A stretch of 64,000 bases of DNA from Fennellomyces sp. T-0311 (taxonomy: Eukaryota > Mucoromycota > Mucoromycetes > Mucorales > Lichtheimiaceae). The notes under the pieces are model-generated. The model was not told where the DNA came from. It did not search any database and saw only the letters and a list, made by a program, of their open reading frames with translations. The stretch is from NCBI GenBank assembly GCA_025266875.1, contig JALLLT010000007.1, positions 310,001 through 374,000 of the forward strand, in the 5' to 3' direction. This document shows, one piece after another, positions 1-64,000 of the stretch. Within the stretch, counting starts at the first letter, position 1. Every line of letters begins with the position of its first letter. Both the position numbers and the translations under genes were made by a program.

Positions 1-477
1 GCAATGTCTATTGGCTCAAACAAAAAAAAAGTCCCAGTGGAAGTGAGCTATGTCTTATTCTGGCAGCGGTACTTCTATCATCATCAAAGGATCGAGCACG
101 AGGATGAAAAGCGCCAGATTATCGCCAAGGGTAAGGGTTCTTTCGATTCTGTCCAATCACTCCTTAACTTTTTTTGTCTTCCAGGAGCCGAAGATGAAGA
201 TGAGTTCAAGTGGGACTCGGACGACGAAGATGACGAAGAGGTGACCAGCAAGAATCTATCATCGAAAGACAAAGAAGCACTCGGCAAGAACGAGTCATCT
301 AAAGGCAAAGATAAACCATCGAAGGACAAGGAGATAGTTCACAAGAGTGAACCAGTACCATCCAAGGATACTGCTGTGCCTAAGACTACTGACGAAACTC
401 CAAAGGCGGAGGTCGAGGATAAGTCTAAAAAGCAGGAGAAGCCCGCAGATGATGATAGCGATAGCGATTGGGAGTAA
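1..477 (+). CDS. BSD-domain protein, 3' end only
   Basis: This is the last part of a gene that begins left of the window. The first codons read KKKVPVEVSYVLFWQRYFYH, which matches the second half of a BSD domain: the conserved Phe-Trp pair followed by an aromatic-rich segment. The domain is known from TFIIH p62, synapse-associated proteins and BSDC1-type proteins. An in-frame intron of 54 nt at 131..184 (gtaagg..ccag) is likely, because removing it joins IIAKG to AEDEDEFKWDSDDED, the acidic stretch that usually follows BSD. The tail is Lys/Ser/Glu-rich, low in complexity, and ends with DDDSDSDWE. The true start is outside the window and the ATG at 4 is probably internal. The exact subfamily cannot be told from this fragment. 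Confidence 0.75.
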   Translation, partial: AMSIGSNKKKVPVEVSYVLFWQRYFYHHQRIEHEDEKRQIIAKGKGSFDSVQSLLNFFCLPGAEDEDEFKWDSDDEDDEEVTSKNLSSKDKEALGKNESSKGKDKPSKDKEIVHKSEPVPSKDTAVPKTTDETPKAEVEDKSKKQEKPADDDSDSDWE

Positions 478-1771
478 AATATACGTAATCGCTACTTTCG
501 ATCCACGATACCAGTAATTTTTTTAAAGAAAAACACAATATTGAAGTATTTATCGACTAAGCATATAATGCACATATTTCTTCCATCTTCGCATCTAATC
601 GTATCGTACGATATTGACTATCTTTCACAAGCACGTACGCATGTGTAGGTGCTATGTCCTAGCGGAGGGAAAAAATATGACATGTGGTACAACCTTGCAC
701 CATACTTAGAAGGGGTAAGGCAATTAGCACAGGTCAGCACATGCATGTTGGAATTGATACTACTCGTGAAGTTAATCGTGAGATAACTACTGCTACTTGC
801 TACATGACTTCTTAGAAGAGCTACTGTGTATATAACAATGATTGCTCAGCGCGCAAAAAAAAGTCAGCAACGCTAGATATATTTCGGTAGGTAATAACTT
901 CGATGTTATCTGCTTTTGAATTAGTGTTTAGCTCTTGAAAGTTTTGCTTATAGAAAGTTCAACTGCGAATGCGTAGGTAGATAACGGTTGATTTGTAGCA
1001 CGAGCCAAACTTACGGATGCAGATTACGTAGTTTGCCCTGGGAACTGCTACCTACTCGTGAAGGTACTTTCACGCGAGGAGAAGCAGGGGCGGAGAGTTT
1101 GTCAATGACCAACCGTCCTCCTTGAAACCTTGGCAACGAGAGGGATAGATATCCTCGGGAAGTGATATTCAATAGGGCTGGCAAGAGGCCGCAGGGACGA
1201 AGTGAACTGTTGCTCCTTGACGCGGGATTGCTTTTTCACGTCAGTTTGAGTTTTGAGAAGCAATGCAATGGTCCTTGTACTTTCAGTCAGCGCTGTTTAT
1301 GTAATAACCTTTTGCTTAATAGTGGTCGTGGGTTACGGGGTCGCGTCCAGATAAAGACATTACCCCGCTGTGTGACCAGGCTTCGCTTACAGAAATCAAC
1401 AAACTCTTTAGGTAAAATGCCAGGGCTAGCACCATGACAACCGCTTTTTGTTTTGAACTTTTACCTGGCAGCACAATGATGGTAATCCACGGTCAGTCTT
1501 ATCTATCGGAATAACATACGAAGCGTTTCCTTGGGACGGTTGGATTCGCGGAAGTAAGTTTACACGTCTTATGCGATTTTCGTTTGCAAGTGACTGGCGA
1601 CGAAACAGGACGATGAGTGGCTGCAGTCGACCAACAAGATTTCGCTGATCTTGTTCCCCGCATGTGAATTTGTCATAAGCAACTCAGTCCTTTTGTCTCC
1701 AATCCATCATCCATCTCTTTCTTCTTCTTCTTTACTTTTTTTTTCCCTCTTCTCCCCACTCTTCTAAAAAC
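478..1771. other. Intergenic region, no convincing gene
   Basis: About 1.3 kb between the BSD gene and ETF-QO. An open frame on the plus strand at 1162..1437 has no recognisable domain and no start or splice context. The last 100 bases before the ETF-QO start are pyrimidine-rich (runs of T and C around 1690..1760), as in a fungal promoter and leader. Confidence 0.5.
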
Positions 1772-3876
1772 ATGTCCATGCTTGCACGTGGAATGCATTT
1801 GCGTGCTGCCGCCAGACGCTGCGCGTCCAATGCCACCCTTCGACTTGCACGTAACCAACCTACTCTTGTGAAAGGAACACCACGCCTGGCTTCGGTTCGC
1901 TACTTGTCTGCAACCAGCGCGCGCTCTATTTGGATTCCCAATCGCGAGAAGCTCAGCGAGGAAGATCCGCGTCAAATGGAGCAATTCGTTGACGAAACTG
2001 ACGTTGTGATTGTTGGTGGTGGACCTTCCGGTTTGGCTGCTGCCATTCGTCTCAAGCAGCTTGCCAATGAGAAAGATCAAGAGTTGCGCGTCATGGTGAT
2101 TGAGAAGGCCGGTCAAGTGGGTGATCATATTCTCAGCGGTGCCGTTATCGAGCCGCGTGCTTTGAACGAATTGATCCCGGACTGGAAGGAGCGTGGTGCA
2201 CCTCTCAACACGCCCGTCGTCAAGGATAAGATGCAGTTCTTGACATCCACTATGGCTATTCCACTCCCTCATCCTCCTCAGATGAACAACAAGGGCAACT
2301 ACATTGTTTCATTGAACAACTTTATCAAGTGGCTCGGTGAACAAGCCGAGGAGCTCGGCGTCGAGATCTATCCCGGCTTCGGTGCCAGTGAAGTGCGTTA
2401 CAACGAGGACGGCAGTGTTGCTGGTGTCAACTTGAATGACGTTGGCTTGGACAAGAACTTTGAGCCCAAAGTAAGTTTGTTGTTTTTCTCACGGTACGAC
2501 GCGATGACTTATTTTATATTATAGGATACTTATGAGCGTGGCATGGGTATCAATGCCAAGGTGACCCTCTTTGCTGAAGGTTGCCATGGCTCCCTCACCA
2601 AGACTGTGGTGAACAAGTTCGATCTGCGCAAGGACAGTGGCCCTCAGAAATACGGTATTGGTTTGAAGGAAGTGTGGGAGGTCGACCCGGCAAAGCATCA
2701 GCCTGGTACGGTCATCCACAGCATCGGCTGGCCCGTCGATATCCACACCTATGGTGGCAGTTTCCTTTACCACTTTGAGCCGGAACGCAACTTGGTTGCC
2801 GTCGGCTATGTTGTCGGCCTCGACTACAGCAACCCGTACTTGAGTCCCTATAAGGAATTCCAGGTAAAGTGTGGGGCGTGGGAAAACTTACCAAAAACAT
2901 GTGCTCACACTATTTCTAATGAATAGCGCTTCAAGCACCACCCATCCGTCAAGTCCGTCTTGGAAGGTGGCAAGTGCATCTCTTACGGTGCTCGTGCATT
3001 GAACGAGGGTGGCTACCAATCCATTCCCAAGCTCGTCTTCCCTGGTGGTGCCTTGATCGGCTGCACAGCTGGTTTCCTGAACGTACCCAAGATCAAGGGC
3101 ACTCACACCGCCATGAAGTCTGGTATGCTTGCCGCTGAGGCAGCATATGAAAAGCTGTTCAACGAACAAGGTGAGCCTGTCGAGCTCGAGAGCCCTGTTG
3201 AGTTGAACAACTATGAGGAAAACATCAAGAACTCGTGGGTCTACGATGAGTTGTATGCTGTACGCAACTGCCAACCCTCGTTCCACGGTCCATTGGGTCT
3301 GTTCGGTGGTGTCGCGTACTCTGGTTTCTCAACATTGATTTCCAAGGGCAAGGAACCATGGACATTCAAGCACAAGAAGGCCGATTGGGAGGCATTGGTG
3401 CCTGCAAAGTAAGTTATGGATGTTTTAAAAGAAAAGTGATGTGTTAACAAGGTATACTGTAGGGATGCTAAGCCTATCGACTACCCTAAGCCTGATGGTG
3501 TCATTTCCTTCGACCTGTTGACCAACGTTGCCAGAACTGGCACCAACCACGCCGAGAACCAGCCTGTCCATTTGCGTCTCCGCAACAAGGACGTTCCTGT
3601 TGAACGCAACTTGGGCGTCTTTGATGGCCCCGAGAACCGCTTCTGCCCTGCTGGTGTGTACGAATACGTGGATGATGAAGCCAACCCCGGAGAGAAGCGC
3701 CTCCAAATCAACTCGCAGAACTGCATTCACTGCAAGACATGCGATATCAAGGATCCTTCGCAGAACATTGACTGGACCGTTCCCGAAGGTGGCGGTGGTC
3801 CTCAGGTAAATGGGTGAATATGGCCAATGATGACCTTTGCTTACTAACTTTCTACTTGTAGTACGTCTGGACCTAG
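1772..3876 (+). CDS. ETFDH: Electron transfer flavoprotein-ubiquinone oxidoreductase, mitochondrial
   Basis: The enzyme passes electrons from reduced ETF, fed by fatty-acid and amino-acid dehydrogenases, to ubiquinone in the inner mitochondrial membrane. Five exons are inferred: 1772..2470, 2525..2863, 2927..3408, 3463..3805 and 3862..3876. The four introns (54, 63, 54 and 56 nt) have GT..AG ends, and splicing gives 625 residues, close to the 617 of human ETFDH. Residues 1-50 are Arg/Ala/Ser-rich with few acids, as in a mitochondrial targeting peptide. The FAD-binding GxGxxG appears as [14 protein letters not shown] near residue 71. The C-terminus holds the 4Fe-4S cysteines: one in [10 protein letters not shown] and three in CIHCKTC. 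The protein ends GPQYVWT, typical of the family. No sign of decay. Confidence 0.95.
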
Positions 3877-4251
3877 ATATAAAAAAAATTCCCTACACAC
3901 ATGATACATATTATGTACTTACATTTGCCGTTGTTTTTCCCGTTTGCATCATCACTATTAAAGATATATACACTTTCGTACAAAAAGTAAAGTCCTGATG
4001 TTGGCGTCCCATTCTCGCAAATGCAGCGATGTTGGTACAGTTTATCTGTCATGAATTATCGTCCAGCGCTGACAAGGCAGTTGTGCCCGTTCAATGGATA
4101 GAGGGTTAGGTCGCTTTGGTCTTCAAGATGGTTATCATGCGTAGCCTGCTCGCTTGACTTGTTACATACCACCAAATGGTAGTGTTGTTCCACCGCATCA
4201 CTCACTTTACTCCATTCAGAGTTTGCTGTTACACCAACACTTCTATTTTTC
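3877..4251. other. Intergenic region
   Basis: Downstream of the ETF-QO stop. It contains an A-rich 3' UTR-like stretch (3878..3990) and nothing else I recognise. Confidence 0.4.
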
Positions 4252-4402
4252 CATGACCTCAAAACGCGTCTCAGACAACCATGACGACGTCCCGTCGAAA
4301 AAGCTGAAAGCGAAAGAACAATCATGGGAGCTAACTAAAGAAAAAACCGAATATTCCAGCGATTGCGAAATTGTCAATGACCCGATCCAAATTGACTCGT
4401 AG
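4252..4402 (+). CDS. Short hypothetical ORF next to a transposase relic
   Basis: A 49-residue frame starting MTSKRVSDNHDD and continuing with the Lys-rich PSKKLKAKEQ. It is hydrophilic and could be the start of a nuclear protein. It stops within a few bases of the point (about 4405) where the opposite-strand transposase relic loses similarity to its sister copy at 34.7-36.1 kb. It may therefore be the first exon of a gene cut by that element, or chance. No family recognised. Confidence 0.2.
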
Positions 4403-4404
4403 GT

Positions 4405-5257
4405 CGTATGTATTTCCCTATCAGCATATTGAGCCATTTCGTATTCGATAAGCTGTTGCTTTATAGGAGGGCGACCACTACTTGGTAAAGTTGGGGTGTC
4501 GATTTGTTGCTGTTGGTACCAATCCTTAAACTCGTTGGCCGTCCAGTATGACTTAGGCACTGAGTTCTTGATGTGCATGTGGTACTTTGCACCATCCATA
4601 TGGATATGGCAGGCATCGGAATATTCCTCACTTAAATGCTTACAAAGGGCCTCAAAGACTAACTCAAAGAGACCTGCAGTAAAGTTACCATGGTAATCAT
4701 GTAAGCCTGGCGTAATATCAGCTTTTTTTTACACATTCCAGCAGGGACTTCCATTCTTCAGCATCTTGGAAAGGCCTTCCCTTTCGTGGCTGATCAGATT
4801 GACGTGGTCCACGGGTTACTAGCCAAATGATGATTCCATTCCCCCAACCTTAATGGTTTCAGCGCAGAGACGGTTTCCTTGACGGTACACAATGAACACA
4901 ACAGATATCACAATGTACTGCTTCCTTTCTTCTTCGGTCACAGTTCCACAATGTGGAAGCCAAGTCAGGTGACTGGAGTAGCCGATATGACAGTATGACT
5001 CGTCGGAAAAAAACTACAGGTGTTTTTGGGTAGTATGTCATACCAGTGGTGAGGTTCTCCAGTCGCTTGGTGACATATTCATGACGATATTTAACAACAT
5101 CTGATGCATCATGAAGCGAGTTTTTTCTTGTGCCGATACCGAAATAGAGGTTCATTTGGTGCATATAGTTTCTTAGAGTCCGTGGTTTGACCATATGCCT
5201 GTGTTTCTTGAATAACTCGGTTGCGATAACCTCAGAAGTCAAATTGTTCCCTTTTTC
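4405..5257 (-). pseudogene. Decayed DDE (IS630/Tc1-superfamily type) transposase, copy A
   Basis: Read on the minus strand, pieces in different frames line up with one transposase. The 5' piece (5242..4859) has a helix-turn-helix-like part ending in HEYVTKRLENL. Near 5000 a frame reads PVVFFDESYCHIGYS, resembling the first catalytic Asp-Glu-Ser of this family. The 3' piece has HMDGAKYHMHIKNSVP, the second catalytic Asp motif. The same family is seen at 34726..36120, where HMDGAKYHFRKDDPIP and a Pro-Ile-Glu motif are found. Here several frameshifts and stops are present, and the last catalytic region is missing beyond about 4405. An LTR-like repeat abuts the 5' side. Dead element; family assignment is fairly safe, exact limits are not. 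Confidence 0.7.
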
Positions 5258-5689
5258 TGTTGTTCTCTATGTTAAATAAAGTGAGGAGCAAGTAGAAAAG
5301 ACAAATGTGTCAATGAGACTCAAAAAGGTAACTGATTTATTTCATATGTTTTGCTCTCTCTATTTATACTAAATGCTTATCCACGGTGAAACTTCCTTAA
5401 GCCGGTACTTCCATGAGTGATGTGTAATGTTAACCTTATTATCATTGAGCAGTTACGGATCGTGATGATCGTAGGATGAATGCTGGCAGAGCATGTCCAT
5501 GAAGAGACACGTTGACAGGAAGGTGGTGTATATGAGTGACCTGATTGGCTGAGTATTTGGTAAGCATAAAGCTCAATGCTCCGATGTTGGAAATGGCAAG
5601 CAGCGGTAAGGATGGAAAGCTCTTATTCGCTGACGGACAGCATAGATGACAAAGAAGCTTGTTAGGGTGTACTTATGTTGGATACAACA
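5258..5689 (-). repeat. LTR-like dispersed repeat, copy 1
   Basis: About 430 bp with a diverged second copy at 63256..63675 in the same orientation. On the minus strand it begins TGTTGTATCCAACA and ends GAACAACA, the 5'-TG..CA-3' form of an LTR. It carries a TATA-like AGTATAAATAGAG and, after it, a GAAATAAATC polyadenylation-like signal. No matching target-site duplication is visible at the edges and no reverse transcriptase frame is adjacent, so it is best read as a solo or broken LTR. Confidence 0.6.
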
Positions 5690-5763
5690 TATCGAAGACA
5701 CCGCAGTTACCATCCAATTTAGTAAGTTTGAATATGTGATCAGTATCATTAGTCTGTTTTACA

Positions 5764-6230
5764 ATGGATCTTTTATTAACTGGTACCCAACAGGTCACTG
5801 CCTTTAACTTCTTAAAAATCCTTCAAAAAGCGGATGACGATAACGATTCGTATACAGAAATTCTCCGCGCTACTGACAGTTTTCGTGGTAAGAATGGTAT
5901 GACTCGGTTGAATTGGAAGATGGATATTACGGCAAGCTTCTACTGTTTTTCAAAGGTCAATATCAAGGACAAGACCACGACTTATGCCTTGTACAACGCT
6001 TCGCCCCATGTATAAATGTAAGCCATCTGACTGGCATGGAGGTTCTTACTCCGTGCCATAACGAAGATATTATACGCACAGTACATATTGTTCCGGATTT
6101 CTCTACAATATACAATCCAAAAAATGGCTACTACGAGCACTACTTGGTCAATCATGATATCAACCGAGATAGTTGGAGTGAAAACAAAGGAGCTCTACAA
6201 CATTTACAAGGTCACCTTGTTACATGGTAA
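5764..6230 (+). pseudogene. Unrecognised gene relic, possibly from a mobile element
   Basis: Two overlapping frames (5764..6015 and 5913..6230) form one broken protein. The second has YYGKLLLFFKGQYQGQ, then a C-terminal part with DIIRTVHIVPDFS and YYEHYLVNHDINRDSW. The Tyr-Tyr-Gly plus Phe-Phe pattern followed by a hydrophobic, Asp-rich end is reminiscent of the C-terminal part of large fungal transposases that carry a protease-like tail, but I cannot assign it. The frame change near 5900 and the lack of an N-terminal region mark it as a fragment. Confidence 0.3.
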
Positions 6231-6657
6231 GATGTGACAAAAGAAAAAGAAGATACAAGTGAAGGAAAGTTACGAAGTTCCATACGGTACACCATTACGT
6301 GGTTAGCAGAATAGACAAATATATTACTTGGGTAAAAGGGGATAAAAAGATTTATGCGCCATGTGTAAGTTATGTCATCAGATAAACTCAAAGTTAATAT
6401 ATGAATAGAGCATATATTGTATCTATTCTGATCTAATCGTTGAAATAGACATACAACTTCTACATTTATGTATGCTCAAATTGCATGCAGCTCAATCAAT
6501 CTAGAAGGTAGTTGTATTGTTCCGCACATATGGTACTTACTGAAAGATATATTGTATACTTCCTATATTAGACTACACAAGACAACCAAGATCTTTCTAG
6601 GTATACAGGGTCCTTTCTTTGCCTATTCGTACCTATCCAGACCTATTTACTCTTTCC

Positions 6658-7631
6658 TCAATCATATAGTCTATCTAATTTAATAGATACGTCAGAGATG
6701 CCCATTCCTCTTGCCGAGAATTCCGTTGCGATCCATAATTTTGTCGACTTGTCTACGCTATCTCTTTCGTAGTCCAGGATATCTCGAGCGCGCAATCCAT
6801 ATTCTGCCAATTGCCTCGCAGCGTCAGATGCACTGACTGATGTATTCACAAATAACACACCGTTCTGAACACCTTCAATATCATTCAACGCAGCGACGCT
6901 TTCGATCAATGCCGTTTTACTATCGCCTTCATGTTCCGCAGCCCCACCGTGGCAAAACGATACAACCCTACGCACCGCTCCTCCTAAACGAGTAAACAAT
7001 AATGTCGGGTACGTTCATTCACAGCTTCCACGTTTCGTGTGATGTCAATAAACGTTGGATTCTTCACCCATCCTTGCATCCTCATCCAGTGTTGAAGAGG
7101 CCGATTCAAGGTAGCTGATGTTACTATTATCTGCGGTTTCGAAATACGTTGGAGCACATGGCCAACAAGAGGTTGCGTTGGTTTCGGGTTGGATGCGCGC
7201 TTCTGTTTCTTTTTGAGAGGAGCGTAACGTGCAGGAAGTCGCAACGCTTGATCAACTTCTTCGAGAACAATGCAGTCAAGATGATCGAACGGTAACGTAT
7301 CAATGGATTCGATCAAAGGTGCTGGTGCGCTGACCAATGTGTGCGCTGGTATGCTGGTATTGGCCTGAATGTATCCTCCGGATAAAAGACGCATCCAGTG
7401 ACCGATTTGGGTGGCAAGTTCAAAGTTGGGCACGACACACAGCCTTTGTAAACTGTTTTGATCGTTAGCCTTCGCTAGTTTGGATGCCAAGGCAACTGCA
7501 ATGCCAAACGACTTTCCAGTGCCTTTTCTATCGCGTAGCAACAGATCATGATCCGATTGAATGACAGGAATAAATTGAGACTGAGCAACAGTACGCTGTT
7601 CAACGCCAAAACGGTGTCGCAAATTGTCCAT
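6658..7631 (-). pseudogene. Truncated DEAD-box RNA helicase (Mrh4/DDX28-like)
   Basis: The first frame (7631..6984) has a Q-motif-like RFGVEQRTVAQSQFIPVI, a Walker A loop RKGTGKS (usually AxxGxGKT), EEVD in place of DEAD, and the VTSATL motif III. The second frame (6999..6658) has the start of the second RecA domain, NGVLFVNTS, and motif V as WIATEFSARGMGISDVS, then stops. Motif VI (HRxGRxxR) is absent. A stop and a shift at about 6984..7000 separate the halves. The divergent motif I and II and the missing arginine finger suggest a dead copy of a mitochondrial-type helicase. An upstream exon might exist but I see no convincing one. Confidence 0.65.
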
Positions 7632-8475
7632 GCTACTGGAGCAACGTCAAGGTCCTGTCGCAGTGAAGAAATCAATCTTTGGCGATGTCACGAAAAATTG
7701 AAAAGCGAACCTTCACCGAAACATCTGGAAGAGAGTTACTTTTGGTAACATCGGAAGGGACAAAAAGTGGCCAGGCGGGCTTACGAGAACAGAATTATCC
7801 CTTTGTATCAGCTCATATAAGATAGCAATTGGTCTGGCAGTGTACCCTCACCAGTTTCAACATGACTATGTCTTGCCGGAAATATAGACAGTGATAATCT
7901 GATATACATGGTGATGGGGCTATTGAATTGACGGAGAGCGTCACCATACACTATTCTGGAATTGTGATAAGCAATGGACAATGGCAATTGGCACTTTATA
8001 AAGATGTCCGTAGTCAACGTCGTATTCACAAATATTACGATTGATACAAGAGCAGGAATGTATAGTATTGGTTTGGGGAAACGTAACGAGCGTTTGAGAA
8101 GTACAGCCAGCATGAATTTCTGGGGAATATAAGGTGCTTGACGAGAACGGGATAAAAACAAGCTATCATGAGCAATGCAGCATATGCTTTAAAATCGCAC
8201 CACAATGGTGTACAATCATAATAGCATGCTTCTGGATCTATTTATTTCTGTCGTGTCTCTTAAAAAAACATTGGTCTGCAACGATATAAACGAATAACAT
8301 GAAAAAACCAGACCACCATATTTCTCACATCACCATAGCATCTATCCACCTTTGTACGGCTAAAATTCATTCCTCTCCCCTAGGACTTACCAATTAAAGA
8401 GCCAATGGTAAATTCATATTTTAAATGTACGGGTATTCATATGATAAAGACACTGATGAGATACATGTATGGAAT
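7632..8475. other. Intergenic region
   Basis: An open frame on the minus strand at 7808..8161 lacks any recognisable feature. The rest is AT-rich with no supported gene. Confidence 0.4.
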
Positions 8476-9539
8476 TCAAGCGCTCGTCTTCGACTTCTTT
8501 TCTTTAGAGCGCACAACAGGTGGTAGCTCCACGGTATCGCTCCTCGCCATTGCACTCCGTACATCCGGTTCCTCATCGTCAGTTCGCATCGTACTTTCCA
8601 CAACATCAATGGTCTTAGCGACAACCTTCTATGAACATATGAGGCAAAACTATTAAATGCTTCTAAGCATACAATGTAAATATACCTTGCACTTTAACGT
8701 CAGCTTTTAAATAGGCAATAATCCAGATTGGATTAATGATGGGGCTGTCGCGATTCGGTACGATGGGGTTCTGCTTAAACGGCACACCGAACCAGAGGGA
8801 GAGTCTATTATCATAACGTTCATATGCAAATCTATTTGAAGATTAGCAAGGATAAGAAAACTCTTCCGCAGATTCGCTTACGGAATTGGGCAAAACCAAT
8901 CGCTTTCAACTTTCTGACTGCAGACGTCCGGTTATTGCACTTGGCTGATACTTGTAGAAGCATACTCTTCAAAAGCTTTGGGCAGTGCAGCTGTGTTTCA
9001 ACGAGTTCTTTTTGGCTGATGCCGTTGCTACCATCATCCTTACCGCATTCCGCCGTACCAAATTCGACGCCGTTCTTGAACAGGAGCAAGTCATGCCGAA
9101 ATGATGGCTGTTGTGCATTGATCGGCGCCATGCCAGTCAAGGTTTTATCCCGATTGGCATCAGCGGCAGCAGCAGTACTCGTGTGATCGCTATATACATA
9201 TAATATAGGTAATAAACAATGGTCAATGACATAAGATAGTAACAGGTTTGGCTCGATATCAAAATTGTAATTACCGCCGGGTTTGCATACGCAAACTATA
9301 AAAGCATTCGTCAAGACGTGACCACACGTGGGACACAAGGTCCGCTTCCGATCCCACTGTTGAGACCCACGACAGAACGTCCCACCGGTACATGCGGAAA
9401 AAATCCAGAAGCACACTCTGTAGCCATTCTTCGTCACATTGTTCATACGGATCGAAATTGCCACACTCCCAAACTTTCGCCGTAAGGCATCTCAAATCCC
9501 ATTCCTCCATCGCAACATCAGTGCGGGACGCGCCTTGTA

Positions 9540-10855
9540 CAGTTGGGTTCCAAAAGTTTTGCCGTCGGAAGCTCCGGCAAGCGCAAAATTCATGAGCACA
9601 GTACTTCAGCACATATAAAAGACACCATTTAAATAAAAGTGCTCATAAATAAGACACGGTGAAAACCACTATGGGTTATTCTGTGTTTGATAATAAAAAA
9701 GAAGAAGTTACACTTACATCAATATCTGGTGCTACGACCACCAGCTTTTCGGACAAGATTGACTCGGTTGGGTACAGAATCGACGAGCTTGTTAACGTTT
9801 TCGATGGGGAATTCATCCCAGGCCTCTTGAATAGCAACTTTGAGTGTTCCTATGTCTTTAGATGTGTTTACCATCTTTGCTTCAACGGCCAATTTCATCT
9901 GCTGCCACATATGCTCGATCGGATTTAAGTCAGGGCTTTGCGCCGGTCAATCCATCTTGACAATTCGGTTTTGCTCGCGCCAAAGCTTAGGTGCTCTTGC
10001 TCTATGGACTGGAGCACTGTCCTCCATCAAGAGTGGGTCTTCAAGACTGTTCCAAAAGTTGTAAAGTGCGCCTGCATAAACTTGGTCAATAAAGTCAACA
10101 GCACTACGCCTATTCTTTTCCATGAACACCAGTTCTGACTTATGGTTATAGGTGATGGCACCCCATATCATCACAGTTGAACGGTCACTTTTGAACGTGG
10201 GAGCGATACAGTCTTGATAATCAGCTTCATGTGCTGCCCTTCACACACGAACAACTCGGCAATTTTTACCCGATTCAAAGCTACTTTCGTCCGTCCAAAC
10301 AACCTTTCTCCAATCTTCCAAAGTCCAGTCCTTGTGAGCTGCAGTAAACTTTCGGCGCGCTATGATATGGCGCGGCTTAAGAAAAGGTTTTCGTTTGGCA
10401 ATTCTGCTATGAATGCCGTTTGCGTGCAATACTCGTCGAACTGTTGACTTTGACACTGGTGTTGGGCAACTGTTGGTAATGTCACTTAATGTTTGACGTC
10501 GTTCTGACTTGGCATTACGAAGCACTTGTCGCTCATCTCGCTTGGTTAAAACCTTGGGGCGTCCAGACGCGATAGCTCTGTGTTGGCTGCCGGTTTTCGT
10601 GTACTTTTCAATCCATCTTCGGACTGTGCGAATTGGAACGCCGGTTTGTTTCACGATTTCTGTGGTATCTACTTGGGCATTATGGAGCGCGATTGCTGCA
10701 ATGCGTTTGTCTTCAGAGTATACCATTGTGTGCTCATTTAAAAAAAGGTGAGTGATTAGGGAAAAAGGGGAAGAACCAGAGCTTTTTTTCGAGCAATCAA
10801 AGTTATATTGGGGTGCTGAGTTTATTTCGACGACAAAACTTTTGGTACCCTACTG
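9540..10855 (-). mobile_element. Tc1/mariner DNA transposon, 1316 bp, inserted in an exon
   Basis: The element is bounded by inverted repeats that begin CAGTTGGGTTCCAAAAGTTT on the left and, in reverse complement, CAGTAGGGTACCAAAAGTTT on the right. About 28 bp match with a handful of differences. A TA dinucleotide flanks each end (9538..9539 and 10856..10857), the standard Tc1 target duplication. Length fits the usual 1.3 kb. It carries one transposase frame on the minus strand, now broken. Removing the element and one TA restores the flanking host reading frame. Confidence 0.92.
9719..10726 (-). pseudogene. Tc1-type transposase (DD34E), broken
   Basis: The N-terminal frame (10726..10241) has two helix-turn-helix units, including TGVPIRTVRRWIEKYTKTG and a GRPKVLTKRDERQ hook, then the first catalytic Asp in VVWTDESSF. 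A frame change near 10175..10245 leads to MMIWGAITYNHKSELVFM and the second Asp in LMEDSAPVHRA. The final part has SPDLNPIEHMW, with 34 residues between the second Asp and this Glu, so the triad is DD34E. The Trp codon before PAQSPDLNP has become TGA (about 9947). One nonsense codon and one frameshift: recent but inactive. Confidence 0.88.
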
Positions 10856-11164
10856 TACTGCTGCAACCGTACGTTCGTTATACTTGTCAATTGCCTCTGC
10901 GACTGTTTTCGAGCAAAGGTTGAACATTGCTTTCAGACTATCGGACAGATACGGAAGTCCAGGGAAACCATGGGAGCGAATAATTTCCATTTGTTCATGA
11001 GTAAATGTGCCTTCGGGTTTCAACAAGCAAGGGTCATCCACGTCCAGAATGAAAGAATGTACCGCACTATCATGACAGTTATGGAATATCCATAACCATG
11101 GGATAATGTAATCAAACACTTACTGTTCGTATTCGCAATTAGAACCACGAGCACGTCACCTGTC

Positions 11165-11213
11165 TCGCTACGCTCGACTGAATGAGCCCCTTCGCTGCGC
11201 TTCGGGTCATTCA
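11165..11213. repeat. GC-rich palindromic cluster
   Basis: An isolated GC-rich patch inside the decayed host gene. TGAATGA (11179..11185) and TCATTCA (11207..11213) form the outer arms, with an imperfect CCCCTTCG/CGCTTCGGG inner stem. Just upstream TCGCTACGCTCGA (11165..11177) is itself nearly palindromic. The composition differs sharply from the AT-rich surroundings and resembles the mobile GC clusters of fungal mitochondrial genomes. It coincides with the point where the host frame fails. Confidence 0.55.
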
Positions 11214-11822
11214 ACGGTGAGCCGGCTCGTTAGAACCATATTCGTACATAAGGTCCTCCACAAATTTGCCGTCGGGGAGTTTCCATTTTTGCTCTTCGGT
11301 AAGGTTCTTATATACGTTTTCAAATTCGGTTAGCATTGACGGGATCAATGGAGCTGAGTCAGTCTTCGAGTTCTAGTATGTATCGTGAATATGTGATATA
11401 AAATTATCCAGTTCACATTCGTACTGTTGCAGAGCGGGAGCGTTTGGTTCCTGTGGTAGGTGATTTGCTGATCTTATTTTCAGGTGAGACATTGCTATTG
11501 CTAGCGTCATGGCCTTTAAATTGTTACTTAGCAAAAAGCAATAATCAGCATCATGCGACTTATACCAACCCAATAAAGCTTCCCAGTCAATTTTCTTGCT
11601 TTTGCCCTGGTGTATAGGGTCAGTATACATACTCTAGTTATTTCATTATAGTTTTACCACGAGCATACCAGCATTTTTTGCAGCGTTCAAGAAGCGCGTT
11701 GACCAAAAGTCATTCACGTTTTCGGATATCTCTGTAGCCATAATAGGGGGTTTCAAACTCGATTTGCTAGTTAGCCCAACTCCAACTAGCAAATAAAGCA
11801 ATCGTTCCTGCATCTTTCGCAA

Positions 11823-13229
11823 ATGGCCAAATCTAAAACCAAATCCGCTATGAAAACTAAGGAAGGCGAAGTTCGAAAGGATAAAAATCCTTCGCGACGC
11901 GGATCTGTCTCGCGTAATTCGATTAATTCTGCGATTAATCCTAATGACAAGAGCACGGATGCAAGTTTTAGGAACAACACATCGAAGGCTAGGAATCCAG
12001 GACAATCTACCAAGAAAGTGACCTTTTTTGTGAAAGAAGCTGTCAACGAAAGGGAGCAAAGCGCTGAAAGCGACAGAACTCCCAGCGGGGAAGAGACTGA
12101 AGACGAAGAAGGATCGGAAGAGGATGAAGAGGATGGAACGGATAATTCATCTGTGGAAGATTCTGGAACTGAGGACGATGAAATACCGAAGATGCCAAAG
12201 GAAACTAAGTATCAACGTACCAAAAGGGAGCATTACGAGGCGATGAAAAACTGGCTCGAAAAATCGAAAAACTTTGACTGGATAACTGGAAAAAAAAGTG
12301 AAAGGAAAGCCTGTTGGTGGTAAAGGTGTCACCAAAACAGCAGCAGAACATGATCTTGCCACCTATGTGAACGACAAGGTCAACCTTCCAAAAGGATATC
12401 CGATCTGGACAAGGAAGGCTGCTGGTAACCGTTTCGCTTCGTATGCGAAAAAGCTAAAGAGGGAATACAGGGCGTCGAAGAGTACTGGGTACGGCCTTCT
12501 GCCTAAACACATCAAGAAAGGATTTACAAAGGTCGAGCAGCGCCAGGAATTCGAATGCCCTTTCTTTGCGGATATGAGCAGATCGTTCGGTAAGAAGCAA
12601 AACGTCAACCCTACCATTGTTAGACAATATGGCTGCGCACCATCATCTACTTCAGTAGATAGCGAACCACAGACACCCCTCATACACAACCTGAAGAAAA
12701 TCCACAAAGTCCTACTCCGGAAACCACTACTGAAATGGAACCAGAGGATTTTGATGCGATTTACAGCAGTGTACAGGATCCTGCAGAAGTTGATGAGCCG
12801 GACGAAGTCGTCATTGATAGGGACCAAAATACCGGTGATGGAACATCAGACCCTACGGAGGATGATGAGATCGAACCATTGCACAGAACCAAGCGCGATT
12901 TTGCCACTGCCTATTGCAACAGCGAAGACCTTCGATTCAAGTACGAGGCTAAGAAACTCAAACTAGAGGAGAAAAGAGTGGCAATGGAGCGCGAACGCTT
13001 GGACATTGAACGCCAGAAAGTGAAAAACGACTCAGGACCAAACTCGTCACCAATCTTCTTGTTGCCGGATTGGATGAAGATAAGATTCGAAATGTTATGG
13101 ACATGTTTTTTTATGATACGATGCTATAAAGTCTGCGCTGAGCATCAATCTCTTCTACGAGAAATAAAGTCGCTTAAACGCTCCCTCCATTGTGAAGCCG
13201 ATATGTCACTGGATCCAATCTTTTCTTGA
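11823..13229 (+). pseudogene. Harbinger accessory (MYB/SANT-like) gene, frameshifted
   Basis: Three frames in succession (11823..12323, 12298..about 12715, 12735..13229) make one protein. The first part is basic, then very acidic (EETEDEEGSEEDEEDGTD), followed by NWLEKSKNFDWITGK. The second reads KGVTKTAAEHDLATYVNDKV and IWTRKAAGNRFASYAKK, a Trp-containing helical region as in MYB/SANT-like proteins of Harbinger elements. The last has a coiled coil (EAKKLKLEEKRVAMERERLD). The shifts fall at an A-run near 12290 and near 12715. In the family the protein helps carry the transposase to the nucleus and to the ends. Confidence 0.65.
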
Positions 13230-13235
13230 ACCTCA

Positions 13236-14328
13236 TCACCCCTCTTCTTCTTCCTCGTCTGATTCGTCTGACTTCGGCTCTCTTGTAAGCCACGCATCCT
13301 TTTCTTGAACCAAAGAGTTATGGAGACATGCCGCAACACCGATAACTTTCGTTACTTTCTCGAAGTCTTTCTCTGCCTTGATTTGAAAATGCATGGATCT
13401 CAAGCATTACCACTGGTTCTTCATGATTCCGAAAGTATTTTAAATAGCTACCCGCGCTGACGCGAGATCTTCGTTGAATTCAATATTTTTTTTTGTTTCC
13501 TTCTGCTGCCGGCTTCCTGTACGGCGTCAACATCCGTAACGACAAAGCATATCCAGAATCGCCGATCAGATACTCGTATGCGGAAAAGTAATCCTGCTCT
13601 CGTGTTGCTATCGATGTATCCTGGAATGCTACTGAATCGCTGACTGATCCGGGCCATCCAGTTTGCAAGAATCGAATAACTCGACGATCATCGCATATGG
13701 CTTGTACATTCAACGAGTAGCTACCCTTGCGGTTATAAAAAGTGCTGCCATCCACAAACCCAACCACTTTTGGGAACAGATACTTTTTCTGAATTCGTGC
13801 CGATATTTGTCGACGTTCATCGGCATCTGGCCATTTAATGAGTGTAGGTGCCAACGATTCGATAGCATCAAGGACGTTGTCTGTATACAGCGATACAGAG
13901 CCAGCTGAAATCCCTCATCTACGAGCAAGTTGCGCAGTTGATGCACCTGTACCAGAGTGGGCTAAATTCTCCAAAGCAACACCGAGCTGGATCCACGTAG
14001 GACGCTCTCTATCGCCGAGTTTGCTTTGGATCATGGACTCCAGTTTGCGGAAGGATCTCTTATTCATACGGACTATCTTCTTGAACTCCTTGGTAGGCCA
14101 ACGAAAAAAGAAGTTTCTGTTCTCTGTGAGTTTGAGAATGCGTGTGGATGGATTCAAGAAACGATACGCGTGAATCCCGGACATAATTCTACAAAGATCA
14201 CGAATGCGCTCCCTTTCCTCAATCTGTTCCTTGGAACCGAGTTCCATAGTATGTTCACGGGCCATGGAGAATTTAATTGCATCTTCCACCTGTAATAGTG
14301 TTCGCTTGCGTTCTGAAAGCTTTGGCAT
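13236..14328 (-). pseudogene. Harbinger DDE_Tnp_4 transposase, inactivated
   Basis: The minus-strand frame starts MPKLSERKRTLLQ at 14328. After an N-terminal HTH-like region (QLGVALENLAHSGTGASTAQ) comes a TGA at about 13915, and the same frame continues with GISAGSVSLYTDNVLDAIES. Catalytic motifs are VVGFVDGSTFYNRK (first Asp), GWPGSVSDSVAF, and LIGDSGYAL (second Asp). After an A-run frameshift near 13490 the frame continues FNEDLASARVAI, then a stop sits where the catalytic Glu before NTFGIMKNQW would be. The tail is acidic. So one nonsense codon, one frameshift and loss of the third catalytic residue. Confidence 0.82.
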
Positions 14329-14493
14329 GATGATTTTTTAAAATGTAGTAAAAAGTAAAAATGTGCTAGATGAGTGGGGTTGCAAGTTGTTCCAGCTAGC
14401 ACCTCCAGAGAAGCTTGATAGGATTTGCTAGTTGGAGCGGGGCTATCTAGCAAAATTTCTAACTAGCAAATCGAGTTTGAAACCCCCTAATAA

Positions 14494-15700
14494 GTATTAT
14501 ACCGAGAAAGGAGTCGCTATGCTACGGGAACGTGTGCCTCCTATACAATTGGAATTGTATAATTGGTGCAAAAGCAATTTCGGATGAAAATTATAACTAT
14601 GCACCTATGAATTGTAGCCAAAATATATGATATCAATACCACGGATTACAATACGTTTGTAGCCTTCTACCGTAATAAGAACATATGACGTACCATACCC
14701 CGGCTTTAAGTTAGGATAACTACATAATAAACTTATTCCTACGTTCTTAATTAACGAGAGTGCATGTATATGATATAATATCATACATTAGTATCTTGGA
14801 TTCCATCGCTGTTGTAGTCGGTTGGTAGGTGCGTATCCTGAAAACAAAAAACAAAACCGGAATAAATAGGTAGCGTGGTCTCATACTATGTACTTATATA
14901 AAATCACTTTGAATACCAAGGTATGTCCGTATACGTATATACGTACCGTCACATACGGGTCCCTAAACTTCAATCCAGAATAGCCTGCAGACCTTTTTTC
15001 TTGTACATATTCCGTGTAACATGCAATTACTCCACTTTGATGTTTTCTGCCCAGAAGGGGAATAAAATCTTAACTCGGTTAACCAGCCGATACACAGACC
15101 ACCTCGTTAATCCTACTTTACGACTTTAGCCAAGCGCTTGTTTTGTTCACAGTATGTACGTACATATATTCCGAAATTAGGTCTTAGATGGAGTTTACGA
15201 TCACAAATGCTTATTCCGTATAAACAATCATCGTTCCTTTCCATCCATAAGGACTATTTCTTTTTATCGTGGTGGCAGCCATACTAGGCAAGAAACCATA
15301 CCGTGCTTGTGCACAATAAGAAAACTCGGACTTACAAATAATGTCAATTACCGTTGATTTACTATAAAGCGAAATGGCTTTAGCTCAGCCCCAATCTTTA
15401 TGTAAGTAATGTTGAGAGACATATGATGGCGACATGGAATCATTGGGTTATTAATATCAATTCTTTTCAACGCCATCGTTCAAATATTAGGTTTTTGATA
15501 GTATACTTTTGCCTCTCATCTTGGATGTGTGCATTAAGGGGGGAAATGGATATCTCGCGTTATAGGATATAAGTACCGTATTCTTGGATTAAATGTTACT
15601 CATAAAGACTTTTCCAGGGGAATTTAAAAAAGTAAATCAAAGCTCATATTCTTGTCCTCTTCTTTTGTCATTCTCTCTTGAATCTGGTGACTTCTCAAAG
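14494..15700. other. AT-rich intergenic region
   Basis: About 1.2 kb right of the Harbinger element. Before that element inserted, its first part probably lay upstream of the gene starting at 11741. No gene is supported; the open frame at 14923..15129 has no features. Confidence 0.4.
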
Positions 15701-17929
15701 ATGATGGTGCGCTGGTTTGCCGCTCTATTGCTTGCCAGTACTGCATCTTTTGTGTTTGCAGACGTTCCATCCGCTGGTCGGATCTATCATGGTACATATC
15801 TGTTTAATTTCACTATGCTGCGGAAAAGTATAATGCGCGTATCCTTTAGACTGTGTTCATTTGAGGTTCAGAATTTACTGCTACGGTGGAGTAACCAGAG
15901 ACGCCGCCAAAAACATAGCATCTCCAGCAGACAATTTGACATTTTATCTGGATTTGTCGATGGACAGCAATTTAACTGATTTGCAGACTGCGTGGATATC
16001 GATTTCTGAAAATGTGGGACGACGAGATAGCTTTGCAATGGCTGCGTTGCCAGAACTCAACAGTTTCATAATTGATGGCGGCGAACTTGGATCACTGAGT
16101 GATGATCCTGTTACGGCCATTTTTAATGCAAGTACCGGCGTTTGGGATAGAGATGTGGCGACCACCCAGCGCACGCTTTTGTGAGTCCATCTCTCGTTCA
16201 CGTACGAAGTATGATATGCAGTACTCATTGGATAAATACACCGTAGAAACACGCATACGGCAATTTCTGGAGCGAACAATATGATATATATGGCTGGTGG
16301 AATTAGGTTTAATGCAAAATCAGGTTTTCGCTTTGTACAGTTATTTCTAAATGCCTTTATTACAAAGTGACCAGCGGCCAGGAAATGTAACTTTTCCAGA
16401 GAAAATGTCGGTTCTTAACCTCGCTGTAAGAGTTGATGATTGAAAACTTTGTGAACTATGGAGTTTTAAATAACTTGGGAGTACAGGTCAAAACATGGAA
16501 TGATGTTGCAAGTGATTTGCAAATATTCACATCGCAGACTCGATTTCAATCCAAGGCGGCACTTGGGCAGGATCAGCGAACAATCTATTACGTCGGTGGC
16601 ATGTATCCATACGAGAGAAATACACTCGGCGGCTTTAGCTACCGGAGTGCCAATATGAGTGATATCTTGACATTCGACACTGTTGACTCTACTTGGAAAA
16701 CAGAAACAACTGTTACTGAAGTTGTACCATTTCCTCGTATCCGACATACTTTGACGTTGAGTAAGTACATCTATATTTTTATCACAAGAAAAAAAGGCTT
16801 GTGCTCATTGTAATCTGCTTTATTGATACGTAACAAGTACCAAGTTCTGGAGAACTCGTTCTTTACGGTGGAGTTCAAGCATGTAAGTAAAGTATTTCTA
16901 GTTTACGACAGTACTTTTGAAGAATCATTAACATTTATATGACATAGATTCAGAGAATCCACTGGTAGATTACTTTTATATCTTGAACACTGACACGCTT
17001 ACATGGCGCACTCAATCGCTCGGAACATCGAGAGAAGCACAAGGAGCAGGAGCCCGATACGGTCATGCCGGTAATTTGCGCGTGGTTGCCATATAACACG
17101 AGTGAGCAAACGTGCTTATATAGTTTTCACTACAGCTGTCTTTGCTGGAAATAGTACTCTGTTCATTATTTTTGGATCAGGGACAGGCTCTTCCGAATCC
17201 TTGAACGATATCCATGTATTGGACACCAATTCTTGGTCATGGATTTCATCCATTCCCGGTTTAAATGTCGATAATTCTGGTAATGACAACACTGGAATTA
17301 GTACAGCAACTATTGCGGGCGCAGCAGTTGGAGCAGTAGCTGGAGTACGTAAACTATATGCACCTATTTCTTTTTTAACTTGATTGATCTAACACATGCT
17401 ATTATCTATTCAGGTTGCGATTATCATCGGCATTGCTGTATTCTTATGGAGACGAAAGAGACGCGCAGGTGGCAGACGCAACAGCGACACCAGCACAAAC
17501 GAGATGATGGCGAGCTCTTTAAGCGATAAACCTCATGTTAAAGATCGCCACAGCAAGCCACACATGGCAGATCATTACGGACTGTCCGAAATACAGTATC
17601 AAAAAGCTCATGAGCAAAATCCAAACGATAAACCACATGTACCATACTCGAAAGACAAACCTCACGTGCCATATTCAAAAGACAAACCTCACTTCCAAGA
17701 CACCATTGGTAAGACTTATTCAACCGCGGTGCTAATTGCGCGTAAATTAACTTGCATAATGTCATCCAAACAAACAGAATCGAAACCCAATTACCGTGAT
17801 AGTGCTACACTACCACCGGAGACCTTCGTTGATCGAAACTTATCGCGTTATCCGCAGAGTAAACCAGTCGCTGGAGAGGATAACGTTCAATTTTTTGTAA
17901 TGACACGGGTTAACCCTAATAGTGCATAA
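15701..17929 (+). CDS. Kelch-repeat single-pass membrane protein
   Basis: The start ATGATGGTG at 15701 gives a signal peptide (MMVRWFAALLLASTASFVFA). Exons separated by about eight short introns encode Kelch blades, seen as RIYCYGG, NNMIYMAGG, TIYYVGG, ELVLYGG and LFIIFGSGTG, each with following Trp positions (KTWNDV, STWKTE, LTWRTQ, SWSWIS). Clear junctions include 16180/16247, 16429/16489, 16760/16840 and 17347/17414. The first intron and the one near 16324..16370 are unsure. A transmembrane helix (AAVGAVAGVAIIIGIAVFLW) is followed by a basic RRKRR stop-transfer and a cytosolic tail with near-tandem DKPHVPYSK units. Many Mucoromycota have such galactose-oxidase-like surface proteins; the role is unknown. 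Confidence 0.8.
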
Positions 17930-19830
17930 TTGACAAGAAGCTTGATTCACTCAAGCATAGACTTTGCATTGTACAATCAATGAAATAAACTATCTTACAT
18001 CAACGACAGTATTTCGTGTAAATACACCTCCGAATGATCCATGACTGCACGCTATCAACATTTAAAAACTTGGGAATGCCAAGCCAGCTAGATGATTCCA
18101 GATAATAAGTGCCGGTCACCGCGAGCTTGGGAGAAAAACTTGGCATGGAAAGTTTATGTAGAATGATACCATCTGTGTCGGGAAATATGCCATGACATTA
18201 CTTCTTTGAAGGTACGGGAATGGGGGGACTGCATATCAATATGTATGTATGTTTGGTTAGCTTCAAAGTGTCTTGGCAAGAAAGGAAGACTGTGGGGAAA
18301 TGCCCAGAACCATCATGTCATTTACTATCACATAATCATATGTAGTGCAGAATAATAATTTATCGTTACTGTAGCCGCTCTGGTAATTGACAGGTAAAAA
18401 GCGGGGGGTCTTTATCACTACCAAGGGTCTGGGCATTGGACCTTGGAATATTATTTGTTCAACGTGCCAAGAGCACGAATGAAAAAAGTAAGCTAGGGTG
18501 CTGCGGTCCTGATGGTGACTTCCCCATTAGAACGAAGCTGCAGGTACTAGCTGCAAGTGGTTTATTTTTGGTACATAGCCAAGGTAAACGCCTGGTAACA
18601 TTTGTTTCACAATCTGTCGATGTTGTGAGATGTTTTGTTTGATGTCGGTAAAAGCGCGATCCTGACCTTCACAGTTGATGTTGCACACACAACATGCTGC
18701 TGCGGATCATGAACAACAGCTTACCCCATACTCTTATGCATATTTGAAAAATTAAAAGTTTCACACACTAAAAAAATATATAACGTGCCTTGTGTAGAGT
18801 CATAGTGAGTCCAAGTCTGTTGAAAAAGTAACATTTTGGGAAACGAACAAATGCAATGACTATGTATGGCAAGATGGTGCCAGCCTGGCGTGGGACACGT
18901 GTAACATACTTTTTTTAATTATGGCGTGGCTTTGCCGTTTTTTTTTTTTCTTATCTGGATCTTTTCATCCAATAAACTATGCGCTATTATTATTTCTAGA
19001 CAGCTGACCGCATAACTCGTGTTCCTATCTCGGAAGAACACTTGTTGCATCAGATAGGTATATGCAACCGCTAATGCACAATAAGGGGTTAAATTGGAAC
19101 CGGGGTAGGTAGTCGCTTAAAGCGAAAGGGTACCGAAATAGAGTGCATCCACCGCTGCTTGATCCGCGCCCTGAACTGATTCCCAAAAATAGCCACGATC
19201 GACTGCATGTTACACTTATGATGTTATTTTTTCTAAATGGCAACAGAATTCTGGCATCATTTGCAAAATCTCGGTGATGGTAGTGTTGTCCATTATGCAG
19301 ATCAGTCACTCGAAGCGTGGTAACTAATCGACTAAAAATGATGCGCACTCGTATGTCTCTAATACACAACGATCACTCTACTTTATTTTATCACACATAG
19401 CGTTATGGGTATTGATATAAATAATAGTCCATTTTGTTTGGCATTATGCAGTGGATTTACATAGCAAGTCATTCATTACAAGGCATGCGAGAGGACTGGG
19501 ACAATTGGTAATAATTATTTGACCAAAGCATAAACTCCATTATAATCTGTTTTCCCTGTTCTTTATGATTCTCTATAGTGATATAGCTCGGCGCGCACCG
19601 AAAGGACCACCATTAACAGTACTTTTAGTAAATATCATGTCGACAACGCAAATACAAAGCCATCAGGCGCGTAAGAGATAGAATTACATAATCTTCAGGC
19701 ACCACGTTCAAGGAGGATCCTGTCGGATAGAGGCTAGGAAAATTAACTCCTGCTGAGACAACTGAATGTACAGTTGTTGCAAAAATGGCACAGCAAGTCT
19801 TGTACAATGAAAGTTCCCCTGCATGAAGTA
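17930..19830. other. Long intergenic region, left part
   Basis: No gene supported. Homopolymer runs (18930..18960) and short AT-rich frames only. The frames at 18436..18642 (plus) and 19025..19369 (minus) have no domain or start context. Confidence 0.4.
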
Positions 19831-19974
19831 CAGTATTTCCAAAAAGTAATGTCGCTATCCATAAAAATCAATGTCGCCAAGGTCCAATTTTTATAATATA
19901 AAATATACAGCGACTTCCATTTTTGGAACGACATTGATTCCTTTGGGTAGCGACATTATTTTTTGGAAATACTG
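19831..19974. mobile_element. 144-bp Tc1/mariner-type MITE
   Basis: Starts CAGTATTTCCAAAAAGTAAT and ends with its near-perfect inverted repeat (GGAAATACTG). The arms extend about 45 bp, including the AATGTCGCTA and CAATGTCG blocks. TA flanks both ends (19829..19830 and 19975..19976). It has no coding capacity. Confidence 0.88.
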
Positions 19975-19976
19975 TA

Positions 19977-21317
19977 TAAACACTCCGAATTGAATTTCAC
20001 GGGATCGTCGCCGAGGTAGCACAAAAATAGAGTACATTTGTTCACAGGAAAAAAGACCACTTGGCAACAGGTTCGTCGTTGCTATGGTTATGTGTATGCG
20101 TTTCTGTTGTTAATTTTGATATGAATTGTCGCGCATAATCAAACGTTATCGTTATTTCAGCTCATCGGATGGTTTCACTGGATTTTTCGGTCAAGTCGCC
20201 GAAGGACCATGTTCGTCACTCTTCGCAGATTAGTTCAGACCGCGATGATCTTGTATAGCATCAGTAAGGCTATAAACATTTGAATAGATTTTCAAGTAAA
20301 CAAAGTTAAAAAGAGGGAACTGTATCGATTCTAAATTCCGGGCTTATCACGCTTAAACTTCTTAAGTCCGGACTCAACGATCGCCATTCAATCGTAAAAA
20401 CAGCCTATACATGCGACCCCATTTCATTACCCAAAAACAGCGGGAAAACCGAAGTTCCGAGGCTAGATGCGGTCTTAGAATGACAGGGTTTTCTTGATCG
20501 GATTATTGGTCTTGTCTTTTAACTGGACCGGTGTTCGGTTAGAACCAATCATTCCGACTTGTGGGTTTTAGAGTAGATAAAAAGTATATTTTCTCCATTT
20601 CCATTAAAATAAAACCGATCGAGTACGAGATAAGCGTTCGGTTCATCTGATGTCAAGCTCGCAAAAAAAAAAAGCACGCGAGATAGTCGAAAATGGGAGA
20701 GATGGGGGGTTTTGTGGGGGAGGCATTGTTTTTCATTGGCCAATTAGGCTTGGCATAAAAAAAAAACTGCGCGGATTTGCGGTTCATTTGATTGGCAAAA
20801 AGAGGGGGGAATCGATTATTAATACAAAACAGCTTTTTTCTGAAAAGCTGCACATTGGGGCATATGGAAGAGTTTCATCATAGCGCGCATTGGATCACTT
20901 TGTATCAAAGATTTTTTTTTGTTTGCTTTTTTTCTCAGCTTGTAAGGTTGCCAAGGAAGGTAAGTTGGAGCGCCACCTTGGAAGAGAGAAAAAGAGAAAA
21001 ACGTACCGAGTTGTACATGCGCCACGAAAAAAAGAGGGGGGGGGAGTATGAACACGTCAGGTAGCTTAATTTGGTATACCTTTGCGACAGCGTCCCAAAA
21101 CGGAACTTGCTGCGGTTTCTAGGGTCAATTGAGACAGACGGTGGTGCGAGACAGGGGCTGGCCATGGCAGCGGTTACCATGGTAACGAAGGTCAAACGAG
21201 AAGTGACGGACATGATTTCGAGCGAGCCCGACGTGACTCATTTCCTCCAGGTGACACAAACCACAGGAAAAAGGCTTGCGGGTATCTGCCGCAGCAGCGA
21301 AATTGGGCTCTGGTGCT
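19977..21317. other. Intergenic region and upstream region of the C2H2 gene
   Basis: No gene supported. From about 20640 it is rich in A and G runs, and by 21300 it becomes pyrimidine-rich, as in the long leader of the zinc-finger gene that follows. Confidence 0.4.
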
Positions 21318-21325
21318 TATAAATA
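21318..21325 (+). promoter_or_regulatory. TATA box of the C2H2 factor gene
   Basis: TATAAATA lies about 130 bases upstream of the ATG at 21456, followed by a T/C-rich tract, a usual fungal core-promoter arrangement. Confidence 0.5.
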
Positions 21326-21455
21326 CAATCACTTTTTCCTTTTTCCTAAACCTCTTTTTTTTTCTACCCACTTTTTTTTTGTTCTTGCTTTCGTGCAGTT
21401 CAAAATTATACCTTTTCTGTTACCCAGTTCTTCATTTCCCGTTCAAACCCGTTCT

Positions 21456-22679
21456 ATGCCTTCTTCTCTCACCATTCAAGATCTGAACAGATTGCTTTTT
21501 GAAATGGAACCTACCTCTGCTATTGATTATAACAACAACAACAACACCAGTGGTGAGTCTGCGGAGTCAGAGTTTGTCATGGCATGTCGTCTGATCATAT
21601 CATCGCACCGTGCTGCTGAAGCCGCTGCAATGTCTCTTGGTGAAACTACTAGTGTGCAAAAGGGCCCTGAGCCCGATACGCTTCTTGCGTCTATCATAGG
21701 CGATCTTGTGCCTGCTGCTGAGGCAGTGGCCGGATCTTATCACAGCACACCGTTCATGGACACTCCATACATGGACACGCCTTATCTTGATCCCACCACA
21801 CCTTACATGGATCACACGATTGGCACACCCTACACACCGTTTACACCAGCGATCACGCCTAGCCTGCATGCTATGAACGACTCGCCTCGTTTCTCGCCGT
21901 TTATCGAGAGCAAAGACATTTCGGTAGCCAACTACCTTGTAGATGACTTTGATTGCGGCCAGCAGCCTCCCGTTGCTACATTCAACGGCGACCCAGCACA
22001 GCTCTTGCTGGACAAGGGCAAGTCTGTATCGACCCAGCCTCTCACCTGGCACGACGAGCCCGCTGCTGAGTCGTCGGATATGCTCTTCCCTCCTTTGCCG
22101 GCCGACAGCCAAACCTCCGACTTTATGGATGAGGACTTTGTGTTGACGACCGAAGACAACCAAGACGGCTTCATGAGCGAGTTGCTTGGATTCGACTTTT
22201 CGGGCAATATCACCGCCCATTCAGATGACAACGGTCAGGCCAGCAACTCGTCGAATGATAAAAATCAGACCAACGATGAGTCCACGTCAAACTCAAACAG
22301 CAGCGAAGAGTCCGAGTCATCGCACGACGGCGAGGCCACCAAGAAGCGCAAACGCGACGATACCAAGTCCAACTCGAACAAGCGACGAGCGTATAACAAG
22401 GTGTCGTCGAACGAGAAGAAGTACGAGTGCACGATCTGCAGTGCCAAGTTCAACCGACGGTACAATCTCGGCACTCACATCAAGACGCACGACAAGAACC
22501 GAACCAAGGAGTACGCTTGCAATGTCTGCCCCAAGAGCTTCGACCGCAAGCACGACCGTGACCGACACATTGCGACGGTGCACAACGGCGAGCGATCGTA
22601 CGCTTGCAGCCGCTGCCCTGCATCGTTCAGCCGCAAGGACGCACTTACCCGACACAACGAACAGAAGCATAGCGTGTGA
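21456..22679 (+). CDS. C2H2 zinc-finger transcription factor
   Basis: A single-exon frame of 407 residues. I chose the ATG at 21456 (MPSSLTIQDLNRL) rather than earlier in-frame codons because it follows the TATA box and pyrimidine leader. The N-terminal two thirds is acidic and Ser/Asn/Pro-rich, with MDTPYMDTPY repeats at about residue 95 and poly-Asn, as in activation domains. A basic NLS (KKRKRDD) precedes three classical C-terminal fingers starting YECTICSAKF, YACNVCPKSF and YACSRCPASF, each C-x2-C-x12-H-x3/4-H, ending at HNEQKHSV. The finger order and FDRKHDRDRH/FSRKDALTRH helices resemble fungal Crz1/Azf1-type stress factors. Target genes cannot be inferred. Confidence 0.88.
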   Translation: MPSSLTIQDLNRLLFEMEPTSAIDYNNNNNTSGESAESEFVMACRLIISSHRAAEAAAMSLGETTSVQKGPEPDTLLASIIGDLVPAAEAVAGSYHSTPFMDTPYMDTPYLDPTTPYMDHTIGTPYTPFTPAITPSLHAMNDSPRFSPFIESKDISVANYLVDDFDCGQQPPVATFNGDPAQLLLDKGKSVSTQPLTWHDEPAAESSDMLFPPLPADSQTSDFMDEDFVLTTEDNQDGFMSELLGFDFSGNITAHSDDNGQASNSSNDKNQTNDESTSNSNSSEESESSHDGEATKKRKRDDTKSNSNKRRAYNKVSSNEKKYECTICSAKFNRRYNLGTHIKTHDKNRTKEYACNVCPKSFDRKHDRDRHIATVHNGERSYACSRCPASFSRKDALTRHNEQKHSV

Positions 22680-23115
22680 CCCTAATGGGCGCCTCACTCT
22701 TTTCATCCCGATTACGCATGCTCGATACGATTCCACTCTCTACCCTTTTATTTGGAGAAAAGACGATGCCAAGTACTTTCGTCTTTTTAACTACTGGCTG
22801 CCGGCTTAACCCTCGTTACGTTTACCGTAATGAACCCATTCTATCCATTTCTCCACTTTTTTTACTTCTTTCTACGAGATCTGGATCCTTTTTTTTTCTT
22901 ATTTCCCCTTTTTGAACCCAAACCATCTTGTCTTAGTCTCCCCGTTGACTGTAAAAAACGACATAACCACTCAAAAAAACGAGGAAAAAGAAAAAAAAAC
23001 CCCCCAAATACCCTTTATGTTCTTTATATGTTCTTTTTTCAAAAATTATCGTATGCCATTCCTTTTCTGTTCACAATAAATACTAGTATTTGATGATGAT
23101 AAAAAAAAAACGTGT
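22680..23115. other. 3' flank of the C2H2 gene
   Basis: Pyrimidine-rich, then an A-rich stretch with AATAAA (about 23077) that may serve polyadenylation. No gene seen. Confidence 0.4.
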
Positions 23116-23475
23116 CTAATGCTGCAGCTCTTCTTTTTCGGATCCTGGTCTGTGCAGATGGTGGTTGCTGTCGTCGCAGCAGCACTGTTGCAGCACAATG
23201 ATGGGCGGGATGAGGTGATAAGATGGCATCATCGGAGGAGCGTGATAAAATGGTAACGGCGGTGGAGGTGGCGGCGGTGGAGAGTAGAACATGGGCACGG
23301 GCATGTTCATCGGCGGCGGCGGTGGTGGTGGGAGCATCCATGGCTGTCGTCGTGTCCGGGCAAACGAGTCCCGCAGCCAACACGGCTTCTTTCGTCGGAG
23401 GTCGGTGGCCGGATTAAATTGCTGCTGAAGTAGTAAGGACGGCTGCTCGTAAAGGGTGCTGCTTGTATCGCTCAT
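23116..23475 (-). CDS. Small proline-rich protein, hypothetical
   Basis: A 119-residue frame starting MSDTSSTLYEQPS at 23475. The middle consists of polyproline blocks separated by Met/Phe/Tyr (MLPPPPPPPMNMPVPMFY and following), then a short hydrophobic stretch, a CCC cluster and a His/Lys end. There is a T/C-rich stretch before the ATG on its strand. Polyproline runs bind SH3, WW or profilin, but no family is recognised. It could be a real short gene or a low-complexity accident; its divergent position next to Nsa1 with 200 bases between favours a real gene slightly. Confidence 0.45.
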   Translation of the reverse strand: MSDTSSTLYEQPSLLLQQQFNPATDLRRKKPCWLRDSFARTRRQPWMLPPPPPPPMNMPVPMFYSPPPPPPPPLPFYHAPPMMPSYHLIPPIIVLQQCCCDDSNHHLHRPGSEKEELQH

Positions 23476-23678
23476 ACAGACAAAATGGAAGGAGAGAGAA
23501 AGAAAGAGAGACGAGACCAAGGCCAAGTTATGTGTAATGTTTGTTGGGGGAACCAGGTCATCTGGCTTGAAACAGATACTCGCGTGAGGATCATCCCTTT
23601 CAAAACGGAGGCTTAGGTTGCCATTTTAATAATAATTTTTTCTTTTTGCCTGAAGCCGCTTTTTCCCTGACAGCCATT

Positions 23679-25066
23679 ATGCGTGTGATCACTGGCGACG
23701 AAGCGGGTTTGGTCAAAGGTAACTTGTCGCATGCATAGTCTGCCACCACCGCCCGTTGACTGATCTGTCCCATTCCTTGTAGCAATCATTTTCCCTCCTA
23801 AGGTTGTGGAAGTCCCACGCAAGAAGAAGCCGAGAAACAATGACAACGACGACGACGACGACAAGAAGGACGAGCCGAAAATTGCCATAAAAAAGTTTGG
23901 CACAATCAACAAGGCCGAGGCTGTGCAAAAGCTCTGCTGGGGTGAGCTGGACGGCACGCGCCATGTGAGTTTATTTCGAACACAAACCGTATGGCCTCGA
24001 CTAACGCGTGCCGTGTTTCTGACAGATCGTTGCGGCATACAAAAGCGGCAAAGTGCAGTATTTGGACGTTGAAACGGGCGACGTTGTGCGCGAGTATCGA
24101 GATGAACATGCCGGTCCTGACAAAGGCACCTTTGTTGGTCTCCATGCCGATAGCAAGCACTTGGTAACATGCACTTCCACCGGCCACGTTTCATACACCC
24201 TGCTCTCTTCCTATACCAACAACAAAATCAACTCGACAACCTGTATATCCTCTTCGCTTGGTGCCGACCTGTGCGTCATGCGCGTACATCCCATTCGCAC
24301 CCACCTGTTTGCCGCAGCTGGCAAAGAGAACGATCTCAAAGTGTACGACGCCAACTTGCTTGCTTCCGATAAAGAGGAGGACAAACAAAAGGCTATCGTG
24401 TTCCAAGCCAAGAACGTCAGGAACGACTTTTTGGATTTGCGAGTGCCGGTTTGGATCCACGACTTGCAGTTTCTGAATGAGGACGGAACGCGTATTGTTA
24501 CGGCTACACACTACCATCAGGTAGAAGAAAAGGGGGAAAAAGTGGATAGGATCCGAAACTGATGTCATGTAAAACAGATTCGCGTATACGATACAAAGAA
24601 GCAACGACGGCCCGTTTCTGATTATGAAATCGGCAAGAACCCATTGCTGACGCTTCAAGTGGGCGTGGACTATGACCATGTCATCTACACAGACACCATG
24701 AGCACTGTCGCTACTGTGGATTTGCGAAAGGGAACTGTAGGAGCACATTATAAAGGCTTTACTGGCTCTGTTACTGGCTTGACTGTCGCCCCACACCCTC
24801 CCTTCGCCGAATCATCTTCAGACAAAAAACCACTGCTGGCCAGCGTGTCCTTGGATCGATTTTTGCGCGTACACGAAATGTCGACTCAATTCCGTCGGAT
24901 AGAACAGAAACTCTATTTGAAACAACGCATGACATGTATGCTGGTAGATGAGACGTTCGAGTTCCCCAAGGAGGAGGACGAGGAGGAAGAAGATCAGGAG
25001 GAGAATGCCATGTGGGAAGCCATGGAAACTGTTGCCGACGCCAAGCCAAAACGGAAACGAGTATAA
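23679..25066 (+). CDS. NSA1: Ribosome biogenesis WD40 protein Nsa1/WDR74
   Basis: Nsa1 is a nucleolar seven-blade WD40 protein that joins the early pre-60S particle with Rrp1, Rpf1 and Mak16. Four exons are inferred: 23679..23718, 23783..23964, 24026..24520 and 24578..25066, with introns of 64, 61 and 57 nt. Splicing gives 401 residues. The start MRVITGDEAGLVK matches the family opening (GDE/DxGxxK). Then come a charged insert (KKKPRNNDNDDDDDKKDE), IVAAYKSGKVQYLDVETG, HPIRTHLFAAAGKENDLKVYD, and LASVSLDRFLRVHEMST near the end. The C-terminal tail is acidic then basic (KPKRKRV), a nucleolar-type signal. No breaks seen. Confidence 0.92.
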
Positions 25067-25303
25067 AGGAAGTACGACATATTACACATCTTTTTTAATT
25101 TACACCTCTTGCATCATCCTTCATAAAATCAATTGTATTCATGGTTCCATTGCTATATAATAGTCAGCTATACTGATTGTGTAGACATTAAGCAAGCTAT
25201 AAGCGGTTTAAGCAGGGGTTTCATCATCTATTTTATAGATAACGTAACCTTTTCGTCTTCAGCAACCTCTTTTTCTTACTCAACAATAAATAATTCTGCA
25301 CCC

Positions 25304-26063
25304 ATGTCAAGAAAAACGCTGAACGCCGAGCAAGAGAAGGAAGTCGAGCATCTTGCAAGAGCAAGTGGTGTCACAGGTGGTGCAATTGGCATCGGCTTGG
25401 GTCTCGCAGCGGCAGTCGTGACGTTCCGTCGCTCTCCTCACTTTCGTGCACTGAGTATGCCAATGCAAGCTATCCTGCCTGCTTCTGGTAAGATCAAGTC
25501 CGGAGTGTTTATCCAGCTTAATAACAAAACAAGTACAGGCGGCATGGCGGGTTACCTGTTTGCTGCTGACCGAGTTGCAACACAATACGCGAATAGAGCA
25601 TTGGGTTATGTGGACGACGACGTGATACGAGAACTCGACTCAAAGAATCCAGAAAACATAACCAGCACAGATCGTTTCTTGCGTACACTTAATAACCATC
25701 GATGGCAAATTATCGGTATGCGAGTTTATTGTTGCATTTTGTTTTGTTTTGTTTTGCAAAGTTGACATGGTGTGGTATTTAGGTGGCTCTTGGGCGGTTT
25801 CGATGGTTGGCGCACTCGCTTACACTTTCTCTAATCGATATCTGACAACACAACAAAAGCTGGTACAGGCGCGTATGTACGCACAAGCAGTTACCATTGC
25901 GGTGTTGATGGCATCGGCGACTGTATCTATCTATGTGGGCGAGGATAAAAACAAAAAGGTCGATGAGCCGGATGATGAGCTGCGTGCGGTCCTAAACTTG
26001 CCTGTCCAACAATCCCGATCCGTTCGTATGCCACAAGCTGCTTCACCCAATGAAGACGCATAA
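25304..26063 (+). CDS. HIG1-domain respiratory supercomplex factor, Rcf2-like
   Basis: Three exons, 25304..25487, 25539..25715 and 25783..26063 (introns 51 and 67 nt), give 213 residues. The N-terminal part has a glycine-rich helix (TGGAIGIGLGLAAAVVTFRR) and a linker. The C-terminal part is a HIG1 domain: WQIIGGSWAVSMVGALAYTF, then SNRYLTTQQKLVQARMYAQA and a second hydrophobic helix. HIG1 proteins such as yeast Rcf1 and Rcf2 sit in the inner mitochondrial membrane and help cytochrome c oxidase join the bc1 complex. The two-part layout with an N-terminal membrane segment fits Rcf2 better than Rcf1. The tail is acidic. Confidence 0.82.
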
Positions 26064-26150
26064 AGTAAAGAATAAAACTATGCGATAATTCACAGAAGCA
26101 AGCAAACAAGCGTATATAAATTTATTTGCAACAAAGGAACTAGAGCGTAT

Positions 26151-29100
26151 TTAATGGCGGCGTCGTTGGTTATTGATGTTGACTGGCATTCCAGACCATG
26201 GAGGAAGCATTTGTTGGGGCGGAAGGAGATACACACCCATCACAGGCTGCTGTTGATGGTGGTGTTGCTGGAGCGGTTGTTGTACCGGTGAAGTAGGGAT
26301 GAACATGCCTGGCTGACTGTCTGTCGACACTCCGTATGCCGCAGTGCCTGGTATGAAGGGAGCACGGCTGTTATAAGGCACTTGGTACACGAGAAGCGGA
26401 AAGTTGTGTCGACCTGACATGGCAGTGGTCGTCATTGGCGGCATCAATTGTGGACTAAGTTCACCATCAAAGGACGAAGTCGCAAACGCAGTATGTGCTG
26501 ACGATGTGTTCCCCAGAAGCAAATTTGCAGCAGTATATTGCTTATCAGCCAGATATTCGCCATCGATTGGGCTCTGGCTACCGGTTGATGATGGCGACTG
26601 CATATGTAATGATGCCTATGAGAAAAAAAAACCGTCAGACCATGAGAGATTTGCCAAAAAAAAAAGAACTTACTGGTCGACTCTCATCATGCACAACGCA
26701 GAACGTAAGATTTGCAGGTTTCAGTTCAACGAGACGTTCTATTGCCTCGGGGAAGATGGGATCCTTCGATTTTTGCAAGAAAGCATGACGCTTAGCCCGA
26801 GTCCAGTGTTCGAAGACTGCTTCGGCTGAGAATGCGCTTCCACGAACAAGTGGCTCACTTTCTGGAGTGGGAACAGTGCGCGAAATATGAGAACCAGACT
26901 CACTGGCTTTGATCATTTCTGGAAAGGCCCCATCATCTTCAGCACTGTGTTTGGGTGCCTCTTGCGTAGGACCATCTTGGTCAACAGTATCTGGTTTCAC
27001 GCTTGATGAATCAGTGTGTTCTGCAATGAATGATCCTTTAGACTCCTCATCCACTGACGACGCTTCATCTCTGCCAGTGTGCTCGCTATCAGACATTTTC
27101 TTACTTTTTCCAGATTCATCAGGAACTGCCTCATCAACACTGTCCATCGTTTGTCCTGATGCACTCTTATCAACTGTCTTATCTTGGTTGCCCTTCTTCT
27201 TGAATGTATCCTTTTCGCCATCGACTGGTACCTTCTCTTCACTGCCCGCAGTTGCCGCTTCGCCCAGCGTAGGCCACGACTCAAAACTGACGTTTTGTTG
27301 CTCAACAGGTGTCAGCTCCTGAACAGAATCACATCGGCCTGTCGAGTTACGCTTTCTTCCTTCATCGCGGTGGTTGTGCCTACGATCACGATCTCGGTTG
27401 TTGTTGCTGCGTCTTCCAGTCTCTCGATGACGCGGCAGACGTAATGGTTCGCGGTCCCGTTGGCGCATATCATCAAACAAAGAAGGATCAAGATTTCTTT
27501 CAGCTGCATATTTGTCAATCGCAGCATTCATGCGTGATTCGCTGCTTTCTTGGAGTCTGGTAGCATAAGCATTCCACGCCGAAGCATTGCCGTCATTGGA
27601 AACCTTCCTTTCCACCGTCTTGCTTTCCCGAATCCCTTCCACAAAACTGTCCCACTGTTTGTTATCTTCATCTTCATCGTAATCTAGTTTCTTGTCAGCA
27701 TCTTTTCGTGATTTCGACGAGGGCTTCGATGATGGCGACGCATCGCGAATGGTGGCAACTTTTTCCGGTATCGTTACTAAGTAAATCAATAATTATTGCC
27801 TGGTTACCAAAGTCTCGCTTCCATCGTTACCTTTTTCCTTTGTTTCCTGTGGCTTGATCGGCGCAGAAGGTTCGACATCCTCAGGTGAGGGCTTTTCGAT
27901 CGAAATCACTGGTGATGGTTCCTTGTTTTGTGATATTTTTGCTGTCTCATCAGAATCATTTGATAAAGATCCCTGCTGGTCTTTGTTCGATTTGCTATCA
28001 TCAGTGGGTGTCTTTTCTTCAGATTTGACAGGCTTTGGCTTGCTTTCAGTCAATGCAGCAAGCGCTTCGGCCTTCTTGCGTGCACGTTCGCGTGCTGCCT
28101 GATATTCCGCCTCTTCTTCGTCGCGACGCTTCTTTGCACGCTCGGCAGCGCTGAGCATCACTTCGCGTTGTGCAGCAGTCAATTCTGTAGGGCGTCCGGA
28201 TGAAGTACCTTCAATGACGGCAGGCAACACGGTAGGCGATGTCTGCTGGTGATGATGATGATGATGGTGATGTGGTTCTACAGAGTTTTCTCGCGAAGAA
28301 GAACGATCTGAGCGTGCTGATAGCTCGGACATGCGTCGAGGACGTTGTAGAACGGTAGGTTGAAAATTAGGTTTGCGGTCGTGGCTGGGACGTCGATTTC
28401 CAAAGCGGCCAGTTTGGGACCTACCACGTTCGCTGTTGCCGCCCTGATCCCGGCGGCCCCATGCACCACGGTCGCCTGACGGTCGTCGTTCTTGACTGCT
28501 GGAGCGCGAATACCCGTTCCAATCGTGATTGTGTCCATGGTTATTGCTACTGTTGTTGTTCGCTCCCCACGTACCCCATGCATTGTCTCGGCGCGAATGG
28601 CCTCGGTGGAAACCTGATGATGGATGAGCGGTATCGTCCGTCACTGGATGTATCTGTGGAGGATAGCTGCGATCGTAATCCTCCGTAAAACGATCAGATG
28701 GAAGCACGGTCTCGTCCTCGGCAAAGTCCAGGGAGGGCTCCTTTTCCAGATCCTCTCGAACAAGCTATTGGGACGTGTGAAGGTCAAAACACGGACCCGT
28801 CGTGTACAACTCGCTACCTACCTCGTCCCAATCCATATGCTCAATATCCTCAGTAACTAGCTTTTTGTCATTGTCACGATTCTTTTCCACCTACAGCCAA
28901 TAGCAGGACGTAATCAATTAAGCCTGTCCCACAGTACTAATGGTTTTGGCAAACTTACCTGCTGTTTATCAGTCTTTGGGCCCTTTTCAGCGGCGTCATC
29001 TAGGACGAGAGCGGACAATTAGTACCGTTAACTGCAAAGAATGTCACCAGCTTACTTTCTGGCGGTGCGGTCTCGGCAGCTGTGGGAAATTCTGCCGATG

Positions 29101-29742
29101 TTGTTGACGTAGATGTGGTAGATACGGTAGCCCACGCACGTGAGGTCTGGGGATGAGGAGGACTGCTAGGTGATGCATCGGGTGCCGTTGTTGATTTGCT
29201 CTGGACAGGCGACGACTGTGGATCTGGCGATGTAGCATTGTTGCTGTTCTGCCACTCGTGCTTGGCCTCGGTGTTGTTTTCCCATTTTTGTGGCAAGGAG
29301 AACGGAGACATGGAAGGTGAGTGGCCCCACCCACCGCCACTGGACACGGTTGGCGCGGTGGACGCAGTGCCCGACCACTCGGCGCTGTTTGCGTTTTCGC
29401 GGCGTAGACTGGGTAAGTTGATAGGGCGTGGTGCAGAAACCTTGCTAGTAAGAACGCGGGAGCGATTATGACCACCTCGTCCACCTACATTTTGAATCAA
29501 ACTTTTCGGATCAATCTCGTTTTCAGCAAACGCAGCCGTCGTATATCATAGATCACACGCCTCCTTTTGCTCCTCCCTTTCGCATTCTCTGATCAAAACG
29601 ATCACCTTATTTCTCGACAACAAACAAACAAGAACTTACCATTGGGCGAGTGATTGCTTCCTGGAGACATGCTGGTGCTAGGGTACTTTTTCCCCATTGT
29701 CTGGAATCGACTGGAGCCTGTGGGGGGAGTTTCACCAGACAT
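26151..29742 (-). CDS. Large disordered protein with a BAT2_N-like N-terminus
   Basis: Seven exons on the minus strand, 29742..29640, 29484..29056, 28999..28959, 28890..28822, 28764..27831, 27776..26674 and 26615..26151, give 1047 residues; every junction keeps the frame. Near residue 45 is VLTSKVSAPRPINLPSLRRE followed by GGGWGHS, which resembles the BAT2/PRRC2 N-terminal motif (NLPSL plus GWG). The rest is low complexity: Arg/Gly/Ser-rich (ERRPSGDRGAWGRRDQGG), an eight-His run, an Ala/Arg/Glu helix (ERARKKAEALAAL), acidic Ser-rich spacers, and a Pro/Gln/His-rich end. PRRC2 proteins associate with RNA, translation and stress granules. A function here is inference only. Confidence 0.7.
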
Positions 29743-31640
29743 GGTGGTTATGTGAAGTTTCTTTGACACGAAGGGGAGAGGGAAAGAGTATGGCCGCAAT
29801 GCATGACCCACCCACACTTTCTTTTTCAGCAGTCAAACCAAAATTTTCGGTTTCGCAAGCTGCTTTCAACTGACTCGTATAATCAGCATATGTTTAGAGC
29901 ACGACCCGGGTCGCTGCGCTAGGCTAACAGAAGCATGTCTCGCCTGTGCATGTAATATCCTCAGAATTGGATCATACGAGTCGACCATCACCAGACTAAT
30001 TTTGCTCCTTCATTATATTAAGCAGTCCGAGAGCACTCGAGTCATTTTGCATGATCCATTGTCTGCTTACACATACCATCGATGAAATGCTGTGATTGGC
30101 AATACCTGATATAAAGGGATAACGCTGGATTCAATAAAGTCAACATTGATAGATCAGACGTAAAAAGAGCAGTTTTTGGTGTATCCCTTCATCTACTATG
30201 TAGTAGCAACTTGCGTCAAGTACCCAATCGCCATCTTATTGTTAGAGTACGTGCTTACCCGCCATTTGAGATATAACAACCATTTCGTATGGTTTGCCAA
30301 TAAGCAAGATAGATACAGGATCCTGAAAAACACCCAGATCATGGTATTCCTTTATGCAGCTACTTTCAGATGAGTTTGGTACCGCAAGGAGGCTTCCTTA
30401 TCCATGCGTGTAGTAGAAACAATTGGAATAAAATGAAAGTGATAAATTATCTCAATTTGTGAAAATCTCTACACCAGATCACTTTTTTATCGCATATTCT
30501 CGATTTTTCTGTTGAAGCATGTTGCGAAATGGCGAGTGCGCTGGTGCGGGGATTTAATGTCTTTGTAAGCACATGACGACAATCCCCAAGAAGCATAAGA
30601 AAGATAAGCCAATAGCGACGCTGATTTATTAGGGGAGCTCAACGAACCTCCGTAAGGTCATAAGCATAAAAAAGTTGAGTTAGATATTTAATTATTTTTT
30701 GCTCAAAAGACTTTTGTGGCTTCCAAAAGCTACCTGACAATTGCAACACTATGAACAAAGTTATCAAAGAAAATTTAACTATCATGCGGTTATGTTCATA
30801 GGGGATGAGATTTTTTCTTATGTTTCTAATGTTATGGACTTCACTGAACTCCCCTATTGTACAGAAGAATGCTACGCTCATATACATGAATTTTAGCGTT
30901 TATCGTCATATTTTCGTACTTCTAATTGGAGAGTATCTATGTTTTTTCCAACATAAATGTATGATAACAAATGATATAGCATTGGCTGCAGAATTTGCTT
31001 ACACATTAACAGTGAGTACTTTTGGTTTTTACGTTAGTCTCGGATGGTATGATGTAAGCTTCTGTTCAATCACCAGAGGACAATTAAAAGATAGCGCGTT
31101 CATCATCCATAGCACCAGTGACTGTGGAATACCCCCGCGAAACTTGAGCTTGGTGACCCAGACTATAGGAATAAAGTGATACGCTGGCTTTGCATGATTG
31201 CTTGTTCGCTTAAGAATGATCGCTAGTTTTTAGCGTACTTTTGGTTCATTTTTTTTCTTACATATCTTCGAAGAGACCGAAGATCTAGACAGAGTTAACA
31301 GAGTTGCCTTACATGATCGGTAAAGCCGGATCAAGGTTGCACATAAGAGCAAATAGGGAAACCAATAGCTGTACGGTTGTTGATGTCGTAAAACAGTGGA
31401 TATAATCAAGAACTGAGAGAAAGCATGTAACCAAGGATGATGGTATGTAGAGGATATGACAGTGCTACTTATCTCAATGCCGTCAACTTCAATTATATTA
31501 CGAATAATATAAGCAACATTCTGTCTTATCTTGATTCCCTTTACAGCCGGTCTTATTCTCCATCTACATCTGCGTACCATTCTATCAGTATCCGCGAGTT
31601 TCACGTATTAATGCATTGGGATAAAACTTGAGAGTTATAA
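29743..31640. other. Intergenic region
   Basis: AT-rich with no supported gene. The plus-strand frame 30805..31179 is hydrophobic and lacks start context. Confidence 0.4.
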
Positions 31641-31801
31641 CACTGCAAAAAATTTTGATGGTTAGAAGTGGTTACAGTGGTTAAACATAAGCTTTTTAAC
31701 CACTTGTACTACCATTTTTGGTAACTCGAGCGGTTAAAAAGCTATGTTTAACCACTTTAAAAAAAATTATTCACCAAAATTCACCAAAATTATTTGCAGT
31801 G
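31641..31801. mobile_element. 161-bp MITE with TAA target duplication
   Basis: Ends CACTGCAAAAAATTTTGATG and, inverted, CACTGCAAATAATTTTGGTG. TAA flanks both sides (31638..31640 and 31802..31804). A second internal inverted pair (GGTTAAACATA with TATGTTTAACC) makes most of the element a nested hairpin. The three-base TAA duplication suggests a Harbinger/Tourist origin, though its ends differ from the Harbinger element at 11.7 kb. Confidence 0.75.
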
Positions 31802-31804
31802 TAA

Positions 31805-32634
31805 TATGGTAGCATATTGCGTGCTACGTATGCTATCTTCGCCACCCAAATATATGCAGTATTCAAAAAGAGTCCTCTTTCATTCTTTAACTGATAATCA
31901 CTATACATTTGTTGAAATATTTCGATGTATGCAGTAAAAAGTATCGTTCACCAGACCAAATCAAGGCGAAAGTCATACAAAAGATGCAAAGCATAAGGTA
32001 ATTACATTATATCACGCACGAGTACATTTGTTCTGATGCCAAGCCTAACATACCATCCAATCATCTGTACATTAGAAACTAGCTGAGTGCACACATGCTG
32101 GTGGTTTGGGCACTACTACGTATGGGAGCTTTTGTTACAAGCATTGAAACCGAGTGTGAGCTCTCTATTGGTCGCCAATAAAGCTAGAGTAGCTTTACCT
32201 TGTGTGTAATATGTCAAATATACAACTTTTTTTTTACTGTAAATGAACTATGTTTTTCTCAAATATGGTGAATTCCTTAAACGAAGCTGCTATGCCGCCG
32301 CAGCAACTTGCGTTGCCATGGCAACCGTCCATCACGTACGAAGTTTGAACTCCACAATCTATTTTAGGAAAGTCGGCGTCTAGGTACCAGGATTTCATTG
32401 TTGTCTCGAGCAAGTATGTACTATTGTATTATACCATGGTTTGAGCAGGATCGAAGTGTATTGTTTCAAAAGCTTGTATTGAGGATCTTATACAATGGTA
32501 ACTGATGACGGAAAGGGACGTTTCACTCTGAAGTTGTACACAATACTAGTAACCGCAGCATAAGCTGCATGAATGTCCCAAAAGTATAAAAATAGGCGCG
32601 GGGCAGGAAACCACGTTTCGTCACGAAGCGACAC
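31805..32634. other. Intergenic region upstream of the F-box gene
   Basis: No gene supported. An open frame starting at 32573 overlaps the F-box gene and shares its second exon only; its first part is noise. Confidence 0.4.
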
Positions 32635-34402
32635 ATGGCGGTTCCTCGACATCAATTACAACAGCCGGAAAACTACTTATCGCCTGAATCTAATGCAACC
32701 GCTAGCGTGTCAGCAAAAGCGAGATTCGACCTGCTGCCGATCGAAATTCAGCACAGGATCTTTGAGCAACTTTCGTTTCAAGATTGCGTCCGAGCTAGCA
32801 ATGTCAGCAGGTCATGGCATAGTCATTCATTGCGCAGACCAAGTTTATGGCGTAGTATTTCTTTCGACAACTGCGAAAGTGTCACGACACGCAACTTACT
32901 CCCTTACTGTCAACAAAAGTACGTCCAGTCAACATACGTCCGTGAGCTGCATATTTCGAATGCTTTTGGGAAGCGACTCTCGGATATATTCACGTTTGCG
33001 AATGAGCAGGAATGGAAGGATATCGAGAAAGGTATCAGTGGAAATGCGAGTATGCATAACATACATACTGACATGGAAGACAGTTACGTTGAAGCACGCG
33101 CGACTTAACTTGTCTGTTCCCAAGTTTCTGGATACTATAAGCAGCCGCTTGACAAGTCTAGAACTCAAGTTCATATGGTGGGACTTTTCGAGAGAACTAC
33201 TTCCGGACTCGCTGCTCAAAAGCTGTCCACAGCTCGTCTCGTTACACTACTCAACTACTCTCCATGATGACCTCTGGGACAACTACAAATACATAGATCA
33301 GCCTCACGAACATCTCATTGATCTGGCCATCAGCATACGGCAACGATCGTGGCACGGATATATGATGCACAGACTGCTACAATCTTTGCCTAAATTGCGA
33401 CGACTGAGCATTGTGCCCGATAAACAAGAAGATCCAGAGCCGATCCTTGCGACGATATCACAGTCCTGTCCGGATCTCGAGTGTTTTAATCTTGTCAGTC
33501 GGATATCTGATTTGCGTACCTCTGGTCCTGTTCCCATGACTGATGGTGTACTGAGAGAACTTGTTGTTGATGATGTGAAGGATACGTGGTACGCCTACGC
33601 AAACGCGCTCAACGATGCCTTTATCGCGAAATATTGCAAGACATTGGAATGTCTAGACATCAGTGGATATTGGTTTGTCGGACCCACCGCGATGAAGAAC
33701 TTGGCGCCATTTTCGTTTCCGGGCTTGAATATGCTCTACTTGTCCGACAACCAAGGGCAACCACAACCAGAAAAAGTTACAAGGCATTTATGTGCTTTCT
33801 TGCGACATACACCGGAGCTTATCTATGCAGACTTTAAGGCCATCAATTCAGTAACCGATGCGGTGCTTCGAACTCTCAGGGCCCATGCCAATCTGGAAAT
33901 ATTGTGCCTGGATCGTTGTCGTGAGATCTCATCGATTGGCTTGGGAGCACTGGTGAAAAGCAATAACTACTTGGTGGAGCTCAAACTGCATAATATTGAC
34001 GGATTTACGGATGACATATTTGGAATGATAGCCAAGGAGTTACCATCATTGCGTGTTCTGGACATTGTCGCGTGTCAGAACATCTCATTGGCTGGCCTGG
34101 ATACTTTTCTAAACAACCTCGAGAACAGTGAACCAAGACAAAACAAATTGCGAAAGCTTGTCGTTGAGTATGTCAAGCCAGAGCGAGGAATAGATGTGGA
34201 TTGGGCGATCGAATTGTTGCTGTCACGTTTAAATAAGTACGTAATCCAATGGCGTTTTGCAAGACCATCGCCACCAAAACGCGAATCCAAATACGAAGAG
34301 ATAACGGATCAACAATGGAAGGTGCTTGAGCAAAAGGCAATCATTGATGAAAAAGTCATTATTTACCGCATGAAGAACTTATCTATCAGCGATAGTAGAT
34401 GA
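32635..34402 (+). CDS. F-box/leucine-rich-repeat protein
   Basis: Two exons, 32635..33031 and 33084..34402 (intron 52 nt), give 571 residues. The F-box is at about residues 30-78: FDLLPIEIQHRIFEQLSFQD, then CVRASNVSRSWHSHS. The remainder has leucine-rich repeats, seen as LTSLELKF, LVSLHYS, LECLDISGYW, LEILCLDRCREISS, LVELKLHNIDGFTDD and LRVLDIVACQNIS. Such proteins bind Skp1 through the F-box and present substrates to an SCF ubiquitin ligase through the LRR face. Large, variable families exist in Mucoromycota. The substrate is unknown. Confidence 0.85.
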
Positions 34403-34725
34403 TGCCTGTTATGAAAGCCCCTACTCCTTCATTTTCTACCTATAGCTACCTGTATCCATATCCATAGTTGAATTTCCTGCACTGTATATATCATTCTAAC
34501 ACGTTTCCCTATCAATCCTATAATACCCATCAGATACTTCCATGACCTGTTATCCATTTTTTAAACTGAACAAATACGTATTTAGTCTCGCCGGAAAACA
34601 TGTATCCATCATTAATGCGCTGTCCTTCATATGCTCCTGAGACCAAAATTTTCGTGTCCGTAACACGAAGCGCTTTCATTTGATCTATATTTTACCTCCT
34701 ACCATGGTCTCATTCCCATTAGAAC
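34403..34725. other. Short intergenic region
   Basis: 3' flank of the F-box gene. No gene seen. Confidence 0.4.
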
Positions 34726-36120
34726 GTGCTCAATCTGCCATTACAAAAAATGAGTGGATCACGTTTATTCACATACAAGTTTTTGATCGAGCAGTACCAC
34801 CTGGGAACCTTTGTTAAAAGAAAGACCTGGCAGAAGCTGTTAGAGGAGGTCCTTGGTATTGGAGAACCAACGGCAAAAAAGATCATTGCCTTGGCCAAAG
34901 GAAATGAAACGCCCAAAGAACCAAAGCAGATTGGTCGGCTAAAGAAGGTTCTCGAGTAAGAATTCATTCACGCAATGCGTAAAATTCGCTCTAGACCGTG
35001 CCAAGGCTGATGAGCCCGTTACTGCACAGCTAATCCAGGACCACCTCAAGGATGAACGCTTTGAGCTACCCTGCCTCGCAGTTCTCAAAAAGGATACGAA
35101 GAAGGCTGGATTACGTGATAAAGCCAAAATATTTGGATGACAGCGATGAAATTGTGGCGTACAGAGAGAAAGATGTCCAACGTCGCTTGGACGCACCTTG
35201 ATCGCAAAGGCTTGCCCATCAAAGCCGAGGTACTTCTCGATGAATCACCTTGATCACCACGTTAAAAGAACCCGGTATGCTTCTGGTGGTAAGGTAAACG
35301 AGGCTGGACGGAAACCTATACTGGTTATTTTTGGTGCTTTCGTGGTCATTAGTCAGCGAGATGATCTACACGCAAAATTGGTAGAGGAAGACATTGTCGT
35401 CTGGCCTTTGAAAGGTAAAACACATGTTGACCAACCGGAGCCTGAGACTGGCGACAAACGCAAGCGTACTCCCGGTCGATCCCCTACGAAAAGCACGCCA
35501 AAGGAGTGGAAGAACTTGCCAAAGTGTGTAAAAGATGCCAAGATCGCCCCAGATTACAATGATTACCATGACAACTTCAATGCAGATCTTTTTGAGAGAC
35601 TGTTTGAACGCCTGTGTAAAAAAAACTGGAGGACTTGGGCTTCGAGCGCATCATCCATATGGATGGTGCCAAATATCACTTTCGCAAGGATGACCCGATC
35701 CCAGCTAGCCAAGCTAAACGTCAAGAAATAACCGACTAGTATACCGCGAATCGCCATCACTTGCCCATTTCAACACGAAAACAAGGGGTATCAAAGAAGG
35801 AACTTCTGGTAGATTTGAAGCATTAGCGAGAAAAGCTCCAGAAACATACGCAGTGTATGACATCGCCCGAAAGCATGGTCATGACATCCAGAAGACGCCG
35901 CCGTATCACTGCGAGCTGCAACCAATAGAGGGACTTCGGGCCATCGTTAAGTAGAAAGTTGCCTATAACCGGATCCCCAACTGCACTGAAGTACAATTTG
36001 CTCGGCAGCTGTACACTTTCTTCTCTGATATGGGTAAAAACGAACTTATTACCCTTCGGAAAAAAATGCGGAGCAATGTCGACAGCACAATGAAGATTCA
36101 GTCGGGGAAAATTAAAAGGT
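34726..36120 (+). pseudogene. Decayed DDE (IS630/Tc1-superfamily type) transposase, copy B
   Basis: The frame begins with a Lys-rich HTH region (TWQKLLEEVLGIGEPTAKKI). It breaks, then resumes at 35198 with VLLDESP, the first catalytic motif, and ILVIFGAFVVI, the beta strand after it. A basic stretch (GDKRKRTPGRSPTKS) is followed by NDYHDNFNADLFERLFERL, similar to copy A. After a shift near 35625 comes HMDGAKYHFRKDDPIP (second Asp). The end has ARKHGHDIQKTPPYHCELQ with PIEG, the third catalytic Glu region, near 35930. Several stops and shifts: inactive. It extends further 3' than copy A. Confidence 0.72.
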
Positions 36121-36158
36121 TCATGTTTCGTTCTTCCTACCTAAAATTACGTTCTACA

Positions 36159-36207
36159 ACAGTGTACAGCTTTTAATCAATAAATTAAAAACACAACTGT
36201 ACAGTGT
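36159..36207. repeat. Short imperfect inverted repeat
   Basis: ACAGTGTACAGCTTTTAAT faces ACACTGTACAG..TTTTTAAT in reverse, with a short loop. It lies just past the transposase relic and may be its end region or a transcription-stop hairpin. Confidence 0.4.
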
Positions 36208-36776
36208 AAGGACAAACACCTCCAGCGAGCAAGAACATTTTGTTCCATGAGGAATAGACATGAATTCACAATGTTATCAGCCTTCAAAGTTTGGATACAT
36301 GCATCCCGGCGGAACGTTATTTTGAAAGTAGGCGGGAACTTTATTCCGCACCATGTCTCTTAAGCAGTGTGAATAAATTCTTGGCTTACGATTGCAAATA
36401 CAATGGGCTCCTAGATTTCCTGTTGGTTGGAGGAAGTGGAAAGTACTGCTGTCAAAAAGCAACAGCGAATGTGGGTGGGAATGTGATACCGGCTCTTTGC
36501 CAGTCAGAATGATCGCAGTTCCATTCACCGTTAACACCTCGCAATCTCAACACATCTCACGATTGGCGTTCGACCACGGAAATCAAGCTTGTTTCGTACG
36601 CAGGCTTTGAACACGCTGCCCACTGATCTCACTTCTGTCGTTCTACTCCATCACATGCACTGAGCGACAGCCAGAATGGCAATCCAGATAACAGCTTGTT
36701 GAACGACACACAACTCCATCAGCTCTGTATACTTTGATAAAGTATGGGCTTGGCTGCAAACGTTACACTGTGGCAC

Positions 36777-36784
36777 TATATAAG
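36777..36784 (+). promoter_or_regulatory. TATA-like box of HET gene 1
   Basis: TATATAAG about 137 bases before the ATG. The aligned site in the second HET copy reads CATAAAAC, so the two promoters differ here. Confidence 0.45.
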
Positions 36785-36920
36785 AGAACCAAGCCCTTTC
36801 GTTTCCTTCTTTTTCCTTCTCTTTCGTCCTTTTCACCTGCATCTGTAAAGAGTCAACTGTACGTTGTCCGTAAAGCTTTGTGATTTATCCCCTTGAACCA
36901 CAGAATAGTATGCCGTAAGC

Positions 36921-38543
36921 ATGTATATCGAGTACGTCACGCCGCAACGAATAGCCGATCCAAACATTACCGAGTACAACTCGAAGGGAGGCGAATTCAG
37001 ACCTACATGGCTCATCCGCGCTTCCGACTGGGAAAAGGTTCTTGGCACCGATGCTGTTGATGGCTACCACACCCTATCGTATTGCTGGGAGCAGTCAGGC
37101 GATATCAAGAAACTTGAAAACGGCGAACATGTTTGCGTTGACAAAGGGCGCCATCGTATTAAAGCTGCTGTAGAGAAACGTAGAGCGTCCACTTTTTTTC
37201 GAAAACATAGAACAACGAAAGTGACATACGACAAATTGCTCCAGCGGATATGCAAGGACTTTGACATCGAGTACTTGTGGTACGACAAGATCTGCATCGA
37301 CCAGACCAACAAGGCAGAAAAGCATCGCGAAATCAAACAAATGCACCTCATTTACAGCAACGCACGTTACACAGTCGCCTTGGTCCCCGAAATCTACATT
37401 GAGGATCCCGAGGTTTTCGACCGTATGATGTGGGGATACAGATATACTGAAGCTAAATCCAATGCACTTAGTCAAATGCGGAAATCACTGTGGTTCCGAC
37501 GGAGCTGGACACTGGAAGAAGTCATGATGTCTACGCGGATTTTGGTCGTTGGACGAAACACCCATTTTTGGTCTCTTGCAGATATCAAACAAGGTGACAA
37601 ACGAAAGGAAGACGACGGACTGGCCATCATGATGCTCGGATTCAAGGAACGTACAGTGAAAAGCGCAAACCAAGTCCTCTGTTACACGCACAGGCGTACA
37701 AGCACGAAGGAACACGACAAGATATTTGCGCTGGCCAACATTTTTGCAGACTTGATTTCCATCGACGTCGATTACGACAGCGACGTGTCCGCTGCAGTAA
37801 ACGCATTTTACCGACGCTTGGCCCAAAGGGATCTATCGCTCATGTGTTTCGGGTCGGTGCTGCGTTCTTGGAATGGAAAGCTTATCTTTACGACAACCAT
37901 GGGATCCTATGGCCTTCCTTCTTGGACAGGCGTTGCTGGGTTGCACTCAACTAGGCCAATTGCTGATACTACACTGGACCAGAATTACGATTATACGATA
38001 GACGAGAATATGGTGTTACATATGCACTGCCGATACCACACCATACACCCTCGCAAATACGACAATTTCAATGTCTTCAAAGAAGAGGAACGAATGAAGA
38101 AAGCAAGGAGTAATTATTTCAAAAAGATCAACTCAATGGATAACTTTGACGACGAAAGCGAGGCGTTGGATTGGAGTCAATGGACCATGCTTAAAACATC
38201 AATCTGCTATTCCACGCATTATTACAAACCAGACAGCCAAGCTCAATTCCTCTCACCGGTGTTGCCACTCTCCCTCACCGAAGAATGCGACGAGTGTGTC
38301 ATTTTGGGCGTCGTATTTGACAGTGTGATTCCAGCAGTAGTCGATGATGCCTTTGCTGATTATGATCACACTTATTTCTCGCCAGTCGCAAGAAGGCTGA
38401 CCGATGGCTCTTACAAAATAATCGGTATCATATTTCTGAAACGCTTCCAATATAACGAGCCGCGCATCAGCCCACGAGAAGCTATGGATAAAATGTTCAA
38501 TAACCCTGGCTGTGATACTACTGAACACTTTTATATCAAATAA
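36921..38543 (+). CDS. HET (heterokaryon incompatibility) domain protein 1
   Basis: One uninterrupted frame of 540 residues. HET-domain proteins (PF06985) in other fungi trigger cell death after recognition of non-self, and the fold is related to TIR domains. Motifs in order: YHTLSYCWEQSGD (about residue 50), LWYDKICIDQTNKAEKHREI with QMHLIYSNA (about 120-145), and WFRRSWTLEEVMMS (about 190). The C-terminal half is unassigned, with LPSWTGVAG and a DECVILGVVFDS strand. It is 8 residues longer than the paralogue at 58215..59813. No extra NACHT, WD40 or ankyrin domain is fused. Role as incompatibility or immune-type effector is inference from the family. Confidence 0.85.
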   Translation: MYIEYVTPQRIADPNITEYNSKGGEFRPTWLIRASDWEKVLGTDAVDGYHTLSYCWEQSGDIKKLENGEHVCVDKGRHRIKAAVEKRRASTFFRKHRTTKVTYDKLLQRICKDFDIEYLWYDKICIDQTNKAEKHREIKQMHLIYSNARYTVALVPEIYIEDPEVFDRMMWGYRYTEAKSNALSQMRKSLWFRRSWTLEEVMMSTRILVVGRNTHFWSLADIKQGDKRKEDDGLAIMMLGFKERTVKSANQVLCYTHRRTSTKEHDKIFALANIFADLISIDVDYDSDVSAAVNAFYRRLAQRDLSLMCFGSVLRSWNGKLIFTTTMGSYGLPSWTGVAGLHSTRPIADTTLDQNYDYTIDENMVLHMHCRYHTIHPRKYDNFNVFKEEERMKKARSNYFKKINSMDNFDDESEALDWSQWTMLKTSICYSTHYYKPDSQAQFLSPVLPLSLTEECDECVILGVVFDSVIPAVVDDAFADYDHTYFSPVARRLTDGSYKIIGIIFLKRFQYNEPRISPREAMDKMFNNPGCDTTEHFYIK

Positions 38544-38570
38544 AGTACATGTGCTGTTGTAAAGGCAGTA

Positions 38571-39398
38571 TCATAGCAAATCACCAAGTGACCAACTTTC
38601 GGCTACGGGTTTCAGAATTTTTTCGGGTGAGCTACTCCAGTTCCACATACCACTACGTATCTGGCGATGAAATGGTAGACTGGCTCGTTTGTATGGCTTG
38701 GATCGTAAGACTTCATAAGCAATCTGACTTCTGATTTGTTCGCACATATCAATCTCTTAATTACACATCCTTTAAGGCAAAGTCTTTTATACAGCAGTTT
38801 CCCGTTTTTAGGCGCTCTATACGGCGTTTGAAAAGGAAGTCTTTACGAATCGGTTGGTCCGTCTGGATCAAACTTGACATTTCTTTTTTTTATAATATGG
38901 CTTGAAGCACATCGCTATTCGCATTCCCGCTCTGCCCGATCTCGTTTAAAGTAGAGAAAACCCCGTGCATCAGAGGGTCAAAAGTAAGAGTGAAAGTTTG
39001 GTGAATCTTGTGAACAAGGAGAAAGAACGAGAGGGAGGGGGCCCGTTCTCGAAAGTACTGGCTGGGTTGAGTCGGTGAATCTGTTATGTGGGGTACGGGA
39101 TGCTGTTGCGTATACATGACATTATGGGGAAGCGCTGATGCGAAAAGAGCAGAGGTGGTGGGTGATATATGGAAAGGCGGTCGTCAATTCTGGAAGCAAG
39201 CAAAGGGTAGCTGCATGAAGACAATGGTACGCACTGTGTAACGATCCTATCGGTTGGCAGCTGAAGTAAACACTGCAGGATTGGATTTGAGAATGGACGC
39301 CAGGAAGTTGTGTCAGAGTTGCAGCGAAGGAAACAAGGAGGTGGGAAAAACGCAGCTTTACCATCCTCCTCTCTCTTTTTCCCGCTCCATTCACCATA
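38571..39398. other. Intergenic region
   Basis: No gene supported. A T/C-rich tract at 39355..39385 lies directly before the ATG of the Fanzor relic and may be what is left of its promoter. Confidence 0.4.
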
Positions 39399-39909
39399 AT
39401 GGATGCTAACTACGGTGCAACTCGCTTCACTTCTTCCAGTAACCTTCAAATTGGCATCACGCAACTTTCTGAAGAACGACTTGAAGACGCAACCAGGTAC
39501 CTGACAGAGCGTATTATGGGGAAAGGGAACCTCACCAAAGTCATGAAGGCTTTGCAGAGAAGCGATCTCGAAGCAACCCAAACATCGGCAACTCTTGCAC
39601 AAATCCTGAACAACAAAGAGGAACACGCATGTCCGTTATGCTTGAGCCCAATGAAGCCCAATGAAGCTTTATAAGTATCGTCGAGAAGGCGAACTGAAGG
39701 CAGTAAATGGCCCACTGAGGTGTACGAACGTCCGTTGCCCTTGTCATCGAAACAGTACCTATGGAAGAGATGACGCCGCGGCCTTTAACATCGCAATTAG
39801 AGGGCTGTCCATCACTATTTCAAAGGACAACACACCGCTGCCTGCGTTCAGGAGAAATCCACATGACCCATATCAAATCAATCACAACATGGAAATCTTT
39901 TCGGTGTAG
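39399..39909 (+). pseudogene. Fanzor C-terminal relic (zinc ribbon plus RuvC-III)
   Basis: The first frame (39399..39674) starts MDANYGATRFTSSS and runs to EEHACPLCLSPMKPNEAL. A short duplication (cccaatgaag twice, about 39648..39667) breaks the frame. The next frame (39661..39909) reads KLYKYRREGELKAVNGPLRC, CTNVRCPCHR and GRDDAAAFNIAIRG. This aligns residue by residue with the end of the Fanzor gene at 49.5 kb (KLQKYRVDGKLKTANG, CTNPDCPLHH, NRDGAASFNIAV). RuvC-I and most of the protein are missing. The last catalytic Asp is kept. The N-terminal 60 residues do not match the other locus. Confidence 0.75.
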
Positions 39910-39936
39910 CTCTTGTGTTCTCGTTCGCTGCTCCAA

Positions 39937-39951
39937 CCAGCTTGAAGCTGG
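39937..39951. repeat. Perfect hairpin after the Fanzor relic
   Basis: CCAGCTTGAAGCTGG is a perfect 7-bp stem with one-base centre, flanked by CTCCAA and an A-rich run. It could be a folded 3' RNA element or chance. Confidence 0.35.
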
Positions 39952-41287
39952 AGAAAAAGAGAGTTTAGTTACATAGCTGAACGCCTGTATTTTTCTGATA
40001 TAGCTTTTTCGATACACACATGTTGTATGTAGCTTTTGCCTTAGCAATGGTTTTTTTTTTGGCTTGGTGCAGAGAAGCCGATGCTCCAGGAGGAATCCTC
40101 ACCCTTTCTAACCGGTCTGCTTTCGCCTCAGCTACTAGCCATTCCGTACACCAGGTGCGACGAAGGGCGTAGCAATGGTCGTAACGCTAATACCTAGCTT
40201 ATATGTTCTGACGTTTTCGCACACTATAAAGTTAAACATCTGTGTCTCATGAGCTAGAACAGAAGTGGGTATTTTAGTTCTATTCTTGTTATTTAATATT
40301 CCTGGTGGATATACAATAGACGAGTTACTTACATAATCGGATTAGAATTAGGATTATGGGGTTAAGGCATAGTCGAGTGAGTACCCTTTAAAGTTTCTTG
40401 TGTGTGCACAATGTTGCACACCTTTATTGATCCAGATAAGGTACATTCCATTTTAGCAAGAGATCTTGTTATCTGCGCGCACCATACCACTTTGATAACG
40501 ACAGTCGTGCTACCCGCGAGCCAAATGATCGTGCTGTCAGCCCCATTGTACCTTAGCGAGCAAAAACTAATATTCAGAAACCAAAAGTTGAGTCGAAATC
40601 GAATTGAGTTATCGCCACAACCATTTTTTGCACTCCAGCAACATGAGTGAAGGAGTATGTGCTTGTGTCACTTTCCCAAAAGGAGTCCTCGTTTTTCCGC
40701 AAGGAATTACCACGCTTCAGCGATTTGTAGCCCAGATGAATATATGGATAAACGTTAAAGCTCGCTATCATGGCTTACCTTTGAGCATGCAGTTGAACAT
40801 CATTCGCGAGAACGGGCCAGATCAAGAGCTTTATGAGCAGTCAGTAAGCCCATCGATGGAGTTTTTCGATTAGATAAGCGGTAATTGTTTCTCAGCTCAA
40901 ACATTCTAACCGTACAAGTGCCGTTTTCATTTCACACCATATGATTCTCATTACTTTAGTGAGAGATGGCTACTATATATTGTGTGCATATTTAGGTGGT
41001 ACAAATGGACGGCGGGGCCACACCAACAGCGGGAGGCTGCCGTAGTCAGAGAGTGTCACTACTAGTTCCTCCCTCTACGGAGATCCATGCGCCCCTGAGG
41101 TGTCAGAGGACTGTACCCTGAATCGATGCGCCGTATGCTGCCAGATCGGTTCGAATATAACCCTCTCTTTCTTTTGGCTGTAACTGCCCCAGCATGTCCA
41201 CAACGGAAACTATCGAAAAGGTCTATAGTTACACCACCAAAGCAAAACCATGTTTGCAGCACCGACGGTTGTTAGTTTTCTTTCCCA
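39952..41287. other. Intergenic region
   Basis: One open frame of 76 residues at 40643..40873 (starts MSEGVCACVTFPKG) has no recognisable domain and is a weak candidate. The rest shows nothing. Confidence 0.35.
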
Positions 41288-42518
41288 ATGAATCACCAAA
41301 GGGACAGTTTTGCGGATCGCATTGCTGCTGCCCGCCGCGAAGCTGAAACCCTAAAAGAAGAGGTCAAAAAACGACGGGAAACACTAGCAGACTCCTCATG
41401 TAATCACAGCTTGGACGGAATTGAGAAAGTTGAGAAAAGCTCATTATACTTTTTTTCCAAGTACAAGAAATTGCACGAAAGAATCTCACAGCTCTTCCAC
41501 GACTGTCGCTTCGTGTACGAAAATCACTCAAAGGCCATTTAGCCAAAGTCTATGCATTGCATTGGGCGCAAGATCAAGCACAGTTAGTCACAGCTTCTCA
41601 AGATGGAAAACTTCTTGTTTGGCTACCGTACCTGGCACACAAGATAGTCTCGATCCCACTGCAATCGTCATGGGTAATGACGTGTGCTCATTCTCCTTCG
41701 TCCAACCTTATTGCTTCAGGCGGCTTGGACAATGTATGCTCAATTTTTAACCTCAAAACACGCGATGGACCGACCCGACCAGCAAGACAGTTGGCAGGCC
41801 ACACTGGATATCTCAGCTGCTGTCGGTTCTTAAGCGAACGCCAGATCCTTACATCGAGTGGCGATACCAGCTGTGTCCTTTGGGACATTGAATCGAGTGT
41901 CAAAGTCGACGATTTTCGGGAGCACAGCGGCGATGTCATGTGGTAACTCAAAAAAAAAGATAGAGGAAAGCAACCATCTCATCAATCTTTGCACCAGTTT
42001 ATCAGTCACGAGAACCAATCCGCATATCTTTATATCCGGTGCATGCGACAATACAGCCAAAGTGTGGGACATTCGCGACAAAAAGAAGTGTATTCAAACG
42101 TTCTCGGGTCACGAATCGGATATTAACGCAATCGACTTTTTCCCCGATGGCGGCGCCTTCGGTACCGGTTCAGACGATGCAACGTGCCGTCTATTTGATC
42201 TACGCGCCGATCGCGAACTCAATGTTTACTCAGACGAAAATAATTATTGCGGTGTGACCTCCGTCGCTTTCTCCAATTCTGGTCGTGTGTTGTTTGCTGG
42301 TTATGATGACTACAAGTGCCAGATATGGGATACTATGCGGAATGAGCATATTGGCACACTGTCTAGTCACGAAAACCGCGTGTCATGTCTTACAGTATCT
42401 GCGGATGGCAAAGCTTTATGTACCGGCAGCTGGGATCATACTGTTAAGGTAATTTGGGGAAGCATCTGCCATGTCCTGGGAAGCTAATGGTTTTTCGTAT
42501 TAGATTTGGGGATTCTAG
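41288..42518 (+). CDS. Heterotrimeric G protein beta subunit
   Basis: Four exons, 41288..41399, 41492..41942, 41998..42448 and 42504..42518 (introns 92, 55 and 55 nt), give 342 residues, the usual G-beta length. The N-terminal helix ([19 protein letters not shown]) forms the coiled coil with G-gamma. Seven WD repeats follow: [15 protein letters not shown] with SQDGKLLVW, then [78 protein letters not shown] and [12 protein letters not shown] at the end. The very short last exon (IWGF) completes blade seven. It couples receptors to downstream effectors such as MAPK and cAMP routes; mating or nutrient sensing is a likely context. Confidence 0.93.
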
Positions 42519-43046
42519 GTCCAATTGTAAATCCTGTCTTCTCCACAATGTGTTATTACAAAGTAAACATGTAAAATCTAATTATTTACAGCTTTAACAT
42601 CTATATTTGAACAATTAAAATACCGGGGTACACATACCATATGCCGCACATTACGGTTTGTAATACCGTGCCGATATTCTGCAAGCTGGACAGTTCGTAT
42701 CCCGTATCCATGAAATTAAGTTGCAAGCAACAGTTGTCATCCCTATTGTTCTCGATTTTAGACGAAGATTATTTTGTGTAACATGCCGGATGAAGGATGA
42801 AGGCCATCGTGGCAAAACCTATTTTCCGCAACGGACGCTCGGAAAGAAAACTGACCAGGAGATGCATAAGCACAGGCACACGTACCATTTGCAAAAAACA
42901 TGCAGGACGTGAAACCAAAACACCGGATACAAAGTCATGGTCAACAGAAAAGATGGAATGATAAAGTACGCTATGGAGACTAACGATAACGCGTAGAGTA
43001 AAAATAATTCCTGCAACTTTTCCCAAGTGCGTTACAAGAAAGAAAA
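42519..43046. other. Intergenic region
   Basis: 3' flank of G-beta and 5' flank of the next gene. No gene seen. Confidence 0.4.
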
Positions 43047-43760
43047 ATGAACCGTATTCCAGAATCTCAACTACGCGATGTTTCGCCTCAGGAATTGAGC
43101 GAGCTTTTCGACGATTTGTTCAATGAGACAACTCAATGGGTATCAGATTCCGAGCAGTGGCCCACTAGGTCGCAAACGAGGGGTGTCACTGTGAAGCAAA
43201 TGCCCAGGATTGGGAATGAGCAGCAGTACAAGGTTCTTCAGCGCAGCAGCCTGCATTCCGACGTGTCTTACGACGAACTACGAGAACTCTTGTTTGTGAA
43301 CCATTCTTTGAACGAAACCAAATACGTGGAATTGATGGTGGAAGCAAAAGAAATACTTGCACTTCCCAGCAACCATAACGGAGCAGCAGGTGTTTACTGG
43401 CTTGGATTTAAGGCAACATTGGCGTCCAGTCGCGAGTTTATCGAATTGGTTGTGACGAACGAACGCAAGGATGAAAAGAGTGGATTACGCGAATTCATGG
43501 TTGTGTCTAAACCCATCAAGACGAGTTCACCCCCAGTTCGGAATTACACTCGTGGACGCTACGAGGCATGGGAACGCGTACGCGAAACTGATGACGGGAA
43601 GGTGGAATGGGTCTGTATCCAACGTTCAGACCCCGGTGGATGGATACCAAGATGCTTATCTGACTGGGTAATCGCCAAAGAATTTCACAAGGATGTACAA
43701 TTTGTGGTGGAATATATTTGCAAGAACAGATCATCTACTAAAATTACAAATAAACAGTAG
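43047..43760 (+). CDS. START-like (DUF3074-type) protein
   Basis: A single-exon frame of 237 residues starting MNRIPESQLRDVSPQELSEL. The middle has YVELMVEAKEILALPSNHNG, VYWLGFKATLASSREFIELV and LREFMVVSKPIKTSS, then GRYEAWERVRETDDGKVEWV and PGGWIPRCLSDWVIAKEF. The order (SSREF, a beta strand, FxVVSKP, and a C-terminal WIPxxxxxxxxxxxF helix) fits the START-like lipid-binding fold of fungal DUF3074 proteins. The ligand is unknown. Confidence 0.65.
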   Translation: MNRIPESQLRDVSPQELSELFDDLFNETTQWVSDSEQWPTRSQTRGVTVKQMPRIGNEQQYKVLQRSSLHSDVSYDELRELLFVNHSLNETKYVELMVEAKEILALPSNHNGAAGVYWLGFKATLASSREFIELVVTNERKDEKSGLREFMVVSKPIKTSSPPVRNYTRGRYEAWERVRETDDGKVEWVCIQRSDPGGWIPRCLSDWVIAKEFHKDVQFVVEYICKNRSSTKITNKQ

Positions 43761-43812
43761 ATAAATAGTGGATTAGGTTTAAAAGAAATTGAGTACACTA
43801 GATGTTAAAGGT

Positions 43813-45534
43813 TTAGTCCCATTGGCGAGGAGCAGCACCACAACCAGCGCGCTTGCCGCGGTTCTCGTTGAACTTCTTCTTGTTGCCCTTGCCCTTTCCG
43901 TTGCCCTTGCCGTTGTTGCCCTTATTAGGGACAACACCGTTGACATCTTCGGTAGAGGTGGCATAAGTGGCGAGGGAGTGGGCAATAGCCTTGGCATGAA
44001 GCAAGAAGGCCTCGTTGTTGAGGTTCTCGGTGGTATCGCAAGCTTGATGGTAGCACTTGTCAAAGGCAACACCAGCCTCACCACCGTACCATGCCACCTG
44101 CTCTTCAGTCTTGACTTCCTCAGCACCAGTGAAGGTACCACCAGATGGGATGCCGACATCCTAAATAGCAATTGGTTATTATCCACTCAACACCCGAGCA
44201 TAATGAAAAAGACAGAACTTACAATGAAAGGTCCGTAGTCACTGCGGCCATTGAACTCGGAGGGTTCGTGCTTGGCACCTTGGCTTTCAAAGTATTTTTG
44301 GAGGAGGACTTCGATGGCAGCAGAACCCTCTGGACCAGCAATAGGGCTGTCAGAGCCATCACCGTCGTAGATACCGTTGTAGTAGTTGGGGCTAAAGTAA
44401 TTCAATTTCGGTCAGCAAATTAAGCACTAAAAATAAAGTGGCTATAAATTTACCTGGCAATCATATCAAAGTTGAGGTACAAGGCAATGTTTGCAATGTC
44501 CTCCTCGGACAACTGGGATACATAGTATTCAGCACCCAAAAGACCGTATTCTTCAGCAGTCCACCAGCAGAAACGGACAGCGTTGTTGGGCTTGACGTTG
44601 CGGAAGAGATAGGAGATTTCAAGCAGAGCAGCAGATCCAGAACCGTTGTCGTTGATACCGGGACCAGCGGTGACAGAGTCAGAATGAGCACCGAGCATAA
44701 CGACGTTGGTCTTGTCACCAGACTTGGTCTCAGCACAGACGTTAGCGCTCTGACGCTCCTCGCTGATTGTAACCAATTCGAGGTTCAAGGATACAGTGGA
44801 TGAAGCGGCAAGAGCAATCAACTCCTCACCGGCAGCCTTGCTAATACCAGCAACAGGGGCAGATCCGGGGAAAACTCCACCAAGAGTACCGTTGAGCTCA
44901 CCATCCTCAGTGTTATACACCAAAAGACCAGCAGCTCCTGCTTCACCTGCAGCAACGGCCTTTTCGCCGAACGAGCAAGTGCCACGCTGGACAAGGGCGA
45001 TCTTGCCAGTAACATCACCATATTCGGCAGCTGTGCAACCGAGGCCACCAGTATTTACAAGGTCTGCAGCGACACCACCCTCGCCTGTGCTTTCACTGAA
45101 AGTCATCGTCACAATGCTGAGTTCGGGGTTTTCAATCTCTGGAGAAAGAATAATGGCCGATTGAGAGATTGCCTCACTATAAGGGTAGTAGGCGTCTATT
45201 TTACATAATGAATCAGCATGAATGGATCGTGAACTATGAAAATGCAAATCTTACATTGCTTCCAGGTGTCATAACCGTTCTGCTTGCCAAAGTTGTAAAT
45301 GTAATCAACAGTCGCGTTGTGGCCGGTCGAGCCAAAGACACGGTTATCGTTACCGCTGTTGTCAGCGAAGCTCTGGAGAGCATCGGTATGACGAAGGAGA
45401 CCCTTGATCTTGAGACGGTTGGTCAGCTGGTTCGACAAAGCGTGGGCAGGAGGGCCACGTTCTTCGAGAGGAGCCCCCTGGGCAGTGCAGGACAAGAGAG
45501 CGATGGCGGAGGCAATGGCTGGAAGAACGCGCAT
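43813..45534 (-). CDS. Aminopeptidase Y-like M28 zinc peptidase, secreted/vacuolar
   Basis: Four exons on the minus strand, 45534..45255, 45195..44454, 44391..44223 and 44160..43813 (introns 59, 62 and 62 nt), give 512 residues. A signal peptide (MRVLPAIASAIALLSCTAQG) is followed by a propeptide region. A PA insert (GKIALVQRGTCSFGEKAVAA) sits in the middle. The M28 metal ligands are visible: GAHSDSV, GINDNGSGSAALLE, WWTAEEYGLLGAEYY, NFDMIASPN and CYHQACDT. The substrate is the N-terminus of peptides. The extra C-terminus is basic and Gly/Asn/Lys-rich (KGNNGKGNGKGKGNKKKF). Confidence 0.93.
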
Positions 45535-46385
45535 GATGTAAAATGAAAGCGAAAGACTTGAAAGGTAAAGAAAAAAAGAAAAGGTTAGCGTTGTCTTTTT
45601 TCACGAGTTTATATACACGAAGTACTCGAGTACCCTGTATCTTTCGCCAATGCACTACCCCCTACTAACTAACGTTCGCGAAACCTTGTTTGATCGGAGA
45701 ATGCATAGAAAAACATTGCATAGCATTTACATGGAAGAGATCACCTTTTCCTTTAAGGCGAGAATGCTTGAAAAAGGCAACAATGGACGATTTAGAAACT
45801 TTGGGGCGATACAAGAAGAGTGATTCTGGAGCTGCATTAGAAGTCAAATGTTACACGCCTGTAATCTAGTGTCCGTCTTGCGTTATCGACACCAGGCCTT
45901 TCTAAGCCTATGCACAACATTAATTCCACTTGCATAATGACCATTTCTAAACGTAAGGAGACGAAATAGGCTTGGCACAATAAACAAAAGAGTCTATCGG
46001 CTTAGCAATGGCTTGTTTTTGTGTGTACGATTGCTAACCCAGGAATTGACGATTTTTCGTTCGTGGACAAGTGTAACGTGAGCGCCAAGTGTCATGCCCA
46101 ATGGTTGTTGCACTTCATTAAAATCGTGGCAACATTCGTAATCCGGTCAGATTAAAATGGAATAGTCCTCTTTTCGTGTAAAGATAATCAGAGGGTCCGC
46201 CCTGACGATAACGTACTTGAGAGCGGGATTAATAGCAGCAGTGTAACCGCTCGAGTGTATAATCGGAGACAGAGTATGGGAATAGAAAGAACAGACAAAC
46301 GTTGATTTTATCAATCGTTACAAAACGCATATCTACCATCTAAACTAATGCTTCAGAAAGTGCTACAGACATGAACTGGTTATTA
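45535..46385. other. Intergenic region
   Basis: 5' flank of the aminopeptidase gene and unassigned sequence. A TA-rich leader lies at 45590..45620. No gene seen. Confidence 0.4.
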
Positions 46386-47208
46386 TTATCCTGTGTACTC
46401 ATAGCACCTGTATCGAATGATGCCTTCCTCCTCCTCTTGCTCGGGCATCGTCATTTGTCGCTTGACGATGCGTGCTTTTTGCATGCAATGTTCGAACAAT
46501 TCTAATTTGGCATAATGAAATAGTCGCAAGGGCCTTCATAAAATAGAGGCATTACATCAACCACTTTTTTTCGACAGTAACAAGGATGCATTTCGGTGCG
46601 CTCCGTTTCATAGAAGAGACGATCGCTCGCGATCACTATATCGAATACGCGATCTTCCCACGAAAGATCCTGGGTTTGTATCACTTGGGTAAATCGAGCT
46701 TTGACACTGTGGCACACGATTTATTAAGCCGTATCCATTGATGGCGACATTGGTCAAGACGAATTCGTGATAGTCCGTTAGGTAAAAAAAAAGTATCGGT
46801 CCCGTCCAATAATTTTCCACAGCAAAGACCAGTACCCAATTCGAGGGACCGTGCGGTTCGGCAAGTCGGGAATGATGTTTTTGTTGGATCAGTTTTCCAA
46901 CGAATGAAATGTAAATTGCGGTTCGCACGGTAGCATGTGACCCTAGAAGTTCTTACTTTGCCAATAACGGCACCAGTGATACTGCCAATATAACTTGGCT
47001 TGTGAAGCTTAAATTTGTAATACGCTTGCCGATTTCCGTTGAGATCAAATGCCACGCCTGTCTGTATTTTTATGGCCCCACAAGCATTTTCATGGTAAAA
47101 CGGGGTTGTTGCATAGCAACTTATCATCTCGACCGGAAAAATGAGTAAGCAATTGTCCGACATTGTTGCCCCGGTCATCTTGCCATTCGTCCGAATCGCC
47201 TGACACAA
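46386..47208 (-). pseudogene. METTL21-type protein methyltransferase, decayed copy 1
   Basis: Minus-strand pieces in three frames form one protein. The N-terminal part is SDNCLLIFPVEMIS, TGVAFDLNGNRQAYYKFKLH. The next is the SAM-binding loop LELGTGLCCGKLL (usually LELGxGxG), then LTDYHEFVLTNVAINGYG. Then come WEDRVFDIVIASDRLFYET (post-motif II DxxxxSDxxY) and a C-terminal tail ending IIRYRCYEYTG at 46386. The frame is broken at about 46500, 46680 and 46820. A copy in the same orientation is at 54340..55141. Confidence 0.7.
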
Positions 47209-49536
47209 TTTTATTCAAGCCAGATCCATAGATCGATTAGCGCGCACAATGTCACAGAGATGTACTCGGCATGTCTGTTCTTCTCGTTCTTCGCTGCTCT
47301 CTTTGAGTTCGATACTTGTGTAGCCCGTTATAGAATCATTGCGTTTCCCGCGGACGTGTGTCTACCGCATAGACGCTTCGAATTCGCTCAGGGGTAACAT
47401 TAAAGAAACCGTTTGCTGGTCCGGAGGACCGCAAACTCGAACGAAGAGATGAGCAACACACTCATGGTAAATATTTTGGTTCGTCAGTACATACTAAATT
47501 AAATAGCAATGGTAAAAAAAGATGCCAAGAACGAGGTAGTGTATTCATATTCGACGCGTTCTAGGTCAGAACTTTATTACCATCTGTTGCTAGATACAAC
47601 ATTTCAATTTCTGGTCAAGATTGTTGGATGCGTATTCGTTCCTTTTAAGGTTTAGCGCACAAACTCCCAGTGCTTTTTGTACGGTTGCTACAGCGAACTT
47701 GGCAAGCATTAGATATTTTGTAGCCGTTTATTACTCTGTTTTTTGGTCATGTAATTGCAATTATAAATCGTATTATGTATCCATATGCAAGTTTTCAAAG
47801 CCTACAAAAATCTGTACGTACACATATTCTTGCGTTGTCAATTGACTTAATCACCAAAGAATTCGTGCTAGTATGATTGTCCTCGCTGGTGAATCGAAGT
47901 GGATCGATGTATCAGGCCCTAAATGTTTATGAATTTGTTGATCAATTGGACACACTGTCGTTTGCAACATAGTTGGAAGATTTTGTGCCGATTTCTTCAA
48001 GAGAGCCTCGTGGAATATAACTCTATTGTTCTGCTACTGAGCATACCATGGGTCTATGTCCCTAATTGCTTGGAAGATCGCAAAGTGTAAATATTGTTGT
48101 AGGCGTTAGCTTGGTCGCGCAAAAGTATGTCAGTGATCTTCTGGTTCAATAACGTATCAAATGATGATACCAAGTATCGAAGAAAGAGGATCATGCCGCG
48201 TTGCACAATATGTCACATCCATCATTCCATGGTCTGATATCGGCTTACTACTTCTCTTCGTAGAAACACTGACGTTGACTTGCCATGAATGGATTTCAAA
48301 TTAGATTCGGCTGGACCAATAAACATGTCAAAGTTCAACTGTAGTATTGCAGAGCAAGTGACGAAGCGGTTACAGTTTTGGTTCCGACGGAAGATTCCTA
48401 TCTTACTCTATTGTAATCAATTGGCATTATGAGCGCACACGAGATTGTGGCATATTGGCAGTCCTGAACTGTTAGTAGTGGGTCAGTTGCAGCTTTGGCA
48501 TGACTATCTACAGATTCGTCCCTTTCACACATCTCAAATGCAATGATCAGTAAAGTAACCTTGTCCTTCTTGAGTGTGGCACCTGTGAACAATGATGCGA
48601 CAAATGACGAGCAGGAGTAATCGAGAGTATGATGCATATTGAGCATATCGGCGGTTGTTTTGTCCAATTTTTTATGTGATACAATTTCAGTATAAAGTTT
48701 TGGCAATGTCGAGGCTTTTGTATGAGCCGAAAGAATATCGTCACCGGTGGTCGCTTCGTCATCATTATCAATATGAGCCACTTGTACGTCGTCTTGCGCA
48801 CGTGTTATAGTAGCTTTACTTGTAATTATTCTCGTGCTTTTATTGTAATTTAAGCGATCCTTTAGAACATTGGCGTCATCGACTCTGGAAATGCATATAA
48901 TTGCGTTGCTTTTAAATCGTCTTTATAACTTCCCAGTTATATTCGTATCGATGAACACTTGATCGTCTTTGTTGCATAATATGCTGATTCTTCGTCCAAG
49001 TCGAGGGTATGCTTGTACTTCTCCTTGAGTAGAAGGGGTTTTCTTCATTTAATCTAATGCTACCTGTCCGAACACTCTTTACACATCTTGCGATGGTTCA
49101 TTTTGCGATCCATAGCTGTCTTTTTGCGAAAACACAGACCGTTGACGTTGTGATGCTTAAGTTATATCGTCTGCCTCCAGTAGCTATTCGTTATAGCTTT
49201 GTGTAGCTGGTTCGTGGGAATGTTCGTGGTAAAAAAAAAAGTGTTAAGGACTAATTTTCAGGTTCACACAGAGAAAAATATATGGTGTAATGATACCAGC
49301 ACAATATGTATTCAAAAAGAGACTCCATGGTTGAGGATTGATCCGCTTTATTTTGCTGACTATGAGCTGATTCGCAAAATACCTGTCATGTTGGCCAATC
49401 TAACTATTTCAAAGCAATGCCCTCAATCAATTTTGTGATCGTGCAACGGAATGTTGAAATATAAAGTAACTAAACTTCAAAAATCAGACGTTCTATACTA
49501 CTTTAAATCCACCGTCACGGGGGAGACAAAAAGCAC
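47209..49536. other. Long region without a supported gene
   Basis: A minus-strand frame at 48781..48398 starts MAHIDNDDEATTGDD and looks protein-like at first, but has no domain. Its neighbourhood contains short runs of frames suggesting an old broken gene. The last 90 bases (49450..49536) are the 3' flank of the Fanzor gene and hold a small CCGTCACGG stem (49512..49520). Confidence 0.4.
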
Positions 49537-52500
49537 CTAGCGCTGGTGTTCCGTCAATCGCTCCATGGAGGCAGCGAGTTGGAAGGTTTGGTCGTGGGAG
49601 CGGGAGAAGGGTGGGATGGGTAAATTGTTGTGAGATACAGCTTTCGAAAGGCCACTGACAGCGATGTTGAATGATGCTGCTCCATCACGGTTGAAAGTAT
49701 TCGCATGGTGGAGAGGACAGTCCGGATTCGTGCACCTGATGGCGCCGTTAGCTGTCTTGAGCTTTCCATCTACTCGGTACTTCTGCAGTTTTGTCGGTGC
49801 ATGGCATTCAGGGCATGACTTAGATGAGCGATATTCGTTGGTGACGATGACGGTATCTTGCTTGCATGACTCGAGAGCCTGTCTCAGTTTTGCGTTCGCG
49901 CCTCTAGCATGCTTCTTGATGCGACTGTTGACTGCACGATATGCGCCATAGAAAGCCAGTGTTGCTATCGATTGCTGAACGCGCCAAGATGTTGCAAGCT
50001 TTCGATGCAGGATAAAGTGACGGATCTCTCTCGTCCTTGACTCTTTATTCCTCCTGTTGCCGTCGTCCTTTTCCTTGTCGCGTTCGCGTCGATTTGTATG
50101 CTTTGTTTCGAAGGTCGCAGCCTTTTTTATTGATGATGTATATTTTTTCGCTTTGGGTGGACGTGTTGTCTGTTGCGGCGGTTGCTGCTCAGGTGATGGT
50201 GGTGAGGTGTACCTTCGCACAACGCTCATCACGGCGTCAAAGGTGGTGGTAACCGCGGTTGCCGCGACAACTATCCCTGGATCGATCCCAGTGACAGCCA
50301 GCGGTTTCTGGCTGTTGAAGCTGTCAATGATCGTCTTCTGGATACGTTTCTATAAACACAGTGATAAGCATACATATAACGCGCCTTTGATCCAAGCGCT
50401 TTACCTGTTCTATTGTTTCTTGGGGCCGAACTGTTTTGTTCGATTTTAACGCTTGCATCCGAAACAGCTCGGCACGCAAATCCGCCAACTTCCTTTGCTT
50501 CAATGAGATGTCCTTTTCAAATTCCCGGACAGTTCTTCGCACCGCCCATAGCTTCGTGTAAACACCACGATCCCAATCCTTCTTCTCCTTGTTCTTTTTC
50601 CCATTCCGGAATGTACGACCCAGGTCTGCACGCTCGATCTCGTACTTATTGCACTTCTTGCGTACCAATGTGAGCTCGGCCTGTAGCTCCTTGACCTGTT
50701 TCTCCTTCTCTTCCAGAAGCTGTTGGTTGAGATTTTGGTCGATGTTAGCCCTTTTCGACCCAGATTCCGCTGCTGAAGGGTGCGGCCTTTTCTGCCCGGC
50801 TGCCTTGATCGCCTTCTTCTTTTTTCGCTTTCGAGCCTTCCTGGCCTTCCCTTTGCCAGCCATTCCCTTACCAGCCTTGTTCTTTGCTGTAGAGGGCGTC
50901 ACCACTGCCCTACCCTTCCCTTTGCGAACAGGAAGCACTTCGTCCGCACTGGAATCAGAGGAGCTAGATTCTTCATTTTGATCGGCGGACTGGACGCTGC
51001 TTGCTTCTTCCTTTGCTTGGCTGGTATTGTTCGGGTCAGCGGTCTTGCGACCACGACCAAGCACCCGGACCTGATACTTGTTAACATAGGTCAAACGGTG
51101 CTTGAAGACAAGGTTCTTGGTTTTGAGAGCTTGTGTTATCTTCGGTAAGCGGAAAAAAGCACCGAAAACGTCATCGCGCCTCTCTGGCAGGCCCGCCTCT
51201 CGTTTGCTGGTGACTTTCCCCTTGGCGCTGGTAGATGGGATCGTGTAAGTACCGGAGAATAATGTGTAAAGCACATCTGCTCCAATATGGATGGAGTGGT
51301 CTTTGTAGTCGACGTCTGGGACGATCGCCCAGATATTCTGTTGTGGGATCACCAATTTAACGACAGCGTTTGTGATATAAGCCAGAGGGACGCATTCATG
51401 CACTGACAGAACACCCGCTTCGTCGTCATCGTCGTCTTCCGCGCTATTGTCTTGATCTGGTTCTGGGTGGTAGTATGGTCGAACTGCGTTGGCGATTTCG
51501 GCAGCAGCCTGGCACTGCTTATCTGTTAGGTCGCTCCCCTTGTAGGCTGCATCGCGAATTGCTCTGGCAGACACCTGCTTGGAGGTGGTGGACAGGACTC
51601 GTTTGATAATGGCTACCAGTGCTCGAACTTGACGAACGGTAACTTCTTTTTCTTGGGCATCTACGGCAGACTCTTCCACTTCTTCCTCGTCGGCGTCGTT
51701 GGTCTTTGTACTAATCGGATTGTCCTTGTCAAGCTTCTTGGGAGGAGTGCGATCCTGTTTGTGCTTTTCTTCTTTCTCGGCTCCCTCTTTGCTACTAAGA
51801 GCTTTTGATGAATGGGACAGCTTGTCAAGCTTTTAGAGTAATTCTGTTAGTGCGAAAAGTAAGCACACAAAGATTCTGTCGATTTACCTTCGCGACCCAG
51901 TTGTTTAGCTTTTCGAATAACATTTCGATCACAGTATCATCTCTTCCGCGAATAATCGAATTCTCAAGCTCTTTCCGGTGGTAATCCGCCTTACTCTTAG
52001 CATGTGCTATGCTAATACGCCGATCCACGAGATTGCCGGTTTCTGTCTTCTCCTTTTTTCTCTTCTCAGCTGCAATCCGTGCGAGATAACGACGGACGCG
52101 ATCTGGAGCGAGCCTCAGCCGAATGAGAGCAGTTGTTAGGACTCGGAGATCTCTGTCGTGGCGCTTCCGCGACCAGAGGTTGTGTGCAGCTGTCTTGAAC
52201 TCCCGAAGAGCATTGTTCATGGCACCTTTGAAGGCAAAGTCACCCTGCTTGGTGACAACACCAGTATCCTCGATCGCCTTGCGCGATTCATGAAAAACAA
52301 ATGATTCCATCTTTTTGTTCACGCTTGAACCGACGCACCCTAAGCATAAAACATAACACGTTGATTGATGGAAACGGAAAGTGTACACTGCGATGACGTA
52401 CCTGACAGTATGTTCGAGAGATGTTCAAACTGATACACGCGGGCATCTTCCAACTTGTCCAGATTTGGCGGTATAGGTGACACATGGACAGCCGTTTTCG

Positions 52501-53789
52501 CCTCTGGTCCGAAATCAAAACCAGGTACCAGAGCTTGGATATCGAAAATTGTGTCGTCGACAACAGTACGGCACAGTCGGGCCATTCTTCCGCTGGCGAT
52601 CATATCAGTCAAAGCTGATACCCCGTCGAAAGTTGTGCCATACACTGACCGACGCGCAATTTCTCGTTCTCCAATCGGTTCAAGAACCCGTGGTAGGCGA
52701 TTTCCTCTCGTAAAATAGACCGCAATGAAAACGTCATAGTTGCTGTGAAAGTTGCTGTTTCGCGTATTGAAGTGTCTTTGTTCTTGACAGCTTGGCTATC
52801 TTCGTCGTCGGTTTCTTGGTCATCGTTGCTATTGGCTTCTTGATCGCTGTCCTGAACACCCATGACTTCGTCCCACGTACATGAGTCCAAGAAACCCTGT
52901 ACTTCCTCATGCAGCCGATACCCTTCACTTTTGAAGTATTGAAATCGGTCGTAATCTTTATAACCTTTTATCCGGTCAGCGAACCAGTTAGGAGCCACGT
53001 CCATGAGATGCCGTTTTAGGATGGATGCTTGGATCTCGTCATAGATGCGAGGAACGTTTTTTCTTTTGTCGTGCTTGTTGTGCAGCTTTTCTAGCATCTT
53101 GACAGCTTTTTGCTTGCTTTCCGCTCCTTTAAATGCCTCTTCAATCTCTTGACGATGGAACCGCCTGACCCCGGCCTCAAACTCGCTGATGATCTGGTCT
53201 CGGGTAATGCCTGTCCGTGGCATTGTCGTTTCTTCGTTGTCCACGTCATTCTCGTTATGGTCTGTAAGTGTGGCTACAGTAGACAATGGTGGAGCTGGTG
53301 CGGGCGTTGGCTGACCCTTTACCAGCTTCGGAGGCTTCAAAAGAAGTCGATTTGAGTATATCATTACTTTAAATGGTTAGTCAAAAGCCAACCTTGTACT
53401 CGGGCAAGTCGCAAAGTTGAAACCATTCGGTCTTCTCGCCAAGGTATGAGTCCGTATGCTGCAGCACACTAATAGTTGCCTTACAGATCCTTTTGATGAG
53501 CAATGGCTATGAGCAACATCAACCCCTTTTGCTTTAGTTGGTGGTGCGGTTTCCAAGAGAATGGTATGATCAGAGTCGCCGGAAAGCAGCCGTGTCAATA
53601 CGGTGGATTGGAGAATATCCGTGCCGCTTCTTTTAGGGCCGTGGTTGTTTTGCGCAGGTCCTCGGCACCGGGAACGAAGTTATGCAGACCACTGAAGGCG
53701 TTCTCGAGCCGGTTGGCTGAGATGGGTGGTGCTTCGATCTGTACCTCTTCCGAATGACCAAAGATCTTCTGTACAAGCGTAGGATTCAT
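49537..53789 (-). CDS. Fanzor (eukaryotic TnpB-like RNA-guided nuclease)
   Basis: Fanzors are eukaryotic relatives of TnpB; characterised ones cut DNA guided by an omega RNA from their own 3' end. This multi-exon minus-strand gene starts about 53789 (MNPTLVQKIFGHSEEV). Clear exons are up to 52402, 52339..51888, 51829..50405 and 50349..49537, with introns of 62, 58 and 55 nt. The last exon has RuvC-I as VTGIDPGIVVAAT (Asp at 50281..50283). The rearranged RuvC-II Glu follows as VTNEYRSSK (49834..49836), directly before a zinc ribbon (CPEC, then CTNPDCPLHH). RuvC-III is NRDGAASFNIAV (Asp at 49684..49686). All three acids and four ribbon cysteines are present. A large acidic and Lys-rich insert with a coiled coil lies at 50.5-51.5 kb. 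Frame joins near 53600..53360 and 52740 are unresolved, so the 5' part may be damaged. Confidence 0.85.
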
Positions 53790-54339
53790 AGTTGGAAAGA
53801 ATGTGGTACAGCATGAAGCGCGAAACGCGAAAAAAAGAGAGTCGACGCAAGCACGCAATTGGGCGTGTATTTTATTTGGTACTTCCTTATTAAGTTAGGC
53901 TAACGTTGACGTCCAAGCATTGTTACTTTCATTCGTAGTATCTATCATAATGGGCAACCCTATTGGCCATCGCTATTGTTTCAATATGCGAACGAGGCAC
54001 ACGCTTCATGTATGGTATGCACGGATCAACTGTTTCTGTGCATGAATGCTATCGGCAACCAATGATATGCATAAACGGCGCAACCCACCAGCTTCCGTTT
54101 TAAGTAGAATATCTCGCAGTAAAAAGCGTGACAGACACCCAGCCAGCCGTATCGACCAATCCCTAAAGGCTGTTTCAAACGCCGTTAGAACGCCTAAAAA
54201 GTGTAATGCTCTGTTATACTTCGGATTACGTATTTGTAATCAGAGTAGAGCGGATCAAAGGATGCTGCTGCGTACTTTATCAGTGGTTACAACATACATA
54301 CTTCTATGATCTAAATATGCTACAGAAATGGATCGGTCA
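53790..54339. other. Intergenic region upstream of the Fanzor gene
   Basis: Contains the presumed Fanzor promoter. The plus-strand frame at 54046..54309 has no recognisable feature. No terminal inverted repeat pairing with the 49.4 kb side is visible. Confidence 0.4.
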
Positions 54340-55141
54340 GTACCTTGTGTACTCATAATGCTAGTACCAAGCGATGCTTTCCTCCTCCCCTTGTCGCTTA
54401 ACGAGACAAATTTCCTGTATGTGGCGCTCAAACAATTCTACTCCTACAGTTTGAGCGGGGCACAGGGGTATGTATCATAAAATAAAACTCGGTTTCCATC
54501 AATTTGTGGACGGCAACGGAGAGGTATTCAGCATGTTCCATTCCATATTGGAGGTCGCTCACGATCACAACGTATATCATACCTGCGATTTCCCACGACA
54601 GTTTCTGGTTTTGTACCACTTGGGTAAGTCGAGCATTGACACCATGGCGTACGAGCTATTGAGGTGTGATATTGGTAAGGGCGCATTCATGGTATATAGT
54701 CGGTCAGGAAAATAATGGTTGAACCCAATTTTCCACAACAGCATAGGCCAGACAGGCCAGTTCCAGTATGCAGTTCCAGAATCTTACGGTTCGGCAAGTC
54801 GGGAATGAGGTTTCGTTGGACAAGTTCACTAGCGAATGAAAAGTAAATCGCTGTTCGCACGATTACAAGTGAATTTACTTTGCCATAAAGGTGCGGCATC
54901 TCACGTTTTGGATCCAATGTTGTTGCCAATAATAGCTTGGCTCGTGATGCTTAAGTTTATGCCCTTATGTACCACTACAGTTCAGGTACGGGAAATCCCA
55001 CGTCCGTGTTTAGGCCCCAGCAGTTATGTAAGTAAACCAGTTATGGCAAAACGTGCCTGTTGCTTGTGAACTTACTATTTTATTCGGATAAATGAGCAAG
55101 CAATCGGGCGGCTCTATGGGTTCGGTCTTCCAAGTCGCCAT
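54340..55141 (-). pseudogene. METTL21-type protein methyltransferase, decayed copy 2
   Basis: Starts MATWKTEPIEPPDCLLIYPN at 55141, similar to copy 1 (SDNCLLIFPVE). Further pieces: RTAIYFSFASELVQRNLIPD, ILELHTGTGLSGLCCCG (SAM loop with His in place of Gly), and IYVVIVSDLQYGMEHAEYL, where SDLxY is kept. The end (ERHIQEICLVKRQ, then HYEYTR) matches the end of copy 1. Frameshifts and stops separate the pieces. Confidence 0.68.
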
Positions 55142-55471
55142 ACTCATAGTGAGATGCGATACACGAACCTAATTCGCATATGGAATGTCACGAGGATGGA
55201 CTCTATGTATCTGCTCTTCTCCTTCTTCACAGACATCTTGGAGTTCAATGTTTGTGTATAGGTCAGAAGAACATTAAATCAATTGGTCGGACAAGCCCAA
55301 CGCAGCATCAATGCTTAGACCATTATGTTTCCCAAGAGCTTGTGCCAGGTACACAGACATTTTAAGGTATTCAGAGACTTGCGCTTCGTCACACACCTGA
55401 ATGAAAGAGCAACTCTCAAAAAACGAAAAACAAAAAAATAATTTAGCATCCGCTTGGTGCAAAAGGTGTAT
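55142..55471. other. Intergenic region
   Basis: Between the methyltransferase relic and the PhoD gene end. No gene seen. Confidence 0.35.
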
Positions 55472-57833
55472 TCATTGCTTGAAGAACCCTTCGACGTGAT
55501 GCTGCAGGTGCTGGAGCTGAGGATAGTGAGACTGCCCCTGCAGATTGGGCGCCATATGGTGTGGCTGATTGTGCTGCTGTTGCTGCTGCCCATAATGTCG
55601 CTGCATCTCAACGAATTCCTGCAACAACTGCTCCGTGCTCGCTGTTGCCAGTTTGTGCCCCGAATCGCCAAAGATCAACTTTGGCACGTCAATCAGATAG
55701 CCCATGGTTCCCTTTTGCCCCACAATCTTCTCAGCCTGAATCCAAAAGTTCATCTTGCCGTTCCTGTCGTCATAGTAGCCTGCACAGTAATTCCGCATTC
55801 CCATCAGCTTTTTGTTTTGACGCTAGAATACGCACGCAACCTGTTTAGTTCGCTTTCCCGCGCACGCCCCTCCCACCTTACTGTGCTTCCATCGGGCGAC
55901 TTTTTGAAAACGTTGTACATCCTTTCCTCGACGTTGCCGTTGAACGTGTTATAAGTCGAGTTCTGGTTGAGAATCGTCAGCAGCGCCTCTGGCGGCGGAA
56001 TGTTGATGATGGCGCTCGAGATGATCTGCACCATCAAGAACGGATCACCTTCCTCCTTGTTCTTCATGTCTTTGGAATACAAACGTCCTGCGCCACAGCA
56101 ATGAACCTTGCTCACAAATGAAATATCAGACCTGAACCGCGTAAGTCTGGTTATATCTTACATCGCCTCCCAAGAAAGACACTCGCACAGATCGCTCTCG
56201 TGCAAACAGTTGCAGCAATTCAATAAACTTTTTGCGCTCCAGTTCGTGGTTTCCTGCAGTCCAGTCTATACAGCAGAGTTAACTTGTGTGATGGTGACAA
56301 AAGCTGATGGCTTACTTACGATCATTCATGTCATCCAGTAGCTCTGGATCACCGTTCCACTTGTTCAGTGATCCACTAACTACAGATCCGAGTGCTCCAG
56401 TCTTGCCAGCTATCGTTGCCAGATTGAAGGTTGCGGCACCTTCCATGGCGTTTTCGAAAAGCGAAAGTCTTGGGTATATAAGCGGCACGCCAGTAACTAC
56501 TAACAAGTGCTTTGCAGACGTTGGGATAGCGCGACGTAGTTCAGCAGACACGATTTCGTATGACTTGGGACGGCAAATGTCATACTTTGTGCGTTCTCCA
56601 CGACAATCGAGCGCGAGTAAGCCAATATCTGGACCAAGCGATGTGACAATGTGGTTACACGTCGGAAGCGAGCCTCGGATCATGCCATGATACGGTGCCA
56701 GCTCCATGGTTGTATGATGCTGGAACAGATAGTAGAACCGACAGGCATTGGCAAACAGCACTAGCACAGGAAGACATAAGTACTGTTATAAACTAGGAAT
56801 TCCGTGGCGTTACCTTGGAAGCAGTTGCTGCGTTGCATGTCAGCTGGATACGATCCGTATCCGTCAACAATATCCTACGACAATGCAACGTGTGTTATAG
56901 CATATTGATGCGATACGTCGAACAACCCACATGATCGTCCCACATATTCACGGATGGTATAGTAGCATATGCTTTTGCAACCACCGGACTTCCTTTAGGC
57001 CTATTTTGACACCACCATCAGCTTGACAAAACCAGTTAACATCGTACATACCCGAAACATTGCACATAATTCCAGAAGAAAAAGTGCTCCAAGCCTTCGC
57101 ACATCTCAGTACTCAGTGTCATCTCCAGGCGCTTCTTTGAATCCTTTTCGTCCGTCCACGGCTTCATGAATTCCTCCTTGATCAGCTTATCCTGGTACAG
57201 TTGGTCTCCGCCACCCAACAGGACATGAAAAGGCGCAACATTGTGCCGGTCAAGCACGTCTTGCCACAGTGGCGCTTCCTTCTCACCAAATTTGACCTTT
57301 GTCTCCTGTGGAATATCAGAGAAACCACTGCACGAGTAGAACATGAATTTCATGGACTCGTTGTATGCCGGCAAATGGAATTCCTGTGGTCCGAATGCCT
57401 CGCTCTGGTATGTCACCACTTGTCTGGTGGGCTCAAGCGGAAGACGCAAATCGTATCGCCAGAAATGGTACTGGCCGCGGAATGAATCCAACTTTTCACC
57501 AGGTATGCTAAAGTCGCGTGCCTCGTTGTGCTCATTGCGTAACTGCACTTGCAGTTGCGGAGCTCCGTGGTCGGTTGACACAAGCAGGCACGAACCGCGA
57601 TAAGTCCGTGTACCGTAGTCAATGCCAATGTACCGAAGCAATGGGCCGCACACCACACGCTCTGGATTGAGATTTAGGCTGTTGAATTGTTGCACTGGAA
57701 CATTACCGTAGGACTGCATAGTGGGGTCCCAGGAAACTTCTTTTTTGTTGGAAAGGAAAAAAGAGAGCTCTTCATGCGTTACGCCTGAATAGGTGGCGTT
57801 TCGTATCACCGTGCTTCCTGGCGTGTGTAACAA
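55472..57833 (-). CDS. PhoD-like phosphatase, 5' end missing
   Basis: Exons on the minus strand are about 57833..57052, 57000..56931, 56874..56814, 56760..56320, 56265..56162, 56106..about 55840, and the last to 55472. The family is the large fungal PhoD-like metallophosphatase. Motifs: FMFYSCSGFSD, HVLLGGGDQLYQD (metal-binding Asp), PSVNMWDDH with DIVDGYGSYP, LLALDCRGERT, WTAGNHELER and VSFLGGDVH. The tail is Gln/His-rich. The first frame opens with no ATG (LLHTPGSTVIRN) just after an acceptor-like ttcggtag, and 20 bases further upstream a HET fragment begins. The joint near 55810..55850 does not keep the frame by any clean GT..AG pair. So the gene may be non-functional. Confidence 0.75.
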
Positions 57834-57849
57834 TGACTACCGAAAGTAT

Positions 57850-58012
57850 AGCACACTTTTAGTCACTTTTTCTTTGAATCCGAGCATTGTGCTTACTAAA
57901 AGATCGTTTTCCTTGCGTCTGCCATCTTGTTTGATGTTTGCCAGAGACCAAAGATGAGTGTTTCATCCGACGGTCCATATCCGTGTCGACATCATGGATT
58001 CTCCAAGTATGT
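57850..58012 (-). pseudogene. Truncated HET-domain fragment
   Basis: About 160 bases that match the middle of both HET genes. On the minus strand it reads from ATGATGTCGACACGGAT through TTGGTCTCTGGCAAACATCA to TGCTCGGATTCAAAGAAAAA. The protein pieces resemble LWSLANIK and STMLGFKE, just after the WTLEEVMMS motif. Both ends are cut. It sits directly 5' of the PhoD-like gene. Confidence 0.8.
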
Positions 58013-58189
58013 ATGTATCTCCGCGACTTTTATATCATAGTGCATATGCTCAAGTACTTTGCTTTTAGCTTCAATGTCTCCTGTAACCAGAGAATGCGCT
58101 CAAAGATTTTGACATTATTAAACAGTGCCATACTCAGAAATCCTACTCGATGGCCATCTCTTGAAGTTCGTTATGATACTGCATATCAA

Positions 58190-60305
58190 AGGAGATTATA
58201 ACAGCACATGTGTTTTATTTGATATAAAAGTCCTCAGAAGTCTGGCAGCCAAGATTGTTGAACATTTTATCCAAAGCTTCTTGGGGGCTGATGCGCGGCT
58301 CATCACGCTGGAAGTGTTTCAGAAGTATGATACCGATTATTTTGCAAGAGCCATCAGTCAACCTTCTTGCAACTGGGGAGAAATAAGTGCGAGTATAACC
58401 AACAATGACATCGTCGACTGCTGATGAAAGCACACTGTCAAATACGACGCCCAAAATGACACACTCGTCGCATTCTTCGGTGAGGGAGAGTGGCAACACC
58501 GGTGAGAGGAATTGAGCGTGGTTGTTTGGTTTGTAATAATGCGTGGAATAGCAGTTTGATGTTTGACGCATGGTCCATTGACTCCAATCCAACGCCTCGC
58601 CTTCGTCGCCAAAGTCATCCATTGAGTTGATCTTTTTGAAATAATTATAGTATGATTTGTCTATTCGTTCGTCGTCGCCGGCGAAATCGAAATCGTTGTA
58701 TTTGATGGGGTGCATGGTGTGGTATCGGCAGTGCATATGTAGCACCATATTCTCGTCTATTGTATAATCGCAATTCCAGTCCAGTGTAGTTTCAGCAATT
58801 GACCTAGTTGAGTGTAATCCAGCAACGCCTGTCCAAGAAGGAAGGTCACAGGATCCCATGGTCGTCGCGCATTGAGAACTTCCATCCAAAGGATCCAGCA
58901 CTGATCCAAAGCACATGAGCGATAAATCCCTTTGGGCCATGCGTCGGTAGAATAAGTTCATTGCAGCGGACACGTCGCTGTCGTAATCAACGTCGATGGA
59001 AATAATGTCTGCAAAAATGTTGGCCAGCGCAAATATCTTGTCGTGTTCTTTCGTGCTTGTACGGAAGTGCGCCCATACGAGTACTTGGTTTGCACTTTTC
59101 ACTGTACGTTCCTTGAATCCGAGCATCGTGTTGGCCAGAAGGTCGTTTTCCTTGATTGTGTCACCGTGTTTGGTATTAGCAAGAGACCAAAAATGGGTGT
59201 TTCGTCCAACAACCAAAATCTGCGTTGACATCATGACTTCCTCCAGTGTCCAGCTCCGTTGGAACCACAGTGACTCCAGCATTTGGTCAATTGCTCTGGC
59301 TTTAGCTTCGGCACACTGTGCAAACCAGTTCATACGGTCAAAATCCTCAGGATCCTCAATGTAGATTTCGGGGATCAAGGCGACTGTGTAACGCGCGTTG
59401 CTGTAAATGAGATGCATTTGTTTGATTTCGCGATGCTTTTCTGCCTTGTTGGTTTGATCGATGCAAATCTTGTCGTACCACAAGTACTCAATATCAAAGT
59501 CCTTGCATATCTGCTGGAGGAGCTCGTCGTATGTCGCGTTCCAGCTGTTCACTACTCCATTTTTTTCTCTGGTAATTTTATGAAGACCTTGGTCGATCAA
59601 ATCGTATTCTCCATTTTCAAGTTTCTTGATCTCGCCTGACTGCTCCCAGCAGTACAATAGGGTATGGTAGCCGTCAACAGCATCGGTGCCAGGAACCTTT
59701 TCCCAATTGGAAGTGCGGACGAGCCATGTAGGTCTGAATTCGCCTCCCTTCGAGTTGTACTCAGTGTAGTTCCGATCGGCTACTCGTTGCGGTGTGATGT
59801 ACTCGATATACATGCTTGCGGCAGATTATTCTGTGTTCAAGGGGATAAAACACAAAGCTTTACGGGACAACTACAGCTGACTCTTGAAAGCACCGGTGTA
59901 AAGGACGAAAGAAAGAAAAAAATGGACTTGGGTCTCTTGTTTTATGTCGCTGTCGTGTAACTCTTGCTTTACGCCACTGTCGTGCAACATCGCAGCTAAA
60001 CCCAAACTTTATCAGTGTTACAGAGCAGATGACGCCGTATCTCGATCAATGCATTTTGTGTTGGAGTAGAACAGCAGAAGCCAGATCAGTGGGTAGTGTG
60101 TTCGAAGCTTGCGTACGAAGCAAGCTTGATTTCGTGGTCGAACGCCAATTGTGAGGCGTGTTAACGGTGGCAAAGAGCGGACATCACATTCCCACCCACA
60201 TTCGCTGATGCTTTTGGACAACAGTACTTTCTGCTTCCTCCAACCAACAGAAAATCAAGGAGCTCATTGTATTTGCAATCGTGTAAGACAAGAATTTATT
60301 CGCGG
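58190..60305. repeat. Inverted duplication, right copy
   Basis: Reverse-complement match to 36371..38570, covering the HET gene and about 490 bases of its 5' flank. A block of about 24 bases present in the left flank after CTCTTTGCC is absent here. Confidence 0.85.
58215..59813 (-). CDS. HET (heterokaryon incompatibility) domain protein 2
   Basis: An intact 532-residue frame, the closest relative of HET protein 1. Motifs: YHTLLYCWEQSGE, LWYDKICIDQTNKAEKHREI, QMHLIYSNA and WFQRSWTLEEVMMSTQ. The largest difference lies after residue 70, where KNGVVNSWNATYDELL replaces the KRRASTFFRKHRTTKVTYDK segment of copy 1. The C-terminal half stays alignable to the last residues (EDFYIK against EHFYIK). 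Both copies lacking stops suggests that both are, or recently were, under selection. Confidence 0.84.
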   Translation of the reverse strand: MYIEYITPQRVADRNYTEYNSKGGEFRPTWLVRTSNWEKVPGTDAVDGYHTLLYCWEQSGEIKKLENGEYDLIDQGLHKITREKNGVVNSWNATYDELLQQICKDFDIEYLWYDKICIDQTNKAEKHREIKQMHLIYSNARYTVALIPEIYIEDPEDFDRMNWFAQCAEAKARAIDQMLESLWFQRSWTLEEVMMSTQILVVGRNTHFWSLANTKHGDTIKENDLLANTMLGFKERTVKSANQVLVWAHFRTSTKEHDKIFALANIFADIISIDVDYDSDVSAAMNLFYRRMAQRDLSLMCFGSVLDPLDGSSQCATTMGSCDLPSWTGVAGLHSTRSIAETTLDWNCDYTIDENMVLHMHCRYHTMHPIKYNDFDFAGDDERIDKSYYNYFKKINSMDDFGDEGEALDWSQWTMRQTSNCYSTHYYKPNNHAQFLSPVLPLSLTEECDECVILGVVFDSVLSSAVDDVIVGYTRTYFSPVARRLTDGSCKIIGIILLKHFQRDEPRISPQEALDKMFNNLGCQTSEDFYIK

Positions 60306-63255
60306 TTCCCACGAACTTCAGAAATATTGATAATTTTGTCGGTTAAGCTATTGCACCAGTATAAGGATGGTGACAAATAAAGTTTAAGCGCGACGCCAAA
60401 CGGATTGGCAACATGGCGAAACGAGCACCTATCTATATATGATCCATATCCCCTTCCAAGCAGCACAATATCAATGAAATAGGGAATCAGTAATGCAATC
60501 CGCGACCTTTACTTTGGCGGTATCGACATCAACAAGACGATTTAACAAGCAACGATGACGTTCAATGAACTCGATGATACACGTGCAAGCCTACTCGCCA
60601 TTTAGCCAAGCATTAAAAGCAAGCGAAATTTGACAAAGCAATCGACGTCAACACAATATTACCTGGCTTCAAGTCAGCTACATAATGAACATAGAAAACC
60701 CAAGTTAGCTATCGACGTACTTGAGGACGGTCTACATTCAGTTTTTCCGTCGGATTGGCCAGTGCTATGCGATGAAAGAGAAGCAGCTGGCAGCAAAAGT
60801 GGATGTGGTGTCGGCCATGCCTCCCAGGATTACGACTGGCGGGCAGCAGTGTTATAAAGAAATTTGTTGGATATTGCAAAATTGCGCTATCTAGCTTTTA
60901 TCGATAATGCCTAGCCATATGGAGGAACTTGCCTTCGCTGATCTACAAGAACAACCTACTGTGCTGGAAAACTTGTAACGTTTGCGGTGAAAGACATGAT
61001 CCAATGCGTTACACACTTGACGCTCAGTAAATTCTTAGAACAGTGACCTAGATCATAGTCGACTCCTGAAGTAGCCGATTTTCTTTACAGAGATCCATAT
61101 GGATATGATCATGGTCTTTGGAAAATAACTTACTGAGCTTAAACTCGAGATAACACATGGTGAAGCTGAGGTCAGTGCGCTTCCCTCGGCGTAATTCCGG
61201 TGACTATAACTAATTAAAAGTTCTTATCGTGTAGGACGGCCGATGAGGACTTTGATACGAACCAATTCAACTCTAGATTATGATACATTCAAACTGGAGA
61301 AACTATCGATACGGGCACCTAAAAATGGCTGTGGTTTCATGCAGACCCCAATTCCTCGATGCCATCAATTGCTCATCTTCGCTGTACCGGCAAAGCTGTT
61401 CATATGATATGCCTAATCTTATTAGAATATAACTATATTAAAGATAGAAGTGTTCTTCATATGTGCTGGAGAATATTATTACCACAGCATTAAGGAGAAG
61501 CCGTACAAGTATCACAGACAGCCAACAACTGGAGTGAGTAAGCAGGGATATGTTTCAAAAGCATTTGGCAACGAGATACAGGACTCAACGCCATTGCATA
61601 CCAAATGGTAGAACACTCTACAGGAACTGATCAACGATATACGGAGTCGTGGCACTAGAGCAGTGGAGCCGATACGTTGGAAATCCTTGGTTTCTGGCAC
61701 TTATTCCCAAGTCTAATCTTCTAATCTCCGCGACTTTTTATCCGGAACGACAATGATGGCAGCGTTGCAATGAGGCATTGGAATTGGTACAGCTGTATCC
61801 GCCTGTGGAACCCATTACTATTTACCTCAATGGAAACGTATAATCAGCCAATCTTTTCACACTATTTGATGCATTACAACTTCTTCACCGGCTCGAGATA
61901 TCATAGCTCAAGCCAAGCGAAGGACTTCAGCAATAAATAAGAATTTGGAATATCTTTCTACGCAAGTCCAGAATACGTGTAGCCTAAAGGAAGTATCGAT
62001 CTCTAGATATGAGTATCTAACGAAGCACGGGGATCCGAATGCACTTGCGAGTGTCCACTCACTATAGCACACCAGTATTGATGGAAGGCATCTTCGAAGT
62101 GTCATCAAATATAAAACGCGCATTTCCACACAAGCTGATGCCCAGCCCAAATATCAAGTAACTCAATCTTCAGAACATGGCGCCCTTTACTAAAGACTGT
62201 AAGAGCGAGACTGAAGAACTGCTAGAGCTATATCAACATGGTAGCAAGCATAATGTTAACAAGCAAGACCCAGCTGAGCGATCTGAGCCTTAGTAAATTA
62301 TGCTAAAGTATTACGCTCGAGAAAATAAAGCGCTCCTAGAGAACTAATATGTTGGTAATATGTGGAAACTTTGAAACAAATAGTAGATAGCAATTAAACG
62401 GACAACACCGATCACTGAACGACTTCAGTCTAATCTTAAAAGAGAGCCCCTTCCCCTTTTTTTGTGTCACTCCAAATGAGAATACGTAAGAAATAACAGA
62501 TAGATAAGTAAATGCCGACTACTCCTTGTTCTATAAGCAGGGATGTATTGTGCTAGGCATGAACTTGTTTATTTGCTTTTGTTGGCCTGATTAAGGTGAT
62601 TAATGCTCCTAACCGACCAAGAATAATAAACAGGAATCACAAAAACATGATGAACAATAGACACGCCACATGGAGGTACACCACTTATCTCATTGATCAT
62701 TATGATCCGAGATGGGAAACTTTTAGTAATAAGAACATACATGAATTTACAAAATTGAAGTAAAATGGTGCATTCTACAACAAAAACTCTTAGTAATGGT
62801 ACACATGACGTATACGGATGTTTATCACCATCGACATGCCACTATCGCAATACACGTTCACGATATTCTTCATAATTTTTGATACGTAGTATAAACAAGG
62901 AGAGTGTTGTGGCTGACATGGTAATTCACGTAAAGATGAGTTCGAATAAACATAAGTTCGGATAAAAATATGGAAGTGAAGCAATCAGAGTGCACAGTGA
63001 CACTCAGTGAAACCTCGCTAGATGACAAATTTACCTTCAATAACTAGAAGATGCTAGAAGGGCAGTAAAAGATGTGCCGTGGTCAACAGTATAAATAAGG
63101 CGCTAGATTAGCATATGAAAACACGATGAGAACAGAAATTTATTTTACAGTCTTAGCGACTTCCTTTTTGTTACCAATTAATACTTCTACATCACAGGGA
63201 GGCTATGATCTATCATAACAACAATGATGGACTTGAGAAATTACTTATGTAGTAT
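60306..63255. other. Gene-poor region with degraded sequence
   Basis: Nearly 3 kb with only short frames. Around 60554..60860 a broken plus-strand frame (LASSQLHNEHRKPKLAIDVL) and near 61720 another (SATFYPERQWWQRCNEALEL) hint at one old, much-shifted gene, perhaps a helical-repeat or F-box/LRR type. The evidence is weak. Confidence 0.3.
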
Positions 63256-63675
63256 CAAGAGGAGGAGCAAGCATAAAAGCCAGATATGTCAATGAGACTC
63301 CAAAAGGTAAGTGATTTATTTCATGTTTTACTCTCCCTCTCTCTACTTATAGTAAGTGCTTATTCATGATGGGTTTTCCTTAAACCGGTATTTCTGTGAA
63401 TGATGTGTAATTTCAACATTATTACCACTTTACAGTAATAGTTCAAAACGATCGATAAGATGAATGCTTGCAGAGCATATCCGTGAAGAGACGCGTTGAC
63501 CGGAAGGTCGTGCGAATGAGTTACTTAGCTAGCTGAGTATTTGGTAAGATTAAAGCTCAACCTTCCGATGCCGGAAGTGAGAAGTGGCGGTAAGGATGAG
63601 AAGCTCTTATCCTCTGACCAGCAGCATTGATTACAAAGAAGTGTGTTACGGCATGTTCATGTTGGATACAGCAAC
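63256..63675 (-). repeat. LTR-like dispersed repeat, copy 2
   Basis: Diverged copy of 5258..5689, same orientation. Shared blocks include GTCAATGAGACTC, GTGATTTATTTCAT, GAGTATTTGGTAAG and GTTGGATACA. The TG..CA ends are less clear. Not flanked by a recognisable retrotransposon body. Confidence 0.6.
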
Positions 63676-64000
63676 GTGATCGATAAGAGTCATGAGTTGA
63701 TAATATCAGCAGTTATTAGTATACCCGGTAGCCGATGATTGGGGGAAGCGCTATGTACGTAAATGAGAAAAAATTCAAGAGAGTCAAATATCAACAAGCG
63801 ATTCAAGGAACACGAGCCTTGTATATGCCGTAGAATAGCATAATAGTTAGCGCCAGAGATAGTGAAGGCCAAGCAAGGTCGTTTGAAAGGTAATGTTATG
63901 TTCATGCAAAATGGCTTCCGGCAATTGAGGAAATAGTAATTTAATAACTGGACAATAAACAGTCTTGATTGTTGTGGATCATATGAAGATATTATATGAC
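63676..64000. other. Region right of LTR copy 2
   Basis: A minus-strand frame (63905..63690) is not supported by any motif. Nothing else seen. Confidence 0.3.

Follow-up and report, generated by a model that had tools for sequence, protein, structure and literature searches.

A repeated Fanzor1 element with Helentron-like ends in the fungus Fennellomyces sp. T-0311

Fanzor1 genes carried by rolling-circle elements have been described in the green alga Chlamydomonas reinhardtii, where CRe-1, CRe-2 and CRe-3 are Fanzor1 genes in non-autonomous Helitron2 elements (Bao and Jurka 2013, PMC3627910). According to the available sections of that paper, the Fanzor Helitrons of Chlamydomonas have 5 or 10 exons, and full-length copies of CRe-1/2/3 are without target duplication while 5'-truncated copies have variable duplications. 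Fanzor1 and TnpB proteins are marked by a DPG signature and by an alternative glutamate that precedes the zinc ribbon (Yoon 2023, PMC10711439), and in the same source the role of Fanzors for their transposons in eukaryotes is described as little known. Here we analyzed a Fanzor locus in a 64,000-nucleotide stretch of the genome of Fennellomyces sp. T-0311 (contig JALLLT010000007.1), referred to as the window. We consider it very probable that the locus is a broken copy of a repeated 4.7-kb Fanzor1 element, with five predicted exons and termini shared with Helentrons, that was likely copied in by a Helentron Rep/helicase acting in trans.

Copies of the element and its Fanzor gene

The last exon of the window gene has 99 matches across the Fennellomyces sp. 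T-0311 genome. Similarity between the window locus and its sister loci stops at 49476-49481 in 15 of the 21 matching loci on the 3' side and at 54174-54205 in the six loci fetched on the 5' side, delimiting a 4.7-kb element with the Fanzor gene on the minus strand (Table 1). In addition, 19 right-end sites with 0-1 mismatch were found. Instead of the host-integrated gene proposed by the initial annotation, the locus is a single copy of an element that is repeated in this genome with fixed ends. At the window insertion, no exact paralogous empty site could be aligned across the junction; a paralogue of its flanks (69-77%) continues without the element and is diverged at the site.

Table 1. Features of the Fanzor locus in the window.
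Feature	Position	Strand	Remark
Whole Fanzor element	49479..54195	-	Limits from where sister-locus DNA similarity stops
Left terminus, AGGCGTTCTAACGGCGTTTGAAACAGCCTTTAGG...	54150..54195	-	Resembles Helentrons C120:49k and C172:46k and other Fanzor families
TTTTT target motif	54196..54200	-	Directly 5' of the element; AC before it in the window copy
Exon 1 (predicted)	53393..53789	-	Broken; 397 nt vs 450 in the C139 sister
Exon 2 (predicted)	52402..53334	-	Broken by a single-base indel
Exon 3 (predicted)	51888..52339	-	Open
Exon 4 (predicted)	50405..51829	-	Open, lysine-rich
Exon 5	49537..50349	-	Complete split RuvC (D23, E172, D222) and C4 zinc ribbon; TAG stop 49539-49537
3' tail (58 nt)	49479..49536	-	Runs from the stop to the element end; candidate 3' part of an omega RNA; well conserved
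Right terminus	49479..49500	-	3' inverted-repeat motif AGTATAGAACGTCTG, ATTTTT directly after; resembles motif in Helentrons
Second Fanzor element, other family	38810..39994	+	Internally deleted: first exon fused to zinc ribbon

The 270-aa frame of exon 5 contains D23 in TGIDPG, E172 in NEYRSSK adjoining CPEC, the second cysteine pair of the zinc ribbon in CTNPDC, and D222 in NRDGAAS. The published pattern D-X(125,275)-[TS][TS]-XX-C4-X(5,50)-RD fits all ten exons examined, the window copy and nine sisters, one of which (L013) contains a stop. An alternative Glu lies ahead of the zinc ribbon in each of the ten (E172 in the window copy), and the DPG signature is present in nine (D23-P-G in the window copy), the exception being L014 with DLG. 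The window exon scored 19.4 bits with Pfam PF07282, under the curated cut-off of 26.3, which was reached by five sister copies. A five-sequence exon profile matched SpuFz1 (8gkh) in the PDB with an E-value of 3.8e-4, as compared with 0.78 for a single-sequence search. No other Fanzor chain was found by the profile at E<=1, PpFz1 of Parasitella parasitica, a species of the Mucorales, possibly lying outside that PDB set. The NCBIfam search gave nothing useful. The AlphaFold2 models for the last exon and for paralogue P0005 were too poor for use, with mean pLDDT values of 36 and 47, respectively; in the latter, the stretch matching the last part of exon 4 is helical with a pLDDT of 71-88. Judged by its sequence, exon 5 genuinely encodes a RuvC/zinc-ribbon part of the Fanzor1 type.

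The predicted frame consists of five exons and 1357 residues and is open in three of the seven full copies. The four introns, as predicted, measure 58, 62, 58, and 55 nt, have GT..AG borders, and lie at identical positions in all seven; the annotated sister protein P0003 has the same exon 4/5 junction. The presence of introns, initially taken as a sign of a host gene, is no argument against mobility, since all four recur in the six full sisters of this mobile element and the Fanzor Helitrons of Chlamydomonas are multi-exon as well. Compared with its six sisters, the window copy has lost 53 bp in one deletion and differs by three single-base indels, all in exons 1-2, and the first stop of its spliced frame is at residue 65. 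As predicted from this frame, a full-length protein would not come from the window copy. The dN/dS values were 0.26-0.38 among the six other full copies and 0.38-0.52, the highest of all pairs, for pairs including the window copy.

These results bear on the initial annotation in different ways. Its identification of a Fanzor-type nuclease agrees with the Fanzor1 motif and the SpuFz1 profile match, and both the multi-exon structure and the motifs of the last exon (RuvC-I, the Glu next to the four-Cys ribbon, RuvC-III) were recovered as described. In the profile searches, SpuFz1 was matched by the exon profile, and PF07282 was over its cut-off in five sisters and under it in the window exon. The "intact catalytic triad" holds for the acids, but not for the gene. 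The locus had further been regarded as an exception among dead elements, whereas the window copy belongs to the repeated elements itself, and as possibly active or domesticated; the frameshifts and stops in its 5' exons contradict the former for this copy, and its many sisters, defined ends, and frameshifts the latter. Stops within the spliced 5' exons, as seen by RNA-seq, had been named in advance as evidence against the initial annotation, and at the DNA level they are present.

Shared termini, insertion sites and the 3' tail

Rep-bearing elements (Helentrons) of the same genome share with the Fanzor element both its left terminus and its 3' motif, AGTATAGAACG. In Helentron C120:49k, one frame encodes Rep (PF14214, 1.2e-23) and another a PIF1 helicase with Exo_endo_phos; the two do not form a continuous open frame, and the helicase/endonuclease domain test covered this element alone. 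PF14214 is also present in C172:46k and, for a second family, downstream of nine more left ends. Open Rep frames in this genome reach up to 1796 residues. The PF14214 matches number 44, the ends of about 30 of them lying outside the terminus comparison. When the DNA downstream of 54 left ends, collected by two flank-blind searches, was read, Fanzor sequence was found at 42, a Rep match at 11, and no gene at one. The Rep-bearing Helentrons are likely the autonomous partners and movers of the Fanzor elements.

By eye, a perfect AGGCGTTC...GAACGCCT 5' inverted repeat is present in the C120 Helentron and in some Fanzor families, while that of the window family is imperfect and its hairpin fold weak. 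At the other end, the 3' motif of the Fanzor elements lies 6-8 nt from the end and no hairpin was found after it; in the Rep-bearing partners, a hairpin follows the motif (by eye) and the T-run comes about 30-50 nt on. Because the Fanzor elements deviate from the Helentron arrangement, in which the 3' repeat precedes a hairpin and lies 20-30 bp from the end, they are classed as a variant that would move like, and probably derives from, a Helentron.

A T-run of at least five lies directly 5' of 51 of the 54 left ends. Before this run, C is found at 35 of the 42 Fanzor-bearing sites and CC at 25 of 42, as compared with CC before 19 of the 284 T5 runs in the window generally. Among Fanzor-free Helentron sites, CC occurs at two of two in one family and two of ten in the larger one; the difference between Fanzor and Helentron sites gave Fisher values of 0.036 for the larger family and 0.19 for all twelve sites. 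Since the comparison with all Helentrons fell short of significance, the CC extension was rejected as a Fanzor-only trait. In the window copy, AC stands in place of CC. Duplications beyond T5 were seen in all three copies with an altered left end and in none of 11 others, a count that leaves out the rearranged copy C13. TTTTT is identical at 13 of 14 right ends. Two copies are alike at 99.4% over 794 bp, of which about 733 bp are left flank; their right flank is not shared.

In seven copies, the divergence of the 3' tail was 0.0057 (50 columns), as compared with 0.031-0.035 elsewhere. For the final 60 nt, compared in 15 copies, it was 0.0132, with another 60-nt block lower still (0.0074). Four-fold sites were variable at 4 of 33 positions at 58-260 nt from the end and at 23 of 102 further in, a difference judged too thin to serve as a sign of synonymous constraint. 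No omega-RNA covariation signal was found, the consensus fold energy being reached by 11 and 15 of 100 column shuffles, and an Rfam search of window positions 49300-54400 gave no match at the gathering score.

Explanations for the spread and retention of the element

Several other readings of the locus were considered. The Fanzor gene might be carried by a cut-and-paste (DDE) transposon whose terminal inverted repeats are short and which duplicates 5 bp, TTTTT, at its target; this would fit the AGGCGTTC/GAACGYCT sequences at both ends, the TTTTT flanking both ends, and the MuDR-like nature of other Mucorales Fanzor1 elements in the accessible text of PMC3627910. However, the left ends lead into Rep as well as Fanzor sequence, the duplication length varies and tracks left-end truncation, the near-constant TTTTT at right ends is unlike a copied random target, and two copies have the left flank alone in common. 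The partner elements and the duplication pattern thus disfavour such a transposon, which we regard as improbable. That the window copy still yields a shortened active protein from exons 3-5 by an internal start is very improbable: these exons are open, but the parts N-terminal to exon 3, where by analogy we presume WED/REC to lie, are missing, and the pairs with the window copy have the highest dN/dS, as expected after loss of function. A domesticated host gene, as might be suggested by the multiple exons and the full set of catalytic acids in the last one, is hardly credible; instead of a single intact, non-mobile locus, we found many copies with defined ends and variable flanks, and it was rejected on copy number, ends, and breaks.

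For the Helentron-mobilized Fanzor1 element favoured here, the Helentron Rep would cut after TTTTT on both donor and target, moving the element by a rolling circle. By analogy with other Fanzors, the protein of an open copy may bind an omega RNA from the conserved 3' tail, take the right flank as guide, and cut the uninterrupted target site, repair then copying the element in. Each insertion after (C)CTTTTT would write its own guide from the right flank beside the left-flank TAM, so that the Fanzor would cut every uninterrupted allele and the element would home into it. The same guide sequence would follow CCTTTTT in an empty site and GATTTTT at the right end of the element; the C's would tell the two apart and thereby protect the element from self-cutting. 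On the other hand, CC is also found at Helentron sites without Fanzor, so Rep alone may explain it. We tentatively suggest, as a possibility only, that the Helentron Rep insertion motif doubles as the Fanzor TAM, and that rolling-circle spread and RNA-guided homing form one system of IS605-like geometry in a eukaryote. It is possible, but doubtful, that the Fanzor gene is instead a passenger or regulator of Helentrons without RNA-guided homing, the family being kept for another role. This would accord with the lack of omega-RNA covariation and with the protein role left open for the CRe families in the available text of PMC3627910, but not with a nuclease motif that is complete in all nine sister exons examined, the dN/dS below 1, the conserved 3' tail, or the RNA-guided activity of tested Fanzors as reported in the accessible part of PMC10432273. 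The homing question is directly testable here, since Fanzor elements occur together with their likely autonomous movers in one genome that also offers dozens of insertions and a recurrent target motif, and each insertion reveals its predicted TAM, guide, and target.

Comparison with described Fanzor elements

The comparison draws on the accessible portions of the published accounts. SpuFz1 of Spizellomyces punctatus (8gkh; Saito 2023, PMC10432273) has a zinc ribbon and adjoining Glu that align with exon 5. It is distant in sequence, however, and differs in its single-ORF gene, in the 33-bp inverted repeats and putative TA duplications of its element (PMC3627910), and in its TAM, CATA (PMC10432273). 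PpFz1 (Parasitella parasitica; Xu 2024, PMC11423790) is a Fanzor1 of the same fungal order with the TAM ATN. Fanzor1 families are likewise found in the Mucorales Rhizopus, Phycomyces, and Mucor, those described being MuDR-like or unclassified and not Helitron (PMC3627910). With Helentrons and Helitron2, the Fennellomyces elements have in common the inverted repeats near the ends (imperfect at the left end in the window family), the T-rich target, and a Rep-helicase(-endonuclease) partner (Thomas 2014, PMC4067079; PMC3627910), but they encode no Rep and are without a 3' hairpin. In the open-licence literature searched, Fanzor was mentioned together with Helitron in four papers, with Helentron in none.

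The Fennellomyces elements resemble CRe-1/2/3 in gene structure, ends, and insertion. Like the window element, these carry a multi-exon Fanzor1 and have 5' and 3' ends common to Helitrons of their own genome, and their duplication rule matches that of the Fennellomyces copies (3/3 vs 0/11). CRe-1/2/3 insert after a T-rich tetranucleotide, while the Fennellomyces target is T-rich too but longer, with C or CC before the T-run. In Fennellomyces, moreover, the host is a Mucorales fungus, the one partner read has an endonuclease domain, and the 3' motif, 6-8 nt from the end, is not followed by a hairpin. With the Fennellomyces case, Fanzor-Helitron elements like CRe-1/2/3 are known from a fungus as well as from a green alga, and in the fungus they have likely autonomous partners.

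Copies of the Fanzor element and state of its gene

The Fanzor gene in the window belongs to one copy of a repeated element, and its last exon has 99 matches across the 45.6-Mb genome. In a DNA comparison, similarity was lost at window positions 49476-49481 in 15 of 21 distinct loci, while in the other six, which are more diverged or rearranged, it stops elsewhere. On the opposite side, six fetched sister copies lose similarity at 54174-54205. The right-end motif was found with at most one mismatch in 19 places of the genome, and seven full copies show a mutual identity of 95.8-97.6%. The flanks of the element (46.5-49.5k and 54.2-56.2k) have a 69-77% paralogue at another locus (L067, C114:154-157k), where the sequence is continuous without the element. 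One Fanzor copy (L022, C13:845-849k) carries a 142-bp inversion inside the last exon and another (L042, C90) a 398-bp insertion in the 5' noncoding part.

Features of the window and termini of the Fanzor element
Feature	Window position	Strand	Remarks
Left end of Fanzor element			TTTTT directly followed by AGGCGTTCTAACGG; junction reading
Right end of Fanzor element			ends with AGTATAGAACGTCTGATTTTT; junction reading
Second Fanzor element, other family	38810-39994	+	internal deletion, first exon joined to zinc ribbon; left flank TTTTT, right end GAACGCCTGTATTTTT
HET (heterokaryon incompatibility) domain gene	36909-38543	+	E=8.8e-18
HET (heterokaryon incompatibility) domain gene	58215-59825	-	E=5.7e-16

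HET domains are best known in ascomycetes, and finding two such genes in a Mucorales genome may be worth attention.

The initial annotation had proposed a multi-exon Fanzor nuclease with an intact catalytic triad at 49537-53789 on the minus strand. The last exon is as described there, with D23, E172, D222 and a C4 zinc ribbon that fit the published Fanzor/TnpB motif; the reading frame, on the other hand, is broken in exons 1-2. The Pfam profile PF07282 scored 19.4 bits on the last exon, below its cut-off of 26.3, and in a whole-genome search it matched 17 places, the window copy not being one of them, with five sister places reaching the cut-off. SpuFz1 was recovered from the PDB by a five-sequence profile (E=3.8e-4) with the Glu and the zinc ribbon aligned; by single-sequence search its E-value was only 0.78. 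A 28-member protein cluster (P0009) on a 3.2-kb contig has a DPG and zinc-ribbon layout that is similar by eye, and is a relative, possibly from outside this genome.

Exons were predicted from the frames common to the copies and from GT..AG borders. For the copy on C139 this gave exons of 450, 934, 452, 1425, and 813 nt, corresponding to 1357 residues, and the introns are 58, 62, 58, and 55 nt long in all seven copies. The predicted frame is open in three of them (C98, C106, and C139) and broken in those on C79, C111, and C90 and in the window copy, where exons 1-2 contain three single-base indels and one 53-bp deletion and the copy's own spliced reading has 18 stops. The single-base indels could in part be due to sequencing error, which is unlikely for the 53-bp deletion. 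Pairwise dN/dS was 0.26-0.38 when the window copy was excluded (15 pairs), compared with 0.38-0.52 in the six comparisons that include it, a pattern that fits a family under selection while spreading and a loss of function in the window copy. The latter is most likely a leftover without a full frame.

The tail between the stop codon and the element end (50 columns) had a divergence of 0.0057 among seven copies, compared to 0.0315 for introns, 0.0350 for the 5' noncoding part, and 0.0340 for coding sequence. Among 15 copies, the last 60 nt had a value of 0.0132; of the other 37 blocks of 60 nt, which spanned 0.0074-0.074, one was less divergent than the tail. The consensus folds no better than column shuffles, as 11 and 15 of 100 reached the fold energy. 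The conservation of the tail fits an omega RNA or a transposon end, or the two combined.

Termini, target motif and duplications

A similar left terminus is present in other Fanzor families of the same genome, and GAACGCCTGTATTTTT or a near-version was seen at 16 of 17 right ends fetched from them; at the remaining one (C103:373k) the right-end motif was not found. In total, 54 left ends were read, 25 from one flank-blind search and 29 from another, and they were classed by downstream content as 42 Fanzor sites, including two 5' fragments and one classed by its first exon only, and 12 sites of Helentrons, the Rep-bearing rolling-circle transposons. A run of at least five T lies 5' of 51 of the 54. 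The run is preceded by CC at 25 of the 42 Fanzor sites, where three whose T-run is damaged or displaced (C128, C137, and C121:337k) were scored as not CC. For the Helentron sites the counts are 2 of 2 and 2 of 10, against a background of 19/284 within the window. A C adjoins the T-run at 35 of 42 Fanzor and 9 of 12 Helentron sites. Since this C is common in both classes, the TTTTT motif is best ascribed to Rep, and the C is probably attributable to it as well. For tested Fanzors, the published accounts give CATA, TTAAN, CCG, and TAG as target-adjacent motifs and the 3' flank as guide (PMC10432273), and ATN for PpFz1 (PMC11423790).

Duplications were counted for the 14 window-family copies whose left and right junctions had both been fetched. 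In all three copies with an altered left end, 6-9 nt beyond TTTTT are repeated on both sides, whereas in all 11 with a canonical left end, two of which start with G instead of A and two of which (C114 and C124) have a common left flank and are thus not independent, the repeat is at most 2 nt (p=0.0027). The C13 copy, of which both junctions were seen, was excluded from the count as rearranged and shows no repeat. The copies on C124 (L046) and C114 (L050) are 99.4% identical over 794 bp, about 733 bp of this stretch being left flank with the 3' portion of another Fanzor gene, whereas their right flanks are unrelated. A unit starting upstream and ending at the right end of the element would give a common left flank only, and the sharing is one more sign of rolling-circle behaviour.

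Rep-bearing elements and proposed mechanism

A similar left terminus was also found at C172:46k, in a decayed element with the Rep domain PF14214 within, and at C120:49k, with PF14214 in one frame and PIF1 and Exo_endo_phos in another. In eight of nine further left ends from the flank-blind search, PF14214 lies 1.7-1.9 kb downstream, and in the ninth (C90) 7.5 kb. This second Rep-bearing family, with open frames of 1796 residues on C39 and C179, is a putative Helentron family, assigned by its termini. The five right ends fetched from this family have GGAGTATAGAACGCGT or a near-version, followed by a hairpin, recognized by eye, and then a T-run. The same holds for the right end of its gene-less, non-autonomous derivative, which is about 0.35 kb long, retains both termini and is located at C121:35.5-36.0k (L108). 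Searching with the 3'-motif pattern gave 32 matches versus 9 in the reversed control, and the left-end searches gave zero control matches. Both terminal motifs are common to the Fanzor elements and the Rep-bearing elements, and for this reason we infer that the former were moved in trans.

Based on the T-run counts, the duplication pattern, and the precedent of CRe-1/2/3, the Fanzor-carrying Helitrons of Chlamydomonas (PMC3627910), we propose that the Helentron Rep would nick after TTTTT, both at the donor left end and in a (C)CTTTTT target, make a strand copy of the Fanzor element, and then join this strand into the target. Failures at the left end would result in truncated copies with a duplication. 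By analogy with other Fanzors, the Fanzor of the open copies would likely be guided by the right flank and cut the uninterrupted site.

Comparison with known elements

Fanzor genes are already known inside Helitrons of Chlamydomonas, and Fanzor1 in other element types in Rhizopus, Phycomyces, and Mucor (PMC3627910). Literature searches, with subscription journals mostly outside their coverage, found no paper joining Fanzor and Helentron, Fanzor and the word Mucoromycota, or Fennellomyces and transpos-. As far as those searches go, the link of Fanzor to fungal Helentrons, the likely autonomous partners within the same genome, and the changed 3' end and longer target motif of the Fanzor elements are new. 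In the Helentrons studied here, whose right ends are placed approximately rather than by aligning copies, a hairpin comes after the 3' motif and a T-run lies some 30-50 nt further along, whereas in the Fanzor elements ATTTTT or TATTTTT comes immediately after the motif. Because the Fanzor elements differ in this from Helitron2, the published description of which includes the hairpin (PMC3627910), they are classed as a variant.
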